From Parapedobacter indicus (GTDB taxonomy: Bacteria > Bacteroidota > Bacteroidia > Sphingobacteriales > Sphingobacteriaceae), in contig NZ_FOQO01000001.1 of NCBI RefSeq assembly GCF_900113765.1, forward strand, positions 1-64,000: a stretch of 64,000 bases of DNA, read 5' to 3'. Below are positions 1 to 64,000 of the stretch, piece by piece. How positions within the stretch are numbered: position 1 is the first letter of the stretch; every line of letters starts with the position of its first letter. Below the pieces are notes generated by a model. That model was not told the DNA's origin. It saw only the letters and a list, made by a program, of their open reading frames with translations, and made no database searches. The translations under genes were made by a program, and so were the position numbers.

Positions 1-1
1 T

Positions 2-64
2 GATCCACGGATTGTACAATTTAGAAGAAACCATTACACGGACATAACGTGGGTTACTAGTTGA
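2..64 (+). CDS. possible C-terminal end of an upstream gene (partial)
   Basis: The frame beginning at base 2 is open from the window edge and closes at TGA 62-64, giving about 20 residues ending in the hydrophilic stretch HYTDITWVTS. It would converge with the minus-strand LacI gene. Twenty codons are too few to name a family and an open frame this short can occur by chance, so this is only a candidate gene end. The sequence immediately before the window would decide it. Confidence 0.3.
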   Translation, partial: DPRIVQFRRNHYTDITWVTS

Positions 65-214
65 TAGCTGAAATCCGAAAGCCGAAAGCAGATAGTTGAC
101 GGTCGGAAATCCAGTACACCGTTTGAAAAGGTTAACCAGAACGCTTTTTTAAATTTACACATCGGGTAGAGGGTGTGTTTGGCGTTTGAACGGGCAAATT
201 GGAGATGTCTTTCA

Positions 215-1240
215 CTATCTTTGTTGATGCATGCTGAATATGCTTAGTTTACAGGGAAGTTTAATCAGTTGGGGCTCATATTCTGTGCGCGGATGGTTAA
301 CCAGGTCTAAAAGTAATAAGCCTGATTTTTGCCCGATTTCGTAGGGTTGTTCTTTGAGAGAGGCAAGTGGAGGTCGTTCCAGGTACTGGATCATCGGGTT
401 CGCGCCGTAGCCGATGAGTTCGACCTTGTCGGTCTGGATGTTGAATTCGAGACGCAGGCAGTTCAATGCATCGAGCATAACCTGATCTTTAAAAGCCAGG
501 ACGGCGGTAGGTGGAGCTTCGAGTTGCATTAAGCGGCGTATCGCTTGTTGGTTGCTTTCTTGGCTGAAATCACTTTCCTGAACAAGAGATTTGTCAAAAG
601 GGATACCATGTTGAATGAGGCCGTCGCGATAGCCAAGGAAGCGGTCCCGACTGGTGGTCCAATAGGACGAAGCATTGATAAAGCCGATGCGTTGATGACC
701 GCGGGATGCAAAGTAGCTTATCGCATCGACAGCACCTGTGTATACATCGCTGCAAACGCAGTGAAGTTCTTCGTTGATGGGTTTGCGTATGAAGTAAACA
801 ACAGGGATACCCGAGTAGACAAACTCACTGATGTGCGTAGTGTCAGCAGTCTCCCGGGAGATAGCGATCACCAAACCGTCTACACGGTTACTTTGCATGG
901 TGAGCAGCAACTCTTTTTCCCGTTGGAGGCTTTCGTGGCTTTGGCCAATGAGCACATGGTAGCCATGGTCGTAAGCGAATTTCTCAAAACCCTCCACGGC
1001 GGCCACATAGAAATGGTCGAGCATATTGGGAATGACAATCCCAAGTGTGAACGATTTCTGTTGTTTGAATCGGATCGCGGTTTGATTGGGAACGTAATGA
1101 AGCTCTTTGGCCAGTTTTTTCACCCGCTCCCGGGTGACTATGCCGATATTAGGGTGGTCCCGCAGGGCTTTGGAAACGGTAGAGGGAGACAGTTTAAGTG
1201 CCGAAGCAATATCCTTGATCGTGGCTCGCTTGTGATCCAT
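215..1240 (-). CDS. LacI-family transcriptional regulator
   Basis: A 341-residue LacI/GalR-type repressor. The N-terminus carries a lambda-repressor-like helix-turn-helix (ATIKDIASALKLSPSTVSKA, residues about 6-25) and the hinge-region motif HYVPN near residue 48. A periplasmic-binding-protein-like sugar-binding core follows (LGIVIPNMLDHFY, then SRGHQRIGFI and PTAVLAFKDQ). Length is normal for the family. It is transcribed divergently from the isomerase/oxidoreductase/SusCD genes beginning at 1368, so it most likely controls glycan locus 1 in response to a mono- or oligosaccharide. This is the only one of the four SusCD loci here with a LacI regulator rather than an ECF-sigma/FecR pair. The effector sugar cannot be read from the sequence. 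Confidence 0.93.
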   Translation of the reverse strand: MDHKRATIKDIASALKLSPSTVSKALRDHPNIGIVTRERVKKLAKELHYVPNQTAIRFKQQKSFTLGIVIPNMLDHFYVAAVEGFEKFAYDHGYHVLIGQSHESLQREKELLLTMQSNRVDGLVIAISRETADTTHISEFVYSGIPVVYFIRKPINEELHCVCSDVYTGAVDAISYFASRGHQRIGFINASSYWTTSRDRFLGYRDGLIQHGIPFDKSLVQESDFSQESNQQAIRRLMQLEAPPTAVLAFKDQVMLDALNCLRLEFNIQTDKVELIGYGANPMIQYLERPPLASLKEQPYEIGQKSGLLLLDLVNHPRTEYEPQLIKLPCKLSIFSMHQQR

Positions 1241-1338
1241 TGGGCTAAGATAAGGAAAAAGCTGCTTTGCGTGGAGAAAAAGGCAAGAGGCCAGGGAAAT
1301 TCGCTTGGCGCATTGCGAAACGAGGAATAACGTTTAAC

Positions 1339-1346
1339 CAAATATA
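1339..1346 (-). promoter_or_regulatory. candidate -7 box for the LacI gene
   Basis: On the minus strand these bases read TATATTTG, an exact match to the Bacteroidota TAnnTTTG -7 element, about 100 bp before the LacI start codon. No clear TTG -33 element lies at the usual spacing. It sits inside the 127-bp divergent gap shared with the gene at 1368, where a LacI operator would be expected. I see no convincing long palindrome there; TTCGC (1300-1304) and GCGAA (1315-1319) form only a 5-bp inverted repeat. Confidence 0.45.
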
Positions 1347-1367
1347 TTCAAAATAAATTCATATTAG

Positions 1368-2225
1368 ATGGAAACAAGAAGGAAGTTTGTTCAGAAAGGA
1401 TTGTTAGGAATTGCGGCGGCGGGGTTAGCCGGCCGTGCGTTCGCATCGGCACAGCCGGAGAACGAGGCGCGTACCAACTCGGCCAAGGGTTTCAAGTTTG
1501 ACCTTGCGATCGCCGGGTATAGTTTTGTTAAATTCGGACTGGATGACGCGCTGGCCATGATGAAGCGCATGGAAGTCCGTTACCTATGTATCAAGGATTT
1601 TCATTTACCGCTTACCAGTACCGATGCTGAAATTGCGGCATTCCATAAAAAGCTGGCCGATTCAGGCGTAACAGGATATGGCGTCGGACCGATTTACATG
1701 ACAAAATCCAAGGAGGAAATCGATAAGGGATTTGAATATGCAAAACGGGTAGGCGTAAAGCTGATGGTCGGTATTCCCTCACAGGATAATTTACCTTACA
1801 TCTCCGAAAAAGTTAAAGAGTATGATATTCGGTACGCCATCCATAACCACGGTCCGGAGGACAAGTTGTATCCAAATGCAACAACGGTATTTGAAGCGGT
1901 GAAAAATCTGGACGAGCGTATGGGGTTGTGTTTCGATATGGGGCATAACACGCGGGATGGCCAGGATTCCATCAAAGACCTAGAACGTTACCAACATCGG
2001 ATATTTGATATCCACTTCAAGAACGTCACGGCAGCGACAAAAGACGGTAAAACCTGCGAATTGGGACGGGGAGTGATCGATATTCCCCGATTCGTCAAGA
2101 CATTGCAGAAGATAGGTTACCAAGGGAAATGCAGCCTGGAGTTTGAGAAGGACATGACCGATCCGTTAGCTGGATTGGCCGAGTGCAAGGGATATTTTCA
2201 GGGAGTTGTTGACTCATTATCGTAA
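1368..2225 (+). CDS. exported sugar phosphate isomerase/epimerase-like TIM-barrel protein
   Basis: A 285-residue protein of the xylose-isomerase-like TIM-barrel (AP_endonuc_2) superfamily. It begins with a twin-arginine type leader (TRRKFVQK, then a hydrophobic Ala/Gly-rich segment ending AGRAFA), so it is probably exported folded to the periplasm. The rest shows the barrel pattern: DLAIAGYSF, YAIHNHGPEDK, GLCFDMGHN, DIHFKNV and CSLEFEKD, with acidic and His residues placed for metal binding. It is followed 53 bp later by a Tat-exported Gfo/Idh/MocA oxidoreductase and then SusC/SusD, suggesting periplasmic processing of the sugar taken up by this locus. Such pairs are known around 3-keto-sugar metabolism in Bacteroidota, but the reaction here is inference. 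Confidence 0.88.
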   Translation: METRRKFVQKGLLGIAAAGLAGRAFASAQPENEARTNSAKGFKFDLAIAGYSFVKFGLDDALAMMKRMEVRYLCIKDFHLPLTSTDAEIAAFHKKLADSGVTGYGVGPIYMTKSKEEIDKGFEYAKRVGVKLMVGIPSQDNLPYISEKVKEYDIRYAIHNHGPEDKLYPNATTVFEAVKNLDERMGLCFDMGHNTRDGQDSIKDLERYQHRIFDIHFKNVTAATKDGKTCELGRGVIDIPRFVKTLQKIGYQGKCSLEFEKDMTDPLAGLAECKGYFQGVVDSLS

Positions 2226-2278
2226 TAAACACTTTTTTTAGTAATTGCCTAAAAAAAGTATTTCAAAATCAATTATAA

Positions 2279-3703
2279 ATGGACAAAAATTCATATTCAA
2301 GGCGAATATTTATCAAACAGGCGATGCTGGCTTCGGCGGTGGCAGCCGTTTCCCCCGGTTTATTATCCGCCCGGCCCAAATTGGCGGCGGCGAATGAACG
2401 GGTTAACCTTGCTTGTATCGGGATTGGAAACCGGGGAGCACAGATCATTAATGATTTGTATAACACAGGTTTATGCAATATCGTTGCGCTTTGCGATGTG
2501 GATATGGGGGCACCCCATACCGTGGATATCTTAAAGAAATTCCCCGATGTGCCGCGGTTTCAGGACTTCCGGCAACTATTTGATAAAATGGGCAACCAGA
2601 TAGACGCCGTATCCATCGGTGTGCCTGATTTTTCGCATTTCCCCATTGCAATGCACGCCATGGGACTCGGCATACACGTGTATGTAGAGAAACCATTGAG
2701 CCGCACATTCCAGGAATCCGAACTGCTGATGAAAGCCGCTAGAAAATATAAGAAGGTGGTCACGCAGATGGGTAACCAAGGGCATTCGGAGGCAAATTAT
2801 TTCCAGTTTAAAACTTGGGTGGAAGCGGGCATCATCAAGGATGTCACCGCGATCACGGCACATATGAATTCACCGCGCCGTTGGCATGGTTGGGATCCGA
2901 ATATTAAGTCGTTTCCGCCTGCCGAGTCAATCCCGGATACATTGGATTGGGATTTGTGGCATTCCGCTGTCGCCAAGCAACACGACTATAACCACGACTA
3001 CATCAATGGCCAATGGCGTTGTTGGTATGATTTCGGGATGGGAGCCTTGGGCGACTGGGGAGCGCACATCATCGATACCGCGCATCAATTCCTGGATCTG
3101 GGACTTCCCTATGAAGTAGAATGTACAAAAGCGACGGGTCACAATGATTTCTTTTATCCGATGTCCTCAACGATTGTATTCCGTTTTCCTGAGCGTAAGC
3201 GCATGCCAGCATTGGATATCACATGGTACGATGGATTGGACAATCTACCCCCAATCCCCGAAGGATATGGTGTGTCGGGGTTGGATCCCAACATTCCGCC
3301 GCCAAGCACGGGCGACTTGGAACCGGTGAAGCTGAATCCCGGTAAAATCATTTACAGCAAAGAGCTGACGTTCAAAGGCGGATCGCACGGGAGCACACTT
3401 TCCATTATCCCGGAAGAAAAAGCGAAGGAAATGGCTTCTCGATTGCCGGAAGTACCGGAAAGCCCGTCTAACCACTTTGCCAATTTCCTGAAAGCGTGCA
3501 AAGGAGAGGAAGAGACGCGGTCGCGTTTTGAGATTTCCGGACCGCTTAGTCAGGTATTTTGCCTCGGCGTCCTATCTCAGAAACTGAAGACAAAACTGGA
3601 GTTTGACCGGAAGAAAAAAATAATTACCAACAACAAAATAGCCAATGAACTGCTGGTAGGTCCGCCGCCGCGCAAGGGGTGGGAGCAATACTACCAAGTT
3701 TAA
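2279..3703 (+). CDS. Tat-exported Gfo/Idh/MocA family oxidoreductase
   Basis: A 474-residue NAD(P)-dependent sugar oxidoreductase of the Gfo/Idh/MocA family. The N-terminus has a Tat motif (SRRIFIKQ) and a hydrophobic segment. A Rossmann fold starts near residue 43 (VNLACIGIGNRGAQI), and the family hallmark EKPLS lies near residue 139. The C-terminal domain carries WRCWYDFGMGALGDWGAHI and the long insert usual for Bacteroidota secreted members. Export with the leader fits a tightly bound cofactor, as in glucose-fructose oxidoreductase. It follows the isomerase gene in the same direction and precedes a hairpin and the SusCD pair. Likely role: oxidation or reduction of a sugar ring position during breakdown of the locus 1 glycan. 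The substrate is unknown. Confidence 0.92.
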   Translation: MDKNSYSRRIFIKQAMLASAVAAVSPGLLSARPKLAAANERVNLACIGIGNRGAQIINDLYNTGLCNIVALCDVDMGAPHTVDILKKFPDVPRFQDFRQLFDKMGNQIDAVSIGVPDFSHFPIAMHAMGLGIHVYVEKPLSRTFQESELLMKAARKYKKVVTQMGNQGHSEANYFQFKTWVEAGIIKDVTAITAHMNSPRRWHGWDPNIKSFPPAESIPDTLDWDLWHSAVAKQHDYNHDYINGQWRCWYDFGMGALGDWGAHIIDTAHQFLDLGLPYEVECTKATGHNDFFYPMSSTIVFRFPERKRMPALDITWYDGLDNLPPIPEGYGVSGLDPNIPPPSTGDLEPVKLNPGKIIYSKELTFKGGSHGSTLSIIPEEKAKEMASRLPEVPESPSNHFANFLKACKGEEETRSRFEISGPLSQVFCLGVLSQKLKTKLEFDRKKKIITNNKIANELLVGPPPRKGWEQYYQV

Positions 3704-3717
3704 CGGTAAGACCACCA

Positions 3718-3745
3718 AGGAGCCGCTGTGAAAGCGGTTCCTTTT
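3718..3745 (+). terminator. hairpin terminator between oxidoreductase and SusC
   Basis: Arms AGGAGCCGCT (3718-3727) and AGCGGTTCCT (3733-3742) pair over 10 bp with one G-U pair and a 5-base loop, followed by a short run of T (3742-3745). It lies 15 bases past the oxidoreductase stop. The T run is short, so termination may be partial, leaving SusCD expression lower than or separate from the enzyme genes. Confidence 0.55.
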
Positions 3746-3946
3746 ACCAAACACACAAACAAACACACAAACGCTCGTTACCGAAGCAAACCAAAAGGAG
3801 GTCAGTGACCTCAAAAAACCAATTTTAACCACCGAGGAGAGACCATTTCTCCAAGGTGTACCGTGTTTATAGGAATGGAACGAAACACCATCGGCTTGAT
3901 CGAAGGAGAAGTTCGTGGGATTTTATAAACTTAATTAATTTATGAT

Positions 3947-6900
3947 ATGATGAGAATAAAAAGAAGCATCTGTTTGCCACCTTTGCGAAGCAGGGTGGCG
4001 TTTGTTTTTCTGCTGGCAGGAATCCTCGTTGGATTTTCCGGCCGTGCACAGCAGGGATCAACAATCACGGGTACCGTTCGCGACTCCCTCGCGGGGCCGC
4101 TGGCTGGTGTAACGGTGATACAAAAAGGAACGTTGACACAGGTAACAACTGACTCGCTCGGCAGGTTCAGCATCTCGGTGAGTACTTCGGGCGCCACCTT
4201 GGTGTTTTCGTCGGTAGGGTATCAAAATGCGGAAATCGCGTTAACCGGTGCCCAATTGCCCCTCGAGGTTGTCCTCCAACCGGACGTCCAAAATCTGGAT
4301 GAAATCATTGTGGTGGGTTATGGCACGATGAAAAAGAGCGATTTGACGGGATCGGTGACACGCGTTGCGTTGGAAGACAAGCCGGTGCCCAATGTCAATC
4401 TTACGCAGGCATTATCCGGTGCATCTGCCGGTGTCAACATCCAACAAAACGGTTTAGCAGGTGGCGAGGCATCGCTGTCCATACGGGGAAAGACGTCGCT
4501 TTCGGCGAACGATAATCCACTCATTGTGTTGGATGGTATCATTTTCAACGGATCACTTTCTGATATCAATGTCAATGACGTTGAATACATCGACATCCTC
4601 CGTGATGCAAGCGCGGCCGCTGTATACGGATCGCGTTCTGCAAACGGTGTCATCATTATCACGACAAAGAAGGGAAAAACCGGCGCACCGCGGATCAGCT
4701 TCAATGCCAATTACGGATATCAAGGCATGACGAACAATCCGATGAAGGTGATGAATGCCGAACAATACGCGGTCCGGCTTGTGGATTACTTCTATCAGCA
4801 GGAATTGTATAACTGGTACCGGACTAACCCGACAAGCGATACCGGTAGGCCGGCTCGCCCTGACGTAACCAACAGAGAAACCGTGGCGGCCCGTCTGCGT
4901 ACCGAAGAGGAACGGCAAAATTACCTGGCGGGAAATGAGATCAACTGGGTAGACCAGGTTTTGAGAGACCGAGCGTCCATCGCGAATTACGATGCCAGCT
5001 TTTCGGGGGCATCCGAGCGGGTCAACTACTACGCGTCGGGATCCATCGCCCGGGAGGAGGGAATCCTGAAAAACGATCAGTTTGACCGATATACGTTCAA
5101 TTCGAAAGTCGATGGTAAGCTGACCGACTGGCTTTCCCTGGGGCTGAATGTGAATTATTCATACCGCGACTATTCGGGTGTGAATGCGAGCCTGGAAGAT
5201 GCCCGTGTGGCCAGTCCGCTCGCCAATAATGATCTGGCTTCGCCGGATGACTACGTAACGTTCTTGACCAATGAGGGGTATATGCCCCATCCATTGGGTC
5301 AGACGAAAGCGACCAACGAGGACATCCGGAATAATCTATTTTTCGTTGCAAATGCAAAAGTTGAAATCCCCTATGTAGCAGGTTTAACGTATGATTTCAA
5401 TTTTTCAAACACGTTCAATTACCGGAAAAACAATACATTTTGGCCGGTGTCCATTGAAAACGGAAATACCAACAACGGACGGGCGGAACGCCGTCCTGAG
5501 GAAACCCGCCAATGGATTTTCAATAACATCCTTTCCTATAACCGGACTTTCGGCGATCACGACATCAATGGCACCTTGCTTTACAGCCGGGAGAAATACT
5601 TTGGTCAATCCTATATTCTGCGTGTAGAGGGCTTTGAAAATCCGCTCCTGGGTTTCAATAATCTCAATATGGGAACGGTAGTAACGGTTGTGGAACCAGG
5701 AAGTAACGATCCGAAAAAGGCTTGGCAGGAACAGGGGGTATCTTACATGGCCCGCCTGAACTACCAGTATAAAAGGCGATACATGATCACCGGTACGGTA
5801 CGGCGAGATGGTTTTTCCGGATTTGGACCGGATTCCAAATTCGTTACGCTTCCCTCGGTATCCCTTGGCTGGGTTGTTTCGGAAGAACCTTTCTGGAAAG
5901 AAGGATCGTCGATTTATACCAAGTTGCGTCTTTCATACGGCCAAAACGGCAATCAGGGTATCGGTCGTTACAGCAGTTTTGCCCAAATGGGTACCAACTA
6001 TTATGTGTATGATGGAAATACCGCTATTTCGTTGTATCCCAATACCATCGGTAACCCATCGTTGCGATGGGAAAAGACCTCATCGGTAAACTTAGGGGTT
6101 GATTTTGGATTCTGGAATAATCGCCTTTCAGGTTCCGTCGACGGATATTTGGCCAAGACTTCCGATGTGTTGGTCAGACGCAAGCTGCCCGGTGCCGCGG
6201 GCTATCCGGACATTTGGTCGAATATCGGAGCGCTTGATAACAAAGGATTAGATATCGAGCTGACTTCTGAAAACATCCGTAATACAAACCTGAATTGGAA
6301 GACCAATGTTGTATTCTCCATCAACCGGAATAAAATCGCCAAACTGTACGGTGGCGCAAATGATTTTGATGTGGGGAACGAATGGTTTGTAGGAAAGCCG
6401 ATTTCCGCCTTGTACGACTATGAAATGCTGGGGGGATTATGGATGGAAGACGATCTGTATGCCGGACGGACATATACCGGTTGGTATCCGGGACAATATA
6501 AATACGCTGACCTGAACGGAGATAACCGCATTGATCCACAGAACGATCGGAAGATTGTCGGCTATGAAGATCCGAATTTCCGTTTCAGCGTTGGAAATAC
6601 CCTTACCTGGAAAAACCTGTCGCTCTATGTGCTGCTTAACTCCATACAGGGTGGAAACGGGTATTATCTGCGTGATAACTACACCGTTGTAAACGTCAAC
6701 AGCCGGTCGGATGATGTACTGCGTATGAATCAGTCTGCCGTACGGCCGTATTGGACGCCGGATAACGGTGTCGACAACGCTACGGGTGTATACAATTCGG
6801 CGGCTATAACAAGCCGGATTCTGGAAAGCCGCAGTTTTGTGCGGATACAAGATATATCGCTGACGTATACATTCGGTAACAACCTCTTGGCCCGTATGGG

Positions 6901-7048
6901 AAAAATCAGTAACCTACAGGTATTTCTTTCCGGAAAGAACATCTATACATGGACCAAGTGGTCGGGATGGGATCCGGAAATTGCGTCTGCAAATGCCAAC
7001 TATCCGGCGATGCGGAATGTCTCCCTCGGGTTGAGATTGACTTTATAA
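3947..7048 (+). CDS. SusC/RagA TonB-dependent outer-membrane transporter, locus 1
   Basis: A 1033-residue SusC-type transporter that imports oligosaccharides with its SusD partner using TonB energy. After a signal sequence ending near FSGRAQ comes a carboxypeptidase-regulatory-like beta domain (GTVRDSLAGPLAGVTV to about residue 110). The TonB-box region LDEIIVVGYG, the plug (PLIVLDGIIF, ILRDASAAAVYGSRSANGVI) and a long beta-barrel ending in NVSLGLRLTL follow. The N-terminal STN domain present in the other three SusC proteins of this window is absent. That fits control by the LacI regulator rather than by a sigma/FecR relay. Two ATG codons (3947, 3950) are possible starts. SusD begins 18 bp after its stop. 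Confidence 0.95.
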   Translation: MMRIKRSICLPPLRSRVAFVFLLAGILVGFSGRAQQGSTITGTVRDSLAGPLAGVTVIQKGTLTQVTTDSLGRFSISVSTSGATLVFSSVGYQNAEIALTGAQLPLEVVLQPDVQNLDEIIVVGYGTMKKSDLTGSVTRVALEDKPVPNVNLTQALSGASAGVNIQQNGLAGGEASLSIRGKTSLSANDNPLIVLDGIIFNGSLSDINVNDVEYIDILRDASAAAVYGSRSANGVIIITTKKGKTGAPRISFNANYGYQGMTNNPMKVMNAEQYAVRLVDYFYQQELYNWYRTNPTSDTGRPARPDVTNRETVAARLRTEEERQNYLAGNEINWVDQVLRDRASIANYDASFSGASERVNYYASGSIAREEGILKNDQFDRYTFNSKVDGKLTDWLSLGLNVNYSYRDYSGVNASLEDARVASPLANNDLASPDDYVTFLTNEGYMPHPLGQTKATNEDIRNNLFFVANAKVEIPYVAGLTYDFNFSNTFNYRKNNTFWPVSIENGNTNNGRAERRPEETRQWIFNNILSYNRTFGDHDINGTLLYSREKYFGQSYILRVEGFENPLLGFNNLNMGTVVTVVEPGSNDPKKAWQEQGVSYMARLNYQYKRRYMITGTVRRDGFSGFGPDSKFVTLPSVSLGWVVSEEPFWKEGSSIYTKLRLSYGQNGNQGIGRYSSFAQMGTNYYVYDGNTAISLYPNTIGNPSLRWEKTSSVNLGVDFGFWNNRLSGSVDGYLAKTSDVLVRRKLPGAAGYPDIWSNIGALDNKGLDIELTSENIRNTNLNWKTNVVFSINRNKIAKLYGGANDFDVGNEWFVGKPISALYDYEMLGGLWMEDDLYAGRTYTGWYPGQYKYADLNGDNRIDPQNDRKIVGYEDPNFRFSVGNTLTWKNLSLYVLLNSIQGGNGYYLRDNYTVVNVNSRSDDVLRMNQSAVRPYWTPDNGVDNATGVYNSAAITSRILESRSFVRIQDISLTYTFGNNLLARMGKISNLQVFLSGKNIYTWTKWSGWDPEIASANANYPAMRNVSLGLRLTL

Positions 7049-7066
7049 TGGACAGCATACGAATAT

Positions 7067-8797
7067 ATGAAACTCATGAGAACGATGAAGATAAAATTTA
7101 TGACGAAGAGATGGGCTGTATGCCTGTTGACCTCAATAGCAGTTTTTTCTGCCTGCAATGACCTGGACTTTCTCGAAGAAGTGCCGAAGGATTTCTTGGC
7201 GCCTCAAAATGCGTATAATACCAAAGAAGGAATCAGCCAAGGGATTACCGGTCTCCATTTCCGCGTACGGAACGACTGGTATTTTGGAGAAGAACTTCAG
7301 GATGTGGGTGCCATATACAAGGGGTTGGGTACGGATATCGCTTTTCACGGTGAAGACCCCAACAGTACCCGGTTCCTTTGCAATTACGTGAATTACCTCA
7401 CACCTTCCTCCGAATACGTAAAGGAATACTGGGACCGCCCGTATAAACTAGTCCAACAGGTTAATTTGTTGGTGGAAGGTATTAACACGGCAGATGAATC
7501 GTTATTTACGCCGGAAGAAAGGAATGCCTTGATTGCCGAAGCATTGTTTTTCCGTGCGTATGCCTACCGGCATCTAGTATCTTTCTTCGGCGACGTGCCG
7601 GTGGTAACAGAAACGATCGACTTTGCAAAAACCGATTTCGTGCGGGATCCTACCACGATGGCTTATCAATTAATGGAGGAAGACCTTACTTTCGCCATCG
7701 GAAACCTTCCCAACCCGGGTTCGGAAGAGGCACCCGGCCGGATCACAAAGGGGGCAGCTTATCACTTGCTTACGGAAGTATATCTAATGCAGCACAAATA
7801 CAATGAGGCGGTACAGGCGGCTACGCATGTAATCGACGACTTCGGATACCAGCTGATGACGGAACGGTTCGGTTCCAACCCGGACGTATTTGGATCCGGC
7901 GATGCGTATTCGGATTTATTTGCCTATGGCAATCAGAATCTCAAGGAGAATAAGGAGGGCATCTGGGTCATTCAATTTGAGCCATCTACGGTGATCGGCG
8001 GTTCCAACAACCGATGGACCCGGGCTTTCGGTCCGGCATATTTCCGCATGGGAAATACACCCGATGGAAAGCCGGCTTTCCGGGGTGAATTGGTAAACGG
8101 GGCCTATACGGGCTATTCCGATTCCCTCGGCCGGGGTGTTTCCTGGATACGCCCCACAAATCTCAGCGCCTATACACTTTGGGAAGGCAATTGGAACAAC
8201 GATATCCGGAATGCGAAACATATGATCAAGCGGGATTTTTACTACGATAGCCCCGGATCGGCATATGACGGTCAGAAGATAGATTTTTCCAAATATCCTT
8301 CCTCAGCAGGCAGGGATCCCATCCGGGACACCTGTCAATACATCTATCCGTATTTTCTGAAATTTGCAGACCCAATGAACGTGCTCGATAACGAGGCCAC
8401 GTCAGGAAACGGTGCTTCGTATAAGGATTTATATGCGATGCGGCTGGCGGAGACCTACTTATTCCGTGCTGAGGCATACATCGGGCTCGGCGAATTGGAT
8501 TTGGCGAAAGCCGATATAAATAGCGTCCGCGCCCGGTCCCATGCAAAGCCCGCAGAAACTGGTGAAATTGACATCGATTACCTGCTTGATGAACGGGCAA
8601 GGGAGCTTTATGGGGAGGATTGTCGCCATTTTGTACTCCGACGTACCGGTAAACTGATTGAGCGGGTGCGCAAATACAACAACAATCCGTTGAATCCGGG
8701 ATTGAATATTCAAGACTATCATGTTTTGTGGCCGGTACCACAGGACCAGATTGACTTGAACATCGACCAACAGTGGACGCAGAACACAGGGTATTAG
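7067..8797 (+). CDS. SusD/RagB family glycan-binding lipoprotein, locus 1
   Basis: A 576-residue SusD-like surface lipoprotein that caps the SusC transporter and captures glycan. The leader ends in a lipobox (IAVFSAC, Cys about residue 29); several in-frame Met codons precede it, so the exact start is uncertain. The SusD signature is seen in the N-terminal helical part (LIAEALFFRAYAYRHLVSFFGDVPVV), the central TPR-like region (TKGAAYHLLTEVYL) and the C-terminal domain (MRLAETYLFRAEAYIGLGELDLAKADINSVRAR). It ends with WPVPQDQIDLN...WTQNTGY, the family's usual C-terminus. It is last in locus 1, with a strong terminator just downstream. Confidence 0.95.
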   Translation: MKLMRTMKIKFMTKRWAVCLLTSIAVFSACNDLDFLEEVPKDFLAPQNAYNTKEGISQGITGLHFRVRNDWYFGEELQDVGAIYKGLGTDIAFHGEDPNSTRFLCNYVNYLTPSSEYVKEYWDRPYKLVQQVNLLVEGINTADESLFTPEERNALIAEALFFRAYAYRHLVSFFGDVPVVTETIDFAKTDFVRDPTTMAYQLMEEDLTFAIGNLPNPGSEEAPGRITKGAAYHLLTEVYLMQHKYNEAVQAATHVIDDFGYQLMTERFGSNPDVFGSGDAYSDLFAYGNQNLKENKEGIWVIQFEPSTVIGGSNNRWTRAFGPAYFRMGNTPDGKPAFRGELVNGAYTGYSDSLGRGVSWIRPTNLSAYTLWEGNWNNDIRNAKHMIKRDFYYDSPGSAYDGQKIDFSKYPSSAGRDPIRDTCQYIYPYFLKFADPMNVLDNEATSGNGASYKDLYAMRLAETYLFRAEAYIGLGELDLAKADINSVRARSHAKPAETGEIDIDYLLDERARELYGEDCRHFVLRRTGKLIERVRKYNNNPLNPGLNIQDYHVLWPVPQDQIDLNIDQQWTQNTGY

Positions 8798-8824
8798 TGT
8801 AAAAGTCCGTTATACATGGTAACA

Positions 8825-8863
8825 GCGCGTATCCAATCGACCCGATTGGATGCGCGCTTTTTT
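8825..8863 (+). terminator. strong intrinsic terminator after locus 1 SusD
   Basis: The arms GCGCGTATCCAATCG (8825-8839) and CGATTGGATGCGCGC (8843-8857) form a 15-bp stem with one G-U pair and a 3-base loop, followed by six T (8858-8863). It ends the locus 1 transcript. It also shows that an in-frame ATG at 8850 cannot be the start of the next gene. Confidence 0.9.
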
Positions 8864-8909
8864 ACTTTTTATTTTTCCATTTTTACTTTTTTATCCTATC
8901 TTCACCTTC

Positions 8910-9707
8910 ATGATTGGAAGGTGTCTTTTACTCCTCCTAATCTCCTGTGAAAGCCTCGCCCAAACCTACATCGGCCCAAACTACCAAGCCATGGGTTCTA
9001 CGGGTACTGCCCTCGAGGGGATTTACAGTCTGACGGCCAATCCGGCCGGTCTGGTGGGTGTGGAACGTCCTACGGCCAGTGTCAACCATCAACATCATTT
9101 TTTTTCCAACGATGTGACTACACAGGCTGCATTGTTGGGGGTGCCTACACATCTTGGATCTTTCGGATTGGCGTTGAATCGGTTCGGATTGAAGGCTGCT
9201 TATAACGATCTGAAAGCCAGTTTCTCTTTCGCTAAGCGCCTAGGGCCCCAGCTAGCGCTCGGCCTTTCTACCAGCTACCACCAGCTTCATATCCCGTCCT
9301 ACATAAATGTGTCTGCACTATCGGTAGATGTAGGAATGCAGTATCGATTTCCGAAAGGCATAATGATCGGGATGCAGTATACCAACGTGGGTAAAGCAAC
9401 CTATCGGCAGGCGGTATATGGGACGATCCCTGCTTACGTGAAAGCAGGAATTAGCTATCCGTGGCCCCAGGTCGTGGTCGCCGCAGAAATGGAATATCGC
9501 TTAACGCATCATGCATTGGATGGACATTTCGGCGTCGAATACACAATCGCGGATTTGTTATCTCTGCGCGGGGGCGTGTCTGTTAATCCGCTTCAACAAC
9601 ACGCCGGATTTGGATTGCGTTGGCAGCATTTCATATTGGATGCAGCAGCTACTTTCCACCCCCGGTTAGGAACAACCCCACAAATAGGAATCAGCTATGC
9701 GTTTTGA
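8910..9707 (+). CDS. outer-membrane beta-barrel protein, PorV/FadL-like
   Basis: A protein of about 265 residues with a signal peptide (MIGRCLLLLLISCESLAQ), then alternating beta-strand segments ending in aromatic GISYAF, typical of an outer-membrane barrel. The early motif GPNYQAMGSTGTALEGIYSLTANPAGL resembles the start of PorV/PorQ and other FadL-like Bacteroidota barrels, where an ANPAG-type turn is common. I chose the ATG at 8910 because an in-frame ATG at 8850 lies inside the terminator stem and would add a second hydrophobic stretch. The gene overlaps the next one by 11 bases, implying translational coupling. A role in type IX secretion or lipid transport is possible but not shown. Confidence 0.72.
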   Translation: MIGRCLLLLLISCESLAQTYIGPNYQAMGSTGTALEGIYSLTANPAGLVGVERPTASVNHQHHFFSNDVTTQAALLGVPTHLGSFGLALNRFGLKAAYNDLKASFSFAKRLGPQLALGLSTSYHQLHIPSYINVSALSVDVGMQYRFPKGIMIGMQYTNVGKATYRQAVYGTIPAYVKAGISYPWPQVVVAAEMEYRLTHHALDGHFGVEYTIADLLSLRGGVSVNPLQQHAGFGLRWQHFILDAAATFHPRLGTTPQIGISYAF

Positions 9708-11742
9708 TCGATACGTCATTTCGATAATAGGGCTGTTGCTTGCGTGCGATTTATACGGTCAATCGGAAACAGATCTACTCGTGGAGCGGTTGATGGAGTT
9801 TGTAGCCGAGGAGCAGACAGAGGGGTTTGACTTTTCAGAATTGGCAGAGCGGTTGGAGTACTATGCACGGCATCCGATCGACCTGAACCGGACGGATGGC
9901 AGCGAATTACAAGAATTGCAATTTATACCCCAGTTGTTTATTGATAATTTATTGGATCATCGCAATCGATCCGGAAGATTTGTATCCCGCTACGAACTGC
10001 AGGTAATTGAGGGCGTGGATACGGAATTGCTTCGGCTGATAGTACCTTACGTTACGGTTAATGCCCCGAATTCGTTATCGGGGATCCGTGCGCACCAATT
10101 GGTGAACGAGGGGACACACGATTTGATGGTCCGGTACGGGCGGACGCTTCAGCGGCGACGCGGATATACCATTACCGATACCAGTCGGTCCAGATACCTG
10201 GGCACGCCCGATCAACTATTTGTTCGATACCGGTATCATTTTGGCCGCGATTTACAAGTTGCTTTTAACATGAAAAAGGATGCCGGAGAAGCATTGTTTG
10301 GCGAAGCACAACGCGGTGGCTTCGATTTCTATTCAGGCAGCGTTTATGTACGTAATCAGGGGATGTTAAAAGGTTTGGTTGTAGGAGATTATGCCCTGCA
10401 GTTCGGTCAGGGATTGGCCATGTGGAATGGTTTGGGATTTGGCAAGAGTTCCATGGTTCAGGGCATGGCCCGACAATCCACGGGTTTGCGACCCTATACG
10501 TCTTCCAACGAGGTGCCCTTTTTGCGTGGAGCCGCCGCTACGATCGCAGGAGGACCCTTCTCGGTCACGCCGTTTGTTTCCAAACGTCGCCTTGATGGAT
10601 CGGTGTCATACACCGATGGTAGGCTTTCCATAGGTTCAATCGGTCAGACCGGGCTGCATCGTACACCGAATGAGATAGCCAACCGGGGTGCAGTGGCCCA
10701 ATGGGTATACGGCACAAATGCACAGTATGAATACAGACGTTTCCGGATTGGCGCAACGGCGTATCACACTCACTTCGGTGCGGCCATTCAGCCGCAGGAT
10801 CTCCTGCGTAATCAATATGCCTTCCGGGGTGCCAGCCTGTGGAATACCAGTCTGTATTACAATTATTCCTGGCAGGGAATATACCTATATGGCGAAGCAG
10901 CGCATAGCATCGGCAGCGGTTTCGCTTTCACAAATGGAATGATCGCCTCGTTGCATTCCCATCTTTCCGTGGCACTGCATTATCGGAATTACCAACGTGA
11001 TTATCATTCGTTTTTTAACCAAGGCATTGCGGAGGGAAGCGTCGCATCCAATGAACGGGGACTCTACTCCGGCCTGGTATACCATCCGAGCCGGGCCGTC
11101 GAGTGGGTATTGTATGGCGATTTTTTTCGCTTTCCCTGGTTGCGGTATCGGGTGGACGCACCCTCCCAAGGAGTCGATTTGCTTACGCAATTCACCTATA
11201 CATGGTATAAAAAGGCGGATGTATCCATTCGTTACCGATATAGGCAACGCGAAGAAAATGCTTCGATGGAATTGCCACATAATCGGGTGGTTGAGGTGCT
11301 GCGGCAGCAACTGCGTATAAGCGGGCAGTATAAAATCAGCGATGCATGGCGAATGCGGAACCGCGTGGAATTGACCCACTATCGGAAGGAAGGAGATGCG
11401 ACAGAGATTGGGTGGATGGTCTATCAGGACATTATCTTCAAACCGATGGCTGGCAAGCTAAGCGGTAACGCACGTATCGCGTTGTTTGGTACACCGGGAT
11501 ATAACTCGCGCATATATGCCTTTGAAAACAATGTGTTGTATGCGTACTCCTTTCCGCTCTATCACAACGATGGCATCCGCACGTATCTTAACCTTCGTTA
11601 TCGATTCGGTCGCAGGATGGATGTATGGTTGCGGTTTGCAACGTTCGTTTACCGTGGAGCAGAGGAGGTAGGAAGTGGGTTGGACACGATTGAAGGTAAC
11701 CAGCGGTCGGATGTACGGGTGCAGTTACGGTGGCAGTTTTAA
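9697..11742 (+). CDS. helix-hairpin-helix plus outer-membrane barrel protein
   Basis: A 681-residue protein with a signal peptide (MRFDRYVISIIGLLLACDLYGQ). A ComEA-like helix-hairpin-helix region spans about residues 60-125 (PIDLNRTDGSELQELQFIPQ, then a repeat RNRSGRFVSRYELQVIEGVD). A long beta-rich part with many Tyr/Arg alternations ends in VRVQLRWQF, as in outer-membrane barrels. Proteins of this build are common in Bacteroidota and are usually labelled only by the helix-hairpin-helix. The start overlaps the preceding barrel gene by 11 bases, so the two probably work together in the outer membrane. ComEA-type domains bind DNA, so a DNA-uptake role is conceivable, but nothing else here supports it. 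Confidence 0.8.
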   Translation: MRFDRYVISIIGLLLACDLYGQSETDLLVERLMEFVAEEQTEGFDFSELAERLEYYARHPIDLNRTDGSELQELQFIPQLFIDNLLDHRNRSGRFVSRYELQVIEGVDTELLRLIVPYVTVNAPNSLSGIRAHQLVNEGTHDLMVRYGRTLQRRRGYTITDTSRSRYLGTPDQLFVRYRYHFGRDLQVAFNMKKDAGEALFGEAQRGGFDFYSGSVYVRNQGMLKGLVVGDYALQFGQGLAMWNGLGFGKSSMVQGMARQSTGLRPYTSSNEVPFLRGAAATIAGGPFSVTPFVSKRRLDGSVSYTDGRLSIGSIGQTGLHRTPNEIANRGAVAQWVYGTNAQYEYRRFRIGATAYHTHFGAAIQPQDLLRNQYAFRGASLWNTSLYYNYSWQGIYLYGEAAHSIGSGFAFTNGMIASLHSHLSVALHYRNYQRDYHSFFNQGIAEGSVASNERGLYSGLVYHPSRAVEWVLYGDFFRFPWLRYRVDAPSQGVDLLTQFTYTWYKKADVSIRYRYRQREENASMELPHNRVVEVLRQQLRISGQYKISDAWRMRNRVELTHYRKEGDATEIGWMVYQDIIFKPMAGKLSGNARIALFGTPGYNSRIYAFENNVLYAYSFPLYHNDGIRTYLNLRYRFGRRMDVWLRFATFVYRGAEEVGSGLDTIEGNQRSDVRVQLRWQF

Positions 11743-11968
11743 CTAAACCTTCTAATTAGGTACAAATAGTACCCTTGTTACGCATGATTTCTGCATATTC
11801 TATGTGAATTTTCCCGATTAATTTCGCAACTCGAAACAGTGGTGTTATGTCGCTGTAAAATTTATTTTTTTTTCATGTCATCCTTTTATAAAAAGAAGTT
11901 GTTTCTAGAAAGATTCCAACGAACGCATCGAAGGTTGACCAATTATTAATACTAAACGTTCATGATTA

Positions 11969-14900
11969 ATGAAGATGAAAAGCCGTTACCATTACCTGAA
12001 GCAAACCATCCGGGTTTATGCCGCGCTGCAACTGATTATTTTATCAGTCCTTGTTACGTCGGCGTATCCACAGAACAAGTTTACATTTTCGGTGAAAGAC
12101 GAAACACTTGAAAAATTATTTCTGATCATTCAGAATCGGACTGATTATCAATTTATTTACAACAATGAAGATTTGGCAAAAGCACCATTGGTAACTATTG
12201 ATGCAAAAGACCTGGGGATTGAGAAAATTCTTCAAATGGGGTTTGAGCATACGGGGCTCGGCTTCCAGATACGCGACAATACGATCGTTGTTTCGCGGTT
12301 AAGACAATCACAGCCTCGGGAAATTACCGGTCGGGTAACAGATAACCGTGGTATGCCGCTTGCCGGAGCAACCGTTGCGGTTAAAGGAACGGCCGTTGCT
12401 ACCACGTCAAATGACGAGGGAAACTACCGGATTTCCGTTCCGGGGGGGCAAGGTACTTTAGTATTTACCATTATAGGATATGAAACGTTAGAACGCCCGG
12501 TGACAGCTTCAGCCACCATCAACGTTACATTGCAGGAATCTGTCAGTGACCTGGATGAAGTTGTTGTCGTGGGATACAGCTCAAAAAGTCTCTCAGAATT
12601 ATCTTCTTCTGTGGCGGTTGTCGATAGCGAAAAGCTAAAAGGAGTGACATCCCAAAACCTCGGATCCATGTTGCAGGGTAAAGTGCCGGGGCTGGTGATT
12701 TCGAATAGTTCAGGAAGACCCGGCCAAGCAACCAATGTGGTCGTAAGGGGAGTGGGGTCCATCGGAGCGGGCTATCAACCTTTGTATGTAGTTGATGGTA
12801 TCATTGGAGGATCGGCAGATCCGTTGGATATCGAATCAGTGACCGTACTTAAGGATGCCGCCGCTACCGGCCTGTATGGCTCTAGGGCGGCAAATGGGGT
12901 AATCATCATCACCACCAAGAGTGGGAAGAGCGGGAAGACCAAAGTAAGTTATTCCGGAACGTTAGGTTTTGCTGAGCACCAGGATGGGAATTTGCGGATG
13001 ATGGATGGAAATCAATTGTATGCACACCAATCGAACGCTTTTGAGAATTTTTACAATGCCCGCGTCGCGGCCGAGGATCCGAATTTTACGGGCATTTCTT
13101 TCCAGGACTACCTTGAGTCGGTTCTCCCAAGTTCGCGGATGCATACGAATACCAATTGGCAGGATATGTTGACGCGTAGGGGGACGTTGAACCGGCACCA
13201 GCTGGCATTGTCGGGAGGTAGCGAAAAAACAAGGTTTTATGTCAGCGGAAATTTGTACAATGAAACCGGAACGCTGATTAATACTTCGTTCAAAAGCGCG
13301 GGATTCCGGGCCAATCTCGAACACGATATATCCGACCGGTTTACACTGTTGTTTCGGGTCAATGGTACGAACGAGAGGTTGCCAAACGAGGTGCTGACAG
13401 GGCAGGAAGGTGTAAATGCCCAATATTTCATCAATATGCCCTGGGATTCGCCGTATGAAGCGGACGGTGTGACTCCTTATAACCCCATGAAGCCTGGTAG
13501 TGAATGGCTGGGAAACGCCAAGTCAAATTATTTTTATGATCGGGATCATTACTCAGACCTCACCAGAAATCTAAATCTGAACGGCGATGTCAAACTCACG
13601 GCTAAGCTAACGGATTGGATGTCATTTTCCACCTCGAATAGGTGGGGATTTTCGGGGGTTGATTGGACGCAGCTATTGGATCAGTACCACGTATTGGCGG
13701 TGGCTGAGAAGGGGCGGATTACCCAGGAGTATACCTATGAAAACTCATTTATTACTTCCAACCTGCTTAACCTTAGTCATCACATCGGGAAGCATAATCT
13801 CTCGGGTATCCTCGGACAGGAATATAACTACATTAAAAATCGGTTTACACAATCCGTGGGTATGGATGTGCCGCTGGGTCTTTCGGCAATCGGTGCTGCG
13901 GGCAGTCCGAAATCGGTGGATGGCAATACCGTGGAAACCGGTTTTTCTTCTTTTTTCGGGCAGGTTGACTATAACTATGACCGTAAATATTATTTCGTGG
14001 GTTCACTCCGGACGGATGGCTCATCGCGATTTGGTGCCAATAACAGGTGGGGAACATTTTATTCCCTGGGTGCCTCCTGGATGCTCAGTGAAGAATCGTT
14101 TTTGGCGGATAAGGCATGGTTGGACCTGTTGAAATTGAGGATGAGTTATGGTACGACAGGAAATGCGAATATTGCCAATTATTTATCGTTGGGAACATTT
14201 GTTTTCTCCGATGTATCGGGATATAACGGTAACTCCGGCGCGAGGCCCGCTCGGATTGCTAATCCGGATCTGACTTGGGAAATCGCTCAAACCGCAAATG
14301 TCGGTCTGGAACTTGCCATGTTTGGCCGATTTAAGGTAGAGTTGGATGCTTACAATAAGAGCAGCAAAGATCTGCTGCAAAATGTCCCATTGGCGGCGAC
14401 GACGGGCTTTTCAGGACAGCAGCGCAATGTCGGGGCGGTGCGCAACCGCGGTATCGATGTAAATTTGACTTCCACCAACCTAACCGGTGCCTTCCGATGG
14501 GAAACGGCTTTTAACATCAACATCAACCAAAGTAAAGTGATGTATCTAAACGACGGGGAGGATATTGCGTCTGGTAATAATATGCGGATCCGTGAGGGAC
14601 TGCCCCTCCGGTATTTCTATATGAAAGAATGGGCCGGTGTGGATCGTGAAACCGGCAAGCCGCTTTGGGTGCGTTGGGAAGATGAAAACGGAAACATCCT
14701 GCATGGAGCAAATAGCGATAATCCGGCGCATGTTACGACCACCTCAGTTTACAACGAAGCTAGCAATCTATTTATTCATTCTGCTTATCCAGACTTTACG
14801 GGTGGGCTCAGAAACGATTTCCAGTACAGGAATTTTGCGCTGAGTGTGCTTTGTACCTATGCCAGTGGGCAGCATGTTTTTTTCGGGCAACGCATGCAGA

Positions 14901-15289
14901 TCGATTCCGATGGGGCACATCCGTCGCACAACCAAATGGTGCCGGATGATGACTGGGTAAGGTGGGAGAAGCCGGGAGACAAGGCTACCCATCCACAATT
15001 GATTAACGGTGGAAACAACCAGTCGAATAATGTCTCGTCGCGGTACATCGAAGATGCCAGCTATTTCCGGGTACAGAATATTGGTCTCACCTACACCGTG
15101 CCACATCGATTTAATTGGTTGTCGAGACTTTCGCTGCAAGCGAGTATGGATAATGTTGCGGTCTTTACCGGATTCAGTGGTGGCGACCCCGACGTAAATA
15201 TGGAATCTCCGGTGATTAACCAAGGCGCCAACAGCGCCCGGTATTCGCCAACGCGTAAACTACTCATCGGACTGAATGCAGAATTTTAA
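11969..15289 (+). CDS. SusC/RagA TonB-dependent transporter with STN domain, locus 2
   Basis: An 1106-residue SusC transporter. It has a signal peptide (about residues 15-34), an STN (secretin/TonB short N-terminal) domain at about 36-110 (FTFSVKDETLEKLFLIIQNR), a carboxypeptidase-regulatory-like domain (EITGRVTDNRGMPLAGATVAV), the motif LDEVVVVGYS, a plug (PLYVVDGIIG, VLKDAAATGLYGSRAANGVI) and a barrel ending LLIGLNAEF. In the known scheme the STN domain contacts a FecR anti-sigma, and a sigma/FecR pair lies downstream in the same direction (18421-20186). The stop is directly followed by the SusD start. With two sulfatases in the cluster, a sulfated oligosaccharide is the likely cargo. Confidence 0.95.
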   Translation: MKMKSRYHYLKQTIRVYAALQLIILSVLVTSAYPQNKFTFSVKDETLEKLFLIIQNRTDYQFIYNNEDLAKAPLVTIDAKDLGIEKILQMGFEHTGLGFQIRDNTIVVSRLRQSQPREITGRVTDNRGMPLAGATVAVKGTAVATTSNDEGNYRISVPGGQGTLVFTIIGYETLERPVTASATINVTLQESVSDLDEVVVVGYSSKSLSELSSSVAVVDSEKLKGVTSQNLGSMLQGKVPGLVISNSSGRPGQATNVVVRGVGSIGAGYQPLYVVDGIIGGSADPLDIESVTVLKDAAATGLYGSRAANGVIIITTKSGKSGKTKVSYSGTLGFAEHQDGNLRMMDGNQLYAHQSNAFENFYNARVAAEDPNFTGISFQDYLESVLPSSRMHTNTNWQDMLTRRGTLNRHQLALSGGSEKTRFYVSGNLYNETGTLINTSFKSAGFRANLEHDISDRFTLLFRVNGTNERLPNEVLTGQEGVNAQYFINMPWDSPYEADGVTPYNPMKPGSEWLGNAKSNYFYDRDHYSDLTRNLNLNGDVKLTAKLTDWMSFSTSNRWGFSGVDWTQLLDQYHVLAVAEKGRITQEYTYENSFITSNLLNLSHHIGKHNLSGILGQEYNYIKNRFTQSVGMDVPLGLSAIGAAGSPKSVDGNTVETGFSSFFGQVDYNYDRKYYFVGSLRTDGSSRFGANNRWGTFYSLGASWMLSEESFLADKAWLDLLKLRMSYGTTGNANIANYLSLGTFVFSDVSGYNGNSGARPARIANPDLTWEIAQTANVGLELAMFGRFKVELDAYNKSSKDLLQNVPLAATTGFSGQQRNVGAVRNRGIDVNLTSTNLTGAFRWETAFNININQSKVMYLNDGEDIASGNNMRIREGLPLRYFYMKEWAGVDRETGKPLWVRWEDENGNILHGANSDNPAHVTTTSVYNEASNLFIHSAYPDFTGGLRNDFQYRNFALSVLCTYASGQHVFFGQRMQIDSDGAHPSHNQMVPDDDWVRWEKPGDKATHPQLINGGNNQSNNVSSRYIEDASYFRVQNIGLTYTVPHRFNWLSRLSLQASMDNVAVFTGFSGGDPDVNMESPVINQGANSARYSPTRKLLIGLNAEF

Positions 15290-16795
15290 ATGAACGAACG
15301 AATGAAACGAAATAAACTTTCAAACCTACTGATGATCATCACCCTTTCGGTCTTTGCGAATGGGTGTGATGACCTGGATTATAAACCTATCAACCAGATC
15401 GACAACGAGACCATCGGCGGATCAGCGGAACTGTTGAGCAATCTTACCATGGGCACGTACAGCCGGCTGAGGGAACGAGAATATATGAGAAACCGGCATG
15501 TATCGCAGGAATATCCGAGTGATGATATCGTATTGTGCAAAACCACCGGCGATCATCTGTTATATTCCTACAATTACCAGCACCTTGTCAATTCAGGTAT
15601 CTCACTTAATTTTTGGCGACAAGCTTACTATGGAATTTATTCCGCGAATACAGTGATCGAAAAGATTCCCGATGATGCAAGTGAAAGCCTGTTACAACTG
15701 AAAGGGGAAAATTTGTTTCTGCGGGCACTGATGCACTTCGATTTGCTGCGAATGTTTTCACGCCCGTTTAATCAAAGTCCCGAGACCAATTTGGGCGTTG
15801 TGATTAAATCGACTACGGAAGAGCCGACACCACCTTCCAGGAGTACGGTAAAGGAAACGTATGATTTTATTGTCGGCGATTTATTGCGGGCCGCCGAGCT
15901 GATGCATGTGGATAAGTCCGCAATTTTCGCGTCAAAAGAAGCTGCATGGGCGTTGTTGGCACGGGTCTATCTATACATGGAAAATTATACCGAGGCAGAG
16001 ATATATGCAGACAAAGTCATTGAATCGGGAAAATATGAGTTACTGCCGACCGACCAATACCGCGTTTATTTCACCTTCCTTCCTGAAAACAACCGGGAGA
16101 CGATCTTTGCCATTAAATTGCGGGAGGTTGAAAATATGGGTAAGACCTCCATTGGATCCATGTATCACGGTGTCGGCGGTTGGGGCGAAATATTTGCATC
16201 TAAGCCGTTTAGAGACCTGATCTATAAAAACGAAAACGATGCCCGCATCCATTTCATCGATCCCGAATATACGCTCGATGGCAATGGGAACCGCATACCC
16301 GATCCGAACGAACATGCAGGATACAAAGTTAATATCCGGGATAACCAACCGAAATATTTTATCAATAAATACACCAACGAAGGCGGTGTACAGATGCTGT
16401 CCTCACCGGTGGTGATCCGGCTTGCAGAGCTATACCTGATCAAGGCGGAAGTATGTGCCAAAGGCGGTCGGGGAGAGGAAGCCCTGCAACTTGTCAATAT
16501 AATCAGGGAGCGGGCCGGCCTGACCGGATCGCAATTGTTTACCATGGATCATTTACAGGGATATGCCACTGTGCTTGATATCGTGTTGGACGAAAGGCGT
16601 TTGGAGCTTGCCTGGGAAGGCCACCGTGCATTTGACTGTTTCCGGAATGGCAGAGGGGTCGACAGAAGTTACGTTCCTGCCTTCGCTTGGGCGGGTCCCA
16701 AACGAATCATTTTACCGGAAGAAAATAGCATTGTTCACCTGATACCGGAAGAAGAGATCACTTTAAATCCCAATTTAATTCAAAATCCGTTATAA
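15290..16795 (+). CDS. SusD/RagB family lipoprotein, locus 2
   Basis: A 501-residue SusD partner of the preceding transporter; its ATG abuts the SusC stop codon. A second in-frame ATG at 15302 also gives a good lipoprotein leader (LSVFANGC, Cys at about 26 of the longer form). SusD features: LFLRALMHFDLLRMFSRPF in the helical N-terminal half, KEAAWALLARVYLYMENYTEAE in the TPR-like part, and VIRLAELYLIKAEVCAK with the C-terminal VLDERRLELAWEGHRAFDCFR. It ends PNLIQNPL, close to the canonical ending. Expected location is the cell surface, binding the sulfated glycan handled by locus 2. Confidence 0.94.
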   Translation: MNERMKRNKLSNLLMIITLSVFANGCDDLDYKPINQIDNETIGGSAELLSNLTMGTYSRLREREYMRNRHVSQEYPSDDIVLCKTTGDHLLYSYNYQHLVNSGISLNFWRQAYYGIYSANTVIEKIPDDASESLLQLKGENLFLRALMHFDLLRMFSRPFNQSPETNLGVVIKSTTEEPTPPSRSTVKETYDFIVGDLLRAAELMHVDKSAIFASKEAAWALLARVYLYMENYTEAEIYADKVIESGKYELLPTDQYRVYFTFLPENNRETIFAIKLREVENMGKTSIGSMYHGVGGWGEIFASKPFRDLIYKNENDARIHFIDPEYTLDGNGNRIPDPNEHAGYKVNIRDNQPKYFINKYTNEGGVQMLSSPVVIRLAELYLIKAEVCAKGGRGEEALQLVNIIRERAGLTGSQLFTMDHLQGYATVLDIVLDERRLELAWEGHRAFDCFRNGRGVDRSYVPAFAWAGPKRIILPEENSIVHLIPEEEITLNPNLIQNPL

Positions 16796-16833
16796 TTGTA
16801 GTTGAGAAGTAAAAAGTCAAAACCAATAAGACC

Positions 16834-18405
16834 ATGACATTGAGGATTGTTTATCAGACCGGAATACTCATGCTTTTGTTATCCGGATGTGGGACTAAAC
16901 CTGCCAAACAGGTGAAACGCCCCAATATCCTTGTCTGTATCGCCGATGACCAATCGTATCCGCATGCGGGAGCTTACGGTACCAAATGGATTAAGACACC
17001 TGCATTTGATCAGGTGGCCCGTGAAGGGATTTTGTTTGCTAATGCATATACACCCAATGCAAAGTGCGCACCGTCGCGCTCCTGCCTGCTTACAGGTAGA
17101 AACTCCTGGCAATTGGAAGAAGCGGCCAACCATTCGCCGTTTTTTCCGGCGAAGTTTAAAACCTATGCAGAAGTGTTGGAAAGCCACGGCTATGCCATTG
17201 GCTATACCGGGAAGGGCTGGGCGCCGGGCAATCCGGGAACGGTGGATGGCCACCGTCGCGAACTGCTCGGTCCGGCGTTCAATACCGCTAAACTTACTCC
17301 GCCTACTTCGCGGATTTCTGCAATTGACTATGCCGCTAATTTCAGGGAATTTATGGCTTCAAAGGACGCTGACCAACCGTTTTGTTTTTGGTTTGGTGCA
17401 ACGGAGCCCCACCGGCCTTATGAATTTGGTTCGGGACGCGATAAAGGTGGGAAAAACATCGATGAGATTGATGAACTTTATAAATTTTGGCCTGACGACG
17501 ATTCGGTGCGGATGGACTTGCTGGATTATGCCTATGAAATTGAACACTTCGACCGGCAATTGGCCAACATATTGGAAATCCTAAAGGAAACCGGAGAGTT
17601 GGACAACACATTGATTTTGGTGACTGCGGATAACGGTATGCCGTTTCCACGAATCAAAGGGCAGGCTTACGAGCGGTCCAACCACCTTCCATTGGCTGTC
17701 ATGTGGAAGGAAGGCGTACGCAATCCCGGACGTCAATATCAGCAATATGTGAGTTTCACGGACTTTGCGCCTACTTTTCTGGATGTCGCGGGGATCGATA
17801 CTGCCGGCAGCGGGATGGCGGCATTTGAAGGAAATAGCCTGAAACCCGTATTGGAAGATCGCAAAGATGCACATGTGAGAGATTATATGGTTATTGGCAA
17901 GGAAAGGCATGATGTAGGGCGCCCGCATGACTGGGGGTACCCCATACGAGGCATTCTAAAAGATAATTACCTCTATCTCCGCAATTTCGAACCCACCCGC
18001 TGGCCAGCAGGAAATCCAGAAACCGGATACCTGAACACCGATGGAGCACCTACCAAAAGTTTTATCCTCAACCAACGGCGATATCATGGGGTACATACGT
18101 TTTGGGAGCTCAACTTTGGTATGCGCCCCGAAGAGGAATTATATAATTTATCCACCGATACAGATTGTGTGAACAATCTTGCCAAAGACATACAATATGC
18201 GCAATTAAAGACGGAGTTACACGAAATATTAACGAAGGAACTGGAGGCGGAAGGCGACCCCAGGATTGCTGGAAACGGTGCGGTTTTCGATCAATACATC
18301 TATTCTGAAGAGCGATCCAGGAATTTCTATGAACGGTTTACGGCGGGCGAAGATATGCACGCCGGTTGGGTTAACGAAAGTGATTTCGAACCGTCGAATA
18401 AATAG
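16834..18405 (+). CDS. sulfatase (heparan N-sulfatase-like), lipoprotein
   Basis: A 523-residue type I sulfatase with a lipobox leader (LLLSGC, Cys 19). The active-site signature C-A-P-S-R begins at Cys 78 (TPNAKCAPSRSCLLTGRN); this Cys becomes formylglycine. Metal ligands are suggested by NILVCIADDQ (Asp 38-39) and TADNGMPFPR. The overall pattern (GAYGTKWIKTPAFDQ, SPFFPAKFKTYAEVLESHGY, GWAPG, FWFGATEPHRPYEFGSG) resembles heparan N-sulfoglucosamine sulfohydrolases (SulfAtlas S1_8 type), but the subfamily should be tested. It follows the locus 2 SusD by 38 bp and precedes the sigma gene. It would remove sulfate from glycan in the periplasm or at the surface. No maturase gene is in the window. 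Confidence 0.92.
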   Translation: MTLRIVYQTGILMLLLSGCGTKPAKQVKRPNILVCIADDQSYPHAGAYGTKWIKTPAFDQVAREGILFANAYTPNAKCAPSRSCLLTGRNSWQLEEAANHSPFFPAKFKTYAEVLESHGYAIGYTGKGWAPGNPGTVDGHRRELLGPAFNTAKLTPPTSRISAIDYAANFREFMASKDADQPFCFWFGATEPHRPYEFGSGRDKGGKNIDEIDELYKFWPDDDSVRMDLLDYAYEIEHFDRQLANILEILKETGELDNTLILVTADNGMPFPRIKGQAYERSNHLPLAVMWKEGVRNPGRQYQQYVSFTDFAPTFLDVAGIDTAGSGMAAFEGNSLKPVLEDRKDAHVRDYMVIGKERHDVGRPHDWGYPIRGILKDNYLYLRNFEPTRWPAGNPETGYLNTDGAPTKSFILNQRRYHGVHTFWELNFGMRPEEELYNLSTDTDCVNNLAKDIQYAQLKTELHEILTKELEAEGDPRIAGNGAVFDQYIYSEERSRNFYERFTAGEDMHAGWVNESDFEPSNK

Positions 18406-18420
18406 GGGAACCTTTAAGAA

Positions 18421-18993
18421 ATGGACGACAGTCAACTGGTGCTTCAATTTAAAGCGGGCAACGAAGCGGCATATAAGGCGCTCTTCGACCGTTTCAATAA
18501 ACGGCTGTTATACGTGGCCGAGGGAATTGTGTATGACCGTAATCTGGCTGAAGATATTGTGCAGGAAGTGTTCTGGAAGCTATGGGACCGACGAGTTCAC
18601 TTCAACGAAGTGCAATCCATCCGGGCATTTCTTTACCTCAGTGTTAAAAATGCATGCAGAAACCACTACAAACACGAAAAGGTAATTGAAAAATACCGGG
18701 CAAGGCAAGGCGAACCGATCGAGGATGATGTCGTACTGTCTAAGATTATTGAAGCGGAAGTGATGGAAAGTCTGTACCATGCCATCGAAAAACTGCCGAC
18801 AGGATGCCGGGAGGTGGTGCATCTTAGGTATTTTGAAGGAATGAGCATCCAGGAAGTGGCCGAACAGTTGAACATATCGGTCAATACGGTAAAAACACAA
18901 AAAATGAGAGCGCTTAGGTCGCTTCGTTTACAACTCAGGACGCTTTCGGTCGGTATGGCACTACTGATAGAGTTGCTTTTAATGGTTAAGTAA
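18421..18993 (+). CDS. ECF RNA polymerase sigma-70 factor, locus 2
   Basis: A 190-residue ECF sigma factor. Region 2 is visible as LYVAEGIVYDRNLAEDIVQEVFWKLW. Region 4 is PTGCREVVHLRYFEGMSIQEVAEQLNISVNTVKTQKMRALRSLR, with the helix-turn-helix IQEVAEQLNISVNTVKTQ. After region 4 the chain ends in a hydrophobic tail (GMALLIELLLMVK), a feature shared by all three ECF sigmas in this window. The FecR gene starts within its stop codon (TAATG), so the pair is translationally coupled. It begins 16 bp after the first sulfatase and is therefore in the middle of the enzyme operon. It presumably drives its own SusC locus when the STN-FecR signal is received. Confidence 0.94.
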   Translation: MDDSQLVLQFKAGNEAAYKALFDRFNKRLLYVAEGIVYDRNLAEDIVQEVFWKLWDRRVHFNEVQSIRAFLYLSVKNACRNHYKHEKVIEKYRARQGEPIEDDVVLSKIIEAEVMESLYHAIEKLPTGCREVVHLRYFEGMSIQEVAEQLNISVNTVKTQKMRALRSLRLQLRTLSVGMALLIELLLMVK

Positions 18994-20186
18994 TGCATCA
19001 AGACGATTCCATAGATTTTCAGATTGCTGAGTTAATAGGCAAATATTTGCGTGACGAAATTACTTCGGAAGAGCTGATCGTGTTGGAACGCTGGCGATCG
19101 CAGGATTCCCGTAATTTACGTTTGTGGCAGGAATTGAACGATAAGCAATACTTGGCCGAACGATTAAAGGCATGGCCTACGGACACTCAGTCTGCAGCGT
19201 TGTGGAGTAAAATGCATGGGCGCACCAATCGCGCGAGGTTTCAACGACGTATTTGGCGAATCGGAGCTGTTGCAGCGGTATTGTTGGTGGCTGTTCTATA
19301 TGCCGTACGCTGGTATGATTTCGCTGACACACCGAACATTGTGGATCGAACAGCAGCGGAAATCACCCAGATCGGACCCAATGTGACAGGGGGGCAGGCG
19401 ACCGTTGCTTCTTCTGCGGGGGTGGTATTGATTACCGATGCGGGCGAGCAAATCGCTTTGGAAGGTGAGCAAATTCATTCTTACCAGTTGGAAAAGCTTG
19501 CGCTGAAATGGAAAGGGAGTCACCGATCCCCGCATCATACGATTAAGACGGCAGTTGCAAATACGTATCAAGTGGAACTGTCCGACGGCACCAACGTATG
19601 GCTTAATGCAGCCTCTTCCCTCCGGTATCCCGTTGCATTTGAAGGGGAAGAACGTAAGGTGTTTTTGACGGGGGAAGCCTATTTTGATGTCGCAAAGGAC
19701 GCCGATAAACCTTTTACGGTTATTACAGGCAAATCCTACATACGTGTTTTGGGAACGGAATTTAATGTAAGATCATACCCGGGTGAAGTTGAAGACAGGA
19801 CTTCCTTATTCACAGGATCCGTAAATGTACAAAGAAAAAGCAGTGGTACCCTATCTGCGTTAACGCCGGGTTATGAAGCCATTGTGTCGGATGTTCAGGA
19901 TATTTCCGTACGGCGTATGGTTGCATCCAAAGTGCTTGCCTGGAAAGAAAATCTATTCATTTTTGAAAATGAACCGCTTGGTGAGCTGATGGGGGAATTA
20001 GCAACGTGGTACGGTTTAACCGTTCATTTTGAAGATCCAGCTGCAAAAGCCTACCGTTTTACCGGGCGTTTAAAGCGGTATCCAACCGTCAATACCTTGC
20101 TTGATTTAATTTCCGAAACCTCTAAAGTTGCTTTTCGGGTGAACGGTGATCAGATATGGATAAACAGTGTCGAAAAAAAGGATTAA
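18993..20186 (+). CDS. FecR-family anti-sigma factor, locus 2
   Basis: A 397-residue FecR-type inner-membrane regulator. The cytoplasmic N-terminal sigma-binding part is about residues 1-85, a single membrane segment follows (IGAVAAVLLVAVLYAV), and then the periplasmic FecR domain (VELSDGTNVWLNAASSLRYPVAF, KVFLTGEAYFDVAKDADKPF, RVLGTEFNVRSYPGE). The C-terminal STN-like DUF4974 region (FENEPLGELMGELATWYGL to TKVAFRVNGDQIWIN) contacts the transporter signal. The start overlaps the sigma stop by one base, and the second sulfatase starts 5 bases after its stop. Role: hold the sigma inactive until the SusC STN domain reports ligand. Confidence 0.94.
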   Translation: MHQDDSIDFQIAELIGKYLRDEITSEELIVLERWRSQDSRNLRLWQELNDKQYLAERLKAWPTDTQSAALWSKMHGRTNRARFQRRIWRIGAVAAVLLVAVLYAVRWYDFADTPNIVDRTAAEITQIGPNVTGGQATVASSAGVVLITDAGEQIALEGEQIHSYQLEKLALKWKGSHRSPHHTIKTAVANTYQVELSDGTNVWLNAASSLRYPVAFEGEERKVFLTGEAYFDVAKDADKPFTVITGKSYIRVLGTEFNVRSYPGEVEDRTSLFTGSVNVQRKSSGTLSALTPGYEAIVSDVQDISVRRMVASKVLAWKENLFIFENEPLGELMGELATWYGLTVHFEDPAAKAYRFTGRLKRYPTVNTLLDLISETSKVAFRVNGDQIWINSVEKKD

Positions 20187-20191
20187 ATACC

Positions 20192-21964
20192 ATGGAAAGA
20201 AATAAAAAGACGATACATAGAACCGGAACCGGCAGATGGTGCTTGATGATCTTATTGGTCGCTTGCAACGGAGTTTTTGCCCAATCCATCATTCCCCGTG
20301 TATTCCAGAACGACTTACCGGTGGTACAGGAAGAGTATGTCAAAGCGTACGGAAAGCCAGATCCAATCCAGCCCAATACAGACAACCAACCAAATATTCT
20401 GTTCATTACCAGCGATCAGCAGTATTGGATGTGCATGGGATACAACAATCCGGCCATCAAAACGCCCAACCTGGATCGACTGGCTAAGTCGGGCCTAATT
20501 TTCGACCGGGCATATACGTGTAATCCGGTATGTACGCCTACGCGGGCGTCCATGATAACGGGCCTCTATCCATCGCAGCACGGTGCCTATGCATTGGGTA
20601 CCAAATTACCGGAAACGGTTCCGACTATCGGAGATTACCTTACGGAGCTGGGATACCAAACCGCGTTGGTAGGCAAGGCACATTTTATGCCGTTGGTAGG
20701 GAATGCAGATTATCCCTCGCTGGAGGCTTACCCGATTTTGCAGGATTTAGATTTCTGGCGGGCATATCACGGTCCTTTTTATGGTTTTGAGTCTGCCGAA
20801 TTGGCCCGTCCCCATGGAGATGAGGCGCACGTGGGACAACACTACGCCATCTGGATGTCGGATAAACTGCGCCGCGAAGGACGCGATCCGGACGAATGGA
20901 AACAATGGTTCCGGAAGCCGCCCAAAGGAAAGTTTCAAGAAGCTAATTCCCGGATGCGACCGATTTTGGAGGCAAATGCAGCTACAGGGGAGGCACAGTA
21001 CGGTGCATGGAACGTACCCGAAGAATACCACCTTAATGCGTGGATCGCCGAACAAACGAATGCGCAGATTGATTCGGCTGTTGCCGATGGGCGACCGTTT
21101 TTCATCTGGGCGAGTTTCTTCGATCCACATCCACCCTACCTCGTTTCCGAACCTTGGGCGTCTATGTACAAGGCCGAGGATATGGTACTCCCTGAGGTGC
21201 CTGCCGACGAACTCGACGACATGCCCTACCACTATCGGATGACGCAAACAGCAGAGAAAGGGTGGGCGGCAAAATATGTGGAGGACGGCCAGGGTATACA
21301 CGGGCTGCATAGCCACCTCGGCGATCGTGACAAACGAAAGCAGGATATGGCCATTTATTATGGGATGATATCCATGATGGACAAGTACATCGGTGTCATC
21401 CTGGACCACTTGGAACAAACGGGAAAGATGGGTAATACGGTCGTCGTTTTTACCACAGATCATGGACACCACCTGGGTACGCACAACCTGTATGCGAAGG
21501 GCGGATTTGCTTTTGAGGAAGACCTTCGTATTCCATTTGTTGTTTCCTGGAAAGATCATTTTCCCGCCGGTAAGCGTACAGATGCCCTGCTCTCGGTGGT
21601 AGACCTGGCACCGTCGTTCCTTTCGCTTGCCGGTCGTGACAAGCCGTTGGCCATGGCGGGGTTAGACGTTACCGAACTCTGGTACGGTAAGACCGATAAA
21701 ATACGCGACTGGGTGATTGCCGAAAACCACTTCCAACCCACTAAATTTTATCAGAAGACCTACATTGAAGGACGGTACAAGATTACCTGGTATATGCATA
21801 GCGATGAAGGCGAACTGTTCGATCTCCAATCCGACCCCAAGGAATTTCATAATCTTTGGAACAGTGAAAAGCACCAGCAGTTGCGTATGGAGCTGATGCA
21901 CCGTGCGATGCAGGCAGACATGAGCAAAGAGATCTATTGGATGCCGAGATTAGGTCCGGCCTAA
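20192..21964 (+). CDS. secreted sulfatase, locus 2
   Basis: A 590-residue type I sulfatase. The active-site motif is C-T-P-T-R starting at Cys 114 (CNPVCTPTRASMITGLYPSQHG); the CxPxR core needed for formylglycine formation is kept although Ser is replaced by Thr. Other family marks are NILFITSDQQYW, SFFDPHPPYLV, TDHGHHLGTHNLYAKGG and DLQSDPKEFHNLW. I chose the ATG at 20192 because an in-frame ATG at 20156 lies inside the FecR gene. The leader may be cleaved at VFA-Q or lipidated at LVAC; both readings are possible. It looks related to Bacteroidota arylsulfatase/choline-sulfatase-like enzymes. The linkage it cuts is unknown, and it probably acts after or beside the first sulfatase. Confidence 0.9.
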   Translation: MERNKKTIHRTGTGRWCLMILLVACNGVFAQSIIPRVFQNDLPVVQEEYVKAYGKPDPIQPNTDNQPNILFITSDQQYWMCMGYNNPAIKTPNLDRLAKSGLIFDRAYTCNPVCTPTRASMITGLYPSQHGAYALGTKLPETVPTIGDYLTELGYQTALVGKAHFMPLVGNADYPSLEAYPILQDLDFWRAYHGPFYGFESAELARPHGDEAHVGQHYAIWMSDKLRREGRDPDEWKQWFRKPPKGKFQEANSRMRPILEANAATGEAQYGAWNVPEEYHLNAWIAEQTNAQIDSAVADGRPFFIWASFFDPHPPYLVSEPWASMYKAEDMVLPEVPADELDDMPYHYRMTQTAEKGWAAKYVEDGQGIHGLHSHLGDRDKRKQDMAIYYGMISMMDKYIGVILDHLEQTGKMGNTVVVFTTDHGHHLGTHNLYAKGGFAFEEDLRIPFVVSWKDHFPAGKRTDALLSVVDLAPSFLSLAGRDKPLAMAGLDVTELWYGKTDKIRDWVIAENHFQPTKFYQKTYIEGRYKITWYMHSDEGELFDLQSDPKEFHNLWNSEKHQQLRMELMHRAMQADMSKEIYWMPRLGPA

Positions 21965-21984
21965 AAATTTTAATTCATTATCCA

Positions 21985-21992
21985 TATCTTTG
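21985..21992 (+). promoter_or_regulatory. -7 box TATCTTTG before DUF4835 gene
   Basis: An exact TAnnTTTG match 23 bases after the sulfatase stop. Transcription would begin near 21998, which places the in-frame TTG (21990) and ATG (21996) at or before the transcript start and so favours the ATG at 22011. No obvious TTG -33 element is present. Confidence 0.55.
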
Positions 21993-22010
21993 GGCATGAT
22001 TCGGAAGGAT

Positions 22011-22916
22011 ATGGTTAAACGGTTGGGAATTACCCTGTTTTTTTTCATAGGAGTGGTCTGTGCGGCCCAGGCGCAGGACCTAAATGCGCGTGTACAGATT
22101 CTTTCGCCACAGGTACAGAATACCAACAAACGGGCGTTGGACGTGCTGGAGAAGGCTATTTCCGATTTCCTCAATAACCGCACCTGGAGCGCCAACGAAG
22201 TACAACCGCAGGAGCGTATCGATTGCAGTTTTGTCATTACCATCAATTCGTGGGACGGGTCATCCAATTTTACGGCGCAGGCGCAGATCATATCCACCCG
22301 GCCGGTTTTCAATACCTCGTACAACAGTCCGGTGCTGAGTATGTCCGACAATAATTTTAATTTCAGCTATACAGAAGGCCAGTTGATGGATTATTCGGAT
22401 CAGCAATTTATGAACAACCTGACTTCGTTGCTTGCATACTACGCGTATATTATTGTGGGATTGGATGCCGATACATTCGAAAGCAACGGCGGTACCCCTT
22501 TTTTTACCGCTGCACAAAATATTGTCAACAACGCACAGAATACGGGTTTCAACGGCTGGCGGTCGATGGAAGGCACGGATAACCGGTATTGGTTGGCTAA
22601 CAACCTGTTGGATCGCCGGTACAAACCGCTCCGCGACTTTCTTTACAGCTTCTACCTGAAAGGGTTGGACAAGATGTCTGATAATGCAATAGAAGCCCGC
22701 AAAACTATCCTCGGATTATTGCCTATGCTGCAAAAGGTGGACCGATTAGCCCAGGGGGCCGTATTTAACCAGGTGTTTTTTACTGCCAAATCGGATGAAT
22801 TAATCGGTGTATTCGGAGGAATGGGGCCCCAAGAGCGGGTACAGGCATATAATGTGCTTGCCGAAGTGGATCCGGCCAACGCCAATAAGTATGAATCTTT
22901 ACGTAACAGCCGATAG
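22011..22916 (+). CDS. DUF4835 family protein
   Basis: A secreted protein of about 301 residues (signal peptide VKRLGITLFFFIGVVCAAQAQ) belonging to the family listed as DUF4835, which sits next to recN in many Bacteroidota. Recognisable parts are LNARVQILSPQVQNTNKRALDVLEKAISDFLNNRTW at the mature N-terminus, and later DNRYWLANNLLDRRYKPLRDF and SDELIGVFGGM. The start at 22011 follows GGAAGGAT and the promoter argument given for the adjacent -7 box. The family has been linked by name (PorD) to type IX secretion; I recall this but cannot check it. recN begins 6 bp downstream, so the two are probably cotranscribed. The coaBC gene that often precedes this pair is not here. Confidence 0.85.
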   Translation: MVKRLGITLFFFIGVVCAAQAQDLNARVQILSPQVQNTNKRALDVLEKAISDFLNNRTWSANEVQPQERIDCSFVITINSWDGSSNFTAQAQIISTRPVFNTSYNSPVLSMSDNNFNFSYTEGQLMDYSDQQFMNNLTSLLAYYAYIIVGLDADTFESNGGTPFFTAAQNIVNNAQNTGFNGWRSMEGTDNRYWLANNLLDRRYKPLRDFLYSFYLKGLDKMSDNAIEARKTILGLLPMLQKVDRLAQGAVFNQVFFTAKSDELIGVFGGMGPQERVQAYNVLAEVDPANANKYESLRNSR

Positions 22917-22922
22917 TAAACT

Positions 22923-24584
22923 ATGCTGAGTCGTCTTTCCATTCAGAATTATGCCCTAATTGATTCACTTGACATCCATTTTGACAAGGGACTGAATATT
23001 CTTACCGGAGAAACCGGAGCCGGTAAGTCTATCATCATGGGGGGACTATCGTTGATATTGGGACAGCGGATCGAAAGCCGTTATTTCTTTAATCAGGAGA
23101 AAAAGTGCATCATCGAGGGGTATTTTGATGTGTCCGGCTACCAGTTGGAAGCATTTTTTGAGGAGCAGGATCTTGATTATGATGGCGAAACCATCATGCG
23201 CCGTGAAATAAGTGTGGATGGAAAATCCCGGGCATTTGTGAACGATACGCCGGTGACACTCAATGTGCTGAAGATGCTGGCCGAGAAACTGATCGACATC
23301 CATTCCCAGCATGCGACACTCCAGCTCAACACGGAATCTTTTCAGTTGTTCACGCTGGACAGCATTGCACAAAACCAGCCCCTGCGGCTGCAATACGTAG
23401 CGGCTTATCGGACGTATAAGACAACGGTGGAACGGCTGAATACGCTCAAAGCGAATGCGAAACAAGCCGGAACAGAAGCTGATTACCAGCAGTTCCTGTT
23501 TGATGAGCTCGCGAACGCGAAGCTCGAACCGGGTGAGCAGGAGCAGCTGGAAATCGAACAGCAGCAGCTCGAACACGCCGAAGAAATTAAGCGGAATCTA
23601 TTCGGAGCAGCACATGTCTTGCAGGAGCAGGAAATCAATGCTGTGGTACTCCTAAAGGAAGCGTTGAGTCAACTTCAACAAGCCGAACGGCACATGCCTT
23701 CCCTGTCCGCTCAGGTGGAACGATTGCAGAGCGCGTTCATTGAAATAAAGGATCTGGGGACTGAGATCGGCCGCATTGAACAGGATATTACGTTGGATGA
23801 GGAACGGCTGGCGACAATTAGTGAACGGCTTGATTTACTGTATACCTTACAGCAGAAGCACCGGGTGGACAATGTGGAAGGTCTCGTTGCATTGCGCGAG
23901 GAATTGGGGCGGAAGCTTGCGGCATTGTCTTCGGACGACGAAGAAATTGTGCGACTGGAAGTTGAAGTTAGCCGGTTGAAAGCGGAAATGCTCACGCTCG
24001 CAGACCAACTCAGTGCCAGCAGACGAGCGGTGATTCCCCATGTGCAGGATGAAGTAAGTGCCGTGCTGCGCACCGTGGGAATGCCAAACAGCCAACTGTA
24101 TATTGTCCTTGATCTATTTGAAGAAGAATCCGTACGGGCGAGCGGACGAGATCGGATCGAATTCCGGTTTACTGCTAATAAGGGGCAGGACCCACAGCCG
24201 GTGGGTAAAGTAGCATCGGGCGGCGAGCTTTCGCGCTTGATGCTGGCCATTAAATCGCTGATCGCCAAAACTTCGGCCCTTCCAACGATTATTTTTGACG
24301 AAATCGATACCGGAATATCGGGAGAGGTCGCTCTGAAAGTAGGGGAGATCATGGAACGCTTGGCAGATCATATGCAGGTCATTGCCATTACGCACCTGCC
24401 ACAAATTGCCTCCAAGGGGAATACGCATTTTAAGGTATATAAAATCGAGTCGGTAGACAAGACGGCAACAACCATCACCCAATTAGCGCAACCGGAGCGG
24501 ATACAGGAAATTGCGGAGATGCTCAGCGGAACGAATCCAGGGGAAGCGGCCGTGCAACATGCTGCGGAGCTGTTGGGGAAATAA
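22923..24584 (+). CDS. recN: DNA repair protein RecN
   Basis: A 553-residue SMC-like ATPase for double-strand-break repair. It starts with the family sequence MLSRLSIQNYALIDSLDI and has a Walker A (GETGAGKS, residues 29-36). Long coiled-coil arms (about residues 150-370, rich in Glu, Gln and Leu) flank the middle. The C-terminal half of the ATPase carries GKVASGGELSRLMLAIKSL (ABC signature), PTIIFDEIDTGISGEVA (Walker B) and MQVIAITHLPQIAS. Length matches other RecN proteins. It follows the DUF4835 gene by 6 bp, the usual Bacteroidota arrangement, and fabI follows behind its own promoter. Confidence 0.97.
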   Translation: MLSRLSIQNYALIDSLDIHFDKGLNILTGETGAGKSIIMGGLSLILGQRIESRYFFNQEKKCIIEGYFDVSGYQLEAFFEEQDLDYDGETIMRREISVDGKSRAFVNDTPVTLNVLKMLAEKLIDIHSQHATLQLNTESFQLFTLDSIAQNQPLRLQYVAAYRTYKTTVERLNTLKANAKQAGTEADYQQFLFDELANAKLEPGEQEQLEIEQQQLEHAEEIKRNLFGAAHVLQEQEINAVVLLKEALSQLQQAERHMPSLSAQVERLQSAFIEIKDLGTEIGRIEQDITLDEERLATISERLDLLYTLQQKHRVDNVEGLVALREELGRKLAALSSDDEEIVRLEVEVSRLKAEMLTLADQLSASRRAVIPHVQDEVSAVLRTVGMPNSQLYIVLDLFEEESVRASGRDRIEFRFTANKGQDPQPVGKVASGGELSRLMLAIKSLIAKTSALPTIIFDEIDTGISGEVALKVGEIMERLADHMQVIAITHLPQIASKGNTHFKVYKIESVDKTATTITQLAQPERIQEIAEMLSGTNPGEAAVQHAAELLGK

Positions 24585-24612
24585 CAAAAAAGCATTACTT
24601 TTACCCGATTTT

Positions 24613-24620
24613 TACGTTTG
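24613..24620 (+). promoter_or_regulatory. -7 box TACGTTTG before fabI
   Basis: An exact TAnnTTTG box 16 bases before the fabI start codon, giving a short leader. No clear -33 TTG is seen at 19-21 bp upstream. Confidence 0.55.
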
Positions 24621-24636
24621 ACTAAATAAATAAACT

Positions 24637-25452
24637 ATGTCCCATAACCTACTGAAAGGAAAGAAAGGAATTATTTTCGGTGCGCTGGATGAGAAGTCCA
24701 TCGCCTGGAAGACTGCCCAACGCTGCGTACAGGAAGGGGCCGAAATTGTGCTGACCAACGCGCCAGTAGCGTTGCGTATGGGAACGATCAAGCAGTTGGC
24801 CGAAGAATGCAACAATGCGCCGGTTATTCCGGCCGATGTAACCAGCAATGAGGATATCGAAAACCTATTTGACCAAACGTTGGAACATTTTGGAAGCGGC
24901 GTGGATTTTATCCTGCATTCCGTAGGCATGAGTATCAATGTACGTAAGGGTATCCATTACACGGAAAATAACTATGATTTCATGCATAAGGCATTTGATA
25001 TCTCTGCAATCAGCCTTCACCGTGTATTGGCTACAGCGCTAAAAAAGGATGCGATCAACGAATGGGGTTCTGTGGTTGCACTGACCTACATCGCTGCACA
25101 GCGTGTGTTTCCGGATTACAACGATATGGCCGATGCGAAGGCATTGCTGGAAAGCATCGCCCGTAACTTTGGTTACCAATATGGTGTGAAGAAGCACGTT
25201 CGTGTGAACACGATCAGCCAATCACCCACCCAAACAACCGCCGGATCAGGCGTAAAAGGTTTCGGTGATTTTATTTCCTACGCCGAGAAAATGTCTCCTC
25301 TTGGAAATGCTACAGCCGATCAATGTGCGGATTATACCGTCTCCTTATTTTCGGATTTAACCCGGATGGTGACCATGCAAAACCTCTTTCACGATGGAGG
25401 TTTCTCATTTACCGGTGTAAGCGAAGCGGTGATTAATGGAGTAGGGGAATAA
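24637..25452 (+). CDS. fabI: enoyl-[acyl-carrier-protein] reductase (NADH) FabI
   Basis: A 271-residue FabI that reduces enoyl-ACP in the last step of each fatty-acid elongation round. The FabI form of the Rossmann motif is present (GKKGIIFGALDEKSIAW). The catalytic pair is Tyr 161 and Lys 168 in the Y-x6-K arrangement (YNDMADAK), with the second conserved Tyr at 151 (ALTYIAAQRVFPDY). The SPTQTTAGSG stretch near residue 200 corresponds to the substrate-binding loop. It has its own -7 box and ends in a symmetrical terminator shared with the convergent lipoprotein gene. Length and motifs are typical. Confidence 0.96.
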   Translation: MSHNLLKGKKGIIFGALDEKSIAWKTAQRCVQEGAEIVLTNAPVALRMGTIKQLAEECNNAPVIPADVTSNEDIENLFDQTLEHFGSGVDFILHSVGMSINVRKGIHYTENNYDFMHKAFDISAISLHRVLATALKKDAINEWGSVVALTYIAAQRVFPDYNDMADAKALLESIARNFGYQYGVKKHVRVNTISQSPTQTTAGSGVKGFGDFISYAEKMSPLGNATADQCADYTVSLFSDLTRMVTMQNLFHDGGFSFTGVSEAVINGVGE

Positions 25453-25473
25453 TCGATTTTTTCTTCTAAGCAT

Positions 25474-25502
25474 AAAAAAAGCGGCTCAAGGCCGCTTTTT
25501 TT
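25474..25502 (+). terminator. bidirectional terminator fabI / lipoprotein gene
   Basis: Arms AGCGGC (25480-25485) and GCCGCT (25491-25496) with loop TCAAG, preceded by a run of A (25474-25480) and followed by a run of T (25497-25502). The symmetry lets it stop transcripts from both the fabI side and the convergent gene at 25501-25920, whose stop codon lies in the T run. Confidence 0.9.
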
Positions 25503-25920
25503 ATGGGATGTACTCTGCATCTGATAACGTGATCTTGACTGTCATGGTAGCGGTTGGAATAGGTACTTCGTATTCCGGATCGGCAATTGGATCTTCTGCA
25601 TAAATGGTTACAAACCCTGCCGTATACCTTACCGAAAATGCCGTGCCTCCAAACGTAGAAGGGAGGATGTCGTAAGAAACTTCACCGTTATCGCTCATCG
25701 CTACGCTGACGTTCCCTTGGGTAATGTAGTAGTCGGTTAACTCCGGAAGGTCAATGTCATGATAGATTTGATGGCTGACACCTTCATCCCATTTCCAATC
25801 ATTTGGTTTGATGGTGTATATGAACGTTTTGTTCGGGACGACGTCGTAGTATTCTTTCGTGCAGGACGACACGCCGAGAACCACTAAGAATCCGACGACT
25901 AAAGTAAGGGGCTTTTTCAT
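25501..25920 (-). CDS. small lipoprotein of unknown function
   Basis: A 139-residue protein with a lipoprotein leader (LVVLGVSSC, Cys about residue 20) and a beta-rich mature part with aromatic residues (KTFIYTIKPNDWKWDEGVSH, DYYITQGNVSVAMSDNGEV). The small size and calycin/Ig-like strand spacing are common among Bacteroidota periplasmic lipoproteins, but I do not recognise the family. It converges on fabI across the shared terminator. No enzymatic motif is visible. Confidence 0.7.
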   Translation of the reverse strand: MKKPLTLVVGFLVVLGVSSCTKEYYDVVPNKTFIYTIKPNDWKWDEGVSHQIYHDIDLPELTDYYITQGNVSVAMSDNGEVSYDILPSTFGGTAFSVRYTAGFVTIYAEDPIADPEYEVPIPTATMTVKITLSDAEYIP

Positions 25921-26089
25921 ATACGTTTGTTTTGGGTAAATAATTCAATGACTATGTTTGCTCGTTTTCTTATATGACAACTGAAGACTTGAAAAGGTTT
26001 AACACAATAATTGCACCAAGAATCTCAAAAGATATCTTCGTGATCAGATCGCCACATGAAGTGGGGCACCTATACGAGAAGAAATCTTG

Positions 26090-26097
26090 TAAATTTG
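26090..26097 (+). promoter_or_regulatory. -7 box TAAATTTG before thioesterase gene
   Basis: An exact TAnnTTTG box 18 bases before the ATG at 26116. It places the transcript start near 26103 and argues against the in-frame ATG at 26056, which lies upstream of it. Confidence 0.55.
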
Positions 26098-26115
26098 TTT
26101 TTTACGAGGAAAGAT

Positions 26116-26505
26116 ATGCTAACGGATAAAAAAATCTATACCAAACAAATTCAGGTAACTAACGAACACTTAGACCAAAACAATCACGTCAATAATGTGC
26201 AATTTGTATATTGGGTGGAGGAAATAGCCGCTGAACATTGGGAAATCCTGAAACACGAGACGGCTTATGCAACCGATTATTGGCTGCTTTTTGACCATCA
26301 CATTCAATACAAAAAGCAGGTTTATCTCGGTGAAACGTTAACGATAAAGACGTACCCTTTACCACCTGAGGGTATAAAACAACCCCGAAAAGTAGAATTT
26401 TACCGTCACGATGAATTGGTGGTGGATTCACGAACGCGTTGGGTTTTATTTGACAACGAAAAACATCGGGTAAAGCGGATTGAATCTGATTGGCTGGAAA
26501 AATAA
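26116..26505 (+). CDS. hotdog-fold acyl thioesterase
   Basis: A protein of about 129 residues of the 4-hydroxybenzoyl-CoA/acyl-ACP thioesterase (hotdog) superfamily. The motif DQNNHVNNVQFVYWVEEIAAEHW is the family's active-site helix region, followed by strands (HHIQYKKQVYLGETLTIKTY, DSRTRWVLFDNEKHRV). The start at 26116 is preceded by GAGGAAAG and by a promoter box at 26090-26097; an upstream in-frame ATG would add 20 basic residues not expected in this family. It stands alone. Likely role is hydrolysis of an acyl-CoA or acyl-ACP thioester; chain length is unknown. Confidence 0.85.
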   Translation: MLTDKKIYTKQIQVTNEHLDQNNHVNNVQFVYWVEEIAAEHWEILKHETAYATDYWLLFDHHIQYKKQVYLGETLTIKTYPLPPEGIKQPRKVEFYRHDELVVDSRTRWVLFDNEKHRVKRIESDWLEK

Positions 26506-26577
26506 TCGTAGGTAAATTGCATGTTAAGTTTGCAGTAATTTAACACGATAGGCAATAGTTATTTAATAGCAGGAAAA

Positions 26578-26585
26578 TAATTTTG
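26578..26585 (+). promoter_or_regulatory. -7 box TAATTTTG before locus 3 sigma gene
   Basis: An exact TAnnTTTG match 14 bases before the ECF sigma start codon, suggesting that the locus 3 sigma gene is transcribed by the housekeeping sigma factor. No -33 TTG is evident. Confidence 0.5.
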
Positions 26586-26599
26586 CCGAACTTATTGAC

Positions 26600-27163
26600 A
26601 TGTCTTTACACGGATCATTGAAAAGTACAGCAGATTTTGGAAGATGCTATGAAGCATATTACCCCATGCTTTGCATGATTGCGTACGAATACACCCGGGA
26701 TAAGGTATTAGCAGAAGAGATGGTTGGGGATACATTTCTTGCACTATGGGAAAAACGTGAATCGCTTGAGATTACCACGTCGGTCAAAAACTATCTGATT
26801 AAATCTACCCAAAATACCTGCTTGCAGTATCTCCGGAAAAAGAAATTACAGATACGTCGCATTTCGGATGAAACAGAGTGGGAGCATATTCCCTGGAGCG
26901 ACGATTATCCGCTGGGACAACTCTTTGAAAAGGAACTGTCTGATAAGATAGCCCAAGCAATTGAGACACTTCCCCCTAAATGCCGCGAAGTTTTTCAATT
27001 AAGCCGCATTGACGAAATGAGTTATTCGCAAATCGCCGGGGCATTGCAGATTTCCGAGAACACGGTTAAAACACAGCTGAAAACGGCGCTGTCACGCATA
27101 CGGAATGCATTGCGCGACTATCTCCCGATCGTTCTGATTTTACTGGCAAACGGGCGGGTGTAA
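26600..27163 (+). CDS. ECF RNA polymerase sigma-70 factor, locus 3
   Basis: A 187-residue ECF sigma factor. Region 2: YYPMLCMIAYEYTRDKVLAEEMVGDTFLALW. Region 4: PPKCREVFQLSRIDEMSYSQIAGALQISENTVKTQLKTALSRIR, with the helix-turn-helix YSQIAGALQISENTVKTQ. The C-terminus is a hydrophobic tail (LPIVLILLANGRV), as in the other two ECF sigmas of the window. FecR follows 64 bp later, then SusC and SusD. It is the expected output factor for the locus 3 transporter signal. Confidence 0.94.
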   Translation: MSLHGSLKSTADFGRCYEAYYPMLCMIAYEYTRDKVLAEEMVGDTFLALWEKRESLEITTSVKNYLIKSTQNTCLQYLRKKKLQIRRISDETEWEHIPWSDDYPLGQLFEKELSDKIAQAIETLPPKCREVFQLSRIDEMSYSQIAGALQISENTVKTQLKTALSRIRNALRDYLPIVLILLANGRV

Positions 27164-27227
27164 TTTTTTCTTTCGTTATCACCCGCGGCATCGTTTTTTG
27201 CATCTACTAATTTAGTACTCCTGATTT

Positions 27228-28337
27228 ATGGACAAATTGGATAACATCAAATCGTTAATCGTAAACTACCTAAATGGTACCATTTCGGGCAGTGAATATC
27301 AGCAATTGAAGACATGGATTAATTTGTCGGATAAAAATCAATTGGAATTTGACAGAATACGCGAAATCTGGTTGGCCTCAAATCTGGCCAGTGAAAAATT
27401 CCAGTTTAATAGCCAAGCTGCATTTGAGCGTTTTCAAGAGAAAAACGCTATTCCATTGCTTCGAAAGACGAAGAAAGTGGCCCTATCTTATCCGTGGGCT
27501 GCGGCAATACTGATTGTTGCCCTATTAGGAGGCATAGCACTGAGGCACTTCGTGCGTTCATCGGTCGATGGGCAGACGACCGTCGCGTATCAGGAGATCA
27601 TTGTGCCCAACGGGTCGCGTTCGAAAATCCGGTTGCCCGATAGCTCAACGATTACAATAAACGCCGGCACAACCTTGCGCTACAGCACGGATTTCGGAAA
27701 AAAGCAGCGCAACATATGGCTGGATGGCGAAGCTTATTTTGTCGTTAACAAATCACCGGTTCCGTTTATCGTTCATTCGGGTACCGTACGGATAAAAGCA
27801 GTCGGGACAGAATTCAACGTTCGAGCCTATTCCACTGAAAATAAAATTGAGACTACATTAATAACGGGCAAAGTGGTGGTGAGCGATACCAGCGACTTAT
27901 CGAACATCTCCGGAGAAGTGTCCCTTTTCCCAAATCAGAAGCTGATTGTTGCCAAGGAGATGATCGCCTCGGCAGCTAACAGGGATGCTCGGGAGAAATC
28001 CCTGATCCCAAAGAAAAAACATCAGATTTCCAAGCCCACGAGCAATATCATCAAAGAGGAACGGGTAGATCCAGCACCCGATATCTCTTGGAAGGATGAC
28101 GAATGGGTGATCTATCGAGAGAGTTTGGAGGAATTGTCTGTTAAACTGGAGCGGCGGTATAACGTAGATATCGTTTTTGTGGATGAACATCTCAAGTCGC
28201 TTCGGTACAACGGTACCTTACCCGACCAACCATTGGAACAAGTATTAAACTTAATGAGTATGGTGTCGCCTATCCGTTATACAGTACAGGGTAAGACGGT
28301 GGTCTTTTCCGAGAATCGATATTTTAAGAAACCCTGA
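27228..28337 (+). CDS. FecR-family anti-sigma factor, locus 3
   Basis: A 369-residue FecR. A cytoplasmic N-terminal domain (DNIKSLIVNYLNGTISGSEYQQLKTW) is followed by one membrane segment (YPWAAAILIVALLGGIAL). The periplasmic FecR domain has NGSRSKIRLPDSSTITINAG, IWLDGEAYFVVNKSPVPFIV and KAVGTEFNVRAYS. The C-terminal DUF4974 part is VIYRESLEELSVKLERRYNVDIVF. A Lys/Ser-rich insert (about residues 255-285, KSLIPKKKHQISKPTSN) lies between the two periplasmic parts and is longer than in the other FecR proteins here. The SusC transporter it would listen to starts 168 bp downstream. Confidence 0.93.
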   Translation: MDKLDNIKSLIVNYLNGTISGSEYQQLKTWINLSDKNQLEFDRIREIWLASNLASEKFQFNSQAAFERFQEKNAIPLLRKTKKVALSYPWAAAILIVALLGGIALRHFVRSSVDGQTTVAYQEIIVPNGSRSKIRLPDSSTITINAGTTLRYSTDFGKKQRNIWLDGEAYFVVNKSPVPFIVHSGTVRIKAVGTEFNVRAYSTENKIETTLITGKVVVSDTSDLSNISGEVSLFPNQKLIVAKEMIASAANRDAREKSLIPKKKHQISKPTSNIIKEERVDPAPDISWKDDEWVIYRESLEELSVKLERRYNVDIVFVDEHLKSLRYNGTLPDQPLEQVLNLMSMVSPIRYTVQGKTVVFSENRYFKKP

Positions 28338-28505
28338 TTATACGGACGCATGATTAAACTACTAACCAATAAAAAAATGCCTATGGAAAAATAACAAACA
28401 ACGTGCGAAAACTAAGAAGCAAAGGGGATGCGCCACACACCCCCTATGCATTGGAACGTCCGTGAAGGACATACATTAATTCGTGAAAATTAACAGGTTA
28501 AAAAT

Positions 28506-31500
28506 ATGCATAATAACTATTATCTCAAATTTCCCATGCTGTGGGAAACCAAATTTTGCCGTATTATGAGATTATCTTTACTTCTGATGTTGGTTGGATT
28601 ATTTTCGGCGCACGCCAGTGTATATTCGCAAAATGCAAAGTTCAGTATTGATATCGAGGATTTGGCCATGCGCGATGCGCTGCGACAAGTCGAAAAAGTA
28701 AGTGGAAAGCGATTTTTCATGAGTGACGACCTTGCCGCGATGGACACACGGGTTTCGGTCAAAGCGCGAAACAAGAGTTTCGAACAGGTCATGCGACAGA
28801 TGCTTAAAGGTCATTACCTGTCTTATCAGATCGCTGACAATGGTATAGTAATCATCACCGAAGATGGAGTTCCACCACAGGATATCTCGGTCACGGGAAC
28901 CGTTACAGATGAGTTTGGAGATCCCATTCCCGGGGTAAGCGTAGCGGTAAAAGGTGGTACTAGCGGCGTAGTTACAGATGCTTTTGGTAAATATGTGATA
29001 TCCGTTGCTGATGAACAGGCAGTGATTGTTTTTTCGTATGTAGGTTTCACGACCGTCGAACAAGCTGTTGGCAGTAATAAGGTTATCAATGCGCTGCTAA
29101 AAGCGGATAATCAGAGCTTGGAAGAAGTCGTGGTAGTGGGGTATGGTACACAGAAGAAAGTAAACCTAACCGGTGCCGTTGAAACGGTGGGAAGCGAAGT
29201 GTTCGAGAACCGTTCCACAACCAATGTAACGCAGGCACTGCAAGGAGCGGTGCCCAACCTGAATATTTCGTTGGAGGACGGTAAGCCAGCACGGTCGGCT
29301 TCGTTCAATGTTCGGGGTCATACCTCCATCGGCCAGGAAGGAAGCGCACTGATCTTGATTGATGGCGTAGAGGGCGATCCCTCGTTCCTCAACCCGAACG
29401 ACATCGAAAGTGTAACGGTGTTGAAAGATGCGGCTTCAGCGGCAATCTATGGTGCCAGAGGTTCTTTCGGTGTGGTGCTGATTACGACCAAACGGGCGCA
29501 AAAGGGCCGAACCACCGTTACTTATAGCGGTAATCTATCCAGCCGATCGCTGGCAAAAACGCCCGAATTTGTAACGGATGCAGTAACCTGGGTGGAGCAT
29601 TTCAGGGATTCCTATTACAATCGTCAGGGGACGGTGCCTACGTCGATCAATAACAACACGCAGTATTACAGCGACGAGTGGCTGGAGCGGCTAAGGGCGT
29701 GGAAGGCGTCAGGCGAAGGACCAAAAACAGAAATACTACCCAATGGGAATTATGAATATTACGCCAATGTGGACTGGATGGGCATGCTTTTTAAGGACCA
29801 GTCGTTTGCACAGGACCATAACCTGAATATTTCCGGTGGCAATGAGAAGGCCGATTTCTATGTGTCGGGACGTTTCTATGATTTCGATGGCATGTACAAT
29901 TTCGATCCGGATACCTATCGCTCCTACAATCTCCGGGCAAAAGGATCATTGCAAGCCTATCCGTGGTTGAAGATTACCAATAACATGGAATTTTCAAATA
30001 ACCATTATCACATGCCTTATTCAGCGCAGGGCAGGAGCGCCAACATCCAGCGATATATTGAGGTAAATGCATTCCCGAGTTTGCCGATGTACAATCCGGA
30101 TGGTTCGTATACCCGCGGCGGGGCAGCCACGTTGGGTGCTTTTGCGGATGGTAACAATTACCAGAATAATAATCGGAATCTATTTCGGAATACCGTAGGA
30201 TTCAACACCGGTTTCTTTGACAACGCCTTCCGCATCAATGGCGATTTTACTTTCCGGTATGATAACCGCGATTTCTTTTGGAAGCGGGTGAAGGTTCCGT
30301 ATTATCAAAATGCCAATGCCGAATCGCCGTCGTATATGGGAGATGTGAATGGTGTGATTTACGAATGGATGGGACACACCATGTATACTGCCTCCAATCT
30401 GTATGCGGAATACGAAAATACCTTCGCTGAGCAACATTATGTAAAAGCGATGGCCGGCTGGAACTACGAGACGTCGGCTTATAAAGCCAACAGTATTGAA
30501 CGTAATCAATTGCTCCTTGAGGATGCTGAAAGCATCCAGTTGGCCACCGGCGAATCCATCATCCCGGGTGCCAGCGTAACAAACTGGAAAACTGCGGGTA
30601 CCTTCTTCCGGTTGAATTATGGTTACCGCGATCGTTATTTACTGGAAGTGAATGGACGTTATGATGGTTCATCCCGTTTTCCCGTGGATCAGCAGTGGGG
30701 TTTTTTTCCATCGGTTTCGGCGGGATGGCGATTGTCTGAAGAACCATTCTGGAACGTGAGTGAAAAGATTTTCTCTGACATTAAGTTCCGTGGGTCCTAT
30801 GGGTCATTGGGCAATGGCAACATCGCACCGTATAATTTTTTGGAGCTTTTGAGTATCGGCAGTTCGGGACGCGTGTTGGACGGTGCACTTAATAAAAAAA
30901 CCAGTGCACCGGCTCCCATTCCTGCCGGACTTACCTGGGAAAAAGCGACTACTAGCGATATCGGGCTGGATTTCGGTATGGTGCAGGGTAAACTGCGCTT
31001 CAGCGGCGACTATTACGTGCGGAAAACCACCGACATGTATGTAGCCGGACCTACGTTGCCCGATATATTCGGAGCGACGTCGCCCAAGGGTAACTTCGCC
31101 GACATGACCACTAAAGGGTTCGAAGCCACGCTGACGTGGCAGGACCAGTTCGCGCTGGGTAACAAACCTTTCCGTTATCAGGTACGTGGATCGCTATTTG
31201 ATTATGTGTCGACAATCGACAAATTCTACAATCCAACCAAGCGATTTACTGATCATTATGCCGGAAAGATTATCGGTGAGCTATGGGGATTCGAGACCGA
31301 CGGCTTATTCCAATCGGATCCCGATCCCAGCGAATACATCAATACGATTTTTAATGCCTCAGCAGATGCCGTATGGCGTGCGGGCGATTTGAAAATCCGC
31401 AACCGCGATGGAAGTGCTGACAATATGATCACGAAAGGTGAGCAAACAGTGGATAACCCGGGCGACATGACAATCATCGGCAATACCGAGCCGCGGTACC

Positions 31501-32036
31501 AATACGCGTTTACATTAGGAGGCGATTGGAATGGAATCTTCTTTTCGGCATTTTTACAGGGTGTAGGCAAGCAAGATTGGTATCCAGGATCGGAGACGGC
31601 CTTCTGGGGGCAATATAACCGGGGGTATAATCAGATGCCGGCATGGCACCTGGGCAATTATTGGACGGAAGATCACCCCGATGCATACCTGCCGCGGTAT
31701 GCACAGTACAACGGCACACTGGGGTATTCCAATCACGTTCCCAACGACCGTTATTTGCAACGGGTATCCTATTTACGGTTGAGAAGCCTGCAAATAGGCT
31801 ATACACTGCCACAAGTATGGATGTCGAAAATTGGTATACGGAATGCGCGTATCTATGCCACGGGCGAAAATCTAGCCAGTTGGTCGCCGCTTTACAAGCG
31901 GGCCAAGAACTTCATGGATGTGTCATCGGCTATCGGTGATAAAGATTCGGATTTGAACAGCTCGTATAATCAGGGAGATGGCAACAGCTATCCGCTATTA
32001 AAAACGGTATCGTTCGGTCTTTCATTCACCTACTAA
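28506..32036 (+). CDS. SusC/RagA TonB-dependent transporter with STN domain, locus 3
   Basis: A 1176-residue SusC, the largest of the four. Signal sequence MRLSLLLMLVGLFSAHASVYSQ is preceded by about 20 residues. The STN domain is at about 44-122 (KFSIDIEDLAMRDALRQVEK), then the carboxypeptidase-regulatory-like domain (VTGTVTDEFGDPIPGVSVAV), LEEVVVVGYGTQKKVNLTGAV, the plug (SALILIDGVEGDPSFLNPND, VLKDAASAAIYGARGSFGVV) and a barrel ending KTVSFGLSFTY. The 168-bp gap before it holds a short GC-rich inverted repeat (AGGGG 28423-28427, CCCCT 28441-28445). Without a nearby glycosidase, lyase or sulfatase, its cargo cannot be guessed. Confidence 0.95.
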   Translation: MHNNYYLKFPMLWETKFCRIMRLSLLLMLVGLFSAHASVYSQNAKFSIDIEDLAMRDALRQVEKVSGKRFFMSDDLAAMDTRVSVKARNKSFEQVMRQMLKGHYLSYQIADNGIVIITEDGVPPQDISVTGTVTDEFGDPIPGVSVAVKGGTSGVVTDAFGKYVISVADEQAVIVFSYVGFTTVEQAVGSNKVINALLKADNQSLEEVVVVGYGTQKKVNLTGAVETVGSEVFENRSTTNVTQALQGAVPNLNISLEDGKPARSASFNVRGHTSIGQEGSALILIDGVEGDPSFLNPNDIESVTVLKDAASAAIYGARGSFGVVLITTKRAQKGRTTVTYSGNLSSRSLAKTPEFVTDAVTWVEHFRDSYYNRQGTVPTSINNNTQYYSDEWLERLRAWKASGEGPKTEILPNGNYEYYANVDWMGMLFKDQSFAQDHNLNISGGNEKADFYVSGRFYDFDGMYNFDPDTYRSYNLRAKGSLQAYPWLKITNNMEFSNNHYHMPYSAQGRSANIQRYIEVNAFPSLPMYNPDGSYTRGGAATLGAFADGNNYQNNNRNLFRNTVGFNTGFFDNAFRINGDFTFRYDNRDFFWKRVKVPYYQNANAESPSYMGDVNGVIYEWMGHTMYTASNLYAEYENTFAEQHYVKAMAGWNYETSAYKANSIERNQLLLEDAESIQLATGESIIPGASVTNWKTAGTFFRLNYGYRDRYLLEVNGRYDGSSRFPVDQQWGFFPSVSAGWRLSEEPFWNVSEKIFSDIKFRGSYGSLGNGNIAPYNFLELLSIGSSGRVLDGALNKKTSAPAPIPAGLTWEKATTSDIGLDFGMVQGKLRFSGDYYVRKTTDMYVAGPTLPDIFGATSPKGNFADMTTKGFEATLTWQDQFALGNKPFRYQVRGSLFDYVSTIDKFYNPTKRFTDHYAGKIIGELWGFETDGLFQSDPDPSEYINTIFNASADAVWRAGDLKIRNRDGSADNMITKGEQTVDNPGDMTIIGNTEPRYQYAFTLGGDWNGIFFSAFLQGVGKQDWYPGSETAFWGQYNRGYNQMPAWHLGNYWTEDHPDAYLPRYAQYNGTLGYSNHVPNDRYLQRVSYLRLRSLQIGYTLPQVWMSKIGIRNARIYATGENLASWSPLYKRAKNFMDVSSAIGDKDSDLNSSYNQGDGNSYPLLKTVSFGLSFTY

Positions 32037-32053
32037 CTTCAAAAAATAAAAAC

Positions 32054-33868
32054 ATGAGAAAGTATATCTTGTTTATAGCGGCTACAGTTCTTCTATTTTC
32101 CAGCTGTGAAATGGATGAACCGCCGGTCACCCAGACGGATAGGAACGCCATATTCAGTTCGGAGGAAGGGTTAAGGGCTTATTCCATCTCATTTTACGAT
32201 ATGTTTCCCAATGCATCCGATCAGGCCATCGTCGAACAATCGCTGGTAGACTATGGCGCTACCAATACGCTGAGCGGATTTACGTTGCGGAATTCATACA
32301 GCGAAAATAATTCTTCGGGCTGGGACGCTGACGATTGGGCAAAGCTTCGCAATGTCAACTATTTTATTGTGAACTGTACCGATCCGGCGGTTCCCGAAGA
32401 GGCGCGGAACAACTACATCGGTCTTGCCCGTTTTTTCCGGGCCTGGTTTTACTACGGAATGGTACGGCGGTTTGGCGATGTTCCTTGGGTGGATCATCCG
32501 TTGGATCCAAGTGAAGAAGAAGCGCTGTATGGCACCCGCGATTCACGGGAATTGGTCATGGAGAAAGTATACGAAGACCTGATGTTTGCCGCCGAAAACA
32601 TCACCCGAACCGCTGACGCCGCGCAGTCCTCATTGGTAACGAAATGGGTAGCTTATGCATTCACTTCGCGTGTGTCTTTGTTTGAAGGAACATTCCGCAA
32701 ATATCATAATCTGAATCTGACTACTTCGCCCGAAACGTGGCTGAAAAGAGCAGAAGATGCCGCATATGTGGTGATGCAGGAGTCAGGTAAATCATTAAAT
32801 GCCGATTATCGTGCATTATTTACGAGCGATGATCCGCCCGCATCGGAAACATTATTGGCGATTGCATCAAGTGCCTCCCTGGGCATTAAGCACAATGCAA
32901 ATTGGCGGTGGACATCGGAAACCTACGGTACCGGTCTGAACCTGATCCGTCCATTTGTATGCACCTACCTGCAAAAAGACGGGACTCCTTATACTGACCG
33001 GGCGGGATGGCAGTATGAAGATTTCTACGATGAATTCCAGAATCGTGACGAGCGGTTGAACGCTTCGCTCCGTTATCCGGGATATACACGCGAAGGGGAG
33101 CTTGCTCTGCCCGTATTCAGTGGCTATGCGCGGTTGGGATATCAGCCAATGAAACTCTGTGTAGACGCAACTATTGGCGATAGCCAAACCGAAAGCACGC
33201 ATGCCATTCAGTTGGTCCGGTTTGGCGAAGTATTGCTGAATTATGCCGAAGCGAAAGCCGAGCAGGGTACGCTTACCGATGCGGACTGGGCCGCAACCAT
33301 CGGTGCGCTGCGGGCGCGTGCAGGAATTACCGGCGGACTGAATACGAAGCCGACCGTCGTGGACAGTTACCTAAGAGCTACCTATTTTCCCGATATTAAC
33401 GATCCCGTAATTCTGGAAATCCGCCGTGAGCGAGCCATTGAATTGCTGCTCGAAGGGTTCCGCTTTGACGACCTTCGTCGCTGGAAATCAGGCGATCTCT
33501 TTAAAATGAGCTGGACCGGCATGTACATATCGGGTATTAACCAACCGCTGGACGTCGATCACAATGGCACACACGATGTAATTTACTACACCGATGATGC
33601 CGGGTTGGCTGCAGCGGAAGCAATTGCAAATAATACCAGCTTATACCGGGTGCGGGTAAGTACCGATCCTGCCGCAGAAATCATTCAGGTACATGCAGCC
33701 GGCAATGGTACCGGCTATTACCTGGCATGGTTTACGAACAACGACTCAAAGAAAGTATGGGGACCTAAGCAGTATTTCTATCCGATTCCGGTTGGTGCAT
33801 TGAACCTGAATCCGCAATTGGAGCAAAATCCAGGTTGGGAGAATGGAGCGACAAATGATGGGAATTAA
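32054..33868 (+). CDS. SusD/RagB family lipoprotein, locus 3
   Basis: A 604-residue SusD partner of the preceding transporter (17-bp gap). The lipoprotein leader ends LLFSSC (Cys 19). SusD features: NNYIGLARFFRAWFYYGMVRRFGDVPWV, KWVAYAFTSRVSLFEGTFRKYHN, and QLVRFGEVLLNYAEAKAEQG with EIRRERAIELLLEGFRFDDLRRWKSGDLF. It ends PVGALNLNPQLEQNPGWE, the usual SusD ending plus a few residues. A strong hairpin terminator stands 30 bases after the stop. Confidence 0.95.
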   Translation: MRKYILFIAATVLLFSSCEMDEPPVTQTDRNAIFSSEEGLRAYSISFYDMFPNASDQAIVEQSLVDYGATNTLSGFTLRNSYSENNSSGWDADDWAKLRNVNYFIVNCTDPAVPEEARNNYIGLARFFRAWFYYGMVRRFGDVPWVDHPLDPSEEEALYGTRDSRELVMEKVYEDLMFAAENITRTADAAQSSLVTKWVAYAFTSRVSLFEGTFRKYHNLNLTTSPETWLKRAEDAAYVVMQESGKSLNADYRALFTSDDPPASETLLAIASSASLGIKHNANWRWTSETYGTGLNLIRPFVCTYLQKDGTPYTDRAGWQYEDFYDEFQNRDERLNASLRYPGYTREGELALPVFSGYARLGYQPMKLCVDATIGDSQTESTHAIQLVRFGEVLLNYAEAKAEQGTLTDADWAATIGALRARAGITGGLNTKPTVVDSYLRATYFPDINDPVILEIRRERAIELLLEGFRFDDLRRWKSGDLFKMSWTGMYISGINQPLDVDHNGTHDVIYYTDDAGLAAAEAIANNTSLYRVRVSTDPAAEIIQVHAAGNGTGYYLAWFTNNDSKKVWGPKQYFYPIPVGALNLNPQLEQNPGWENGATNDGN

Positions 33869-33897
33869 AGAACTGATTTTTCCGTAAATTAAAATTT

Positions 33898-33950
33898 GAA
33901 AACCCCCTGAAATCAACAAAATTTGCTGTTGAAAAAGGGGGTTTTCTTTA
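33898..33950 (+). terminator. intrinsic terminator after locus 3 SusD
   Basis: An 11-bp perfect stem, GAAAACCCCCT (33898-33908) with AGGGGGTTTTC (33936-33946), encloses a smaller inner stem TCAACA (33913-33918) and TGTTGA (33927-33932), with T-rich sequence at the end. It stands only 15 bases before the next start codon, so it may act as an attenuator for that gene rather than as a complete stop. Confidence 0.85.
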
Positions 33951-33964
33951 ACCATTAATTAGCA

Positions 33965-34771
33965 ATGACAATGAACTGTAAAAAAATCATTTATCTCATC
34001 TTCCTGATAGTGCCTTGCTGCCAAGTGTGGGCTTTTTCCGATTCTACAGCCAGCCATGAACCGCCCACGCGGCTGAAGGTACTGTCTTACAATTTACGTT
34101 TCGGCGAACTTGCATCACTGGAAGAGTTAGCTGCGTTTATTAACGAGCAGAATCCTGATATTGTAGCTTTGCAGGAGGTAGATTGCCGTACCAACCGCGA
34201 TCGGGCACCCCAGCAGCACGGTAAGGATTTCGCTACTGAATTGGGTTTCCGTACGGGCATGATTGCCGCCTACGGTAAAACCATTCCTTATGCCGGCGGT
34301 TATTATGGCATTGCCATCTTGTCCAAGTATCCGCTGGCCAAAGTCGAACGTATCTATTTGCCTAAAACGGAAAATGGAAAGGAGCAGCGGGCTATTTTGG
34401 TTGCCGATGTCGAGTTTCGAGAAGGGGAATATATTACGTTTGCCAGTACGCACCTGGATTATACCAATACCGAAGAGCGCCAAGTACAAGTCGAAAAGCT
34501 GAACAAAGTGCTATTGGCACAGTCCCACCCGGTGATCGTAGCAGGCGACTTCAATGCCAGACCGGATTCCAAGGAAATCAGCGAAGGGATGGCTGCTTGG
34601 AAAACGGTCTCCAATGGAGAGCCGACCATACCGGCCAATGCACCTCGTCACACGATTGACTACATTTTCTGTTATCCGAAAGACAAATGGTCCGAAATAG
34701 GGGCAACAACTTACCAGATTGGTCTTTCCGATCATTTGCCGATCAGCGCAGTTGTCGAATTGAACCCATGA
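33965..34771 (+). CDS. secreted endonuclease/exonuclease/phosphatase-fold protein
   Basis: A 268-residue protein of the EEP (exonuclease III/sphingomyelinase/inositol-phosphatase) superfamily with a signal peptide (IIYLIFLIVPCCQVWAF). The motifs are in order: VLSYNLRFG, DIVALQEVDCRTNR (metal-binding Glu), ASTHLDYTN, VIVAGDFNARPDS (Asp/Asn pair), TIDYIFC and GLSDHLPISAVV (catalytic Asp-His). All catalytic positions are present. Export suggests a periplasmic or extracellular phosphodiesterase acting on a phospho-sugar, nucleic acid or lipid headgroup. It follows the locus 3 terminator by 15 bases and I see no separate promoter box, so expression may rely on read-through. Whether it belongs functionally to locus 3 is open. 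Confidence 0.88.
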   Translation: MTMNCKKIIYLIFLIVPCCQVWAFSDSTASHEPPTRLKVLSYNLRFGELASLEELAAFINEQNPDIVALQEVDCRTNRDRAPQQHGKDFATELGFRTGMIAAYGKTIPYAGGYYGIAILSKYPLAKVERIYLPKTENGKEQRAILVADVEFREGEYITFASTHLDYTNTEERQVQVEKLNKVLLAQSHPVIVAGDFNARPDSKEISEGMAAWKTVSNGEPTIPANAPRHTIDYIFCYPKDKWSEIGATTYQIGLSDHLPISAVVELNP

Positions 34772-34794
34772 TTTGCAGCGAGAGGCAAAAGCCA

Positions 34795-34827
34795 GAAGCG
34801 CCATGGGATTCTATCTCATGGCGCTTC
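34795..34827. terminator. terminator between convergent EEP and clpC genes
   Basis: A perfect 11-bp stem, GAAGCGCCATG (34795-34805) with CATGGCGCTTC (34817-34827), and an 11-base loop, lies midway between two convergent genes. T-rich sequence follows it on the plus strand. It probably serves both directions. Confidence 0.75.
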
Positions 34828-34852
34828 CTGTTTTATGAAATAACCTGTTAAA

Positions 34853-37402
34853 TTACTCGTCTTTTTTCTCTTCGGCCACATCCGAAGGCTTGGAAGAACC
34901 ACCGTCTCCCGCCTGTACGTTGACTACAATTTCAGTTTTATCCTTGTCGTAATCAACTTCCAGCGTGTTGCCTTCACTAACCTCACCTTTCAGGATTTCC
35001 TCGGCGATGGGGTCTTCCAGGTATTTCTGGATCGCCCGTTTGAGTGGACGCGCTCCGAAATTGCTGTCGAATCCTTTTTCGGCAACAAACTCTTTGGCGG
35101 CTTCGGTGAGCTTAATGCTATATCCCAATGCTTGGATACGAACAAAAAGCGACTTCAACTCAATATCGATAATTTTGAAGATATGTTCCTTATCCAGTGA
35201 ATTGAAGACGATGACATCATCAATACGGTTCAGGAACTCCGGAGCGAAGGCTCGTTTAAGTGCATTTTCGATAACACTGCGCGAATGCGATTCGGCCTGT
35301 TCCGTTTTTGCTGCGGTGGTGAAGCCCACTCCTTGTCCGAAGTCCTTCAACTGGCGGGCTCCAATATTGGAGGTCATGATCAGGATGGTGTTCCTGAAGT
35401 CTACCCGGCGGCCCAAACTGTCGGTCAGCTGTCCTTCATCCAATACTTGCAGCAACAAGTTGAATACGTCGGGATGTGCTTTTTCGATTTCGTCCAACAG
35501 GACTACTGAATAAGGTTTCCGCCGTACTTTCTCCGTCAGTTGTCCACCTTCTTCGTATCCCACGTATCCCGGAGGCGCACCGACGAGACGGGAGATCGCG
35601 AATTTTTCCATGTATTCACTCATGTCGATCTGGATGAGTGAATCTTCACTGTCGAACATGAAACGGGCTAACTCTTTTGCCAGCTCTGTTTTGCCGACGC
35701 CGGTAGGACCTAAGAAAATGAAGGAGCCGATTGGTTTTTTCGGATCTTTCAGTCCCGCACGGGTACGTTGAATCGCTTTGACGAGCTTCTTTACGGCTTC
35801 GTCCTGGCCGATGATTCGCCCCTTCATCGATTCGCCCATGTTCAACAGCTTTTGGCTGTCAGACTGACCTACTCGCTGCACGGGTATGCCCGTCATCATC
35901 GAAACTACTTCGGCCACATTATCTTCCGTTACGGTATACCGTTTGGTTTTCGTTTCCGCTTCCCACGCCGTTTTTTCTTGCTCAAGTTCTTCCAACAACC
36001 GTTTTTCCGTATCACGCAATTTAGCTGCTTCCTCGTATTTCTGGCTGCGGACTACCTTGTTTTTCTCGACTTTGATTTCCTCAATTTTCTGTTCAATATC
36101 GATGATGCTTTGCGGCACGTGGATATTGGTGAGGTGCACCCGCGATCCGGCTTCGTCCATTGCATCGATCGCCTTGTCGGGCAGGAACCGGTCGGTGATA
36201 TACCGCGTGGTCAAGGTAACACAAGCCTCAATGGCTTCCGGTGTATAATTGACGTTGTGGTGCTCTTCGTACTTGTCCTTGATGCGATTCAGTATTTCAA
36301 CGGTCTCGTCGTGCGTAGCAGGTTCGATCATCACTTTTTGGAACCTGCGATCAAGTGCTCCATCTTTTTCGATGTATTGGCGATACTCGTCAAGGGTAGT
36401 GGCACCGATGCATTGGATTTCTCCACGAGCCAACGCCGGTTTGAACATATTGGAGGCGTCTAATGATCCAGAGGCACCCCCGGCACCGACGATGGTGTGA
36501 ATCTCATCGATAAACAAGATGACATCCGGTGATTTCTCCAATTCGTTCATCACTGCCTTCATCCGCTCTTCAAACTGCCCGCGATATTTTGTGCCTGCCA
36601 CCAGCGAGGCAAGGTCCAGCGTAACTACCCGTTTGTTGAACAGCACCCGCGATACTTTCCGTTGAATGATGCGCAATGCCAATCCTTCGGCGATGGCGGA
36701 TTTACCCACGCCCGGTTCGCCGATCAAGATGGGATTGTTTTTCTTCCGTCGTGAAAGAATCTGCGAAACCCGTTCGATTTCCTTTTCACGGCCTACGATC
36801 GGATCCAGTCGTCCTTCTTCTGCCGCCCTAGTGAGATCGCGGCCAAAGTTATCAAGTACCGGGGTTTTTGATTTGATGTCCGATACCTTCTTAGGTTGAT
36901 TGAAATGATCTTCCTCTTTAAAGTCATCATCCCCAGCTGTTGAGCCGGAGGCCTGATCGGTAATGCCTGCTTTATGCTGTTCTACATCTGCTTTGAAGAC
37001 GTCGTAATTAATGTCGTATTGCTGCAGGATTTGCGAGGCGATGTTTTCCTCGTCGCGCAGAATGGATAACAGCAGGTGTTCGGTGCCAATGACGTCACTT
37101 TTAAAGATTTTTGCTTCAAGATACGTGATTTTCAACACTTTCTCCGCTTGTTTCGTAAGCGGCATATTGCCGATCGGAGCGCGTGACATCGAAGAACCTT
37201 TTACGGCATCCTCGATCGATTTGCGTAGCTCGGTCGTGTCGATCCCTGCATGTTTCAATATCTTGATGGCCATACCGTCTCCTTCACGGATTAAACCCAG
37301 CAACAAATGCTCTGTGCCGATGTAATCGTGTTTCAACCTGATAGCTTCTTCCCTGCTGTATGAAATCACATCCTTTACGCGAGGCGAAAATTTTGCTTCC
37401 AT
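34853..37402 (-). CDS. clpC: ATP-dependent Clp protease ATP-binding subunit ClpC
   Basis: An 849-residue HSP100 unfoldase that feeds ClpP. Domains in order: double Clp N-domain ([37 protein letters not shown] and a second copy to about residue 145); AAA+ module 1 with Walker [10 protein letters not shown] and [18 protein letters not shown]; a UVR-type coiled region ([29 protein letters not shown]); AAA+ module 2 with [12 protein letters not shown] and [14 protein letters not shown]; and a C-terminal D2-small domain ending in an acidic tail. The UVR segment identifies ClpC rather than ClpA or ClpB. Length is normal. It is monocistronic, with a -7 box about 110 bp upstream. Confidence 0.97.
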
Positions 37403-37513
37403 GAATGTTTACCTTTCTCTTTTTGTATGCTAAGGATGCGATAAATGTAGAAAAAATTATCGCTTGTGCCTTATTATTTTGTGTAACATTTATCAACAAT
37501 TAAGCCATAGACA

Positions 37514-37521
37514 CAAATATA
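37514..37521 (-). promoter_or_regulatory. candidate -7 box for clpC
   Basis: On the minus strand these bases read TATATTTG, an exact TAnnTTTG match, leaving a 5' leader of about 105 bases before the clpC start. The leader is AT-rich and I see no clear stem in it. Confidence 0.45.
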
Positions 37522-37565
37522 ACATTTTGTCAGTTTTGATAAAAGTATTTATTGCATCATTGTGA

Positions 37566-37994
37566 CTTTCTGCTCAAGCCGCAGAGGGGTTTTGCTCAAT
37601 CGCCGCAAAGGCTCGGTACTTTTGACCGCAAAAGTACCCAAAACTCGCCGCAGTATCCTGCCGCTACCACGGTAGTGCATCCCAGTGCAAGCTGCGGCCG
37701 GATAAGGCGGCATGGGCGGGATACGGTAAGGAGGTGCTAAACGCATGGAATGGACGTTCGAAGGGGAATGGTTGTTCGTGTTGCAATACATCTCCGTTCG
37801 AAGGGGAATCGGCCTTGAAGGATCGGGAAGCAGGGAGCAGCAAAGCATGTGCAGGAGCCTGCGTATCAGCAAGAAACAGGCGGATTGAGGAAGTGGAGCG
37901 GCTGCAATCCGCGCTATGTGTGCTTTGCAATCAACCTGCGACCGAGGCTTCACAGCCTTGACTCTTTGCTTCTTTCTGGTCAAGCAGAAAGAAG
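37566..37994. repeat. gene-free repeat-like element with terminal hairpins
   Basis: The 680 bp between clpC and ettA hold no credible gene but are highly structured. A perfect 10-bp inverted repeat with a 4-base loop lies at 37615-37638 (GGTACTTTTG / CAAAAGTACC). Another 10-bp one lies at 37969-37994 (CTTCTTTCTG / CAGAAAGAAG). Nearly identical 13-base motifs TTTCTGnTCAAGC stand at both ends (37567-37579 and 37973-37985) as direct repeats. Inside, CGTTCGAAGGGGAAT occurs twice exactly 40 bp apart (37755, 37795). Base composition is richer in G and C than the flanks. This looks like a dispersed intergenic repeat or non-autonomous mobile element; I cannot test copy number here. Confidence 0.6.
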
Positions 37995-38019
37995 TCGCCT
38001 ACGCGGCGATAGCGCGAAC

Positions 38020-38050
38020 TTGCATATCAAGGGTAAGTTAATTAAGTTTG
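38020..38050 (+). promoter_or_regulatory. promoter for ettA (TTG-N20-TAAGTTTG)
   Basis: A -33 TTG at 38020-38022 and a -7 box TAAGTTTG at 38043-38050 are separated by 20 bases, the best complete Bacteroidota promoter in the window. It starts just after the repeat-like element and lies 33 bases before the ettA ATG. It may also serve the overlapping kinase gene and the response-regulator gene. Confidence 0.7.
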
Positions 38051-38082
38051 CACGTAAAAACGCAATTACGCAAAAACGAAAT

Positions 38083-39768
38083 ATGTCAGACGAGAAAATC
38101 ATCTTTTCCATGGCGGGGGTAAATAAAGTGTATCCGCCTCAAAAGCAGGTGCTTAAAAACATTTACCTTTCTTTTTTTTATGGGGCCAAAATCGGTGTAA
38201 TCGGTCTTAATGGCTCGGGGAAATCGTCGCTGCTTAAAATCATTGCCGGTTTGGATACGTCCTATCAGGGAGAGGTGGTGTTTTCGCCCGGTTATTCCGT
38301 GGGTTACCTAGCTCAGGAACCTCAGCTGGACCCCCATAAGACGGTAAAGGAAGTGGTCGAAGAAGGAGTAGCCGAAATCACCGCGATCCTGCAGGAATAC
38401 GAGGAGATTAATGAGAAGTTCGGATTGCCTGAAGTGTACGAAAACGCAGACGAAATGGACAAATTGCTGGCTCGGCAGGGCGAGTTACAGGACAAAATCG
38501 ACTCCGTGGGCGCCTGGGAACTGGATGCCAAGCTGGAACGTGCGATGGATGCCTTACGCTGTCCTGAACCGGATCGGAAGGTGGACACATTGTCAGGAGG
38601 CGAGCGCCGCAGGGTGGCATTATGTCGCTTATTGCTCCAGGAACCGGATGTGCTTTTGCTTGATGAGCCTACTAACCACCTCGATGCGGAGTCTATCGAT
38701 TGGCTTGAGCAGCATTTACAACAGTATAAGGGAACCGTTATTGCCGTTACCCACGACCGTTATTTCCTTGATAACGTAGCCGGCTGGATACTGGAGCTCG
38801 ACCGCGGAGAGGGTATTCCGTGGAAAGGGAACTATTCTTCGTGGCTGGATCAAAAAGCGAAACGCCTTGCCCACGAAGAAAAAACGGAAAGTAAACGGCA
38901 GAAAACACTGGAACGCGAATTGGAATGGGTGCGCATGGCCCCGAAAGCCCGTCACGCCAAATCCAAAGCCCGTTTGCACAACTACGAAAAACTGGCTTCT
39001 GAAGAGACTAAGGAACGGGAAGACAGACTGGAACTTTTCATACCTCCCGGTCCGCGGTTGGGCAACGTCGTGATCGAAGCTCAACAGGTAAGTAAAGCGT
39101 ATGGCGACCGGATTCTTTTCGAAGGATTGAGCTTTTCGTTGCCTCCGGCGGGTATCGTGGGTATCATTGGCCCCAACGGAGCTGGAAAAACAACGCTTTT
39201 CCGGCTTATAACCGGTCAGGAGCAACCCGATAGCGGGACATTCCGCGTGGGCGAAACCGTGGCATTGGGTTATGTGGATCAATTGCACGACGACTTGAAT
39301 CCTGAAAAAACGGTGTGGGAAAACATCACCGGCGGCAACGAGAATATTTCGTTGGGCAGCCGGATGGTCAATTCCCGGGCATACGTGTCTAAATTCAATT
39401 TCAATGGTGGCGACCAGCAGAAAAAGGTCGGTGTACTCTCCGGCGGCGAACGCAACCGTGTTCACTTGGCCATCACCCTGAAAAAAGGCGCCAATGTGCT
39501 GCTGCTTGACGAACCAACCAACGACATCGATGTGAACACCCTAAGGGCGTTAGAAGAAGGCCTGGAGAATTTTGGCGGCTGCGCCGTGGTGATTTCGCAC
39601 GACCGATGGTTCCTTGACCGAATCTGTACGCACATCCTCGCCTTCGAAGGCGATTCCCAAGTGTATTTCTTTGAAGGGAATTATTCGGAATACGAAGAGA
39701 ATCGCAAAAAGCGTCTGGGCGATATGGCTCCCCAACGTATCCGGTACAAAAAACTGGTAAAGGGATGA
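38083..39768 (+). CDS. ettA: energy-dependent translational throttle ABC-F protein EttA
   Basis: A 561-residue ABC-F ATPase with two nucleotide-binding domains and no membrane part, which binds the ribosomal E site and gates early elongation by energy state. Walker A motifs are GLNGSGKS (41-48) and GPNGAGKT in the second half; both domains carry LSGGER and a DEPTNHLD or DEPTNDID Walker B. The arm and linker (ERELEWVRMAPKARHAKSKARLHNYEKL) match EttA. The ATG at 38083 gives the family's N-terminus (MSDEKIIFSMAGVNKVYPPQ); the upstream in-frame extension runs through the repeat element and is rejected. Its stop overlaps the kinase start (ATGATG), so the two are translationally coupled. Confidence 0.95.
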   Translation: MSDEKIIFSMAGVNKVYPPQKQVLKNIYLSFFYGAKIGVIGLNGSGKSSLLKIIAGLDTSYQGEVVFSPGYSVGYLAQEPQLDPHKTVKEVVEEGVAEITAILQEYEEINEKFGLPEVYENADEMDKLLARQGELQDKIDSVGAWELDAKLERAMDALRCPEPDRKVDTLSGGERRRVALCRLLLQEPDVLLLDEPTNHLDAESIDWLEQHLQQYKGTVIAVTHDRYFLDNVAGWILELDRGEGIPWKGNYSSWLDQKAKRLAHEEKTESKRQKTLERELEWVRMAPKARHAKSKARLHNYEKLASEETKEREDRLELFIPPGPRLGNVVIEAQQVSKAYGDRILFEGLSFSLPPAGIVGIIGPNGAGKTTLFRLITGQEQPDSGTFRVGETVALGYVDQLHDDLNPEKTVWENITGGNENISLGSRMVNSRAYVSKFNFNGGDQQKKVGVLSGGERNRVHLAITLKKGANVLLLDEPTNDIDVNTLRALEEGLENFGGCAVVISHDRWFLDRICTHILAFEGDSQVYFFEGNYSEYEENRKKRLGDMAPQRIRYKKLVKG

Positions 39769-40958
39769 TGGATACCGCCAAATTGCTGAAGGCGATTATC
39801 GAAAACGCCATCGATGGAATCATTACCATCGACCGCCACGGTATCGTGGATTCGATCAATCCTGCGGCATCCAATCTTTTCGGATACGAGGCACACGAGG
39901 TAATCGGTCATAATGTGTCGATGTTGATGCCCGAACCTGACCACAGCCGGCACGACCAGTACATCCATAATTACCTGGAAACCGGCGTAAAGAAAATCAT
40001 CGGTATTGGCAGGGAGGTAAGGGGGCTGCGAAAAAATGGGACCACATTTCCGTTTCGACTGGCCGTAAGCGAAGTGCATTATGAAAACAAGATCGCCTTT
40101 ACGGGCTTTGTGCACGATCTGTCGAAAGAAAAGGAAGCGGAGGAGAAGCTGATCCAACACATGGAGGAATTGGAGGCTACTGTCAGTAACCGCACAAAGG
40201 ATTTGATTAAATTGGTTTCCGAATTGGAAAAGACCAAATCCGAAGTGAGCCAGTCGCTGGAAAAGGAAAAAGAACTGAACCAACTTAAATCGCGTTTTGT
40301 ATCGATGGCGTCGCATGAATTCCGGACGCCGCTTAGTGCCGTTCAATTATCAGCCTCGCTGATTGAAAAGTACGCAGAAAAGCCCGATCTAGCTAATGTA
40401 CTTAAACATACCACTCGGATTAAAAATTCGGTACAGCTACTCACCAGCATCCTGAATGATTTCCTTTCCTTAGAGCGGCTCGAAGCCGGCAAAGTTTTGG
40501 CAAAAAACGAGGAGATAAACCTGGTAGAACTTGCGGAAGAAATCACGGAAGAGATGCAGCTAATCTGTAAAGCAAATCAGCACATCGTGTATCAGCATAC
40601 AGGTTCTGCCGGGAAATTTGCATTGGATGCCAACCTGTTGAAAAATAGTATTATTAATTTGATTTCCAATGCGATTAAGTATTCGGGGGAGAATACATTT
40701 ATCGAGTTTAATACGGAAATCAGTGACAATACCTGTACAATCATTATAAAAGACGATGGGATTGGCATCCCCGAGGACGAGCAGAAAAGCCTTTTTGAGC
40801 CGTTTTTCCGGGCCCACAACACCGGCAACATTCCGGGTACCGGTCTGGGACTCAACATCGTGAAAAGATATGTTTCACTGATGGGAGGGGAGGTGACCTG
40901 TCAAAGCGCGCAGGATAAGGGCGCTATTTTTACGCTTACATTCCGCACCATAGCATAG
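39765..40958 (+). CDS. FixL-like PAS sensor histidine kinase (probable oxygen sensor)
   Basis: A 397-residue soluble histidine kinase with no membrane segment. The PAS domain (about 10-125) is closely FixL-like: MPEPDHSRHDQYI holds His 63 at the position of the FixL proximal heme ligand, and IIGIGREV holds Arg 83 at the position of the FixL distal-pocket arginine; the other pocket residues (Arg206, His214 in Bradyrhizobium numbering) are Asn and Lys here. A coiled linker leads to a HisKA domain (SHEFRTPLSA, His 184) and an ATPase domain (Asn 302, DDGIGI 330-335, GTGLGL 358-363). It overlaps ettA by 4 bases and is followed 6 bases later by a receiver-Crp regulator and the cbb3 oxidase genes. 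Oxygen sensing is inferred; heme binding is untested. Confidence 0.88.
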   Translation: MMDTAKLLKAIIENAIDGIITIDRHGIVDSINPAASNLFGYEAHEVIGHNVSMLMPEPDHSRHDQYIHNYLETGVKKIIGIGREVRGLRKNGTTFPFRLAVSEVHYENKIAFTGFVHDLSKEKEAEEKLIQHMEELEATVSNRTKDLIKLVSELEKTKSEVSQSLEKEKELNQLKSRFVSMASHEFRTPLSAVQLSASLIEKYAEKPDLANVLKHTTRIKNSVQLLTSILNDFLSLERLEAGKVLAKNEEINLVELAEEITEEMQLICKANQHIVYQHTGSAGKFALDANLLKNSIINLISNAIKYSGENTFIEFNTEISDNTCTIIIKDDGIGIPEDEQKSLFEPFFRAHNTGNIPGTGLGLNIVKRYVSLMGGEVTCQSAQDKGAIFTLTFRTIA

Positions 40959-40964
40959 GGAAAA

Positions 40965-42029
40965 ATGGCAACTAAGCAAACAACTGTTTTGATCATCGAA
41001 GACAACGATGACATCCGCGAAAACACCAAGGAGATCCTCGAACTCACCGGCTATCAGGTCTATGATGCGCCCGAAGGTAAAACGGGCGTTGAATTGGCAC
41101 TCAACTATTTACCGGATGTTATCCTATGTGATATCATGATGCCCGAGCTGGATGGATTCGGTGTGTTGTACATGCTATCTAAACATCCACAAGCGGCGAC
41201 GATACCCTTTATTTTTTTGACGGCCAAATCCGAACGGGCAGACATGCGCAAGGCGATGGAGCTGGGAGCGGATGATTACCTGACCAAACCGTTTGACGAC
41301 ATCGAGTTGTTGAATGCGATTGAGACCCGCCTGAAAAAACGTAAGCAACTGGGGCCAGAAAGTAACCATCTGAAAAACCTGTATCTGAGCGAGAAAGAGC
41401 AGGAAGTTTTGCTAAAGGAGCTGGTAAGTGCTTCACGGATAAAGGTATACCGGAAAAAACAGTTTATTTACCAAGAAGGCGATTCGCCATTATATGTATA
41501 CTATGTCAAAAAAGGAAAAGTACGGCGGTTTCTGCACTACCTGGATGGGCGGGAGCTTTCAACCGATATCCATGCGGCCGACTCCTTTTTTGGCTACGGT
41601 GCGGTCTTGCGTCAGGAGCGCTACAGTGACAACGCCGAAACGCTGGAAGACGTGGAACTGGCCCTGATTGAAAAGGAGCAGTTCTTCGAGCTCCTGTACC
41701 GAAAGCCCGGCATCGCCAGCAAGTTTATCAAGTTGCTTTCAGGTAATATTCGGGGCAAGGAGGTTCAGCTTTTGGCCTTCGCTTACGATTCCGTCCGCAA
41801 GCGGGTGGCTAACGCACTGATTCATGTGGCCGAGAAGACGTCGGCCGAAACCACGGACGACGAGTGTCTAATCCGCATTTCACGTGATGACCTGGCCTCA
41901 CTTGCGGGTACTGCCAATGAAACTATCAGCCGGATGCTGGCCGATTTTAAAGACGAAAAACTTATCGCCAAAGAGGGGAATTCCATTCGAATCCTTTCCC
42001 TAACAAAACTTCGAAATATCAAGCAGTAA
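40965..42029 (+). CDS. response regulator: receiver fused to Crp/FNR-type DNA-binding module
   Basis: A 354-residue regulator. The receiver (1-125) has acidic residues Glu 12/Asp 13, phospho-acceptor Asp 56 (DVILCDIMMP), Thr 87 and Lys 108 (TKPF). A cyclic-nucleotide-binding-like beta-roll (about 150-270, QFIYQEGDSPLYVYYVKKGKVR) follows, then a Crp-type winged helix (305-350). The recognition helix reads NETISRML, with Glu 319, Ser 322 and Arg 323 as in FNR/FixK. No Cys cluster for an iron-sulfur centre is present, so any oxygen signal should come from the kinase through Asp 56. It starts 6 bases after the kinase gene. A palindrome lies 60 bases downstream of its stop, in front of the next operon. 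It amounts to FixJ and FixK joined in one chain. Confidence 0.92.
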   Translation: MATKQTTVLIIEDNDDIRENTKEILELTGYQVYDAPEGKTGVELALNYLPDVILCDIMMPELDGFGVLYMLSKHPQAATIPFIFLTAKSERADMRKAMELGADDYLTKPFDDIELLNAIETRLKKRKQLGPESNHLKNLYLSEKEQEVLLKELVSASRIKVYRKKQFIYQEGDSPLYVYYVKKGKVRRFLHYLDGRELSTDIHAADSFFGYGAVLRQERYSDNAETLEDVELALIEKEQFFELLYRKPGIASKFIKLLSGNIRGKEVQLLAFAYDSVRKRVANALIHVAEKTSAETTDDECLIRISRDDLASLAGTANETISRMLADFKDEKLIAKEGNSIRILSLTKLRNIKQ

Positions 42030-42088
42030 GGTTTGGGATGATGGGTTAACCCACAAATAGCTGTTTGCGAAGGACAAGCAAACTAAAT

Positions 42089-42108
42089 AAAGTGATCCAA
42101 ATCACTTT
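42089..42108. promoter_or_regulatory. Crp/FNR-type operator, perfect 8+4+8 palindrome
   Basis: AAAGTGATCCAAATCACTTT: two perfect 8-base arms around CCAA. The core GTGA-N6-TCAC equals the Crp consensus and also has the TGAT-N4-ATCA layout of FNR/FixK sites. Its centre (42098.5) is 51.5 bp before the first base of the -7 box at 42150. It lies between the receiver-Crp regulator and the LDH-like/hemN/ccoI operon. A related site has the same geometry before ccoNO. Confidence 0.8.
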
Positions 42109-42149
42109 TTATACTGATGGCCTTCAGCTAATGATGTTCCATCGCGGCG

Positions 42150-42157
42150 TAGCTTTG
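42150..42157 (+). promoter_or_regulatory. -7 box TAGCTTTG of the LDH-like/hemN/ccoIS operon
   Basis: An exact TAnnTTTG box with no TTG -33 element at the normal spacing, as expected for an activator-dependent promoter. The transcript would begin near 42163, placing the palindrome about 65 bp upstream. This supports the ATG at 42209 as the first gene's start instead of the in-frame ATG at 42164. Confidence 0.65.
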
Positions 42158-42208
42158 TGACAGATGAATTTAACGGGGAGTAACATTCCTGAATATACAA
42201 ATGGACGA

Positions 42209-42646
42209 ATGAAAGCTATCGCCTACAGCATAAAACCACAAGAGAAGGAATATTTGGCAATAGCCAACGGGAAGAAACACGACTTGACATTGATTTCCAA
42301 TGAATTAAATATTCAGACGGTGTCGTATGCTCAGGGCAAAGAGGTGGTGATTGTATCTTCCTACGATATCCTGAACCGCGAAATGCTATGGGAACTGAAG
42401 AACGCAGGCGTGAAAAATATCATTACCCGCTGCCGGAATACCACCCACATTGACCTGAAAGAAGCTGCCCGCATGGGACTGAAAGTAGCCAATGCACCAG
42501 ACGACGATCAATCTGTAGCGAATATCGCTAAACAGACCATTCGTAATCTGAGTGCTTGGGAATCAGGAAAATGTGTGGGAAGAGCATGTTGTTGTCAGGG
42601 CGCTTGCTCCGCAGCGGAGGTTGGAGGCAAATCATCGTATCGATAG
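42209..42646 (+). CDS. stand-alone D-lactate-dehydrogenase N-domain with Cys-rich tail
   Basis: A 145-residue protein. Residues 1-98 resemble the substrate-binding N-terminal domain of D-2-hydroxyacid dehydrogenases (MKAIAYSIKPQEKEYL, LISNELNIQTVSYAQGKEVVIV, LKNAGVKNIITRCRNTTHIDLKEAARMGLKVANAP). The NAD-binding Rossmann domain and catalytic residues are absent. Instead the chain continues DDDQSVANIAKQTIRNLSAWE and ends in a Cys-rich segment with Cys 122, 127, 128, 129 and 133 (KCVGRACCCQGAC). It is not an obvious frameshift: no continuation of the dehydrogenase is seen downstream, where hemN starts 8 bases later. It is the first gene behind the operator, so it belongs to the putative oxygen regulon. 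A metal-binding or redox role is possible; function unknown. Confidence 0.75.
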   Translation: MKAIAYSIKPQEKEYLAIANGKKHDLTLISNELNIQTVSYAQGKEVVIVSSYDILNREMLWELKNAGVKNIITRCRNTTHIDLKEAARMGLKVANAPDDDQSVANIAKQTIRNLSAWESGKCVGRACCCQGACSAAEVGGKSSYR

Positions 42647-42653
42647 GGCAGAC

Positions 42654-44015
42654 ATGGCAAATAAATTAGAGGATCTAATACAACGCTACAATGTAGCGGC
42701 TCCGCGGTACACAAGTTACCCAACGGTGCCTTACTGGGATCAAGGTACGTGGCATCCCGATCTTTGGGTGGAGCATGTCCGGGCGCAGTTCGATGCATCA
42801 TCCGGACAGGGCATCAGTCTGTATGTCCACCTACCGTTTTGCGAAAGTTTATGTACCTACTGCGGTTGCAATACGCGGATCACCAAAAATCACGGTGTTG
42901 AAGCTCCTTATATCGATACATTGCTGGACGAGTGGCTCCTTTACCGGAATTATCTCGGATCGCAGGAAATCCCCATCCGTGAGCTCCATCTGGGAGGTGG
43001 AACACCCACCTTCTTTGCGCCACCGCAACTTCATCGACTGATTGACGGACTGCTGCGCAGCAATTGTGTGCCGGCAGATGCTGCATTTTCTTTCGAGGCA
43101 CATCCGGCAAACACGACAGCCGAACATCTGCAGGTTTTATACAATGAGGGATTCAGAAGATTGAGTCTGGGTATACAGGATTTTGATGTCCGTGTACAAC
43201 AGCTCATCAACCGCAGACAAACCGAAGCCGACGTATGGCGGGTGATGGAAAATGCCCGCCGTATCGGTTACACCTCCATCAATTTTGATTTGATCTATGG
43301 TTTGCCTTTGCAGACCCCCCAAAGTGTGTGCAGCACGGTTGAGAAAGCGCTGGCAATGCGGCCCGACCGTATTTCGTTTTACAGTTACGCGCATGTGCCC
43401 TGGATGAAACCCGGTCAACGACGTTATACGGAGGCCGATCTACCTGTTGGAAAAGCCAAACTGGATCTCTACCGGTTGGGTAAGGAACTGATCGTGCAGG
43501 CCGGATATCGGGATGTGGGGATGGATCATTTCGCCCTGCCGGAAGATGCTCTTTGCCTGGCCGCAAATGCAGGGCAGTTACACCGGAACTTCATGGGCTA
43601 TACTGACCGCTATACGCCGCTGCTAATCGGACTCGGTGTCTCATCGATCAGCGACTCGTGGACAGCGTTTGCGCAAAACGTAAAAACTGTGGAAGAATAC
43701 CAGGCGTTGGTCAATACCGGCAAGCTCCCCGTAACCAAAGGGCATGTTCTTTCATCGGGCGACTTAACCGTTAGGAACCATATTCTGGATGTCATGTGCC
43801 GCGGAACCACGTTGCTCGATAGGTCTATTCCCCAGTCCGCTCTTATATTGAGCCGGCTGGCACCAATGTTCGATGACGAATTGGTACAACAGGATGGCAA
43901 TCGGATTACCGTAACCAAACAGGGAGAGGCATTCCTGCGCAATATATGTATGGCCTTCGATGAGCGCCTGCATAAAAAACAGTATACACAGCCTGTTTTC
44001 AGTAAAGCTGTATGA
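42654..44015 (+). CDS. hemN: oxygen-independent coproporphyrinogen III oxidase HemN
   Basis: A 453-residue radical-SAM enzyme that makes protoporphyrinogen without oxygen. The iron-sulfur cluster motif is C63-x3-C67-x2-C70, with the family's extra Cys 72 (PFCESLCTYCGCN). LHLGGGTPTFF and NFDLIYGLPLQT are the SAM-binding strands, and the C-terminal HemN domain is present (YRDVGMDHFALPEDAL). The N-terminus YNVAAPRYTSYPTVPYW is typical and fixes the ATG at 42654; an in-frame ATG at 42552 lies inside the previous gene. Its stop overlaps the ccoI start (ATGA). Placement in a low-oxygen operon fits both its chemistry and the heme demand of cbb3 oxidase. Confidence 0.97.
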   Translation: MANKLEDLIQRYNVAAPRYTSYPTVPYWDQGTWHPDLWVEHVRAQFDASSGQGISLYVHLPFCESLCTYCGCNTRITKNHGVEAPYIDTLLDEWLLYRNYLGSQEIPIRELHLGGGTPTFFAPPQLHRLIDGLLRSNCVPADAAFSFEAHPANTTAEHLQVLYNEGFRRLSLGIQDFDVRVQQLINRRQTEADVWRVMENARRIGYTSINFDLIYGLPLQTPQSVCSTVEKALAMRPDRISFYSYAHVPWMKPGQRRYTEADLPVGKAKLDLYRLGKELIVQAGYRDVGMDHFALPEDALCLAANAGQLHRNFMGYTDRYTPLLIGLGVSSISDSWTAFAQNVKTVEEYQALVNTGKLPVTKGHVLSSGDLTVRNHILDVMCRGTTLLDRSIPQSALILSRLAPMFDDELVQQDGNRITVTKQGEAFLRNICMAFDERLHKKQYTQPVFSKAV

Positions 44016-46408
44016 TCGTATCTAACACCACCCAATGTTACCACTGTGGCGATGCAGTGTCCCATACGGTTTTTGAAGCCGATGGGCATCGGTTCTGCTG
44101 CCTGGGGTGTCAGAGCGTCTATCGGATTCTGAGTAGCAGCAATATGCAGCAATATTATCGGTACAACCGTCACCCCGGAAAGAAAAAGAGCGAGGTTTCC
44201 ACACGTTATGAATACCTCGACGAGGCAACGCTAACCGATAAATTGATCGACTTCAGAAACGATGAAATTACGATCGCAACCTTCTATATCCCATCCATTC
44301 ATTGCAGCTCCTGTGTCTGGTTACTCGAACATTTGTATAAGCTTAATCCGGCTATCGTGGTGTCGCGGAGTGACTTCTTGAAAAAACAGGTAAATATTAC
44401 GTTTAAGCATACGGAGCTCACGCTGCGTGGATTGGTGGAACTGCTGGTGGATATCGGTTACGAACCCAAGATTACGCTTCAGGATGTAATCAAGGAAGGG
44501 CAGAAGTTTTCGCAAAAAGGGTTGATTGCCAAGATTGCGGTGGCCGGGTTTTGCTTCGGGAATTCGATGATGTTGAGTTTTCCGGAGTATTTTGGCATGG
44601 GAACCTTCGAAGCACACTATGCCAAGATTTTTGGCTGGATGAACCTGGGTTTTTCGTTGCCCGTATTGCTTTATAGCGGGCGGGATTATTTCCGGTCTGC
44701 TTGGCAAAGTCTGCGGCATAAGGCACTCAACCTCGATGTCCCCCTGGCGCTCGGCATTGCGGTGCTGTTTGCCCGGACGGCGTGGGAAGTGTTGTCTGTT
44801 TCAGGGCCCGGTTTTGCCGACACGCTTTGCGGCTTGGTCTTTTTTCTGCTGGTGGGGCGATGGATACAGCAGCGGACCTATCATCACTTATCCTTTGAGC
44901 GTGATTACCGCTCGTATTTCCCGGTAGCTGTGACACGGCTCAGCGAAGACGGACCGAAACCAGTACCTCTGGCGGATATTCAGGTCGGCGACCGCCTGCT
45001 TATCCGTAACAACGAAATCGTGCCGGCAGATGCCATTTTGCTGAATGGGCAAGCAGCGGTCGATTTCAGTTTTGTGACCGGAGAATCGGAACCTGTTCAG
45101 AAGGTGCTCGGCGAGATCATTTATGCGGGCGGGCGGCAAACCGGCGAGGCCATCGAGCTGGAAGTGGTCAAGGCGGTCTCACAAAGCTACCTAACCCGAC
45201 TTTGGAATAACGAAGCATTCAAACCGCATGAACTGAATTTCCGCACGTTCAGCAATACGGTGAGCCGGTATTTTACGGTGGTGTTGCTGGGAGTAGCTTT
45301 CGCTGCCATGGTTTTTTGGGTTTTTGCGGGCGATACGGCTCGTGCTTGGGGAGCGTTTACCGCGGTATTGATCATCGCATGCCCCTGCGCGTTGGCATTG
45401 AGCAGCCCGTTTACGCTTTCTGCTGCATTGAGTATATTCGACAAAAACCGATTTTACATAAAAAATACAGCGGCTATCGAACAATTGGCAGCCATAGACT
45501 GCATCGTGTTTGATAAGACGGGGACCATTTCTTCGCCCGCGGCATCGCGGATGCGGTTTGAGGGAAATCTGTTGACCGACGAATTGGCCCTGGTGGTGGC
45601 CGCGTGCAAAAACTCCAATCACCCGCTGAGCCGGGAGTTGGTCAAATGGGCTGCTCCCAACGTGTCTGGATCTGTGCCTGTGAACCAATACTGCGAGGTT
45701 GCGGGCAGGGGTATCGAAGCCGTCGTGGCAAATCGCAGTGTACGCGTCGGAAATGCTGCATTTACAGGGGTGCCTAGCGGTGGAGGAACGGGAAGCAGGG
45801 TCTATGTGTCGATAGACGATGAGGTGAAGGGATGTTTTCTGGCAGAGCAGCCCTGGCGGGAAAACTTGCACGTAGTATTGGGTGAACTAGCGGCAGGGTG
45901 CCACCTGCACCTGATTTCCGGAGACAACGACAAAGAAAAAGCTCTGTTGCGCGGTATATTCCCGCCGCAGGCCGACCTGTTGTTTCATCAATTGCCCGTC
46001 GAAAAAATGGAATACATCCAGTCATTGCAGGCACAAAGTCATCGCGTATGCATGTTGGGCGATGGACTTAACGATGCCGGAGCACTAAAGCAGGCCAACC
46101 TGGGAATTGCGGTAAGTGATGACATCAATAACTTCTCGCCGGGATGCGATGCCATCCTCGACGGACGGTCGTTTGTAAAACTACCCCGCTTTTTACGGTT
46201 TGCCAAAGACGCAGTCAAGATTATTCACCTGAGCTTTGGCATCTCCCTTACCTACAATTTGGTCGGACTGAGTTTTGCGGTGAACGGAACCATGTCGCCT
46301 TTGTTTGCGGCGGTGCTGATGCCATTGAGTACGGTCACTATTATCGGTTTTACGACCGTTGCCACGCACCTGTATGCAACAAAAAATCAATTAATTAAGA
46401 GACAATGA
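44012..46408 (+). CDS. ccoI: copper-transporting P-type ATPase CcoI (FixI) for cbb3 oxidase
   Basis: A 798-residue P1B-type ATPase that supplies copper to the cbb3 active site. The N-terminus has the CcoI-specific metal site (CYHCGDAV and RFCCLGCQS), then a heavy-metal-associated domain with CxxC (IHCSSCVWLLEHL). Membrane helices follow, with the TGES actuator motif (FVTGESEPVQK), ion-channel motif CPC at residues 457-459 (IIACPCALALSS), phosphorylated Asp 501 in DKTGT, and hinge GDGLNDAGAL. Overlaps of 4 bases with hemN upstream and ccoS downstream show tight translational coupling. Length is normal. Confidence 0.95.
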   Translation: MIVSNTTQCYHCGDAVSHTVFEADGHRFCCLGCQSVYRILSSSNMQQYYRYNRHPGKKKSEVSTRYEYLDEATLTDKLIDFRNDEITIATFYIPSIHCSSCVWLLEHLYKLNPAIVVSRSDFLKKQVNITFKHTELTLRGLVELLVDIGYEPKITLQDVIKEGQKFSQKGLIAKIAVAGFCFGNSMMLSFPEYFGMGTFEAHYAKIFGWMNLGFSLPVLLYSGRDYFRSAWQSLRHKALNLDVPLALGIAVLFARTAWEVLSVSGPGFADTLCGLVFFLLVGRWIQQRTYHHLSFERDYRSYFPVAVTRLSEDGPKPVPLADIQVGDRLLIRNNEIVPADAILLNGQAAVDFSFVTGESEPVQKVLGEIIYAGGRQTGEAIELEVVKAVSQSYLTRLWNNEAFKPHELNFRTFSNTVSRYFTVVLLGVAFAAMVFWVFAGDTARAWGAFTAVLIIACPCALALSSPFTLSAALSIFDKNRFYIKNTAAIEQLAAIDCIVFDKTGTISSPAASRMRFEGNLLTDELALVVAACKNSNHPLSRELVKWAAPNVSGSVPVNQYCEVAGRGIEAVVANRSVRVGNAAFTGVPSGGGTGSRVYVSIDDEVKGCFLAEQPWRENLHVVLGELAAGCHLHLISGDNDKEKALLRGIFPPQADLLFHQLPVEKMEYIQSLQAQSHRVCMLGDGLNDAGALKQANLGIAVSDDINNFSPGCDAILDGRSFVKLPRFLRFAKDAVKIIHLSFGISLTYNLVGLSFAVNGTMSPLFAAVLMPLSTVTIIGFTTVATHLYATKNQLIKRQ

Positions 46409-46581
46409 GTGCCATTTTTTTCCTCATCGGTTGCAGTGTCTTTATCGCACTCATTTTTTTGGTAGCTTTTTTCTGGGCCAACAAGACCGGGCAGCACGAT
46501 GATACGTATACGCCTTCGGTAAGGATACTGTTTGAGGACGAAGTACAGGAAGAGACGGAGACGTTACCGAAGGAAAGTTAA
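46405..46581 (+). CDS. ccoS: cbb3 oxidase assembly protein CcoS
   Basis: A 58-residue protein beginning MSAIFFLIGCSVFIALIFLV, one N-terminal membrane helix followed by AFFWANKTGQHDDTYTPSVR and ILFED. The helix plus W-A-x-x-x-GQxDD and the P-x-x-R-I-L pattern are diagnostic of CcoS, needed for cofactor insertion into cbb3 oxidase. The ATG overlaps the ccoI stop (ATGA), the usual ccoI-ccoS order. The C-terminal tail is acidic. It ends 17 bases before the end of the convergent small gene. Confidence 0.92.
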   Translation: MSAIFFLIGCSVFIALIFLVAFFWANKTGQHDDTYTPSVRILFEDEVQEETETLPKES

Positions 46582-46597
46582 AGCAAACCCTTGAGGT

Positions 46598-46882
46598 TTA
46601 TAGTAATAGATTTACCAATGCGGTCCACTCTTCTTCCAATGTTACATCCGGCCGCTGTCGTCCCGCCCGTCGGTACCAATAGTCTGCATTCCATAAATCA
46701 CCTTCTTTCCGGTGTAAGTATGCGTGTACGTGTGCCGACTGGCGGTCATCCAGATCATTGACGAGATCGTGAGCATGCTCCCAATCGCCCTTACCATCGT
46801 ACCATAAGGCTTCCTGTTGTACGGTAAGCCCTATTGGGGGCAAATTCTGTTTTAAGGATTCGTTGAAGGTGTCAATGTTCAT
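46598..46882 (-). CDS. conserved small protein of unknown function
   Basis: A protein of about 94 residues, starting MNIDTFNESLKQNLPP (an in-frame ATG 7 codons upstream is also possible). The centre ALWYDGKGDWEHAHDLVND and HVHAYLHRKEGDLWNADYWYRRAGRQRP is a strongly patterned helical sequence resembling a widespread family of short uncharacterised proteins. It is acidic overall with many Trp/Tyr/His and no signal peptide. It is transcribed against the cbb3 genes, sitting between ccoS and the ccoNO regulatory region. I assign no function; the placement may be incidental. Confidence 0.78.
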   Translation of the reverse strand: MNIDTFNESLKQNLPPIGLTVQQEALWYDGKGDWEHAHDLVNDLDDRQSAHVHAYLHRKEGDLWNADYWYRRAGRQRPDVTLEEEWTALVNLLL

Positions 46883-46923
46883 GTCGAGTTCGCTACCATC
46901 CAAAGGTAGAAATTTTAATGCAA

Positions 46924-46943
46924 ATAGTGATCACCATTACTTT
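46924..46943. promoter_or_regulatory. second Crp/FNR-type operator before ccoNO
   Basis: AGTGAT (46926-46931), CACC, ATTACT (46936-46941): the same core as the site at 42089-42108 with one arm mismatch (T for C at 46938). The centre (46933.5) is 51.5 bp before the first base of the -7 box at 46985, exactly the spacing seen at the other operon. This supports control of ccoNO by the same regulator. Confidence 0.72.
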
Positions 46944-46984
46944 TAAACCCAATTCCAATCACTCGACTGACACTGCCATGACGC

Positions 46985-46992
46985 TAATTTTG
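46985..46992 (+). promoter_or_regulatory. -7 box TAATTTTG of the ccoNO operon
   Basis: An exact TAnnTTTG box lacking a -33 TTG at the normal distance. The predicted start near 46998 leaves a 5' leader of about 105 bases containing the hairpin at 47003-47049. The operator centre lies about 65 bp upstream of that start, suited to activation. Confidence 0.62.
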
Positions 46993-47002
46993 CGGCGGAA
47001 CC

Positions 47003-47049
47003 TGCATGAGCTGCCGTTCAAAAAAAAATGATTAAAAACGGCTCATGCA
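47003..47049 (+). other. hairpin in the ccoNO 5' leader
   Basis: TGCATGAGC (47003-47011) and CGTT (47015-47018) pair with AACGGCTCATGCA (47037-47049), giving 13 bp with a 3-base bulge on the left arm. The loop is A-rich (47019-47036). It would lie right at the 5' end of the ccoNO transcript and may stabilise the mRNA. No T run follows, so it is unlikely to be a terminator. Confidence 0.5.
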
Positions 47050-47103
47050 AGCTTTATCACCGAAAAAGAACAAATTAAATCAGATGAAAAAACAACTAGA
47101 GCA

Positions 47104-49230
47104 ATGCAGCTAACTAAATTCAATTACGACAACAAAATAGTCAGAAATTTTGGCATCGCCACCATCGTATGGGGTATTGTCGGGATGTCTGTGGGCCTGC
47201 TGATAGCCATACAGCTGGTATGGCCGTTCATGAACTTCGAACTGCAATACACCACATTCGGGCGTGTGCGCCCGCTGCATACCAATGCCGTCATTTTTGC
47301 ATTTGTGGGCAATGCCATCTTCATGGGGGTGTATTACTCGTTGCAACGGCTGCTCAAGGCCCGGATGTATAGCGACTTCCTGAGCCGGGTGCATTTCTGG
47401 GGTTGGCAGCTCATCATCCTCGCGGCAGCGATCACATTGCCCTTGGGTCTCACTACCTCCCACGAATATGCAGAGCTTGAATGGCCCATCGATATCGGCC
47501 TAACCATTATCTGGGTAGTTTTCGGTATCAATATGTTCGGTACCATCATCAAGCGACGTGAGCGGCATATGTATGTAGCCATTTGGTTTTACATCGCCAC
47601 CTTCGTCACCGTCGCGGTATTGCACATTGTCAATTCGGTACAGCTGCCCGTTTCGATGTGGAAGAGTTATTACCTGTATGCGGGCGTACAGGACGCATTG
47701 GTACAATGGTGGTATGGGCATAATGCCGTGGCATTTTTCCTTACGACACCCTACCTGGGTATGATGTATTACTTCTTACCCAAGATGGCCAACCGGCCGA
47801 TTTACTCGTATAAACTGAGTATTCTACACTTTTGGTCACTGATTTTCATCTACATCTGGGCCGGCCCGCACCACCTGTTATACACTTCATTGCCGGGGTG
47901 GGTGCAATCGCTTGGTGTAGCATTTTCAGTGATGCTCATCGCACCAAGCTGGGGCGGCATGATCAATGGGCTACTCACGCTGCGCGGCGCTTGGGATAAA
48001 GTGCGTACCGATCCGACGTTAAAATTCATGGTCGTAGCGCTTACCGCCTATGGTATGGCCACCTTCGAAGGGCCGATGCTTTCGCTGAAACAGGTGAATG
48101 CCATTGCGCACTTCACCGATTGGATCGTGGCACACGTGCACGTTGGAGCGCTGGGATGGAACGGCTTCATGACGTTCGCCATCCTTTATTGGCTGATACC
48201 GCGGATTTATAAAACCGAGCTGTATTCGAAAAAGCTGGCTTCCGCACATTTCTGGATCGGTACGCTGGGTATCCTTTTCTACGCGATTCCGATGTATTGG
48301 GCCGCTGTGGTGCAAGGGCTGATGTGGAAAGAATTTACACCTGAAGGTGTATTGAAATACCCAAATTTTCTGGCGACCACCCTTCAGATCATTCCCATGC
48401 ATTTATTGCGGGCCATAGGTGGTACACTTTACTTGTCCGGTGTAATTCTGATGACCTATAACCTGGTGAAAACCATGAGACAGGGACGACTATTGGCCAA
48501 TGAACCGGCAGAAGCACCCGAACTAGTGCCGGTGGTAGTCAACGAACGCGCACCGCACCGCAGACTGGAGCGCAAGCCCATCTTGTTTATGGCATTGGCA
48601 TTGATTACCATTCTCATCGGGGGCATGGTACAGATGATGCCTACATTTATGATTTCATCCAACGTACCCACCATCGCCAGCGTACAGCCCTATACCGCAT
48701 TGGAGTTACAGGGCCGTGATTTGTACATCCGTGAGGGGTGTGTCAACTGCCATACACAGACCGTCCGTCCATTCCGCTCAGAAACCGTGCGCTATGGGGA
48801 CTATAGCAAGGCCGGCGAATTTGTCTACGACCATCCGTTCCTTTGGGGGTCAAAGCGGACGGGGCCAGATCTCCATCGTATAGGCAAAAAATATCCTCAT
48901 AAATGGCATTTCGACCACATGCTCGACCCTACCATTACCTCACCGGGAAGTATCATGCCTCCCTATCCCTGGCTGATCGAGCAGCGATTGGACACGGCTG
49001 CAACCAAAGCCAAGCTGAACGCGATGCGGCTATTGGGAGTACCGTACACGGATGCGGATATCAACGCTGCGAATGCCGATCTCAGGGAGCAGGCCGAAGG
49101 CATTGCCACAGACCTCAGTCAGCAGGGTGTAGACGTGCGAGCAGACCGTGAAATCATTGCGTTGATCGCTTACCTGCAACGACTGGGAACGGATATTAAC
49201 GTGCCCGTCGGAACGGCAACAAATGAATAA
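47104..49230 (+). CDS. ccoNO: fused cbb3-type cytochrome oxidase subunits CcoN-CcoO
   Basis: A 708-residue fusion. Residues 1 to about 460 are CcoN, the 12-helix catalytic subunit, with heme/copper ligands His 59 (RPLHTNAV), His 206 (WYGHNAV), His 256-257 (GPHHLLY) and His 344/346 (VAHVHVGALG). A charged linker leads to the CcoO part: a membrane anchor (IVL-rich helix near 493-515) and a monoheme c domain with C546-V-N-C-H550 and a distal Met in GSIMPPYPWL. Fusion of N and O in one chain is usual in Bacteroidota. It works in the inner membrane reducing oxygen at low concentration. Promoter, operator and leader hairpin lie upstream; ccoQ, ccoP, ccoG and ccoH follow. Confidence 0.97.
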   Translation: MQLTKFNYDNKIVRNFGIATIVWGIVGMSVGLLIAIQLVWPFMNFELQYTTFGRVRPLHTNAVIFAFVGNAIFMGVYYSLQRLLKARMYSDFLSRVHFWGWQLIILAAAITLPLGLTTSHEYAELEWPIDIGLTIIWVVFGINMFGTIIKRRERHMYVAIWFYIATFVTVAVLHIVNSVQLPVSMWKSYYLYAGVQDALVQWWYGHNAVAFFLTTPYLGMMYYFLPKMANRPIYSYKLSILHFWSLIFIYIWAGPHHLLYTSLPGWVQSLGVAFSVMLIAPSWGGMINGLLTLRGAWDKVRTDPTLKFMVVALTAYGMATFEGPMLSLKQVNAIAHFTDWIVAHVHVGALGWNGFMTFAILYWLIPRIYKTELYSKKLASAHFWIGTLGILFYAIPMYWAAVVQGLMWKEFTPEGVLKYPNFLATTLQIIPMHLLRAIGGTLYLSGVILMTYNLVKTMRQGRLLANEPAEAPELVPVVVNERAPHRRLERKPILFMALALITILIGGMVQMMPTFMISSNVPTIASVQPYTALELQGRDLYIREGCVNCHTQTVRPFRSETVRYGDYSKAGEFVYDHPFLWGSKRTGPDLHRIGKKYPHKWHFDHMLDPTITSPGSIMPPYPWLIEQRLDTAATKAKLNAMRLLGVPYTDADINAANADLREQAEGIATDLSQQGVDVRADREIIALIAYLQRLGTDINVPVGTATNE

Positions 49231-49248
49231 CCTACTAAAATACAAACG

Positions 49249-49434
49249 ATGTTTAAGCAAATAACGGATTTAAGCGGCAATGAGTGGTATCTCATTGCGT
49301 CGCTGTGGATTTTCCTCGTCTTCTTCATAGCAGTGGGCATCATGCTGTTCCGTATGCCGAAAGAGGATGTCAACTACATGAAAGGATTGCCCGTGGATGA
49401 AGCGGAGAAGCCAAACGATGATTTAACAAACTAA
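49249..49434 (+). CDS. ccoQ: CcoQ-like small subunit of cbb3 oxidase
   Basis: A 61-residue protein with one membrane helix (LIASLWIFLVFFIAVGIMLF) and a short charged C-terminal tail (RMPKEDVNYMKGLPVDEAEK). Its size, topology and position between ccoNO and ccoP match CcoQ, which stabilises the oxidase core. Sequence conservation in this family is low, so the call leans on context. Its stop is immediately followed by the ccoP ATG. Confidence 0.8.
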   Translation: MFKQITDLSGNEWYLIASLWIFLVFFIAVGIMLFRMPKEDVNYMKGLPVDEAEKPNDDLTN

Positions 49435-50292
49435 ATGCAGCAGACCATGAAACTAATTTTCATAGATTCTTCCAACGATATCCTTATTGTTGCGCTCATT
49501 GTGGTAATGGCCGTTGTATTGGCTGCAGCATGGGTGGTGTTAAGGGCGATGCGTACCATGCTGCATATCCTAATTCCGCATGCGTTGGAAGCAGAAAAGT
49601 CTAACCTGACCGAGGCTAAGACCGCCCGGCGGAATCGGCGTCGGCAGTGGTGGAACAAGCTGATGGGGCTACGTCCCTTAGCGGAAGAAAAAGATCTGGT
49701 GATTGACCATGAGTATGATGGCATTAAAGAGCTAGATAATCCGGTTCCTGCCTGGTTTAATGGTATGTTTTATGGCAGTATGGTGTTTGCTGCGGTCTAT
49801 TTGTGTGTGTACCATGTGTTTGGCTGGGGGCCCAATCAAGACCAGGAATATGCCCAAGAGATGGAACGGGCGGAGCAAGCCAGACAGGAGTGGCTGGCAC
49901 AGGCAGCGGACAATGTCGATGAAAACACCGTGGCGATAGACGCAAGTCCCGAGACCGTCGCGGCCGGAATGGCCATTTTTACCCAGAATTGCATTGCCTG
50001 CCATGGGGGCGCGGGAGAAGGGGGGATCGGGCCAAATCTAACGGATGACTACTGGCTTCATGGCGGCGAGGTACAGGACATATTTAAAGTGATTAAGTAC
50101 GGTGTATTGGATAAAGGTATGGTACCTTGGGAACAGAGCCTAACACCGGCTCAGATTGCTGAGGTAGCTAATTACATCCTTACGCTCCGCGGGACAAACC
50201 CACCGAATGCAAAGGAACCACAGGGAAACAAGGTGGAGTATGGCGCAAAGCAGGGCGATGCGGAAGCGGAAGTTGCCGAAACAGCCGGATAA
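49435..50292 (+). CDS. ccoP: cbb3 oxidase c-type cytochrome subunit CcoP (monoheme)
   Basis: A 285-residue membrane cytochrome c. An N-terminal helix (ILIVALIVVMAVVLAAAWVV) is followed by the CcoP/FixP N-domain (DHEYDGIKELDNPVPAWFNGMFYG, second helix). A single c-heme motif C186-I-A-C-H190 lies in a domain containing GEGGIGPNLTDDYWLHGG and a Met ligand candidate in DKGMVPW. Proteobacterial CcoP has two hemes; the single-heme form is usual in Bacteroidota. The ATG at 49435 directly follows the ccoQ stop; an ATG at 49447 is an alternative. It passes electrons to CcoO. ccoG follows 18 bases later. Confidence 0.95.
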   Translation: MQQTMKLIFIDSSNDILIVALIVVMAVVLAAAWVVLRAMRTMLHILIPHALEAEKSNLTEAKTARRNRRRQWWNKLMGLRPLAEEKDLVIDHEYDGIKELDNPVPAWFNGMFYGSMVFAAVYLCVYHVFGWGPNQDQEYAQEMERAEQARQEWLAQAADNVDENTVAIDASPETVAAGMAIFTQNCIACHGGAGEGGIGPNLTDDYWLHGGEVQDIFKVIKYGVLDKGMVPWEQSLTPAQIAEVANYILTLRGTNPPNAKEPQGNKVEYGAKQGDAEAEVAETAG

Positions 50293-50310
50293 ACGAGGGG
50301 AAGGAACGTC

Positions 50311-51672
50311 ATGGGGACAACAGTCACGGGGTCAAAACCCAAACGCAACTGGATTTATGCCAAGAAACCGGCTGGCAGCTGGTTCAATCGCCGGCAGTGG
50401 TTTGGCTACTCGCTTTTGGTATTTTTTATTGCCGCACCCTTCATCAAAATAGGTGGCGAGCCGTTCTTGCTGTTCAATATTGTTGATCGTAAGTTTGTGC
50501 TGTTCGGAAATGTATTCTGGCCGCAGGATTTGCATATTTTCGTGTTTGGGATGCTGATTGCTATGGTATGCATCGTCCTGTTTACAGTGGTTTATGGTCG
50601 CGTGTGGTGCGGTTGGGCTTGTCCCCAAACCATCTTCATGGAGTTGATTTTCCGGCGGATCGAATATTGGATTGAGGGCGACTGGTTGCAGCAGAAAAAG
50701 TTAAATCAGGGGCCCAATACGACTGTCAAATATGTTAAGAAAATCACGAAGCATACGGTCTTCTTGTTCATATCTTTTTTGATCTCCAATATTTTCCTGG
50801 CCTACCTCATTGGTGTTGACCAGCTTTGGAAGATCATGGCAGATCCGGTGAGCCAGCATCTGGGTGGATTTGTTTCAATTATCTTGTTTACGTTGGTGTT
50901 CTATGGCGTATTCGCTTATCTACGGGAAATTGTTTGCACGACGATCTGTCCGTACGGCAGGCTGCAAGGTGTGCTGTTAGATGACCAAAGCATCACCATT
51001 GCATATGACCATCGTCGGGGTGAGCCGCGCGGTCATCGGAGAAAGGGAGTTACACAGACCATCGGCGATTGCGTAGACTGTAACCTTTGTGTTCAGGTAT
51101 GCCCAACGGGCATTGATATCCGGAATGGTTTACAGATGGAATGTGTAAGCTGTACGGCCTGCATCGATGCGTGTGATGAGGTCATGGAAAAATTAGATCG
51201 TCCCAAGCGCCTGATCGGCTTTTATTCCGTAAGTGAAATTGAAGGCAGCAGAAAAAAATCGGGAAATGGCCGCGCCATTGCCTATACCGTGGTACTTGCC
51301 GTTTTGGTGACGGTGTTTGGATGGCTTATTTTCAGTCGTTCGCAGGTCGACGGTACGCTGTTGCGTGCAAAAGGCAGCAGCTATCAGGTCCATGAAGATG
51401 GCACGGTGAGCAACCTCTATAGCTTGGAGCTGATCAATAAAACCAGTAGTGACATACCCTTTACATTGGACGCACTGGACGGAAATATGACCGTTCGGGT
51501 AGTTAATCCGCTGGTTGAACTCAAGAGTGGCGCCACGGCACAACTTACTTTTTTTCTTGTTAGTCCACAGCAGTCGGTGAAGACTTACAAAACCGATGTG
51601 AAAATCGGTGTGGTATCCAACGGAAAAGTAATCGAGACGATGAAAACCACCTTTGTAGCCCCGCCGAAATAG
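50311..51672 (+). CDS. ccoG: cbb3 oxidase assembly ferredoxin CcoG
   Basis: A 453-residue membrane polyferredoxin that reduces copper for cbb3 assembly. Membrane helices alternate with Cys motifs: WCGWACPQTIFME, TTICPYGRLQGVLLDD, and a two-cluster ferredoxin domain (CVDCNLCVQVCPTGIDIRNGLQ, then CVSCTACIDACDEVMEKLDR). A further helix (AYTVVLAVLVTVFGWLIF) leads to an Ig-like C-terminal domain (SNLYSLELINKTSSDIPFTL). This order is that of CcoG/FixG. It is cotranscribed with ccoP and followed by ccoH. Confidence 0.96.
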   Translation: MGTTVTGSKPKRNWIYAKKPAGSWFNRRQWFGYSLLVFFIAAPFIKIGGEPFLLFNIVDRKFVLFGNVFWPQDLHIFVFGMLIAMVCIVLFTVVYGRVWCGWACPQTIFMELIFRRIEYWIEGDWLQQKKLNQGPNTTVKYVKKITKHTVFLFISFLISNIFLAYLIGVDQLWKIMADPVSQHLGGFVSIILFTLVFYGVFAYLREIVCTTICPYGRLQGVLLDDQSITIAYDHRRGEPRGHRRKGVTQTIGDCVDCNLCVQVCPTGIDIRNGLQMECVSCTACIDACDEVMEKLDRPKRLIGFYSVSEIEGSRKKSGNGRAIAYTVVLAVLVTVFGWLIFSRSQVDGTLLRAKGSSYQVHEDGTVSNLYSLELINKTSSDIPFTLDALDGNMTVRVVNPLVELKSGATAQLTFFLVSPQQSVKTYKTDVKIGVVSNGKVIETMKTTFVAPPK

Positions 51673-51726
51673 TCTGATGGTGTGGCGATGTAAAGATGTG
51701 CAGATTTAAGGATTTGAATATAAAAA

Positions 51727-51930
51727 ATGAACTGGGGAACGAAAATAGCATTGGCACTGGCACTCTTCATGGCATTGATTGTGTCGTTTGGTGTTTACAT
51801 GGTGAGCAAGGATACCGATTCGCTGGTCGCGGAGGATTATTACGAGCGCGGTTTGAATTACGATCGCTTGCGTAGCACGGATTCCATGTATCCGTATCGG
51901 GATACCGTGTTGGTTGCACCCAAGCAGTAA
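51727..51930 (+). CDS. ccoH: short CcoH (FixH) family assembly protein
   Basis: A 67-residue protein with one N-terminal membrane helix (IALALALFMALIVSFGVYMV) and the FixH hallmark SLVAEDYYERGLNYD just outside the membrane. Typical FixH proteins are about twice as long with a periplasmic beta domain; here the chain stops soon after the motif (SMYPYRDTVLVAPKQ). Short forms occur in Bacteroidota, and an intact stop with the next start 7 bases later argues against a broken gene. It assists cbb3 assembly. Confidence 0.87.
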   Translation: MNWGTKIALALALFMALIVSFGVYMVSKDTDSLVAEDYYERGLNYDRLRSTDSMYPYRDTVLVAPKQ

Positions 51931-51936
51931 ACGAAT

Positions 51937-52641
51937 ATGACTTATCACACATTGGCATTTTTTATGGGACTGTTTGGTAGCCTTCACTGTGTGGCGATGT
52001 GTGGACCGTTGGTCTTGACGTTGTCCGCCGGAAAGCCCAGTACACCCGGGAAGGTGCTTGCTAATAAAGTACTTTACCAAGTAGGGCGTGTCGTAATGTA
52101 TGGGCTGCTTGGGCTGGCCATCGGTGTCGTTGGCCACTTGCTTGCTATTAAAGGCTGGCAACGGGGGATCACATTTGTTACCGGGTTTTTGCTCGTCGGC
52201 ATAGGATTATTTTTACTTTTTGGTAAACGACTTCACGGATTTGCCCGCTTGCAACAGCGTTTGGTCAATCCATTGATACGGTGGGTCGGCCATTGGCTTT
52301 ATCGGCCGGGTGGGCATCTTGTTGTAGGGATGCTGAACGGCCTGTTGCCCTGCGGTATGGTGTATATGGCGTTAGCAGCTGCGCTGAGCGCCGACTCGGT
52401 GGGGGGCGGAGGGCTGTTTATGCTGCTATTCGGATTGGGTACCTGGCCGGCCATGTTGTCGGTATCCTTACTGGGTAGCTTCACCAAATCCCGTATCCGG
52501 TTCAACTTCGCATTTTGGTTGCCCTTGATTTACCTATTAATGGGCGGGTGGTTCCTATTGCGTGGGGCTAACCTCAATATCCCTTACCTAAGTCCGTTGA
52601 TTTACCCGAAAGGGGCTGTCGTCTGCGGAGTGACAGAATGA
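51937..52641 (+). CDS. SafE/TauE-like membrane protein of the cbb3 cluster
   Basis: A 234-residue membrane protein with about six helices. It starts TYHTLAFFMGLFGSLHCVAMCGPLVLTLS, whose HCVAMCGP motif is typical of the heavy-metal/sulfite exporter SafE-like family (also called CcoH2 or DsbD-like) found after ccoGH in many genomes. The second half repeats the pattern (VGMLNGLLPCGMVYMALAAAL), again with a Pro-Cys. The paired Cys-containing helices suggest copper or thiol handling for oxidase maturation, but the transported species is not established. It is the last gene of the operon. Confidence 0.88.
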   Translation: MTYHTLAFFMGLFGSLHCVAMCGPLVLTLSAGKPSTPGKVLANKVLYQVGRVVMYGLLGLAIGVVGHLLAIKGWQRGITFVTGFLLVGIGLFLLFGKRLHGFARLQQRLVNPLIRWVGHWLYRPGGHLVVGMLNGLLPCGMVYMALAAALSADSVGGGGLFMLLFGLGTWPAMLSVSLLGSFTKSRIRFNFAFWLPLIYLLMGGWFLLRGANLNIPYLSPLIYPKGAVVCGVTE

Positions 52642-52674
52642 TGCCGTGGTTAGCAACCGACAGGCGATGATGAA

Positions 52675-52782
52675 TATATTTGCAGTAGGTATAGCTTAGA
52701 TAGCCCATAGCGTTCGGTGGAACGCAATATTAGCCAATTACAAAAAGCCCGGAAATTATGTCGTATCGGGCCGGCTTACCGA
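52675..52782 (+). ncRNA. candidate small transcript (promoter box plus hairpins, no gene)
   Basis: In the gap between two convergent genes there is an exact -7 box TATATTTG (52675-52682) with no plus-strand gene after it. Downstream come a perfect 6-bp hairpin GCGTTC-GGTG-GAACGC (52710-52725) and then GCCCG (52747-52751) pairing with CGGGC (52767-52771). A short RNA of about 90 bases could be made. The box may be chance and the second hairpin may simply end the convergent operons. Confidence 0.22.
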
Positions 52783-52799
52783 CTTGAAATACGCCCAGA

Positions 52800-54218
52800 T
52801 TACATCTTCGGTAAATCCTCCATAACGTAATCAATCCAGTTTTCCTGTTCTCTGTTGATCATAATTTGTGGAGTAAACCCTGTTTTGTCGATCGGATTCT
52901 CATCCGTCCAAGCGGATTTTTCAATGGGTATGTAAAGACGGAACGCGTCAAATGGAAGTTTTGTGGGATTTGACATACCCGCATAATCCATCATCCCGAT
53001 TGTAGGCCGACCATAGGTGATCGCTTTTTTGCTTTGCCTAGCTAAATAGAAGAAATATTCCGTTGAACTTCCACCGAACTCATCTACCAGTATTGCGACC
53101 TTTGCGGGTCGTGTTAGGACGGAATCCAACGGAAAGCTTACGCTGGGTAGCGGGTAGAATGTTTCGGTGGTTTCCGGCAATTCCCTGTAAGTCTCTTTAT
53201 ACCGGTTCAGTATTTCTTCGGGAAAGTATTTTTTGTAGTCTTCGGGTATCGGATGGTTAGCAAAGGCATCTAGATCCTGAAGCTTCTTGGATACGTTCTC
53301 TTTCGAAACCCGGAGGTAGGTTTCTCCCTGATCGATTTGATTGGTGGCTAAATAGGGAATTAAGCTCACCCAGCCTGAGCTGCCGCCGCCATTGCCCCTG
53401 AGGTCAATAATAAGATATTTCGTGTTTTTGATGGCTGAATCGCTCTCCGTAACAAGTTGGTGAATAACACCTTCGTTGTTTTCGAAAGTCGGGATTTTAA
53501 GATAGCTGAAATCGGCATTTAATTTTTTGAACAGCAGCCCGTTGTTATTCCCACGCCAACTTTCAAGTTCTTCGGTCTCGTCTTTGGAGAGGGCCGCGCC
53601 TGTTTTTGCCCAAAGTTGGAAATTCCATATTCTCAGTAAATTGCCTGTTTTTTTTGCCGGGATATCGATGTTGATATTTCGGTTGTATAATTTAGTTGAA
53701 AAATCATTTCTATTTTTCGTCAACGTAAAGTAAACAAAACCTTTCGGGAAATGGTCGTTTTCCGAAGACCGTTTTACAGCTTTATAGGTATTTTCCCCGT
53801 GCCTGATAATGGAGATTTCCGTGTTGTTGACATCTCTCCAAATACCTTCAATTGAATGATCACCAGTTTGTCCTAATCGGCTATCCATTCGGTCTATGTC
53901 GCTAATTACGGAACTATCGATTTCGGCGTTATATTCAATCCTAAAGTGTTTGTCATAAAAGAAATTCACGTATTCTTTCAATAATAAATAGCAATCCAAG
54001 GGTGTATCCGTATCGATTGCCTTTATTTTCAGATTGTTTTTTAGTTGATCATACGGTGTCTTATTTGCAGGTTTTATTTTGTCGGGGAAACCGGCATAAT
54101 TTTCTTCGGTTTTTAGAATGGCCTCTTGGAGGTTATCCAGGCAATTGCACGGCTCTTGCCCGAAAGTAAGGCATGAAACGAAGATGGCAGCGATTAAGAG
54201 TGAATGCTTAACTTTCAT
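52800..54218 (-). CDS. secreted S41-family (C-terminal processing type) peptidase
   Basis: A 472-residue protein with a signal peptide (HSLLIAAIFVSCLTFGQ; the Cys could also be lipidated). The S41 core is visible: NTKYLIIDLRGNGGGSSGWV, then VAILVDEFGGSSTEYFFYLARQSKKAITYGRPTIG, where the Ser of GGSSTEY is the likely nucleophile. The N-terminal 200 residues (CNCLDNLQEAILKTEENYAGFPDK) are a helical and beta region common in Bacteroidota S41 lipoproteins, and no PDZ domain is obvious. It converges on the cbb3 operon and is divergent from the locus 4 sigma gene. The natural substrate is unknown. Confidence 0.85.
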   Translation of the reverse strand: MKVKHSLLIAAIFVSCLTFGQEPCNCLDNLQEAILKTEENYAGFPDKIKPANKTPYDQLKNNLKIKAIDTDTPLDCYLLLKEYVNFFYDKHFRIEYNAEIDSSVISDIDRMDSRLGQTGDHSIEGIWRDVNNTEISIIRHGENTYKAVKRSSENDHFPKGFVYFTLTKNRNDFSTKLYNRNINIDIPAKKTGNLLRIWNFQLWAKTGAALSKDETEELESWRGNNNGLLFKKLNADFSYLKIPTFENNEGVIHQLVTESDSAIKNTKYLIIDLRGNGGGSSGWVSLIPYLATNQIDQGETYLRVSKENVSKKLQDLDAFANHPIPEDYKKYFPEEILNRYKETYRELPETTETFYPLPSVSFPLDSVLTRPAKVAILVDEFGGSSTEYFFYLARQSKKAITYGRPTIGMMDYAGMSNPTKLPFDAFRLYIPIEKSAWTDENPIDKTGFTPQIMINREQENWIDYVMEDLPKM

Positions 54219-54390
54219 CGGATCTACAATTGAAAAGGTTTGTTTTACGTAATACTACCAATCGAAATTACATAAAATTCCGATAAATTGGATTCCAGGT
54301 GCTTCCTAATGATGTCCGTCGGGAAATTAATAATGTTTAGGTCAGTTGAGTGGCCTATCAACGGGTGGCAATCTTTAATTATTTTCTTCA

Positions 54391-54408
54391 TTATCATTTA
54401 TCTGATAA
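54391..54408. promoter_or_regulatory. short palindrome upstream of locus 4 sigma promoter
   Basis: TTATCA (54391-54396) and TGATAA (54403-54408) form a perfect 6-base inverted repeat with a 6-base spacer, centred 33.5 bp before the -7 box at 54433. The position next to the -33 region would suit a regulator. The sequence is AT-rich, so chance is a real alternative. Confidence 0.25.
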
Positions 54409-54432
54409 ACTTTACAACATATCTTAAAAAGC

Positions 54433-54440
54433 TATATTTG
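54433..54440 (+). promoter_or_regulatory. -7 box TATATTTG before locus 4 sigma gene
   Basis: An exact TAnnTTTG box, with a weak -33-like TTTA at 54411-54414 (18-base spacing). The transcript would start near 54446, ahead of the candidate GTG 54459, ATG 54465 and ATG 54483 starts. Confidence 0.55.
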
Positions 54441-54482
54441 CAGACATAAATCTATTATGTGTATATGGTTTCAGGGCAACAT

Positions 54483-55067
54483 ATGGAAGAGCGTGATTTG
54501 CTTGCCCGGCTCAGGGAAGGCGATCATCAGGCATTTCAGGCTCTCTACCACCGTTATAAACTTCGTCTAGCCGGTAGCCTGCTGCGCATGTTGAAATCGC
54601 CAGATTGGGTGGAAGAAGTGCTGCAGGATCTTTTCATGCGCTTGTGGGTGCATCGAGCGGAAATCGACCCGGAGCGCCCGATTAAAGCCTATTTATTTCG
54701 GATAGCCGAAAACCTGGTGCGCGATGTGTTCCGACAGACCGCCCGGAGCCAACAGATGCAGCAGGAGCTCGTGCACGTTATGGGGCATGCCTATCGTCAT
54801 GTAGAAGAACAGCTGCTTTCGAGCGAGTTGGCAGAAGAACTGCGCATCGCAATAGACCTCCTGCCACCAAAGAGGCGTGAGGTATATAGGCTATGTAAAC
54901 TGGAATCGAAGAGTTACGAGGAAGTTGGCCAACTGCTCAAAATCAGCCCCGGTACTATAAATGACCACATCAAGAAAGCCAACTCGTTTTTACGCCGTCA
55001 CTTGGCACAGCACGCCGAGCTAAGCGGTATGCTGCTGGTATGGTGCTTGTTGTACCCATTGGTCTAA
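54483..55067 (+). CDS. ECF RNA polymerase sigma-70 factor, locus 4
   Basis: An ECF sigma of about 194 residues. It starts MEERDLLARLREGDHQAFQA, then region 2 (SPDWVEEVLQDLFMRLWVHRAEI) and region 4 (PPKRREVYRLCKLESKSYEEVGQLLKISPGTINDHIKKANSFLRR). The C-terminal tail is hydrophobic (SGMLLVWCLLYPLV), like the other two ECF sigmas here. The ATG at 54483 gives the usual family N-terminus and follows AGGG; GTG 54459 or ATG 54465 in frame would add 8 or 6 residues. The FecR gene follows, then SusC, SusD and the lyase. Confidence 0.93.
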   Translation: MEERDLLARLREGDHQAFQALYHRYKLRLAGSLLRMLKSPDWVEEVLQDLFMRLWVHRAEIDPERPIKAYLFRIAENLVRDVFRQTARSQQMQQELVHVMGHAYRHVEEQLLSSELAEELRIAIDLLPPKRREVYRLCKLESKSYEEVGQLLKISPGTINDHIKKANSFLRRHLAQHAELSGMLLVWCLLYPLV

Positions 55068-55167
55068 AAATATTTTACTGGTTTACAGTTTGTTGTATTT
55101 TTTTTGCTTGGCGCAGCACCTGCTTAGGCGTACAGGTGCGTATTATAGAAAACGAGTAACGAATAAA

Positions 55168-56379
55168 GTGGCCAATAAAACGCATATCGTCGGGCTTTTC
55201 ATTAAATACCTGAACGGGACCATCCGTCCGGCGGAATTGACGGAGTTATTACTGTATTTCGAGAAGTCGCAGGAGGGGGACGACCTTACCCCGCTCATCC
55301 AGCAGGAATTGAACGATACAGCGATCGATGATACGTCGTTAAAAGACATCGTCGATAAAGTGGAGACCAAACTATTTGCCGAGACGATGCCAACGGATCT
55401 GCCGGCCGCTGCCGGCCGTTCAAAAGAGACTTTCCGTCGTGTGTGGTGGCTCAGCGCCGCTGCCGCAGCGATTGTTTTCATGGGGCTGAGCTGGTTTTTC
55501 TGGAATCAGCCAGCCGGAAAGAAAGCAGCGTTGGCGGCCTTGGAAGCGGATATCGCCCCAGGCTCAAATCGGGCTACACTGACACTTTCCAATGGGCGAA
55601 CCATTGATTTGAGTACCGACCAATCCGGTATTGTCATGGATGAAGAAATCTCCTATGCAGACGGCAGTTTGGTGGCAGGGCAGGAACCCAATAAGAAAAG
55701 TGTGGTGCCCGCCGCTTCGCAATTAACACTGACGACTCCAAAGGGGGGCACCTACCGCATCCGGTTGCCCGATGGTACCGACGTGTGGCTCAACGCGGCG
55801 TCTACCTTGAAGTATCCTTCCAAATTTGACGAACGCGAGCGGGTCGTGGAACTAACCGGCGAAGCATATTTTGACGTACAGCACGCGGACGGTCTCCCGG
55901 CCGGTAAATCCGGGCGCGCTTGGCCATTTCGGGTTATCACTAACGGCCAGGAAGTAGAAGTGCTGGGTACCGAATTTAATATTACGGCTTATGGGGATGA
56001 GCAGGCCGTAAAGACCACCTTGGTAAACGGGCGTATAGGGGTTTCAACGGCCGATAAAAAGCCGCCCCGAATCCTGGCGCCCGGCCAGCAATTGACGAAT
56101 AGAAATGGAGACATCCGGATTACTACGGTTGATGTGAGTGACTATACCGCCTGGAAAGAAGGGCAATTTGTCTTTTATGGAACATCATTCCCCGAATTAG
56201 TCAAGCAGATAGAAAGATGGTACGACGTGTCTTTTGAAATCACCGTACCGGTTCAGGAAGTGGAGCTGTGGGGAACTGTGTCTCGCGAGGTAATGCTTTC
56301 GCAGATATTGCATGTAATCGCACTGAATACATCGTTAAAATTTACTAGAGAAGGGAGGCACATTATGGTTCATCATTAA
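55168..56379 (+). CDS. FecR-family anti-sigma factor, locus 4
   Basis: A FecR of about 403 residues. The N-terminal part is ANKTHIVGLFIKYLNGTIRPAELTELL, with one membrane segment (VWWLSAAAAAIVFMGLSWFFW). The periplasmic FecR domain shows TPKGGTYRIRLPDGTDVWLNAAS, ELTGEAYFDVQHADG and VEVLGTEFNITAYGDE; the C-terminal DUF4974 is FYGTSFPELVKQIERWYDVSFEI. The start is uncertain: there is no ATG, and I favour the GTG at 55168, because a TTG at 55090 would add a hydrophobic leader unlike the family. It holds the locus 4 sigma until the SusC STN domain signals. Confidence 0.9.
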   Translation: MANKTHIVGLFIKYLNGTIRPAELTELLLYFEKSQEGDDLTPLIQQELNDTAIDDTSLKDIVDKVETKLFAETMPTDLPAAAGRSKETFRRVWWLSAAAAAIVFMGLSWFFWNQPAGKKAALAALEADIAPGSNRATLTLSNGRTIDLSTDQSGIVMDEEISYADGSLVAGQEPNKKSVVPAASQLTLTTPKGGTYRIRLPDGTDVWLNAASTLKYPSKFDERERVVELTGEAYFDVQHADGLPAGKSGRAWPFRVITNGQEVEVLGTEFNITAYGDEQAVKTTLVNGRIGVSTADKKPPRILAPGQQLTNRNGDIRITTVDVSDYTAWKEGQFVFYGTSFPELVKQIERWYDVSFEITVPVQEVELWGTVSREVMLSQILHVIALNTSLKFTREGRHIMVHH

Positions 56380-56571
56380 TTACAGAAATTTTTTGCCAAA
56401 AAAATGCCGGAAGTGCTGCTATCACCCCCGGCGTGATACATGGCAAATATTCAAAAACCGATTAGTAACTGAATTATTTAACCTGCGATACAAACTTACT
56501 AAAAACCCGGTGATAAAAGGATAACACAGGGCTGGCGCCGTAACGTTGCGTATCGAGAATAACGAAAATTT

Positions 56572-59500
56572 ATGCATGGTCAATTGCATGCGGGATTGCT
56601 CCCAAAACGTGAGGGCAATCCGCATAGTGGCTTTGGATGTAGGCATCCAAACGTTTATTATATCTTAATGATGAAATTAACAGTGTTGCTGATACTGGCT
56701 TTTACCTTTCAGGTGTCTGCCTTCACGTATGCACAACGTATCAATCTTCATGTCAAAGAAGCGTCGCTGGCGGATATATTGAAACATGTTCAAAGGCAAA
56801 GTGGATATAATTTCCTCTTCAATAACAGGTATCTCAAGAATACTAAACCTGTAACCGTTGACATTCAGGACAAATCCATCGAGGAAGCACTCTCGCTGAT
56901 TTTTGCCGATCAACCGTATAACTTCCAGATCGAAGGCGATATCATTACGTTGATCCCAAAAACAACCTCCGGGGCGGACCCGGTGGCAAGCGATAACCTA
57001 CAACGGGTTGTGCAGGGGCAGGTCACCGATTCATTGGGTACGCCATTGGAAGGGGTGTCGGTGTTAGTCCAGGGTACATCAAAAGGAGTCGCTACAGACA
57101 GCGGGGGCAGATACCAGATCGCCGCCGCCGCCGATGAGGTCTTGGTATTCAGATTAGTGGGCTACGGTGTGCAAACGATTGCTGCAAGCCGCCAGTCGGC
57201 CATGGATGTGGTGCTTTTGCCCGAATCTGCAGATTTGGACGAGGTTGTGGTCGTAGGCTACGGCACCCAGCGGAAGGTAAACCTCACCGGTTCGGTCTCA
57301 TCGGTCAATTTCGAAAAAGGAGGCATGCAATCCCGGCCGCTGCAGAATGTTTCCTCGGCGCTGGCCGGGATGGCGGCAGGGCTCAACGTGAACCTCAGTA
57401 ACGGACATCCGGGCGCACCTGCCTCCGTGAAAGTGCGGGGGGTCGGCTCCCTGAATGCAGGCCAGGATCCGCTCATTGTCATTGACGGGCAGGTGGGCGA
57501 TATCAACGCGGTGAACCCGAGCGACGTAGCCTCGGTCTCCGTATTAAAAGATGCTGCTTCTGCCGCTATATACGGTTCAAGGGCGTCTAACGGGGTGATT
57601 CTCGTGACCACGAAAACCGGACAAAACAGCGACGGAAAAGTGAGCTTTAACTACAACGGAAATGTAGGGAAAACCGATGCCGCCCGTGTATTTGATATCA
57701 TAGACAATACGGTAGATCAAATGGAACTCATCAATCTGGTGCAACGGAATTCAGGCATCCAGCCCTCCTACAGCGATGAGCGGATCAATGAATGGCGGGA
57801 AGGGTCAATTTCCGATCCGCTGCTGTACCCCAATACCAACTGGTGGGATGCCCTGCTTAGCAGCGGAATCATGCAGACGCACAATTTATCTGCTCGCGGC
57901 GGAAACAGCCGTATTAATTTCTTCACCTCCATGGGCTACCTGCAAAATGGGGGTACCATTCCCAATACCGGAATGGATCGGTACAATTTCCGCAATAACC
58001 TTTCTTACAAAGTAAACGATTGGCTGGAGCTGGGAAATATCCTCACCGCACTGTATAGCGAGAGTGATCCCGGTACAGACGGTTCTATTTTCCAGTGGTT
58101 CGAAACGCTCACACCCGGTACCTTGCCGAAACATCCGGACGGACGGTATGGGTTATCGATGACCGGAGGCTCCGAATTTTCTGCCAATAACCCTTTGCGT
58201 GCTGCAGAAACCCAGCTGGGCGAGAATGCGACGCAGCGCTATACAGGCAAATTCTTCGCAAAACTGACACCACTGGAAGGATTAACCCTTACCGGAAGTT
58301 ACTTTGTCGATTTTTATAACTATAACAATTGGACGAGCAACCGGCCGGTTGATACCTGGGATTTCCAGACCAACACCATCGGGCTTGCCGCATCGCCCAC
58401 CATCGGAATCGGCAACTCGTTCTCGAAAAACCGCCGGTCAGTGGTCGATCTCTTCGGCAATTATGAACGATCGTTCGGAAACCATCACTTTACGCTACTG
58501 GCTGGATATAATCAGGAATATTACCGCACGGATGCGTTCAGTGCTTCCAAAATCGACCTGTATAGCCTGGACATACCGGTGTTGGATGCGGCAGCTACCG
58601 TGCAGTCTGCCAGTGGCAATGCCAATGACTTTGCCATGCGCTCGTATTTCGGGCGTCTGAATTATAGTTTTGATGACAGGTACCTCCTGGAAGTCAATAT
58701 CCGGACTGACGGGTCTTCCCGCTTCAGCCCCGGCAACCGGTGGGGTACGTTCCCTTCGGCCTCGGCGGGATGGAACCTTTCTAACGAGTCTTTCTGGGCA
58801 CCGTTGCAGGCAACCATCGACCAGTTCAAACTGCGGGCTTCTTATGGCAGGCTCGGGAATAACGGAATCGGCAACTACGATTGGCAAAGTGTGTACCGTG
58901 CGGCCAATTACAGCTTCAACGGTACCATCACCAAAGGGCTCGCACCTACCGCATTTGCGAACGCAGACATTACTTGGGAAACGACTGATGTAATGGATAT
59001 TGGTATGGATATGCGCCTGTTCCAATCACTGAGCCTCAGTGTAGACTATTATAATAAATTGACCCACGGCATCCTGGCGCGTGTGCCTATCCCGTTTGTA
59101 AACGGGGGGTTGGAAGCACCGCTGATAAACAGTGCAAAGGTACGTAACAGCGGGGTCGAAGCCGAGGTAAGCTTCCAGAAGCAGTTTAATGCGTTTTCGC
59201 TGTTTGTTGGGCTAAACGGTGCACTCAACAACAACGTGATTGAAAGTTATAAAGGGGACTACCTCGAACCGCATGGCCAAGGGGTCTGGACGGAAGGCCA
59301 GCCCATCGGAAAGTTTTGGTTGAGGCAGGTAGACCACATTGTGCAGGACCAAGCCGAAATCGATGCGCTGGTTGACGACGGATGGGTTTTCCGCCCTTCG
59401 ACCCCCGGCCCGGGCGACTTTTTATACCGGGATGCCGACGGAAACAAGACAGTCGATGACAACGACCGGACGCTAATGGGGAATCCGCTGCCCAAATTTA

Positions 59501-59955
59501 CGTATGGCGGTACGCTCAATGCCGAATACAAAGGGTTTGATCTGCTCGCGCAGTTTAACGGTGTTGCGGGTTGGGACAAATACTTAACTTCTCCGACGTT
59601 TACGCTGTTACGCCCGATCAACGGGGTATTAGCCGCGCCTAAATTCCTGGATTCGTGGACCGAGGACAACCCGAGTACCACCATCCCAAAACTGTATAAC
59701 AGCGACCCGAAAAATAACCAGATATCCGATTATTACCTGCAGAGCGCCAGCTATTTCCGTATTAAGGCGCTTCAGCTGGGGTACACGTTGCCCACAACAT
59801 GGGTAGAACGGGCTAAGATTTCCAATGTGCGGCTATACGTCAATTTGGAAAACTACTTTACGTTTACCGGGTGGGAAGGACTTGATCCCGAGTCGGGCGG
59901 GGTTACCTACCCGCAGATGAAGACCTTGTCTTTCGGATTGAATTTTGGGTTTTAA
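56572..59955 (+). CDS. SusC/RagA TonB-dependent transporter with STN domain, locus 4
   Basis: An 1127-residue SusC. The signal sequence MKLTVLLILAFTFQVSAFTYAQ begins about 34 residues in; the true start may be the ATG at 56668 or 56671, though N-terminal extensions before such a leader are common in Sphingobacteriaceae. The STN domain is at about 56-130 (INLHVKEASLADILKHVQRQ), the carboxypeptidase-regulatory-like domain begins VQGQVTDSLGTPLEGVSVLV, and LDEVVVVGYGTQRKVNLTGS is followed by the plug (PLIVIDGQVGDINAVNPSD, VLKDAASAAIYGSRASNGVI) and a barrel ending KTLSFGLNFGF. The 192 bp before it contain a GCCGG/CCGGC inverted repeat (56406-56432). Cargo is probably an uronate oligosaccharide, judging by the enzymes downstream. 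Confidence 0.95.
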   Translation: MHGQLHAGLLPKREGNPHSGFGCRHPNVYYILMMKLTVLLILAFTFQVSAFTYAQRINLHVKEASLADILKHVQRQSGYNFLFNNRYLKNTKPVTVDIQDKSIEEALSLIFADQPYNFQIEGDIITLIPKTTSGADPVASDNLQRVVQGQVTDSLGTPLEGVSVLVQGTSKGVATDSGGRYQIAAAADEVLVFRLVGYGVQTIAASRQSAMDVVLLPESADLDEVVVVGYGTQRKVNLTGSVSSVNFEKGGMQSRPLQNVSSALAGMAAGLNVNLSNGHPGAPASVKVRGVGSLNAGQDPLIVIDGQVGDINAVNPSDVASVSVLKDAASAAIYGSRASNGVILVTTKTGQNSDGKVSFNYNGNVGKTDAARVFDIIDNTVDQMELINLVQRNSGIQPSYSDERINEWREGSISDPLLYPNTNWWDALLSSGIMQTHNLSARGGNSRINFFTSMGYLQNGGTIPNTGMDRYNFRNNLSYKVNDWLELGNILTALYSESDPGTDGSIFQWFETLTPGTLPKHPDGRYGLSMTGGSEFSANNPLRAAETQLGENATQRYTGKFFAKLTPLEGLTLTGSYFVDFYNYNNWTSNRPVDTWDFQTNTIGLAASPTIGIGNSFSKNRRSVVDLFGNYERSFGNHHFTLLAGYNQEYYRTDAFSASKIDLYSLDIPVLDAAATVQSASGNANDFAMRSYFGRLNYSFDDRYLLEVNIRTDGSSRFSPGNRWGTFPSASAGWNLSNESFWAPLQATIDQFKLRASYGRLGNNGIGNYDWQSVYRAANYSFNGTITKGLAPTAFANADITWETTDVMDIGMDMRLFQSLSLSVDYYNKLTHGILARVPIPFVNGGLEAPLINSAKVRNSGVEAEVSFQKQFNAFSLFVGLNGALNNNVIESYKGDYLEPHGQGVWTEGQPIGKFWLRQVDHIVQDQAEIDALVDDGWVFRPSTPGPGDFLYRDADGNKTVDDNDRTLMGNPLPKFTYGGTLNAEYKGFDLLAQFNGVAGWDKYLTSPTFTLLRPINGVLAAPKFLDSWTEDNPSTTIPKLYNSDPKNNQISDYYLQSASYFRIKALQLGYTLPTTWVERAKISNVRLYVNLENYFTFTGWEGLDPESGGVTYPQMKTLSFGLNFGF

Positions 59956-59972
59956 CATATAATTTGTTTGAA

Positions 59973-61601
59973 ATGAAGAAATTAGTTTATTTCTTGCTGG
60001 TAGGGATGCTTACCGCCTGTCAGGACGGTTTTCTGGATAGGCAGCCTTACGACTCGCTGTCGAGTGAAAACGCTTGGATATCTGACGATAATGCCACGAT
60101 AGCCATCAACGGGATTTACAACGCCATGAACAGCGACGATAACCTCGCGGGCTATTTTTATATTTTTACAAACATCGGTCCCGATGGCTACGGTTATTTC
60201 CGCGACGAAAGCATCCAGCGGGGCCTTTCCACCAACCGGACGGGTCTGTATCTCAATACGTACAAGGGGCTTTACCGCGTCATCAAATATACCAATGATG
60301 CCATTGCCAATCTGACAGACAATACCCACCTCACTCCGGAGCTGGCCAGCCAGCTTTTGGGAGAGGCTAAGTTTATGCGGGGGCTATCGTACTTTTATCT
60401 GTGGCAGCTTTATGGCGGGGTAATTATTTTGGACCAACCGCTGGATCCCGCAGATACCTACCTCCCGCGCAATTCGGCGGAAGAGGTAAGGGACTTTGTC
60501 ATTGCGGATTTTCAGGATGCGATTGAACGGTTGCCCGTCGTCCGCACCGGCGGAGACATCGGCCGCATAACCAAAGGGGCCGCCATCACCATGCTGGGCA
60601 AAACGTATCTGTACAGTGAGCAATGGAGCGAAGCTGCCGCCCAGCTCAAGCAACTGCTGTCGCCGCCTTATGCTTACGGTTTGTTTGCTGATTATGCCGG
60701 TTTGTTTACCGATCAGCATGAGAATAACGAAGAGATCGTATTCTCCCTGCAGTCGGTGATGCAAAACAATTTAGGCTCCTATTACGATCGTTGGTATGGC
60801 GGCCGCTCCATCCGGTCATACGGCGAATCGTTTAGCCAGCCATCTTGGACCACCGTATTTTCGTATACCCATCAGGATGGTTCGCCCATCGACCCTGCCG
60901 GGATGCCCGCGGAAGCCGACTATGCAGATGAGGTGGCATACGGGGCCGACCTGATTGATTGGTACGTAAATGAATTTGCAGATGCCGATGTGCGGGCACA
61001 CGGCAACATAATTATTCCGGGATACACCATCGTCGGAAACGAAAACCTCACCTACAAGGTTAATTGGCCCTATACCGCCCATGCGAACGACGAAATTCCT
61101 GCTTACCGGATCGAATTCTCTTCCTATGCGTTATTCTCGTGGCGTAAAATGATCATGACGGGCGATGCCAATACACTTCGCAGCGATTCGCCCATTGATG
61201 TGCCGTTAATCCGGTTTGCCGATGTGCTGCTTATGTATGCCGAGGCCGTTAACGAGGCTGGCGGTCCGGTAAACGAGGCTTACCAAGCGGTGCAGCGGAT
61301 ACGCGAACGTGCCGGTGTGGCACCGCTGGAGGGAAACCTTGGGAAAGAACAGCTGCGCCAGGCAATCCGTTTAGAACGGCTGAAGGAGTTTGCGGGCGAA
61401 GGGCAGCTCTTTTTCGACGTGCGTAGGTGGCGTACCGCGCATACCGGAGATCCCATCTTCGGGCTGAATGGTATGCTGTTGGATTTCAGGGGCCAGCCGC
61501 TGTACCAACGTGTATTTACGGAAAAAGATTACCTGTGGCCCATACCGCAACAGGAAATAGATATCAATAACAGTTTGACGCAAAACCCCGGATGGGAATA
61601 A
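59973..61601 (+). CDS. SusD/RagB family lipoprotein, locus 4
   Basis: A SusD of about 542 residues. The ATG at 59973 gives a clean lipoprotein leader (KKLVYFLLVGMLTAC). SusD features are LLGEAKFMRGLSYFYLWQLYGGVIILDQPL, TKGAAITMLGKTYLYSEQWSEAA, IRFADVLLMYAEAVNEAGG and VQRIRERAGV, ending EKDYLWPIPQQEIDINNSLTQNPGWE, the canonical C-terminus. It sits 17 bases after SusC and 10 bases before the lyase gene, so it belongs to a single operon. Confidence 0.95.
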   Translation: MKKLVYFLLVGMLTACQDGFLDRQPYDSLSSENAWISDDNATIAINGIYNAMNSDDNLAGYFYIFTNIGPDGYGYFRDESIQRGLSTNRTGLYLNTYKGLYRVIKYTNDAIANLTDNTHLTPELASQLLGEAKFMRGLSYFYLWQLYGGVIILDQPLDPADTYLPRNSAEEVRDFVIADFQDAIERLPVVRTGGDIGRITKGAAITMLGKTYLYSEQWSEAAAQLKQLLSPPYAYGLFADYAGLFTDQHENNEEIVFSLQSVMQNNLGSYYDRWYGGRSIRSYGESFSQPSWTTVFSYTHQDGSPIDPAGMPAEADYADEVAYGADLIDWYVNEFADADVRAHGNIIIPGYTIVGNENLTYKVNWPYTAHANDEIPAYRIEFSSYALFSWRKMIMTGDANTLRSDSPIDVPLIRFADVLLMYAEAVNEAGGPVNEAYQAVQRIRERAGVAPLEGNLGKEQLRQAIRLERLKEFAGEGQLFFDVRRWRTAHTGDPIFGLNGMLLDFRGQPLYQRVFTEKDYLWPIPQQEIDINNSLTQNPGWE

Positions 61602-61611
61602 GTAGATAAGG

Positions 61612-63606
61612 ATGAAAAAAGTAACCCTAGCAATTGGCACCACGTTGATGGTCTGCCTGTTGTGTGCCGTTTGGTCGGTACACGCCAAACCACGGAACAT
61701 CCTGCTGCAGACATACTCGGAGCAGGATGTATTGAAGCACCTGGCCCAGGGAGATAACTGGGTTCGGTTTCCCGATTATGCAGACCGGGAAGGCTGGAAT
61801 AAGCTGTCTGCCAGCTACCGTTCTGCTTATATCCAACGGGGAGAGGCCTATCTGGGGTATGACTGGCCGGCAGTCAATGCCACAGTCTACCTCGACTTTT
61901 CAAGAACCGGCAACCGTGCGGCTCAGGAAAAGATTTTCAACGAGCGCAGAAAGGCCTTTCAGTCGCTGGTGATGGCCGAGCTGGCAGAAGGGAAAGGACG
62001 TTTTCTCGACGACATCATCAATGGCATTTTTTCCTATTGTGAGCAGACGTATTGGGGGTATTCCGCGCATTTTTATCTCTACCGGAATCCGGATGGATCG
62101 CCACCCCCCGTGGCACATCCCACTACGGTCTTGCCGAATATCGACGACCCGATCATTGACCTGGGGGTTGGCGAGGTGGCGGCCGACTTGGCGTGGGCGT
62201 GGTACTTCTTCAAGGATGAATTTGATAAGGTAAGTCCCATCATCTCGAAGCGCGTTGTGGCCGAATTGAAACAAAAAGTAATCGAACCGTATTACACGCG
62301 GGATGACTACTGGTGGATTACAGGATGGGGCAGGGGAGCCGTGAATAACTGGACCCCGTGGTGCAATCAAAACGTGCTGCAATGCATTCTCCTTGTAGAA
62401 GATGACCCTGAAAAAAAAGCAAAGGGAATTTACAAATCCATGCGTTCCGTGGATTTGTTCCTGAACTCTTACGAGGATGACGGTGCCTGTAGCGAAGGAC
62501 CCTCGTATTGGGGTGCAGCAGGCGCAAAGATGTTTGAGTACCTCGACCTGCTGAAAAAAGTGACCGATGGCCATGTCGATATTTTTGACAACGAACTTGT
62601 CAAAAACATGGGCCGGTATATCTATCGAGTATACATAGGCAACGGAAATAACTTCGTGAATTTTGCCGACGCTCCCGCCCGTATGAATGCCCGGGCCGGC
62701 CTGATTTACCGGTACGGACAGGCCATTGATGATAGCGCTATGCAGGCTTTTGGTGCTTTCTTACTCAACAAGTACAACGTTGGGGAGACGGCGCCCGCCG
62801 GATCCATGTATCCCGTGCTGGAAGATATATTCAGTTTATCGGGATGGGATGCGGTAACCCCGGCAGAGCCCCTTATCGATTCATATTATTTCCCAGATAT
62901 GCAGATCGCTATCGGCCGCGAACACAAGGATAGCAACAATGGGTTCTATTTTGCCGCAAAGGGAGGGTCAAACGGCGAACAACATAACCACAACGACGTA
63001 GGATCCTTCATCTTATTTTACAACGGGAATCCCGTATTTGTAGATGCCGGCGTTGGCAGCTACACGGCCAAAACCTTCAGCGCCCAGCGGTATGATATCT
63101 GGACGATGCAGTCACTTTATCACAACCTGCCGGCCATCAATGGTGTGGCACAGAAAGAAGGGGGCAAGTTTAAAGCAACAGGCGCGCAATTCAACGCGGA
63201 AAAAAACAATGTAGACTTTTCCGTGGATATCGCCCAAGCCTACCCGGCTGAGGCAAATGTAGCTAGTTGGGTGCGCTCGTATTCGCTGCAACGCGCGAAA
63301 CAGCAGTTCGTAATCTCAGACCGCTACCGGCTGAATTCGGTAGCGGCAGGGGGCAGTGTGAACTTTGTGACGGATCTGGAGAGCCACTTGGAAAAGCCGG
63401 GATTGATGATCTTGAAAGGGGCTGATTTTGCCGTATCTTTAACTTACGATCCAAAAAAGGTGTCTGCGAAAGTGGAGACGGTGGCAATAGACGACAACAA
63501 GTTGTCAAATGCCTGGGGGCCGGAACTGCACCGATTGGTTTTTGAGATGACCGAGCAGAAGACAAATGGCGGGCTATCGTTTACGGTAAAAAATATAGAG
63601 AAATGA
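61612..63606 (+). CDS. heparinase II/III-type polysaccharide lyase
   Basis: A 664-residue secreted lyase (signal VTLAIGTTLMVCLLCAVWSVHA). The N-terminal (alpha/alpha) toroid spans about residues 60-390 and includes NNWTPWCNQN and DDGACSEGPSYWGAAG (Tyr 299, candidate catalytic Tyr). The C-terminal beta-sheet domain contains the heparinase II/III signature GEQHNHNDVGSFILFYNGNP with His 458 and His 460, followed by VFVDAG. These enzymes cut uronic-acid-containing glycans by beta-elimination, leaving an unsaturated uronate. The PL family (12, 21, 37 or another) cannot be fixed by eye. The GH88 gene that would process the product overlaps its end by 4 bases. Confidence 0.9.
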   Translation: MKKVTLAIGTTLMVCLLCAVWSVHAKPRNILLQTYSEQDVLKHLAQGDNWVRFPDYADREGWNKLSASYRSAYIQRGEAYLGYDWPAVNATVYLDFSRTGNRAAQEKIFNERRKAFQSLVMAELAEGKGRFLDDIINGIFSYCEQTYWGYSAHFYLYRNPDGSPPPVAHPTTVLPNIDDPIIDLGVGEVAADLAWAWYFFKDEFDKVSPIISKRVVAELKQKVIEPYYTRDDYWWITGWGRGAVNNWTPWCNQNVLQCILLVEDDPEKKAKGIYKSMRSVDLFLNSYEDDGACSEGPSYWGAAGAKMFEYLDLLKKVTDGHVDIFDNELVKNMGRYIYRVYIGNGNNFVNFADAPARMNARAGLIYRYGQAIDDSAMQAFGAFLLNKYNVGETAPAGSMYPVLEDIFSLSGWDAVTPAEPLIDSYYFPDMQIAIGREHKDSNNGFYFAAKGGSNGEQHNHNDVGSFILFYNGNPVFVDAGVGSYTAKTFSAQRYDIWTMQSLYHNLPAINGVAQKEGGKFKATGAQFNAEKNNVDFSVDIAQAYPAEANVASWVRSYSLQRAKQQFVISDRYRLNSVAAGGSVNFVTDLESHLEKPGLMILKGADFAVSLTYDPKKVSAKVETVAIDDNKLSNAWGPELHRLVFEMTEQKTNGGLSFTVKNIEK

Positions 63607-64000
63607 AAACAGGGATGCGATTGATTCTGCTATGGCTGTGTGGATGTATCATGGGGTGCCAGCCTCCGGGCGAAACAACGGAAAACACCGATTTTGATGT
63701 GGAAGCGTCTTTACAATATTGCCTGGTAAAAGCGGAAAAGACGTTGGCAGACATTCCCAAGGATTCCGTTTTCCCCCGTACGATTGCTCCGGGAGATAGC
63801 GCGTGGCGATACGTTGGCGTGCCCGATTGGACCAGTGGATTTTGGCCGGGGATGCTCTGATACCTATATGAATACAGCGGCGACAGCGCTTGGCGGTCTG
63901 CGGCCGACCGGTATTCACGGTACCTGATTCCGCTCTCCGAAAATCCGGCCAAAGACCATGACCTTGGGTTTCAGGTGTATTGCAGCTTTGGCAATGGCTA
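63603..64000 (+). pseudogene. GH88 unsaturated glucuronyl hydrolase, interrupted by TGA and cut by window edge
   Basis: The ATG overlaps the lyase stop (ATGA). The frame encodes a lipoprotein leader (LWLCGCIMGC) and the start of a GH88/GH105-type hydrolase (VEASLQYCLVKAEKTLADIP, VPDWTSGFWPGML), then meets TGA at 63858-63860. Reading on in the same frame gives YLYEYSGDSAWRSAADRYSR, then LSENPAKDHDLGFQVYCSFGNG to the window end, clearly the continuing family sequence. So only one codon separates two matching halves; TGG (Trp) to TGA is the simplest cause. The intact enzyme would hydrolyse the unsaturated uronate made by the upstream lyase. A sequencing error is the main alternative. Confidence 0.85.

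Follow-up and report, generated by a model that had tools for sequence, protein, structure and literature searches.

Organization of the P0001 locus

We analyzed a window of 64,000 nucleotides, the whole stretch of Parapedobacter indicus DNA introduced above, in which features are on the forward strand unless stated otherwise. A FixL-type sensor kinase carrying heme PAS, HisKA and HATPase domains (39765-40958; Pfam) is followed by a regulator that joins a REC domain to a CRP/FNR-type protein in a FixJ/FixK-like fusion (40965-42029; Pfam). The PAS domain of the kinase matches the FixL structure 1dp6 at 1e-30 and retains the SRHD and IGR segments. The next feature is an FNR/FixK-type palindromic operator, AAGTGATCCAAATCACTT (42090-42107; core 42092-42105), whose core matches GTGATN4ATCAC perfectly, as no other site in the whole window does. 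The operator lies about 104 bp upstream of the start codon of the gene for P0001, a short Cys-tailed protein of 145 amino acids (42209-42646).

The P0001 gene is followed after 7 nt by hemN, which encodes an oxygen-independent coproporphyrinogen III oxidase (42654-44015; TIGR00538, 404 bits for a cut-off of 325), then by a gene for a ccoI-type P-type ATPase (44012-46408) and by the cbb3 oxidase genes ccoNO, ccoP and ccoG (47104-51672), all assigned from Pfam and family matches. The initial annotation had placed P0001 first behind the operator and ahead of hemN and ccoI, and this order holds. The ccoN and ccoO genes are fused and encode one protein of 708 amino acids (47104-49230) that matches PRK14485, the bifunctional cbb3 subunit I/II. 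Between ccoI and ccoNO, an open reading frame of 101 amino acids on the reverse strand (46598-46903) has no match in Pfam, but its translation resembles that of a protein, with a Trp/Tyr-rich C-terminus, and it may be a real gene.

P0001 is a D-lactate dehydrogenase substrate domain with a Cys-rich tail

P0001 is the substrate domain of a D-lactate dehydrogenase (D-LDH) without the NAD domain and with a Cys-rich tail. An in-frame ATG also exists at 42164, ahead of the annotated start at 42209, and the latter is supported by the common start of the orthologues at the MKxxAYxI position. Residues 7-107 match PF00389 (2-Hacid_dh) at 1e-10, the sole Pfam family passing its own cut-off in P0001, where no NAD-domain family did so, and residues 1-105 are matched by D-LDHs of the PDB.

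In the D-LDH fold, the NAD domain is an insert within the substrate domain, and P0001 keeps both flanks. The N-terminal segment (residues 1-97; 42209-42499) is followed by a junction (42500-42520) at which, in the alignment to full-length orthologues, about 200 residues corresponding to the NAD domain are missing. Beyond it, alignment and model place the final helix of the substrate domain (residues 103-118; 42515-42562), which in full-length forms comes after the NAD domain. This internal deletion removes the NAD-binding Rossmann domain with its GxGxxG motif, and the catalytic Arg, Glu and His of D-LDH all lie in the part that P0001 lacks. The observation that no dehydrogenase remnant is found downstream of the gene is correct, because the C-terminal remnant lies inside P0001 itself (residues about 103-121).

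We modeled P0001 with AF2 on a shallow alignment of the protein and four orthologues (pLDDT 82.7, pTM 0.79); a poor single-sequence model (pLDDT 50) was set aside. The best fold matches of the model are D-LDHs, and neither the fold search nor Pfam found a REC domain. Residues 1-128 superimpose on residues 1-330 of the D-LDH chain 4cuj (Z 22.5, rmsd 1.6), so that P0001 retains the beginning and the end of the enzyme and lacks its middle. These matches bear out the initial description of P0001 as a substrate-domain fold devoid of NAD domain and catalytic residues. The Cys tail sits outside the folded core with low confidence, the end of the model (129-145) being unreliable.

The same description had P0001 ending with five Cys. 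All five are present in the translation (residues 122, 127, 128, 129 and 133), but only four are conserved among orthologues, where position 128 is occupied by A, V, Q, H, I or R, and another 12 residues follow the tail. The conserved motif is thus C122-x4-C127-x-C129-x3-C133 (42572-42607).

Short and full-length proteins occupy the same slot and share the tail

We then compared P0001 with its relatives across Sphingobacteriaceae, in which the gene order is FixL-type kinase, REC-CRP regulator, slot gene and hemN. A match was found in 111 of 151 genomes, the weakest matches being ordinary D-LDHs. We read 67 short proteins (about 120-170 amino acids), made of the two substrate-domain segments and the tail, and 44 full-length ones (about 325-351 amino acids); both forms are found in the same slot. 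Allowing at most one mismatch, TGATN4ATCA is present within 260 bp upstream at 102 of the 111 orthologous loci, compared to about 15% of shuffled sequences, and it precedes both short and full-length slot genes.

Both forms end in the same tail, with all four Cys (C-x4-C-x-C-x3-C) in 55/67 short and 36/44 full-length proteins; in the remaining 12 and 8, respectively, the set is incomplete, the tail having been lost in some lineages. The tail is therefore not a feature of the truncated form only, since full-length dehydrogenases of the slot already carry it. Neither of the two Cys codons predominates at any of the four conserved positions, which indicates that conservation acts at the protein level; together with conservation of the tail across genera, this rules out a chance cluster of Cys. 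No full-length match to the tail was detected outside Sphingobacteriaceae in searches of class and phylum genomes with a first-look filter that can miss weak matches; D-LDH homologues of other families lack the tail and are located outside this slot. A profile search of the PDB gave no known metal site for the tail; it yielded only short Cys matches to an aspartic protease and a scorpion toxin, which were judged to be chance. Our literature search retrieved no paper on this gene with the terms tried.

Several lineages depart from the common pattern. Genome G135 has three related copies (L045, L072 and L073), namely an in-slot full-length form with an intact tail and the catalytic Arg changed to Ser, and two orphans, of which the short one has the whole tail and the full-length one has none. 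One in-slot full-length clade (L058, L060, L063 and L064) has intact catalytic residues and no Cys tail, and may consist of reverted plain enzymes. In genus g20, three short forms (L104, L105 and L106) have lost the tail wholly while their relatives L054, L055 and L103 retain three tail Cys; this is a lineage with an eroding Cys site. In the full-length L111 (G794, a genome with neither HemN nor cbb3), the last tail Cys is replaced by the ending KCVGKACVCAKTAGL, probably through a recent frameshift.

The NAD domain was lost repeatedly

In a tree rooted with canonical D-LDHs, the slot proteins group together with a support of 100 and full-length forms are basal within this clade, so that the full form is ancestral and the short form derived. 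Losses were counted on an independent tree of hemN and the regulator, all trees being quick searches. On this tree, the short/full label changes 10 times, 8 of the changes being forced by strong branches; when only losses are allowed, 11 events are needed, or 8 after collapsing branches under 95. A tree built from only the 141 shared columns has poor resolution and, taken alone, requires no more than one loss.

The junctions also differ between short forms. L091 retains SPLVIADHT...IPHHLLTSDALQ, L101 retains VPLLKELSHTKILIAPHQAGMTDEALQ, and L093 and L038 are cut at other places than these two. The full-length protein nearest in sequence to L093, L113, is also its neighbor on the hemN and regulator tree; for L038 it is L109, whose relatives L069 and L115 neighbor L038 on that tree. 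Such agreement is expected for deletion in place. Taken together, the NAD domain was lost about 8-11 times, apparently independently, and some short forms may have spread horizontally.

Selection preserves the scaffold and the tail

Judging from the sequences, short forms are under purifying selection (dN/dS of 0.02-0.18 between close pairs). Seven residues (E12, E14, K22, T27, N31, K44 and W117) are nearly invariant in both forms and mostly not common to ordinary D-LDHs; the first six are slot-specific residues of the N-terminal segment. The substrate-binding Gly77, which is Gly in 84% of full forms, is replaced in short forms. Most full-length forms retain GxGxxG and the catalytic Arg, Glu and His. 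Six of them have lost catalytic residues or a GxGxxG glycine while keeping all four Cys: in L123 the catalytic residues are K/D/Y, in L071 the His is changed to Arg and GxGxxG is broken, and in L072, L126, L127 and L129 the catalytic Arg is changed to Ser. The comparison indicates that scaffold and tail are retained by selection and that dehydrogenase chemistry is dispensable.

These patterns agree with the initial view that P0001 is no simple truncation, and describe it as a conserved, non-catalytic derivative of the D-LDH substrate domain with a selected Cys tail in the oxygen regulon. C-terminal truncation and dehydrogenase decay are ruled out by the retained C-terminal helix and tail and by the low dN/dS. 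By the same comparison, P0001 is neither a lone oddity nor a C-terminal truncation. Decay of this single copy, which the initial annotation had named as the finding that would overturn its view, is countered by the 67 short forms. Homologues bearing the same tail lie beside hemN, and in several genera also beside ccoI, in agreement with the check suggested in the initial annotation.

The slot protein follows the sensor pair

To identify the likely partner, we scored co-occurrence in the 151 genomes with thresholds of 1e-5 and 1e-50, weak matches including paralogues. The presence or absence of the slot protein matches that of the regulator in 147 genomes (108 with both, 39 with neither) and differs from it in 4. 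Eight genomes (G780, G836, G818, G798, G805, G794, G022 and G002) have the kinase, the regulator and the slot protein but no HemN orthologue, the best match scoring at most 91 bits compared to 566-601 for true orthologues, and no cbb3 apart from a 33% distant oxidase in G805. Conversely, G004, G023 and G046 possess HemN and cbb3 but neither the slot protein nor such a regulator. This double dissociation and the agreement with the regulator link the slot protein functionally most closely to the sensor pair; some of the co-occurrence with the regulator could result simply from their lying in one operon.

The best-surviving alternative, which we consider possible but improbable, is a HemN accessory that carries an Fe-S cluster or iron on its Cys4 tail, serving as cluster donor or redox partner and thereby aiding heme supply to cbb3. 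In its favor, hemN lies directly 3' of the slot gene at 100 of 111 loci, with a median gap of 2 nt (99 loci) and many overlaps, an arrangement typical of translational coupling. Against this stand the eight genomes without HemN and cbb3, seven of which still have a slot protein with four Cys (5 genomes) or three (2 genomes), the tail being lost in one, and also the orphan copy L045, which retains the tail away from hemN. Tail loss did not differ significantly between HemN-less and hemN-adjacent loci (four Cys in 5/8 and 85/100, respectively; p 0.13).

Two further explanations are unlikely, and about equally so. In one, the slot protein is a microaerobic D-lactate dehydrogenase with the Cys tail as a redox or metal switch, and short forms are leftovers with no function of their own. 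Low-oxygen fermentation makes sense, and the many full-length forms that look catalytically intact may still be enzymes. This is difficult to reconcile with the short forms, which combine low dN/dS with conservation across genera and have given up the substrate Gly but not the N-terminal and tail residues, and with catalytically dead full-length forms that retain the tail; moreover, a canonical D-LDH is encoded elsewhere in the P. indicus genome. In the other, the protein is stabilized by Zn and serves as a scaffold, or as a subunit partnering a second 2-hydroxyacid dehydrogenase or dimerizing with itself, and takes no part in signalling or assembly. Cys4 patterns are frequent sites of structural Zn and D-LDHs are dimers, but the tail lies outside the folded core in our model and the linkage to the FixL pair is left unexplained. 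The least probable is the initial proposal of a copper or iron carrier or store for cbb3 assembly: a tail rich in thiolates might hold Cu(I) and ccoI comes after hemN in several genera, but ccoI is outside the operon in many others, at least 7 genomes keep the slot protein without any cbb3 oxidase, and the three cbb3 genomes cited above lack it, so that such a role as main function is weakened.

A proposed FixT-like modulator of FixL signalling

Over a copper or iron carrier for cbb3, we favor, by analogy, a modulator of FixL signalling that resembles FixT and depends on the Cys4 tail, to which we give a probability of roughly 40%. A redox switch, also suggested in the initial annotation, comes close to this reading. 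The ancestor was a full-length D-2-hydroxyacid dehydrogenase that acquired the four-Cys tail and, in Sphingobacteriaceae, a fixed place behind the FixL-type kinase and the REC-CRP regulator. What remained useful was the substrate-domain scaffold with its Cys4 tail, and the inserted NAD domain was deleted many times; the comparison of genomes shows this history of recruitment and repeated domain loss. The slot protein would be expressed under the FixK-type operator of the pathway itself and bind a metal through C122, C127, C129 and C133, most plausibly as an oxygen-labile Fe-S cluster, and its conserved slot-specific surface may act back on the kinase or the regulator. Signalling, and hence heme and cbb3 output, would thus be tuned to iron, redox or oxygen. 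Several observations count against this FixT-like function: the tail resembles no known metal site and has low confidence in the model, the spacing to hemN is tight wherever hemN is present, which also fits a HemN partner, some of the co-occurrence may reflect operon linkage, the four Cys are incomplete in some lineages, among them 3 of the 8 HemN-less genomes, many full-length forms look catalytically intact, and FixT is a receiver domain of unrelated origin.

Somewhat more tentatively, the slot protein may represent a second, unrelated invention of FixT, in which a recruited, Cys4-tailed enzyme was independently stripped of its NAD domain in many lineages and became an Fe-S or redox feedback regulator of the FixL pathway. 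This carries with it, just as tentatively, the idea that dead full-length and freshly deleted intermediates persist in sister species.

Repeated loss in place of the same inserted domain, with different breakpoints and an appended Cys motif kept, constitutes a rare natural experiment: it reveals the part of an enzyme on which selection acts, and this part is not the enzyme activity. If the FixT-like function is true, Bacteroidota would possess, for heme and microaerobic respiration, a second level of oxygen or iron sensing that is built on a D-LDH scaffold and convergent with that of Alphaproteobacteria. Proteins annotated as truncated or full-length lactate dehydrogenases in this slot may be regulators.

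Comparison with known systems

FixT of Caulobacter crescentus is a small protein that inhibits FixL and limits porphyrin build-up; it binds an oxygen-labile Fe-S cluster through four Cys, and its loss leads to porphyrin accumulation (PMC7078487). P0001 resembles it as a small alpha/beta protein with four conserved Cys, FixT's four being functionally important (PMC7078487), and probably also in belonging to a FixL oxygen-sensor pathway controlling hemN. The slot gene would hold a similar position in the circuit, with a FixK-type operator, FixL and the regulator adjacent, and hemN in the output. However, FixT is a receiver domain with its C-x2-C-x2-C-x4-C motif (C53, C56, C59 and C64) inside the domain (PMC7078487), whereas P0001 derives from a D-LDH and bears C-x4-C-x-C-x3-C in a tail. 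The two are not homologous, and P0001 may, by analogy, inhibit the kinase.

P0001 is homologous to D-LDHs (PF00389 with nested PF02826), of which it keeps the whole bipartite substrate domain, and full-length orthologues occupy the same slot; it differs by the added Cys4 tail and slot-specific invariant residues and by the absence of the substrate-loop Gly, the catalytic residues and the NAD domain. The transcriptional corepressor CtBP is likewise a regulator that arose from a D-2-hydroxyacid dehydrogenase, and related structures are among the fold matches of the model, but CtBP retains the NAD domain and binds NAD(H), while the short slot forms discard that domain. Finally, domain atrophy describes a functional remainder after large structural parts are lost (PMC4432964), and the short form is such a remainder; here, a complete inserted domain was removed repeatedly and the host domain stayed whole, so that the slot proteins represent domain loss and not atrophy.
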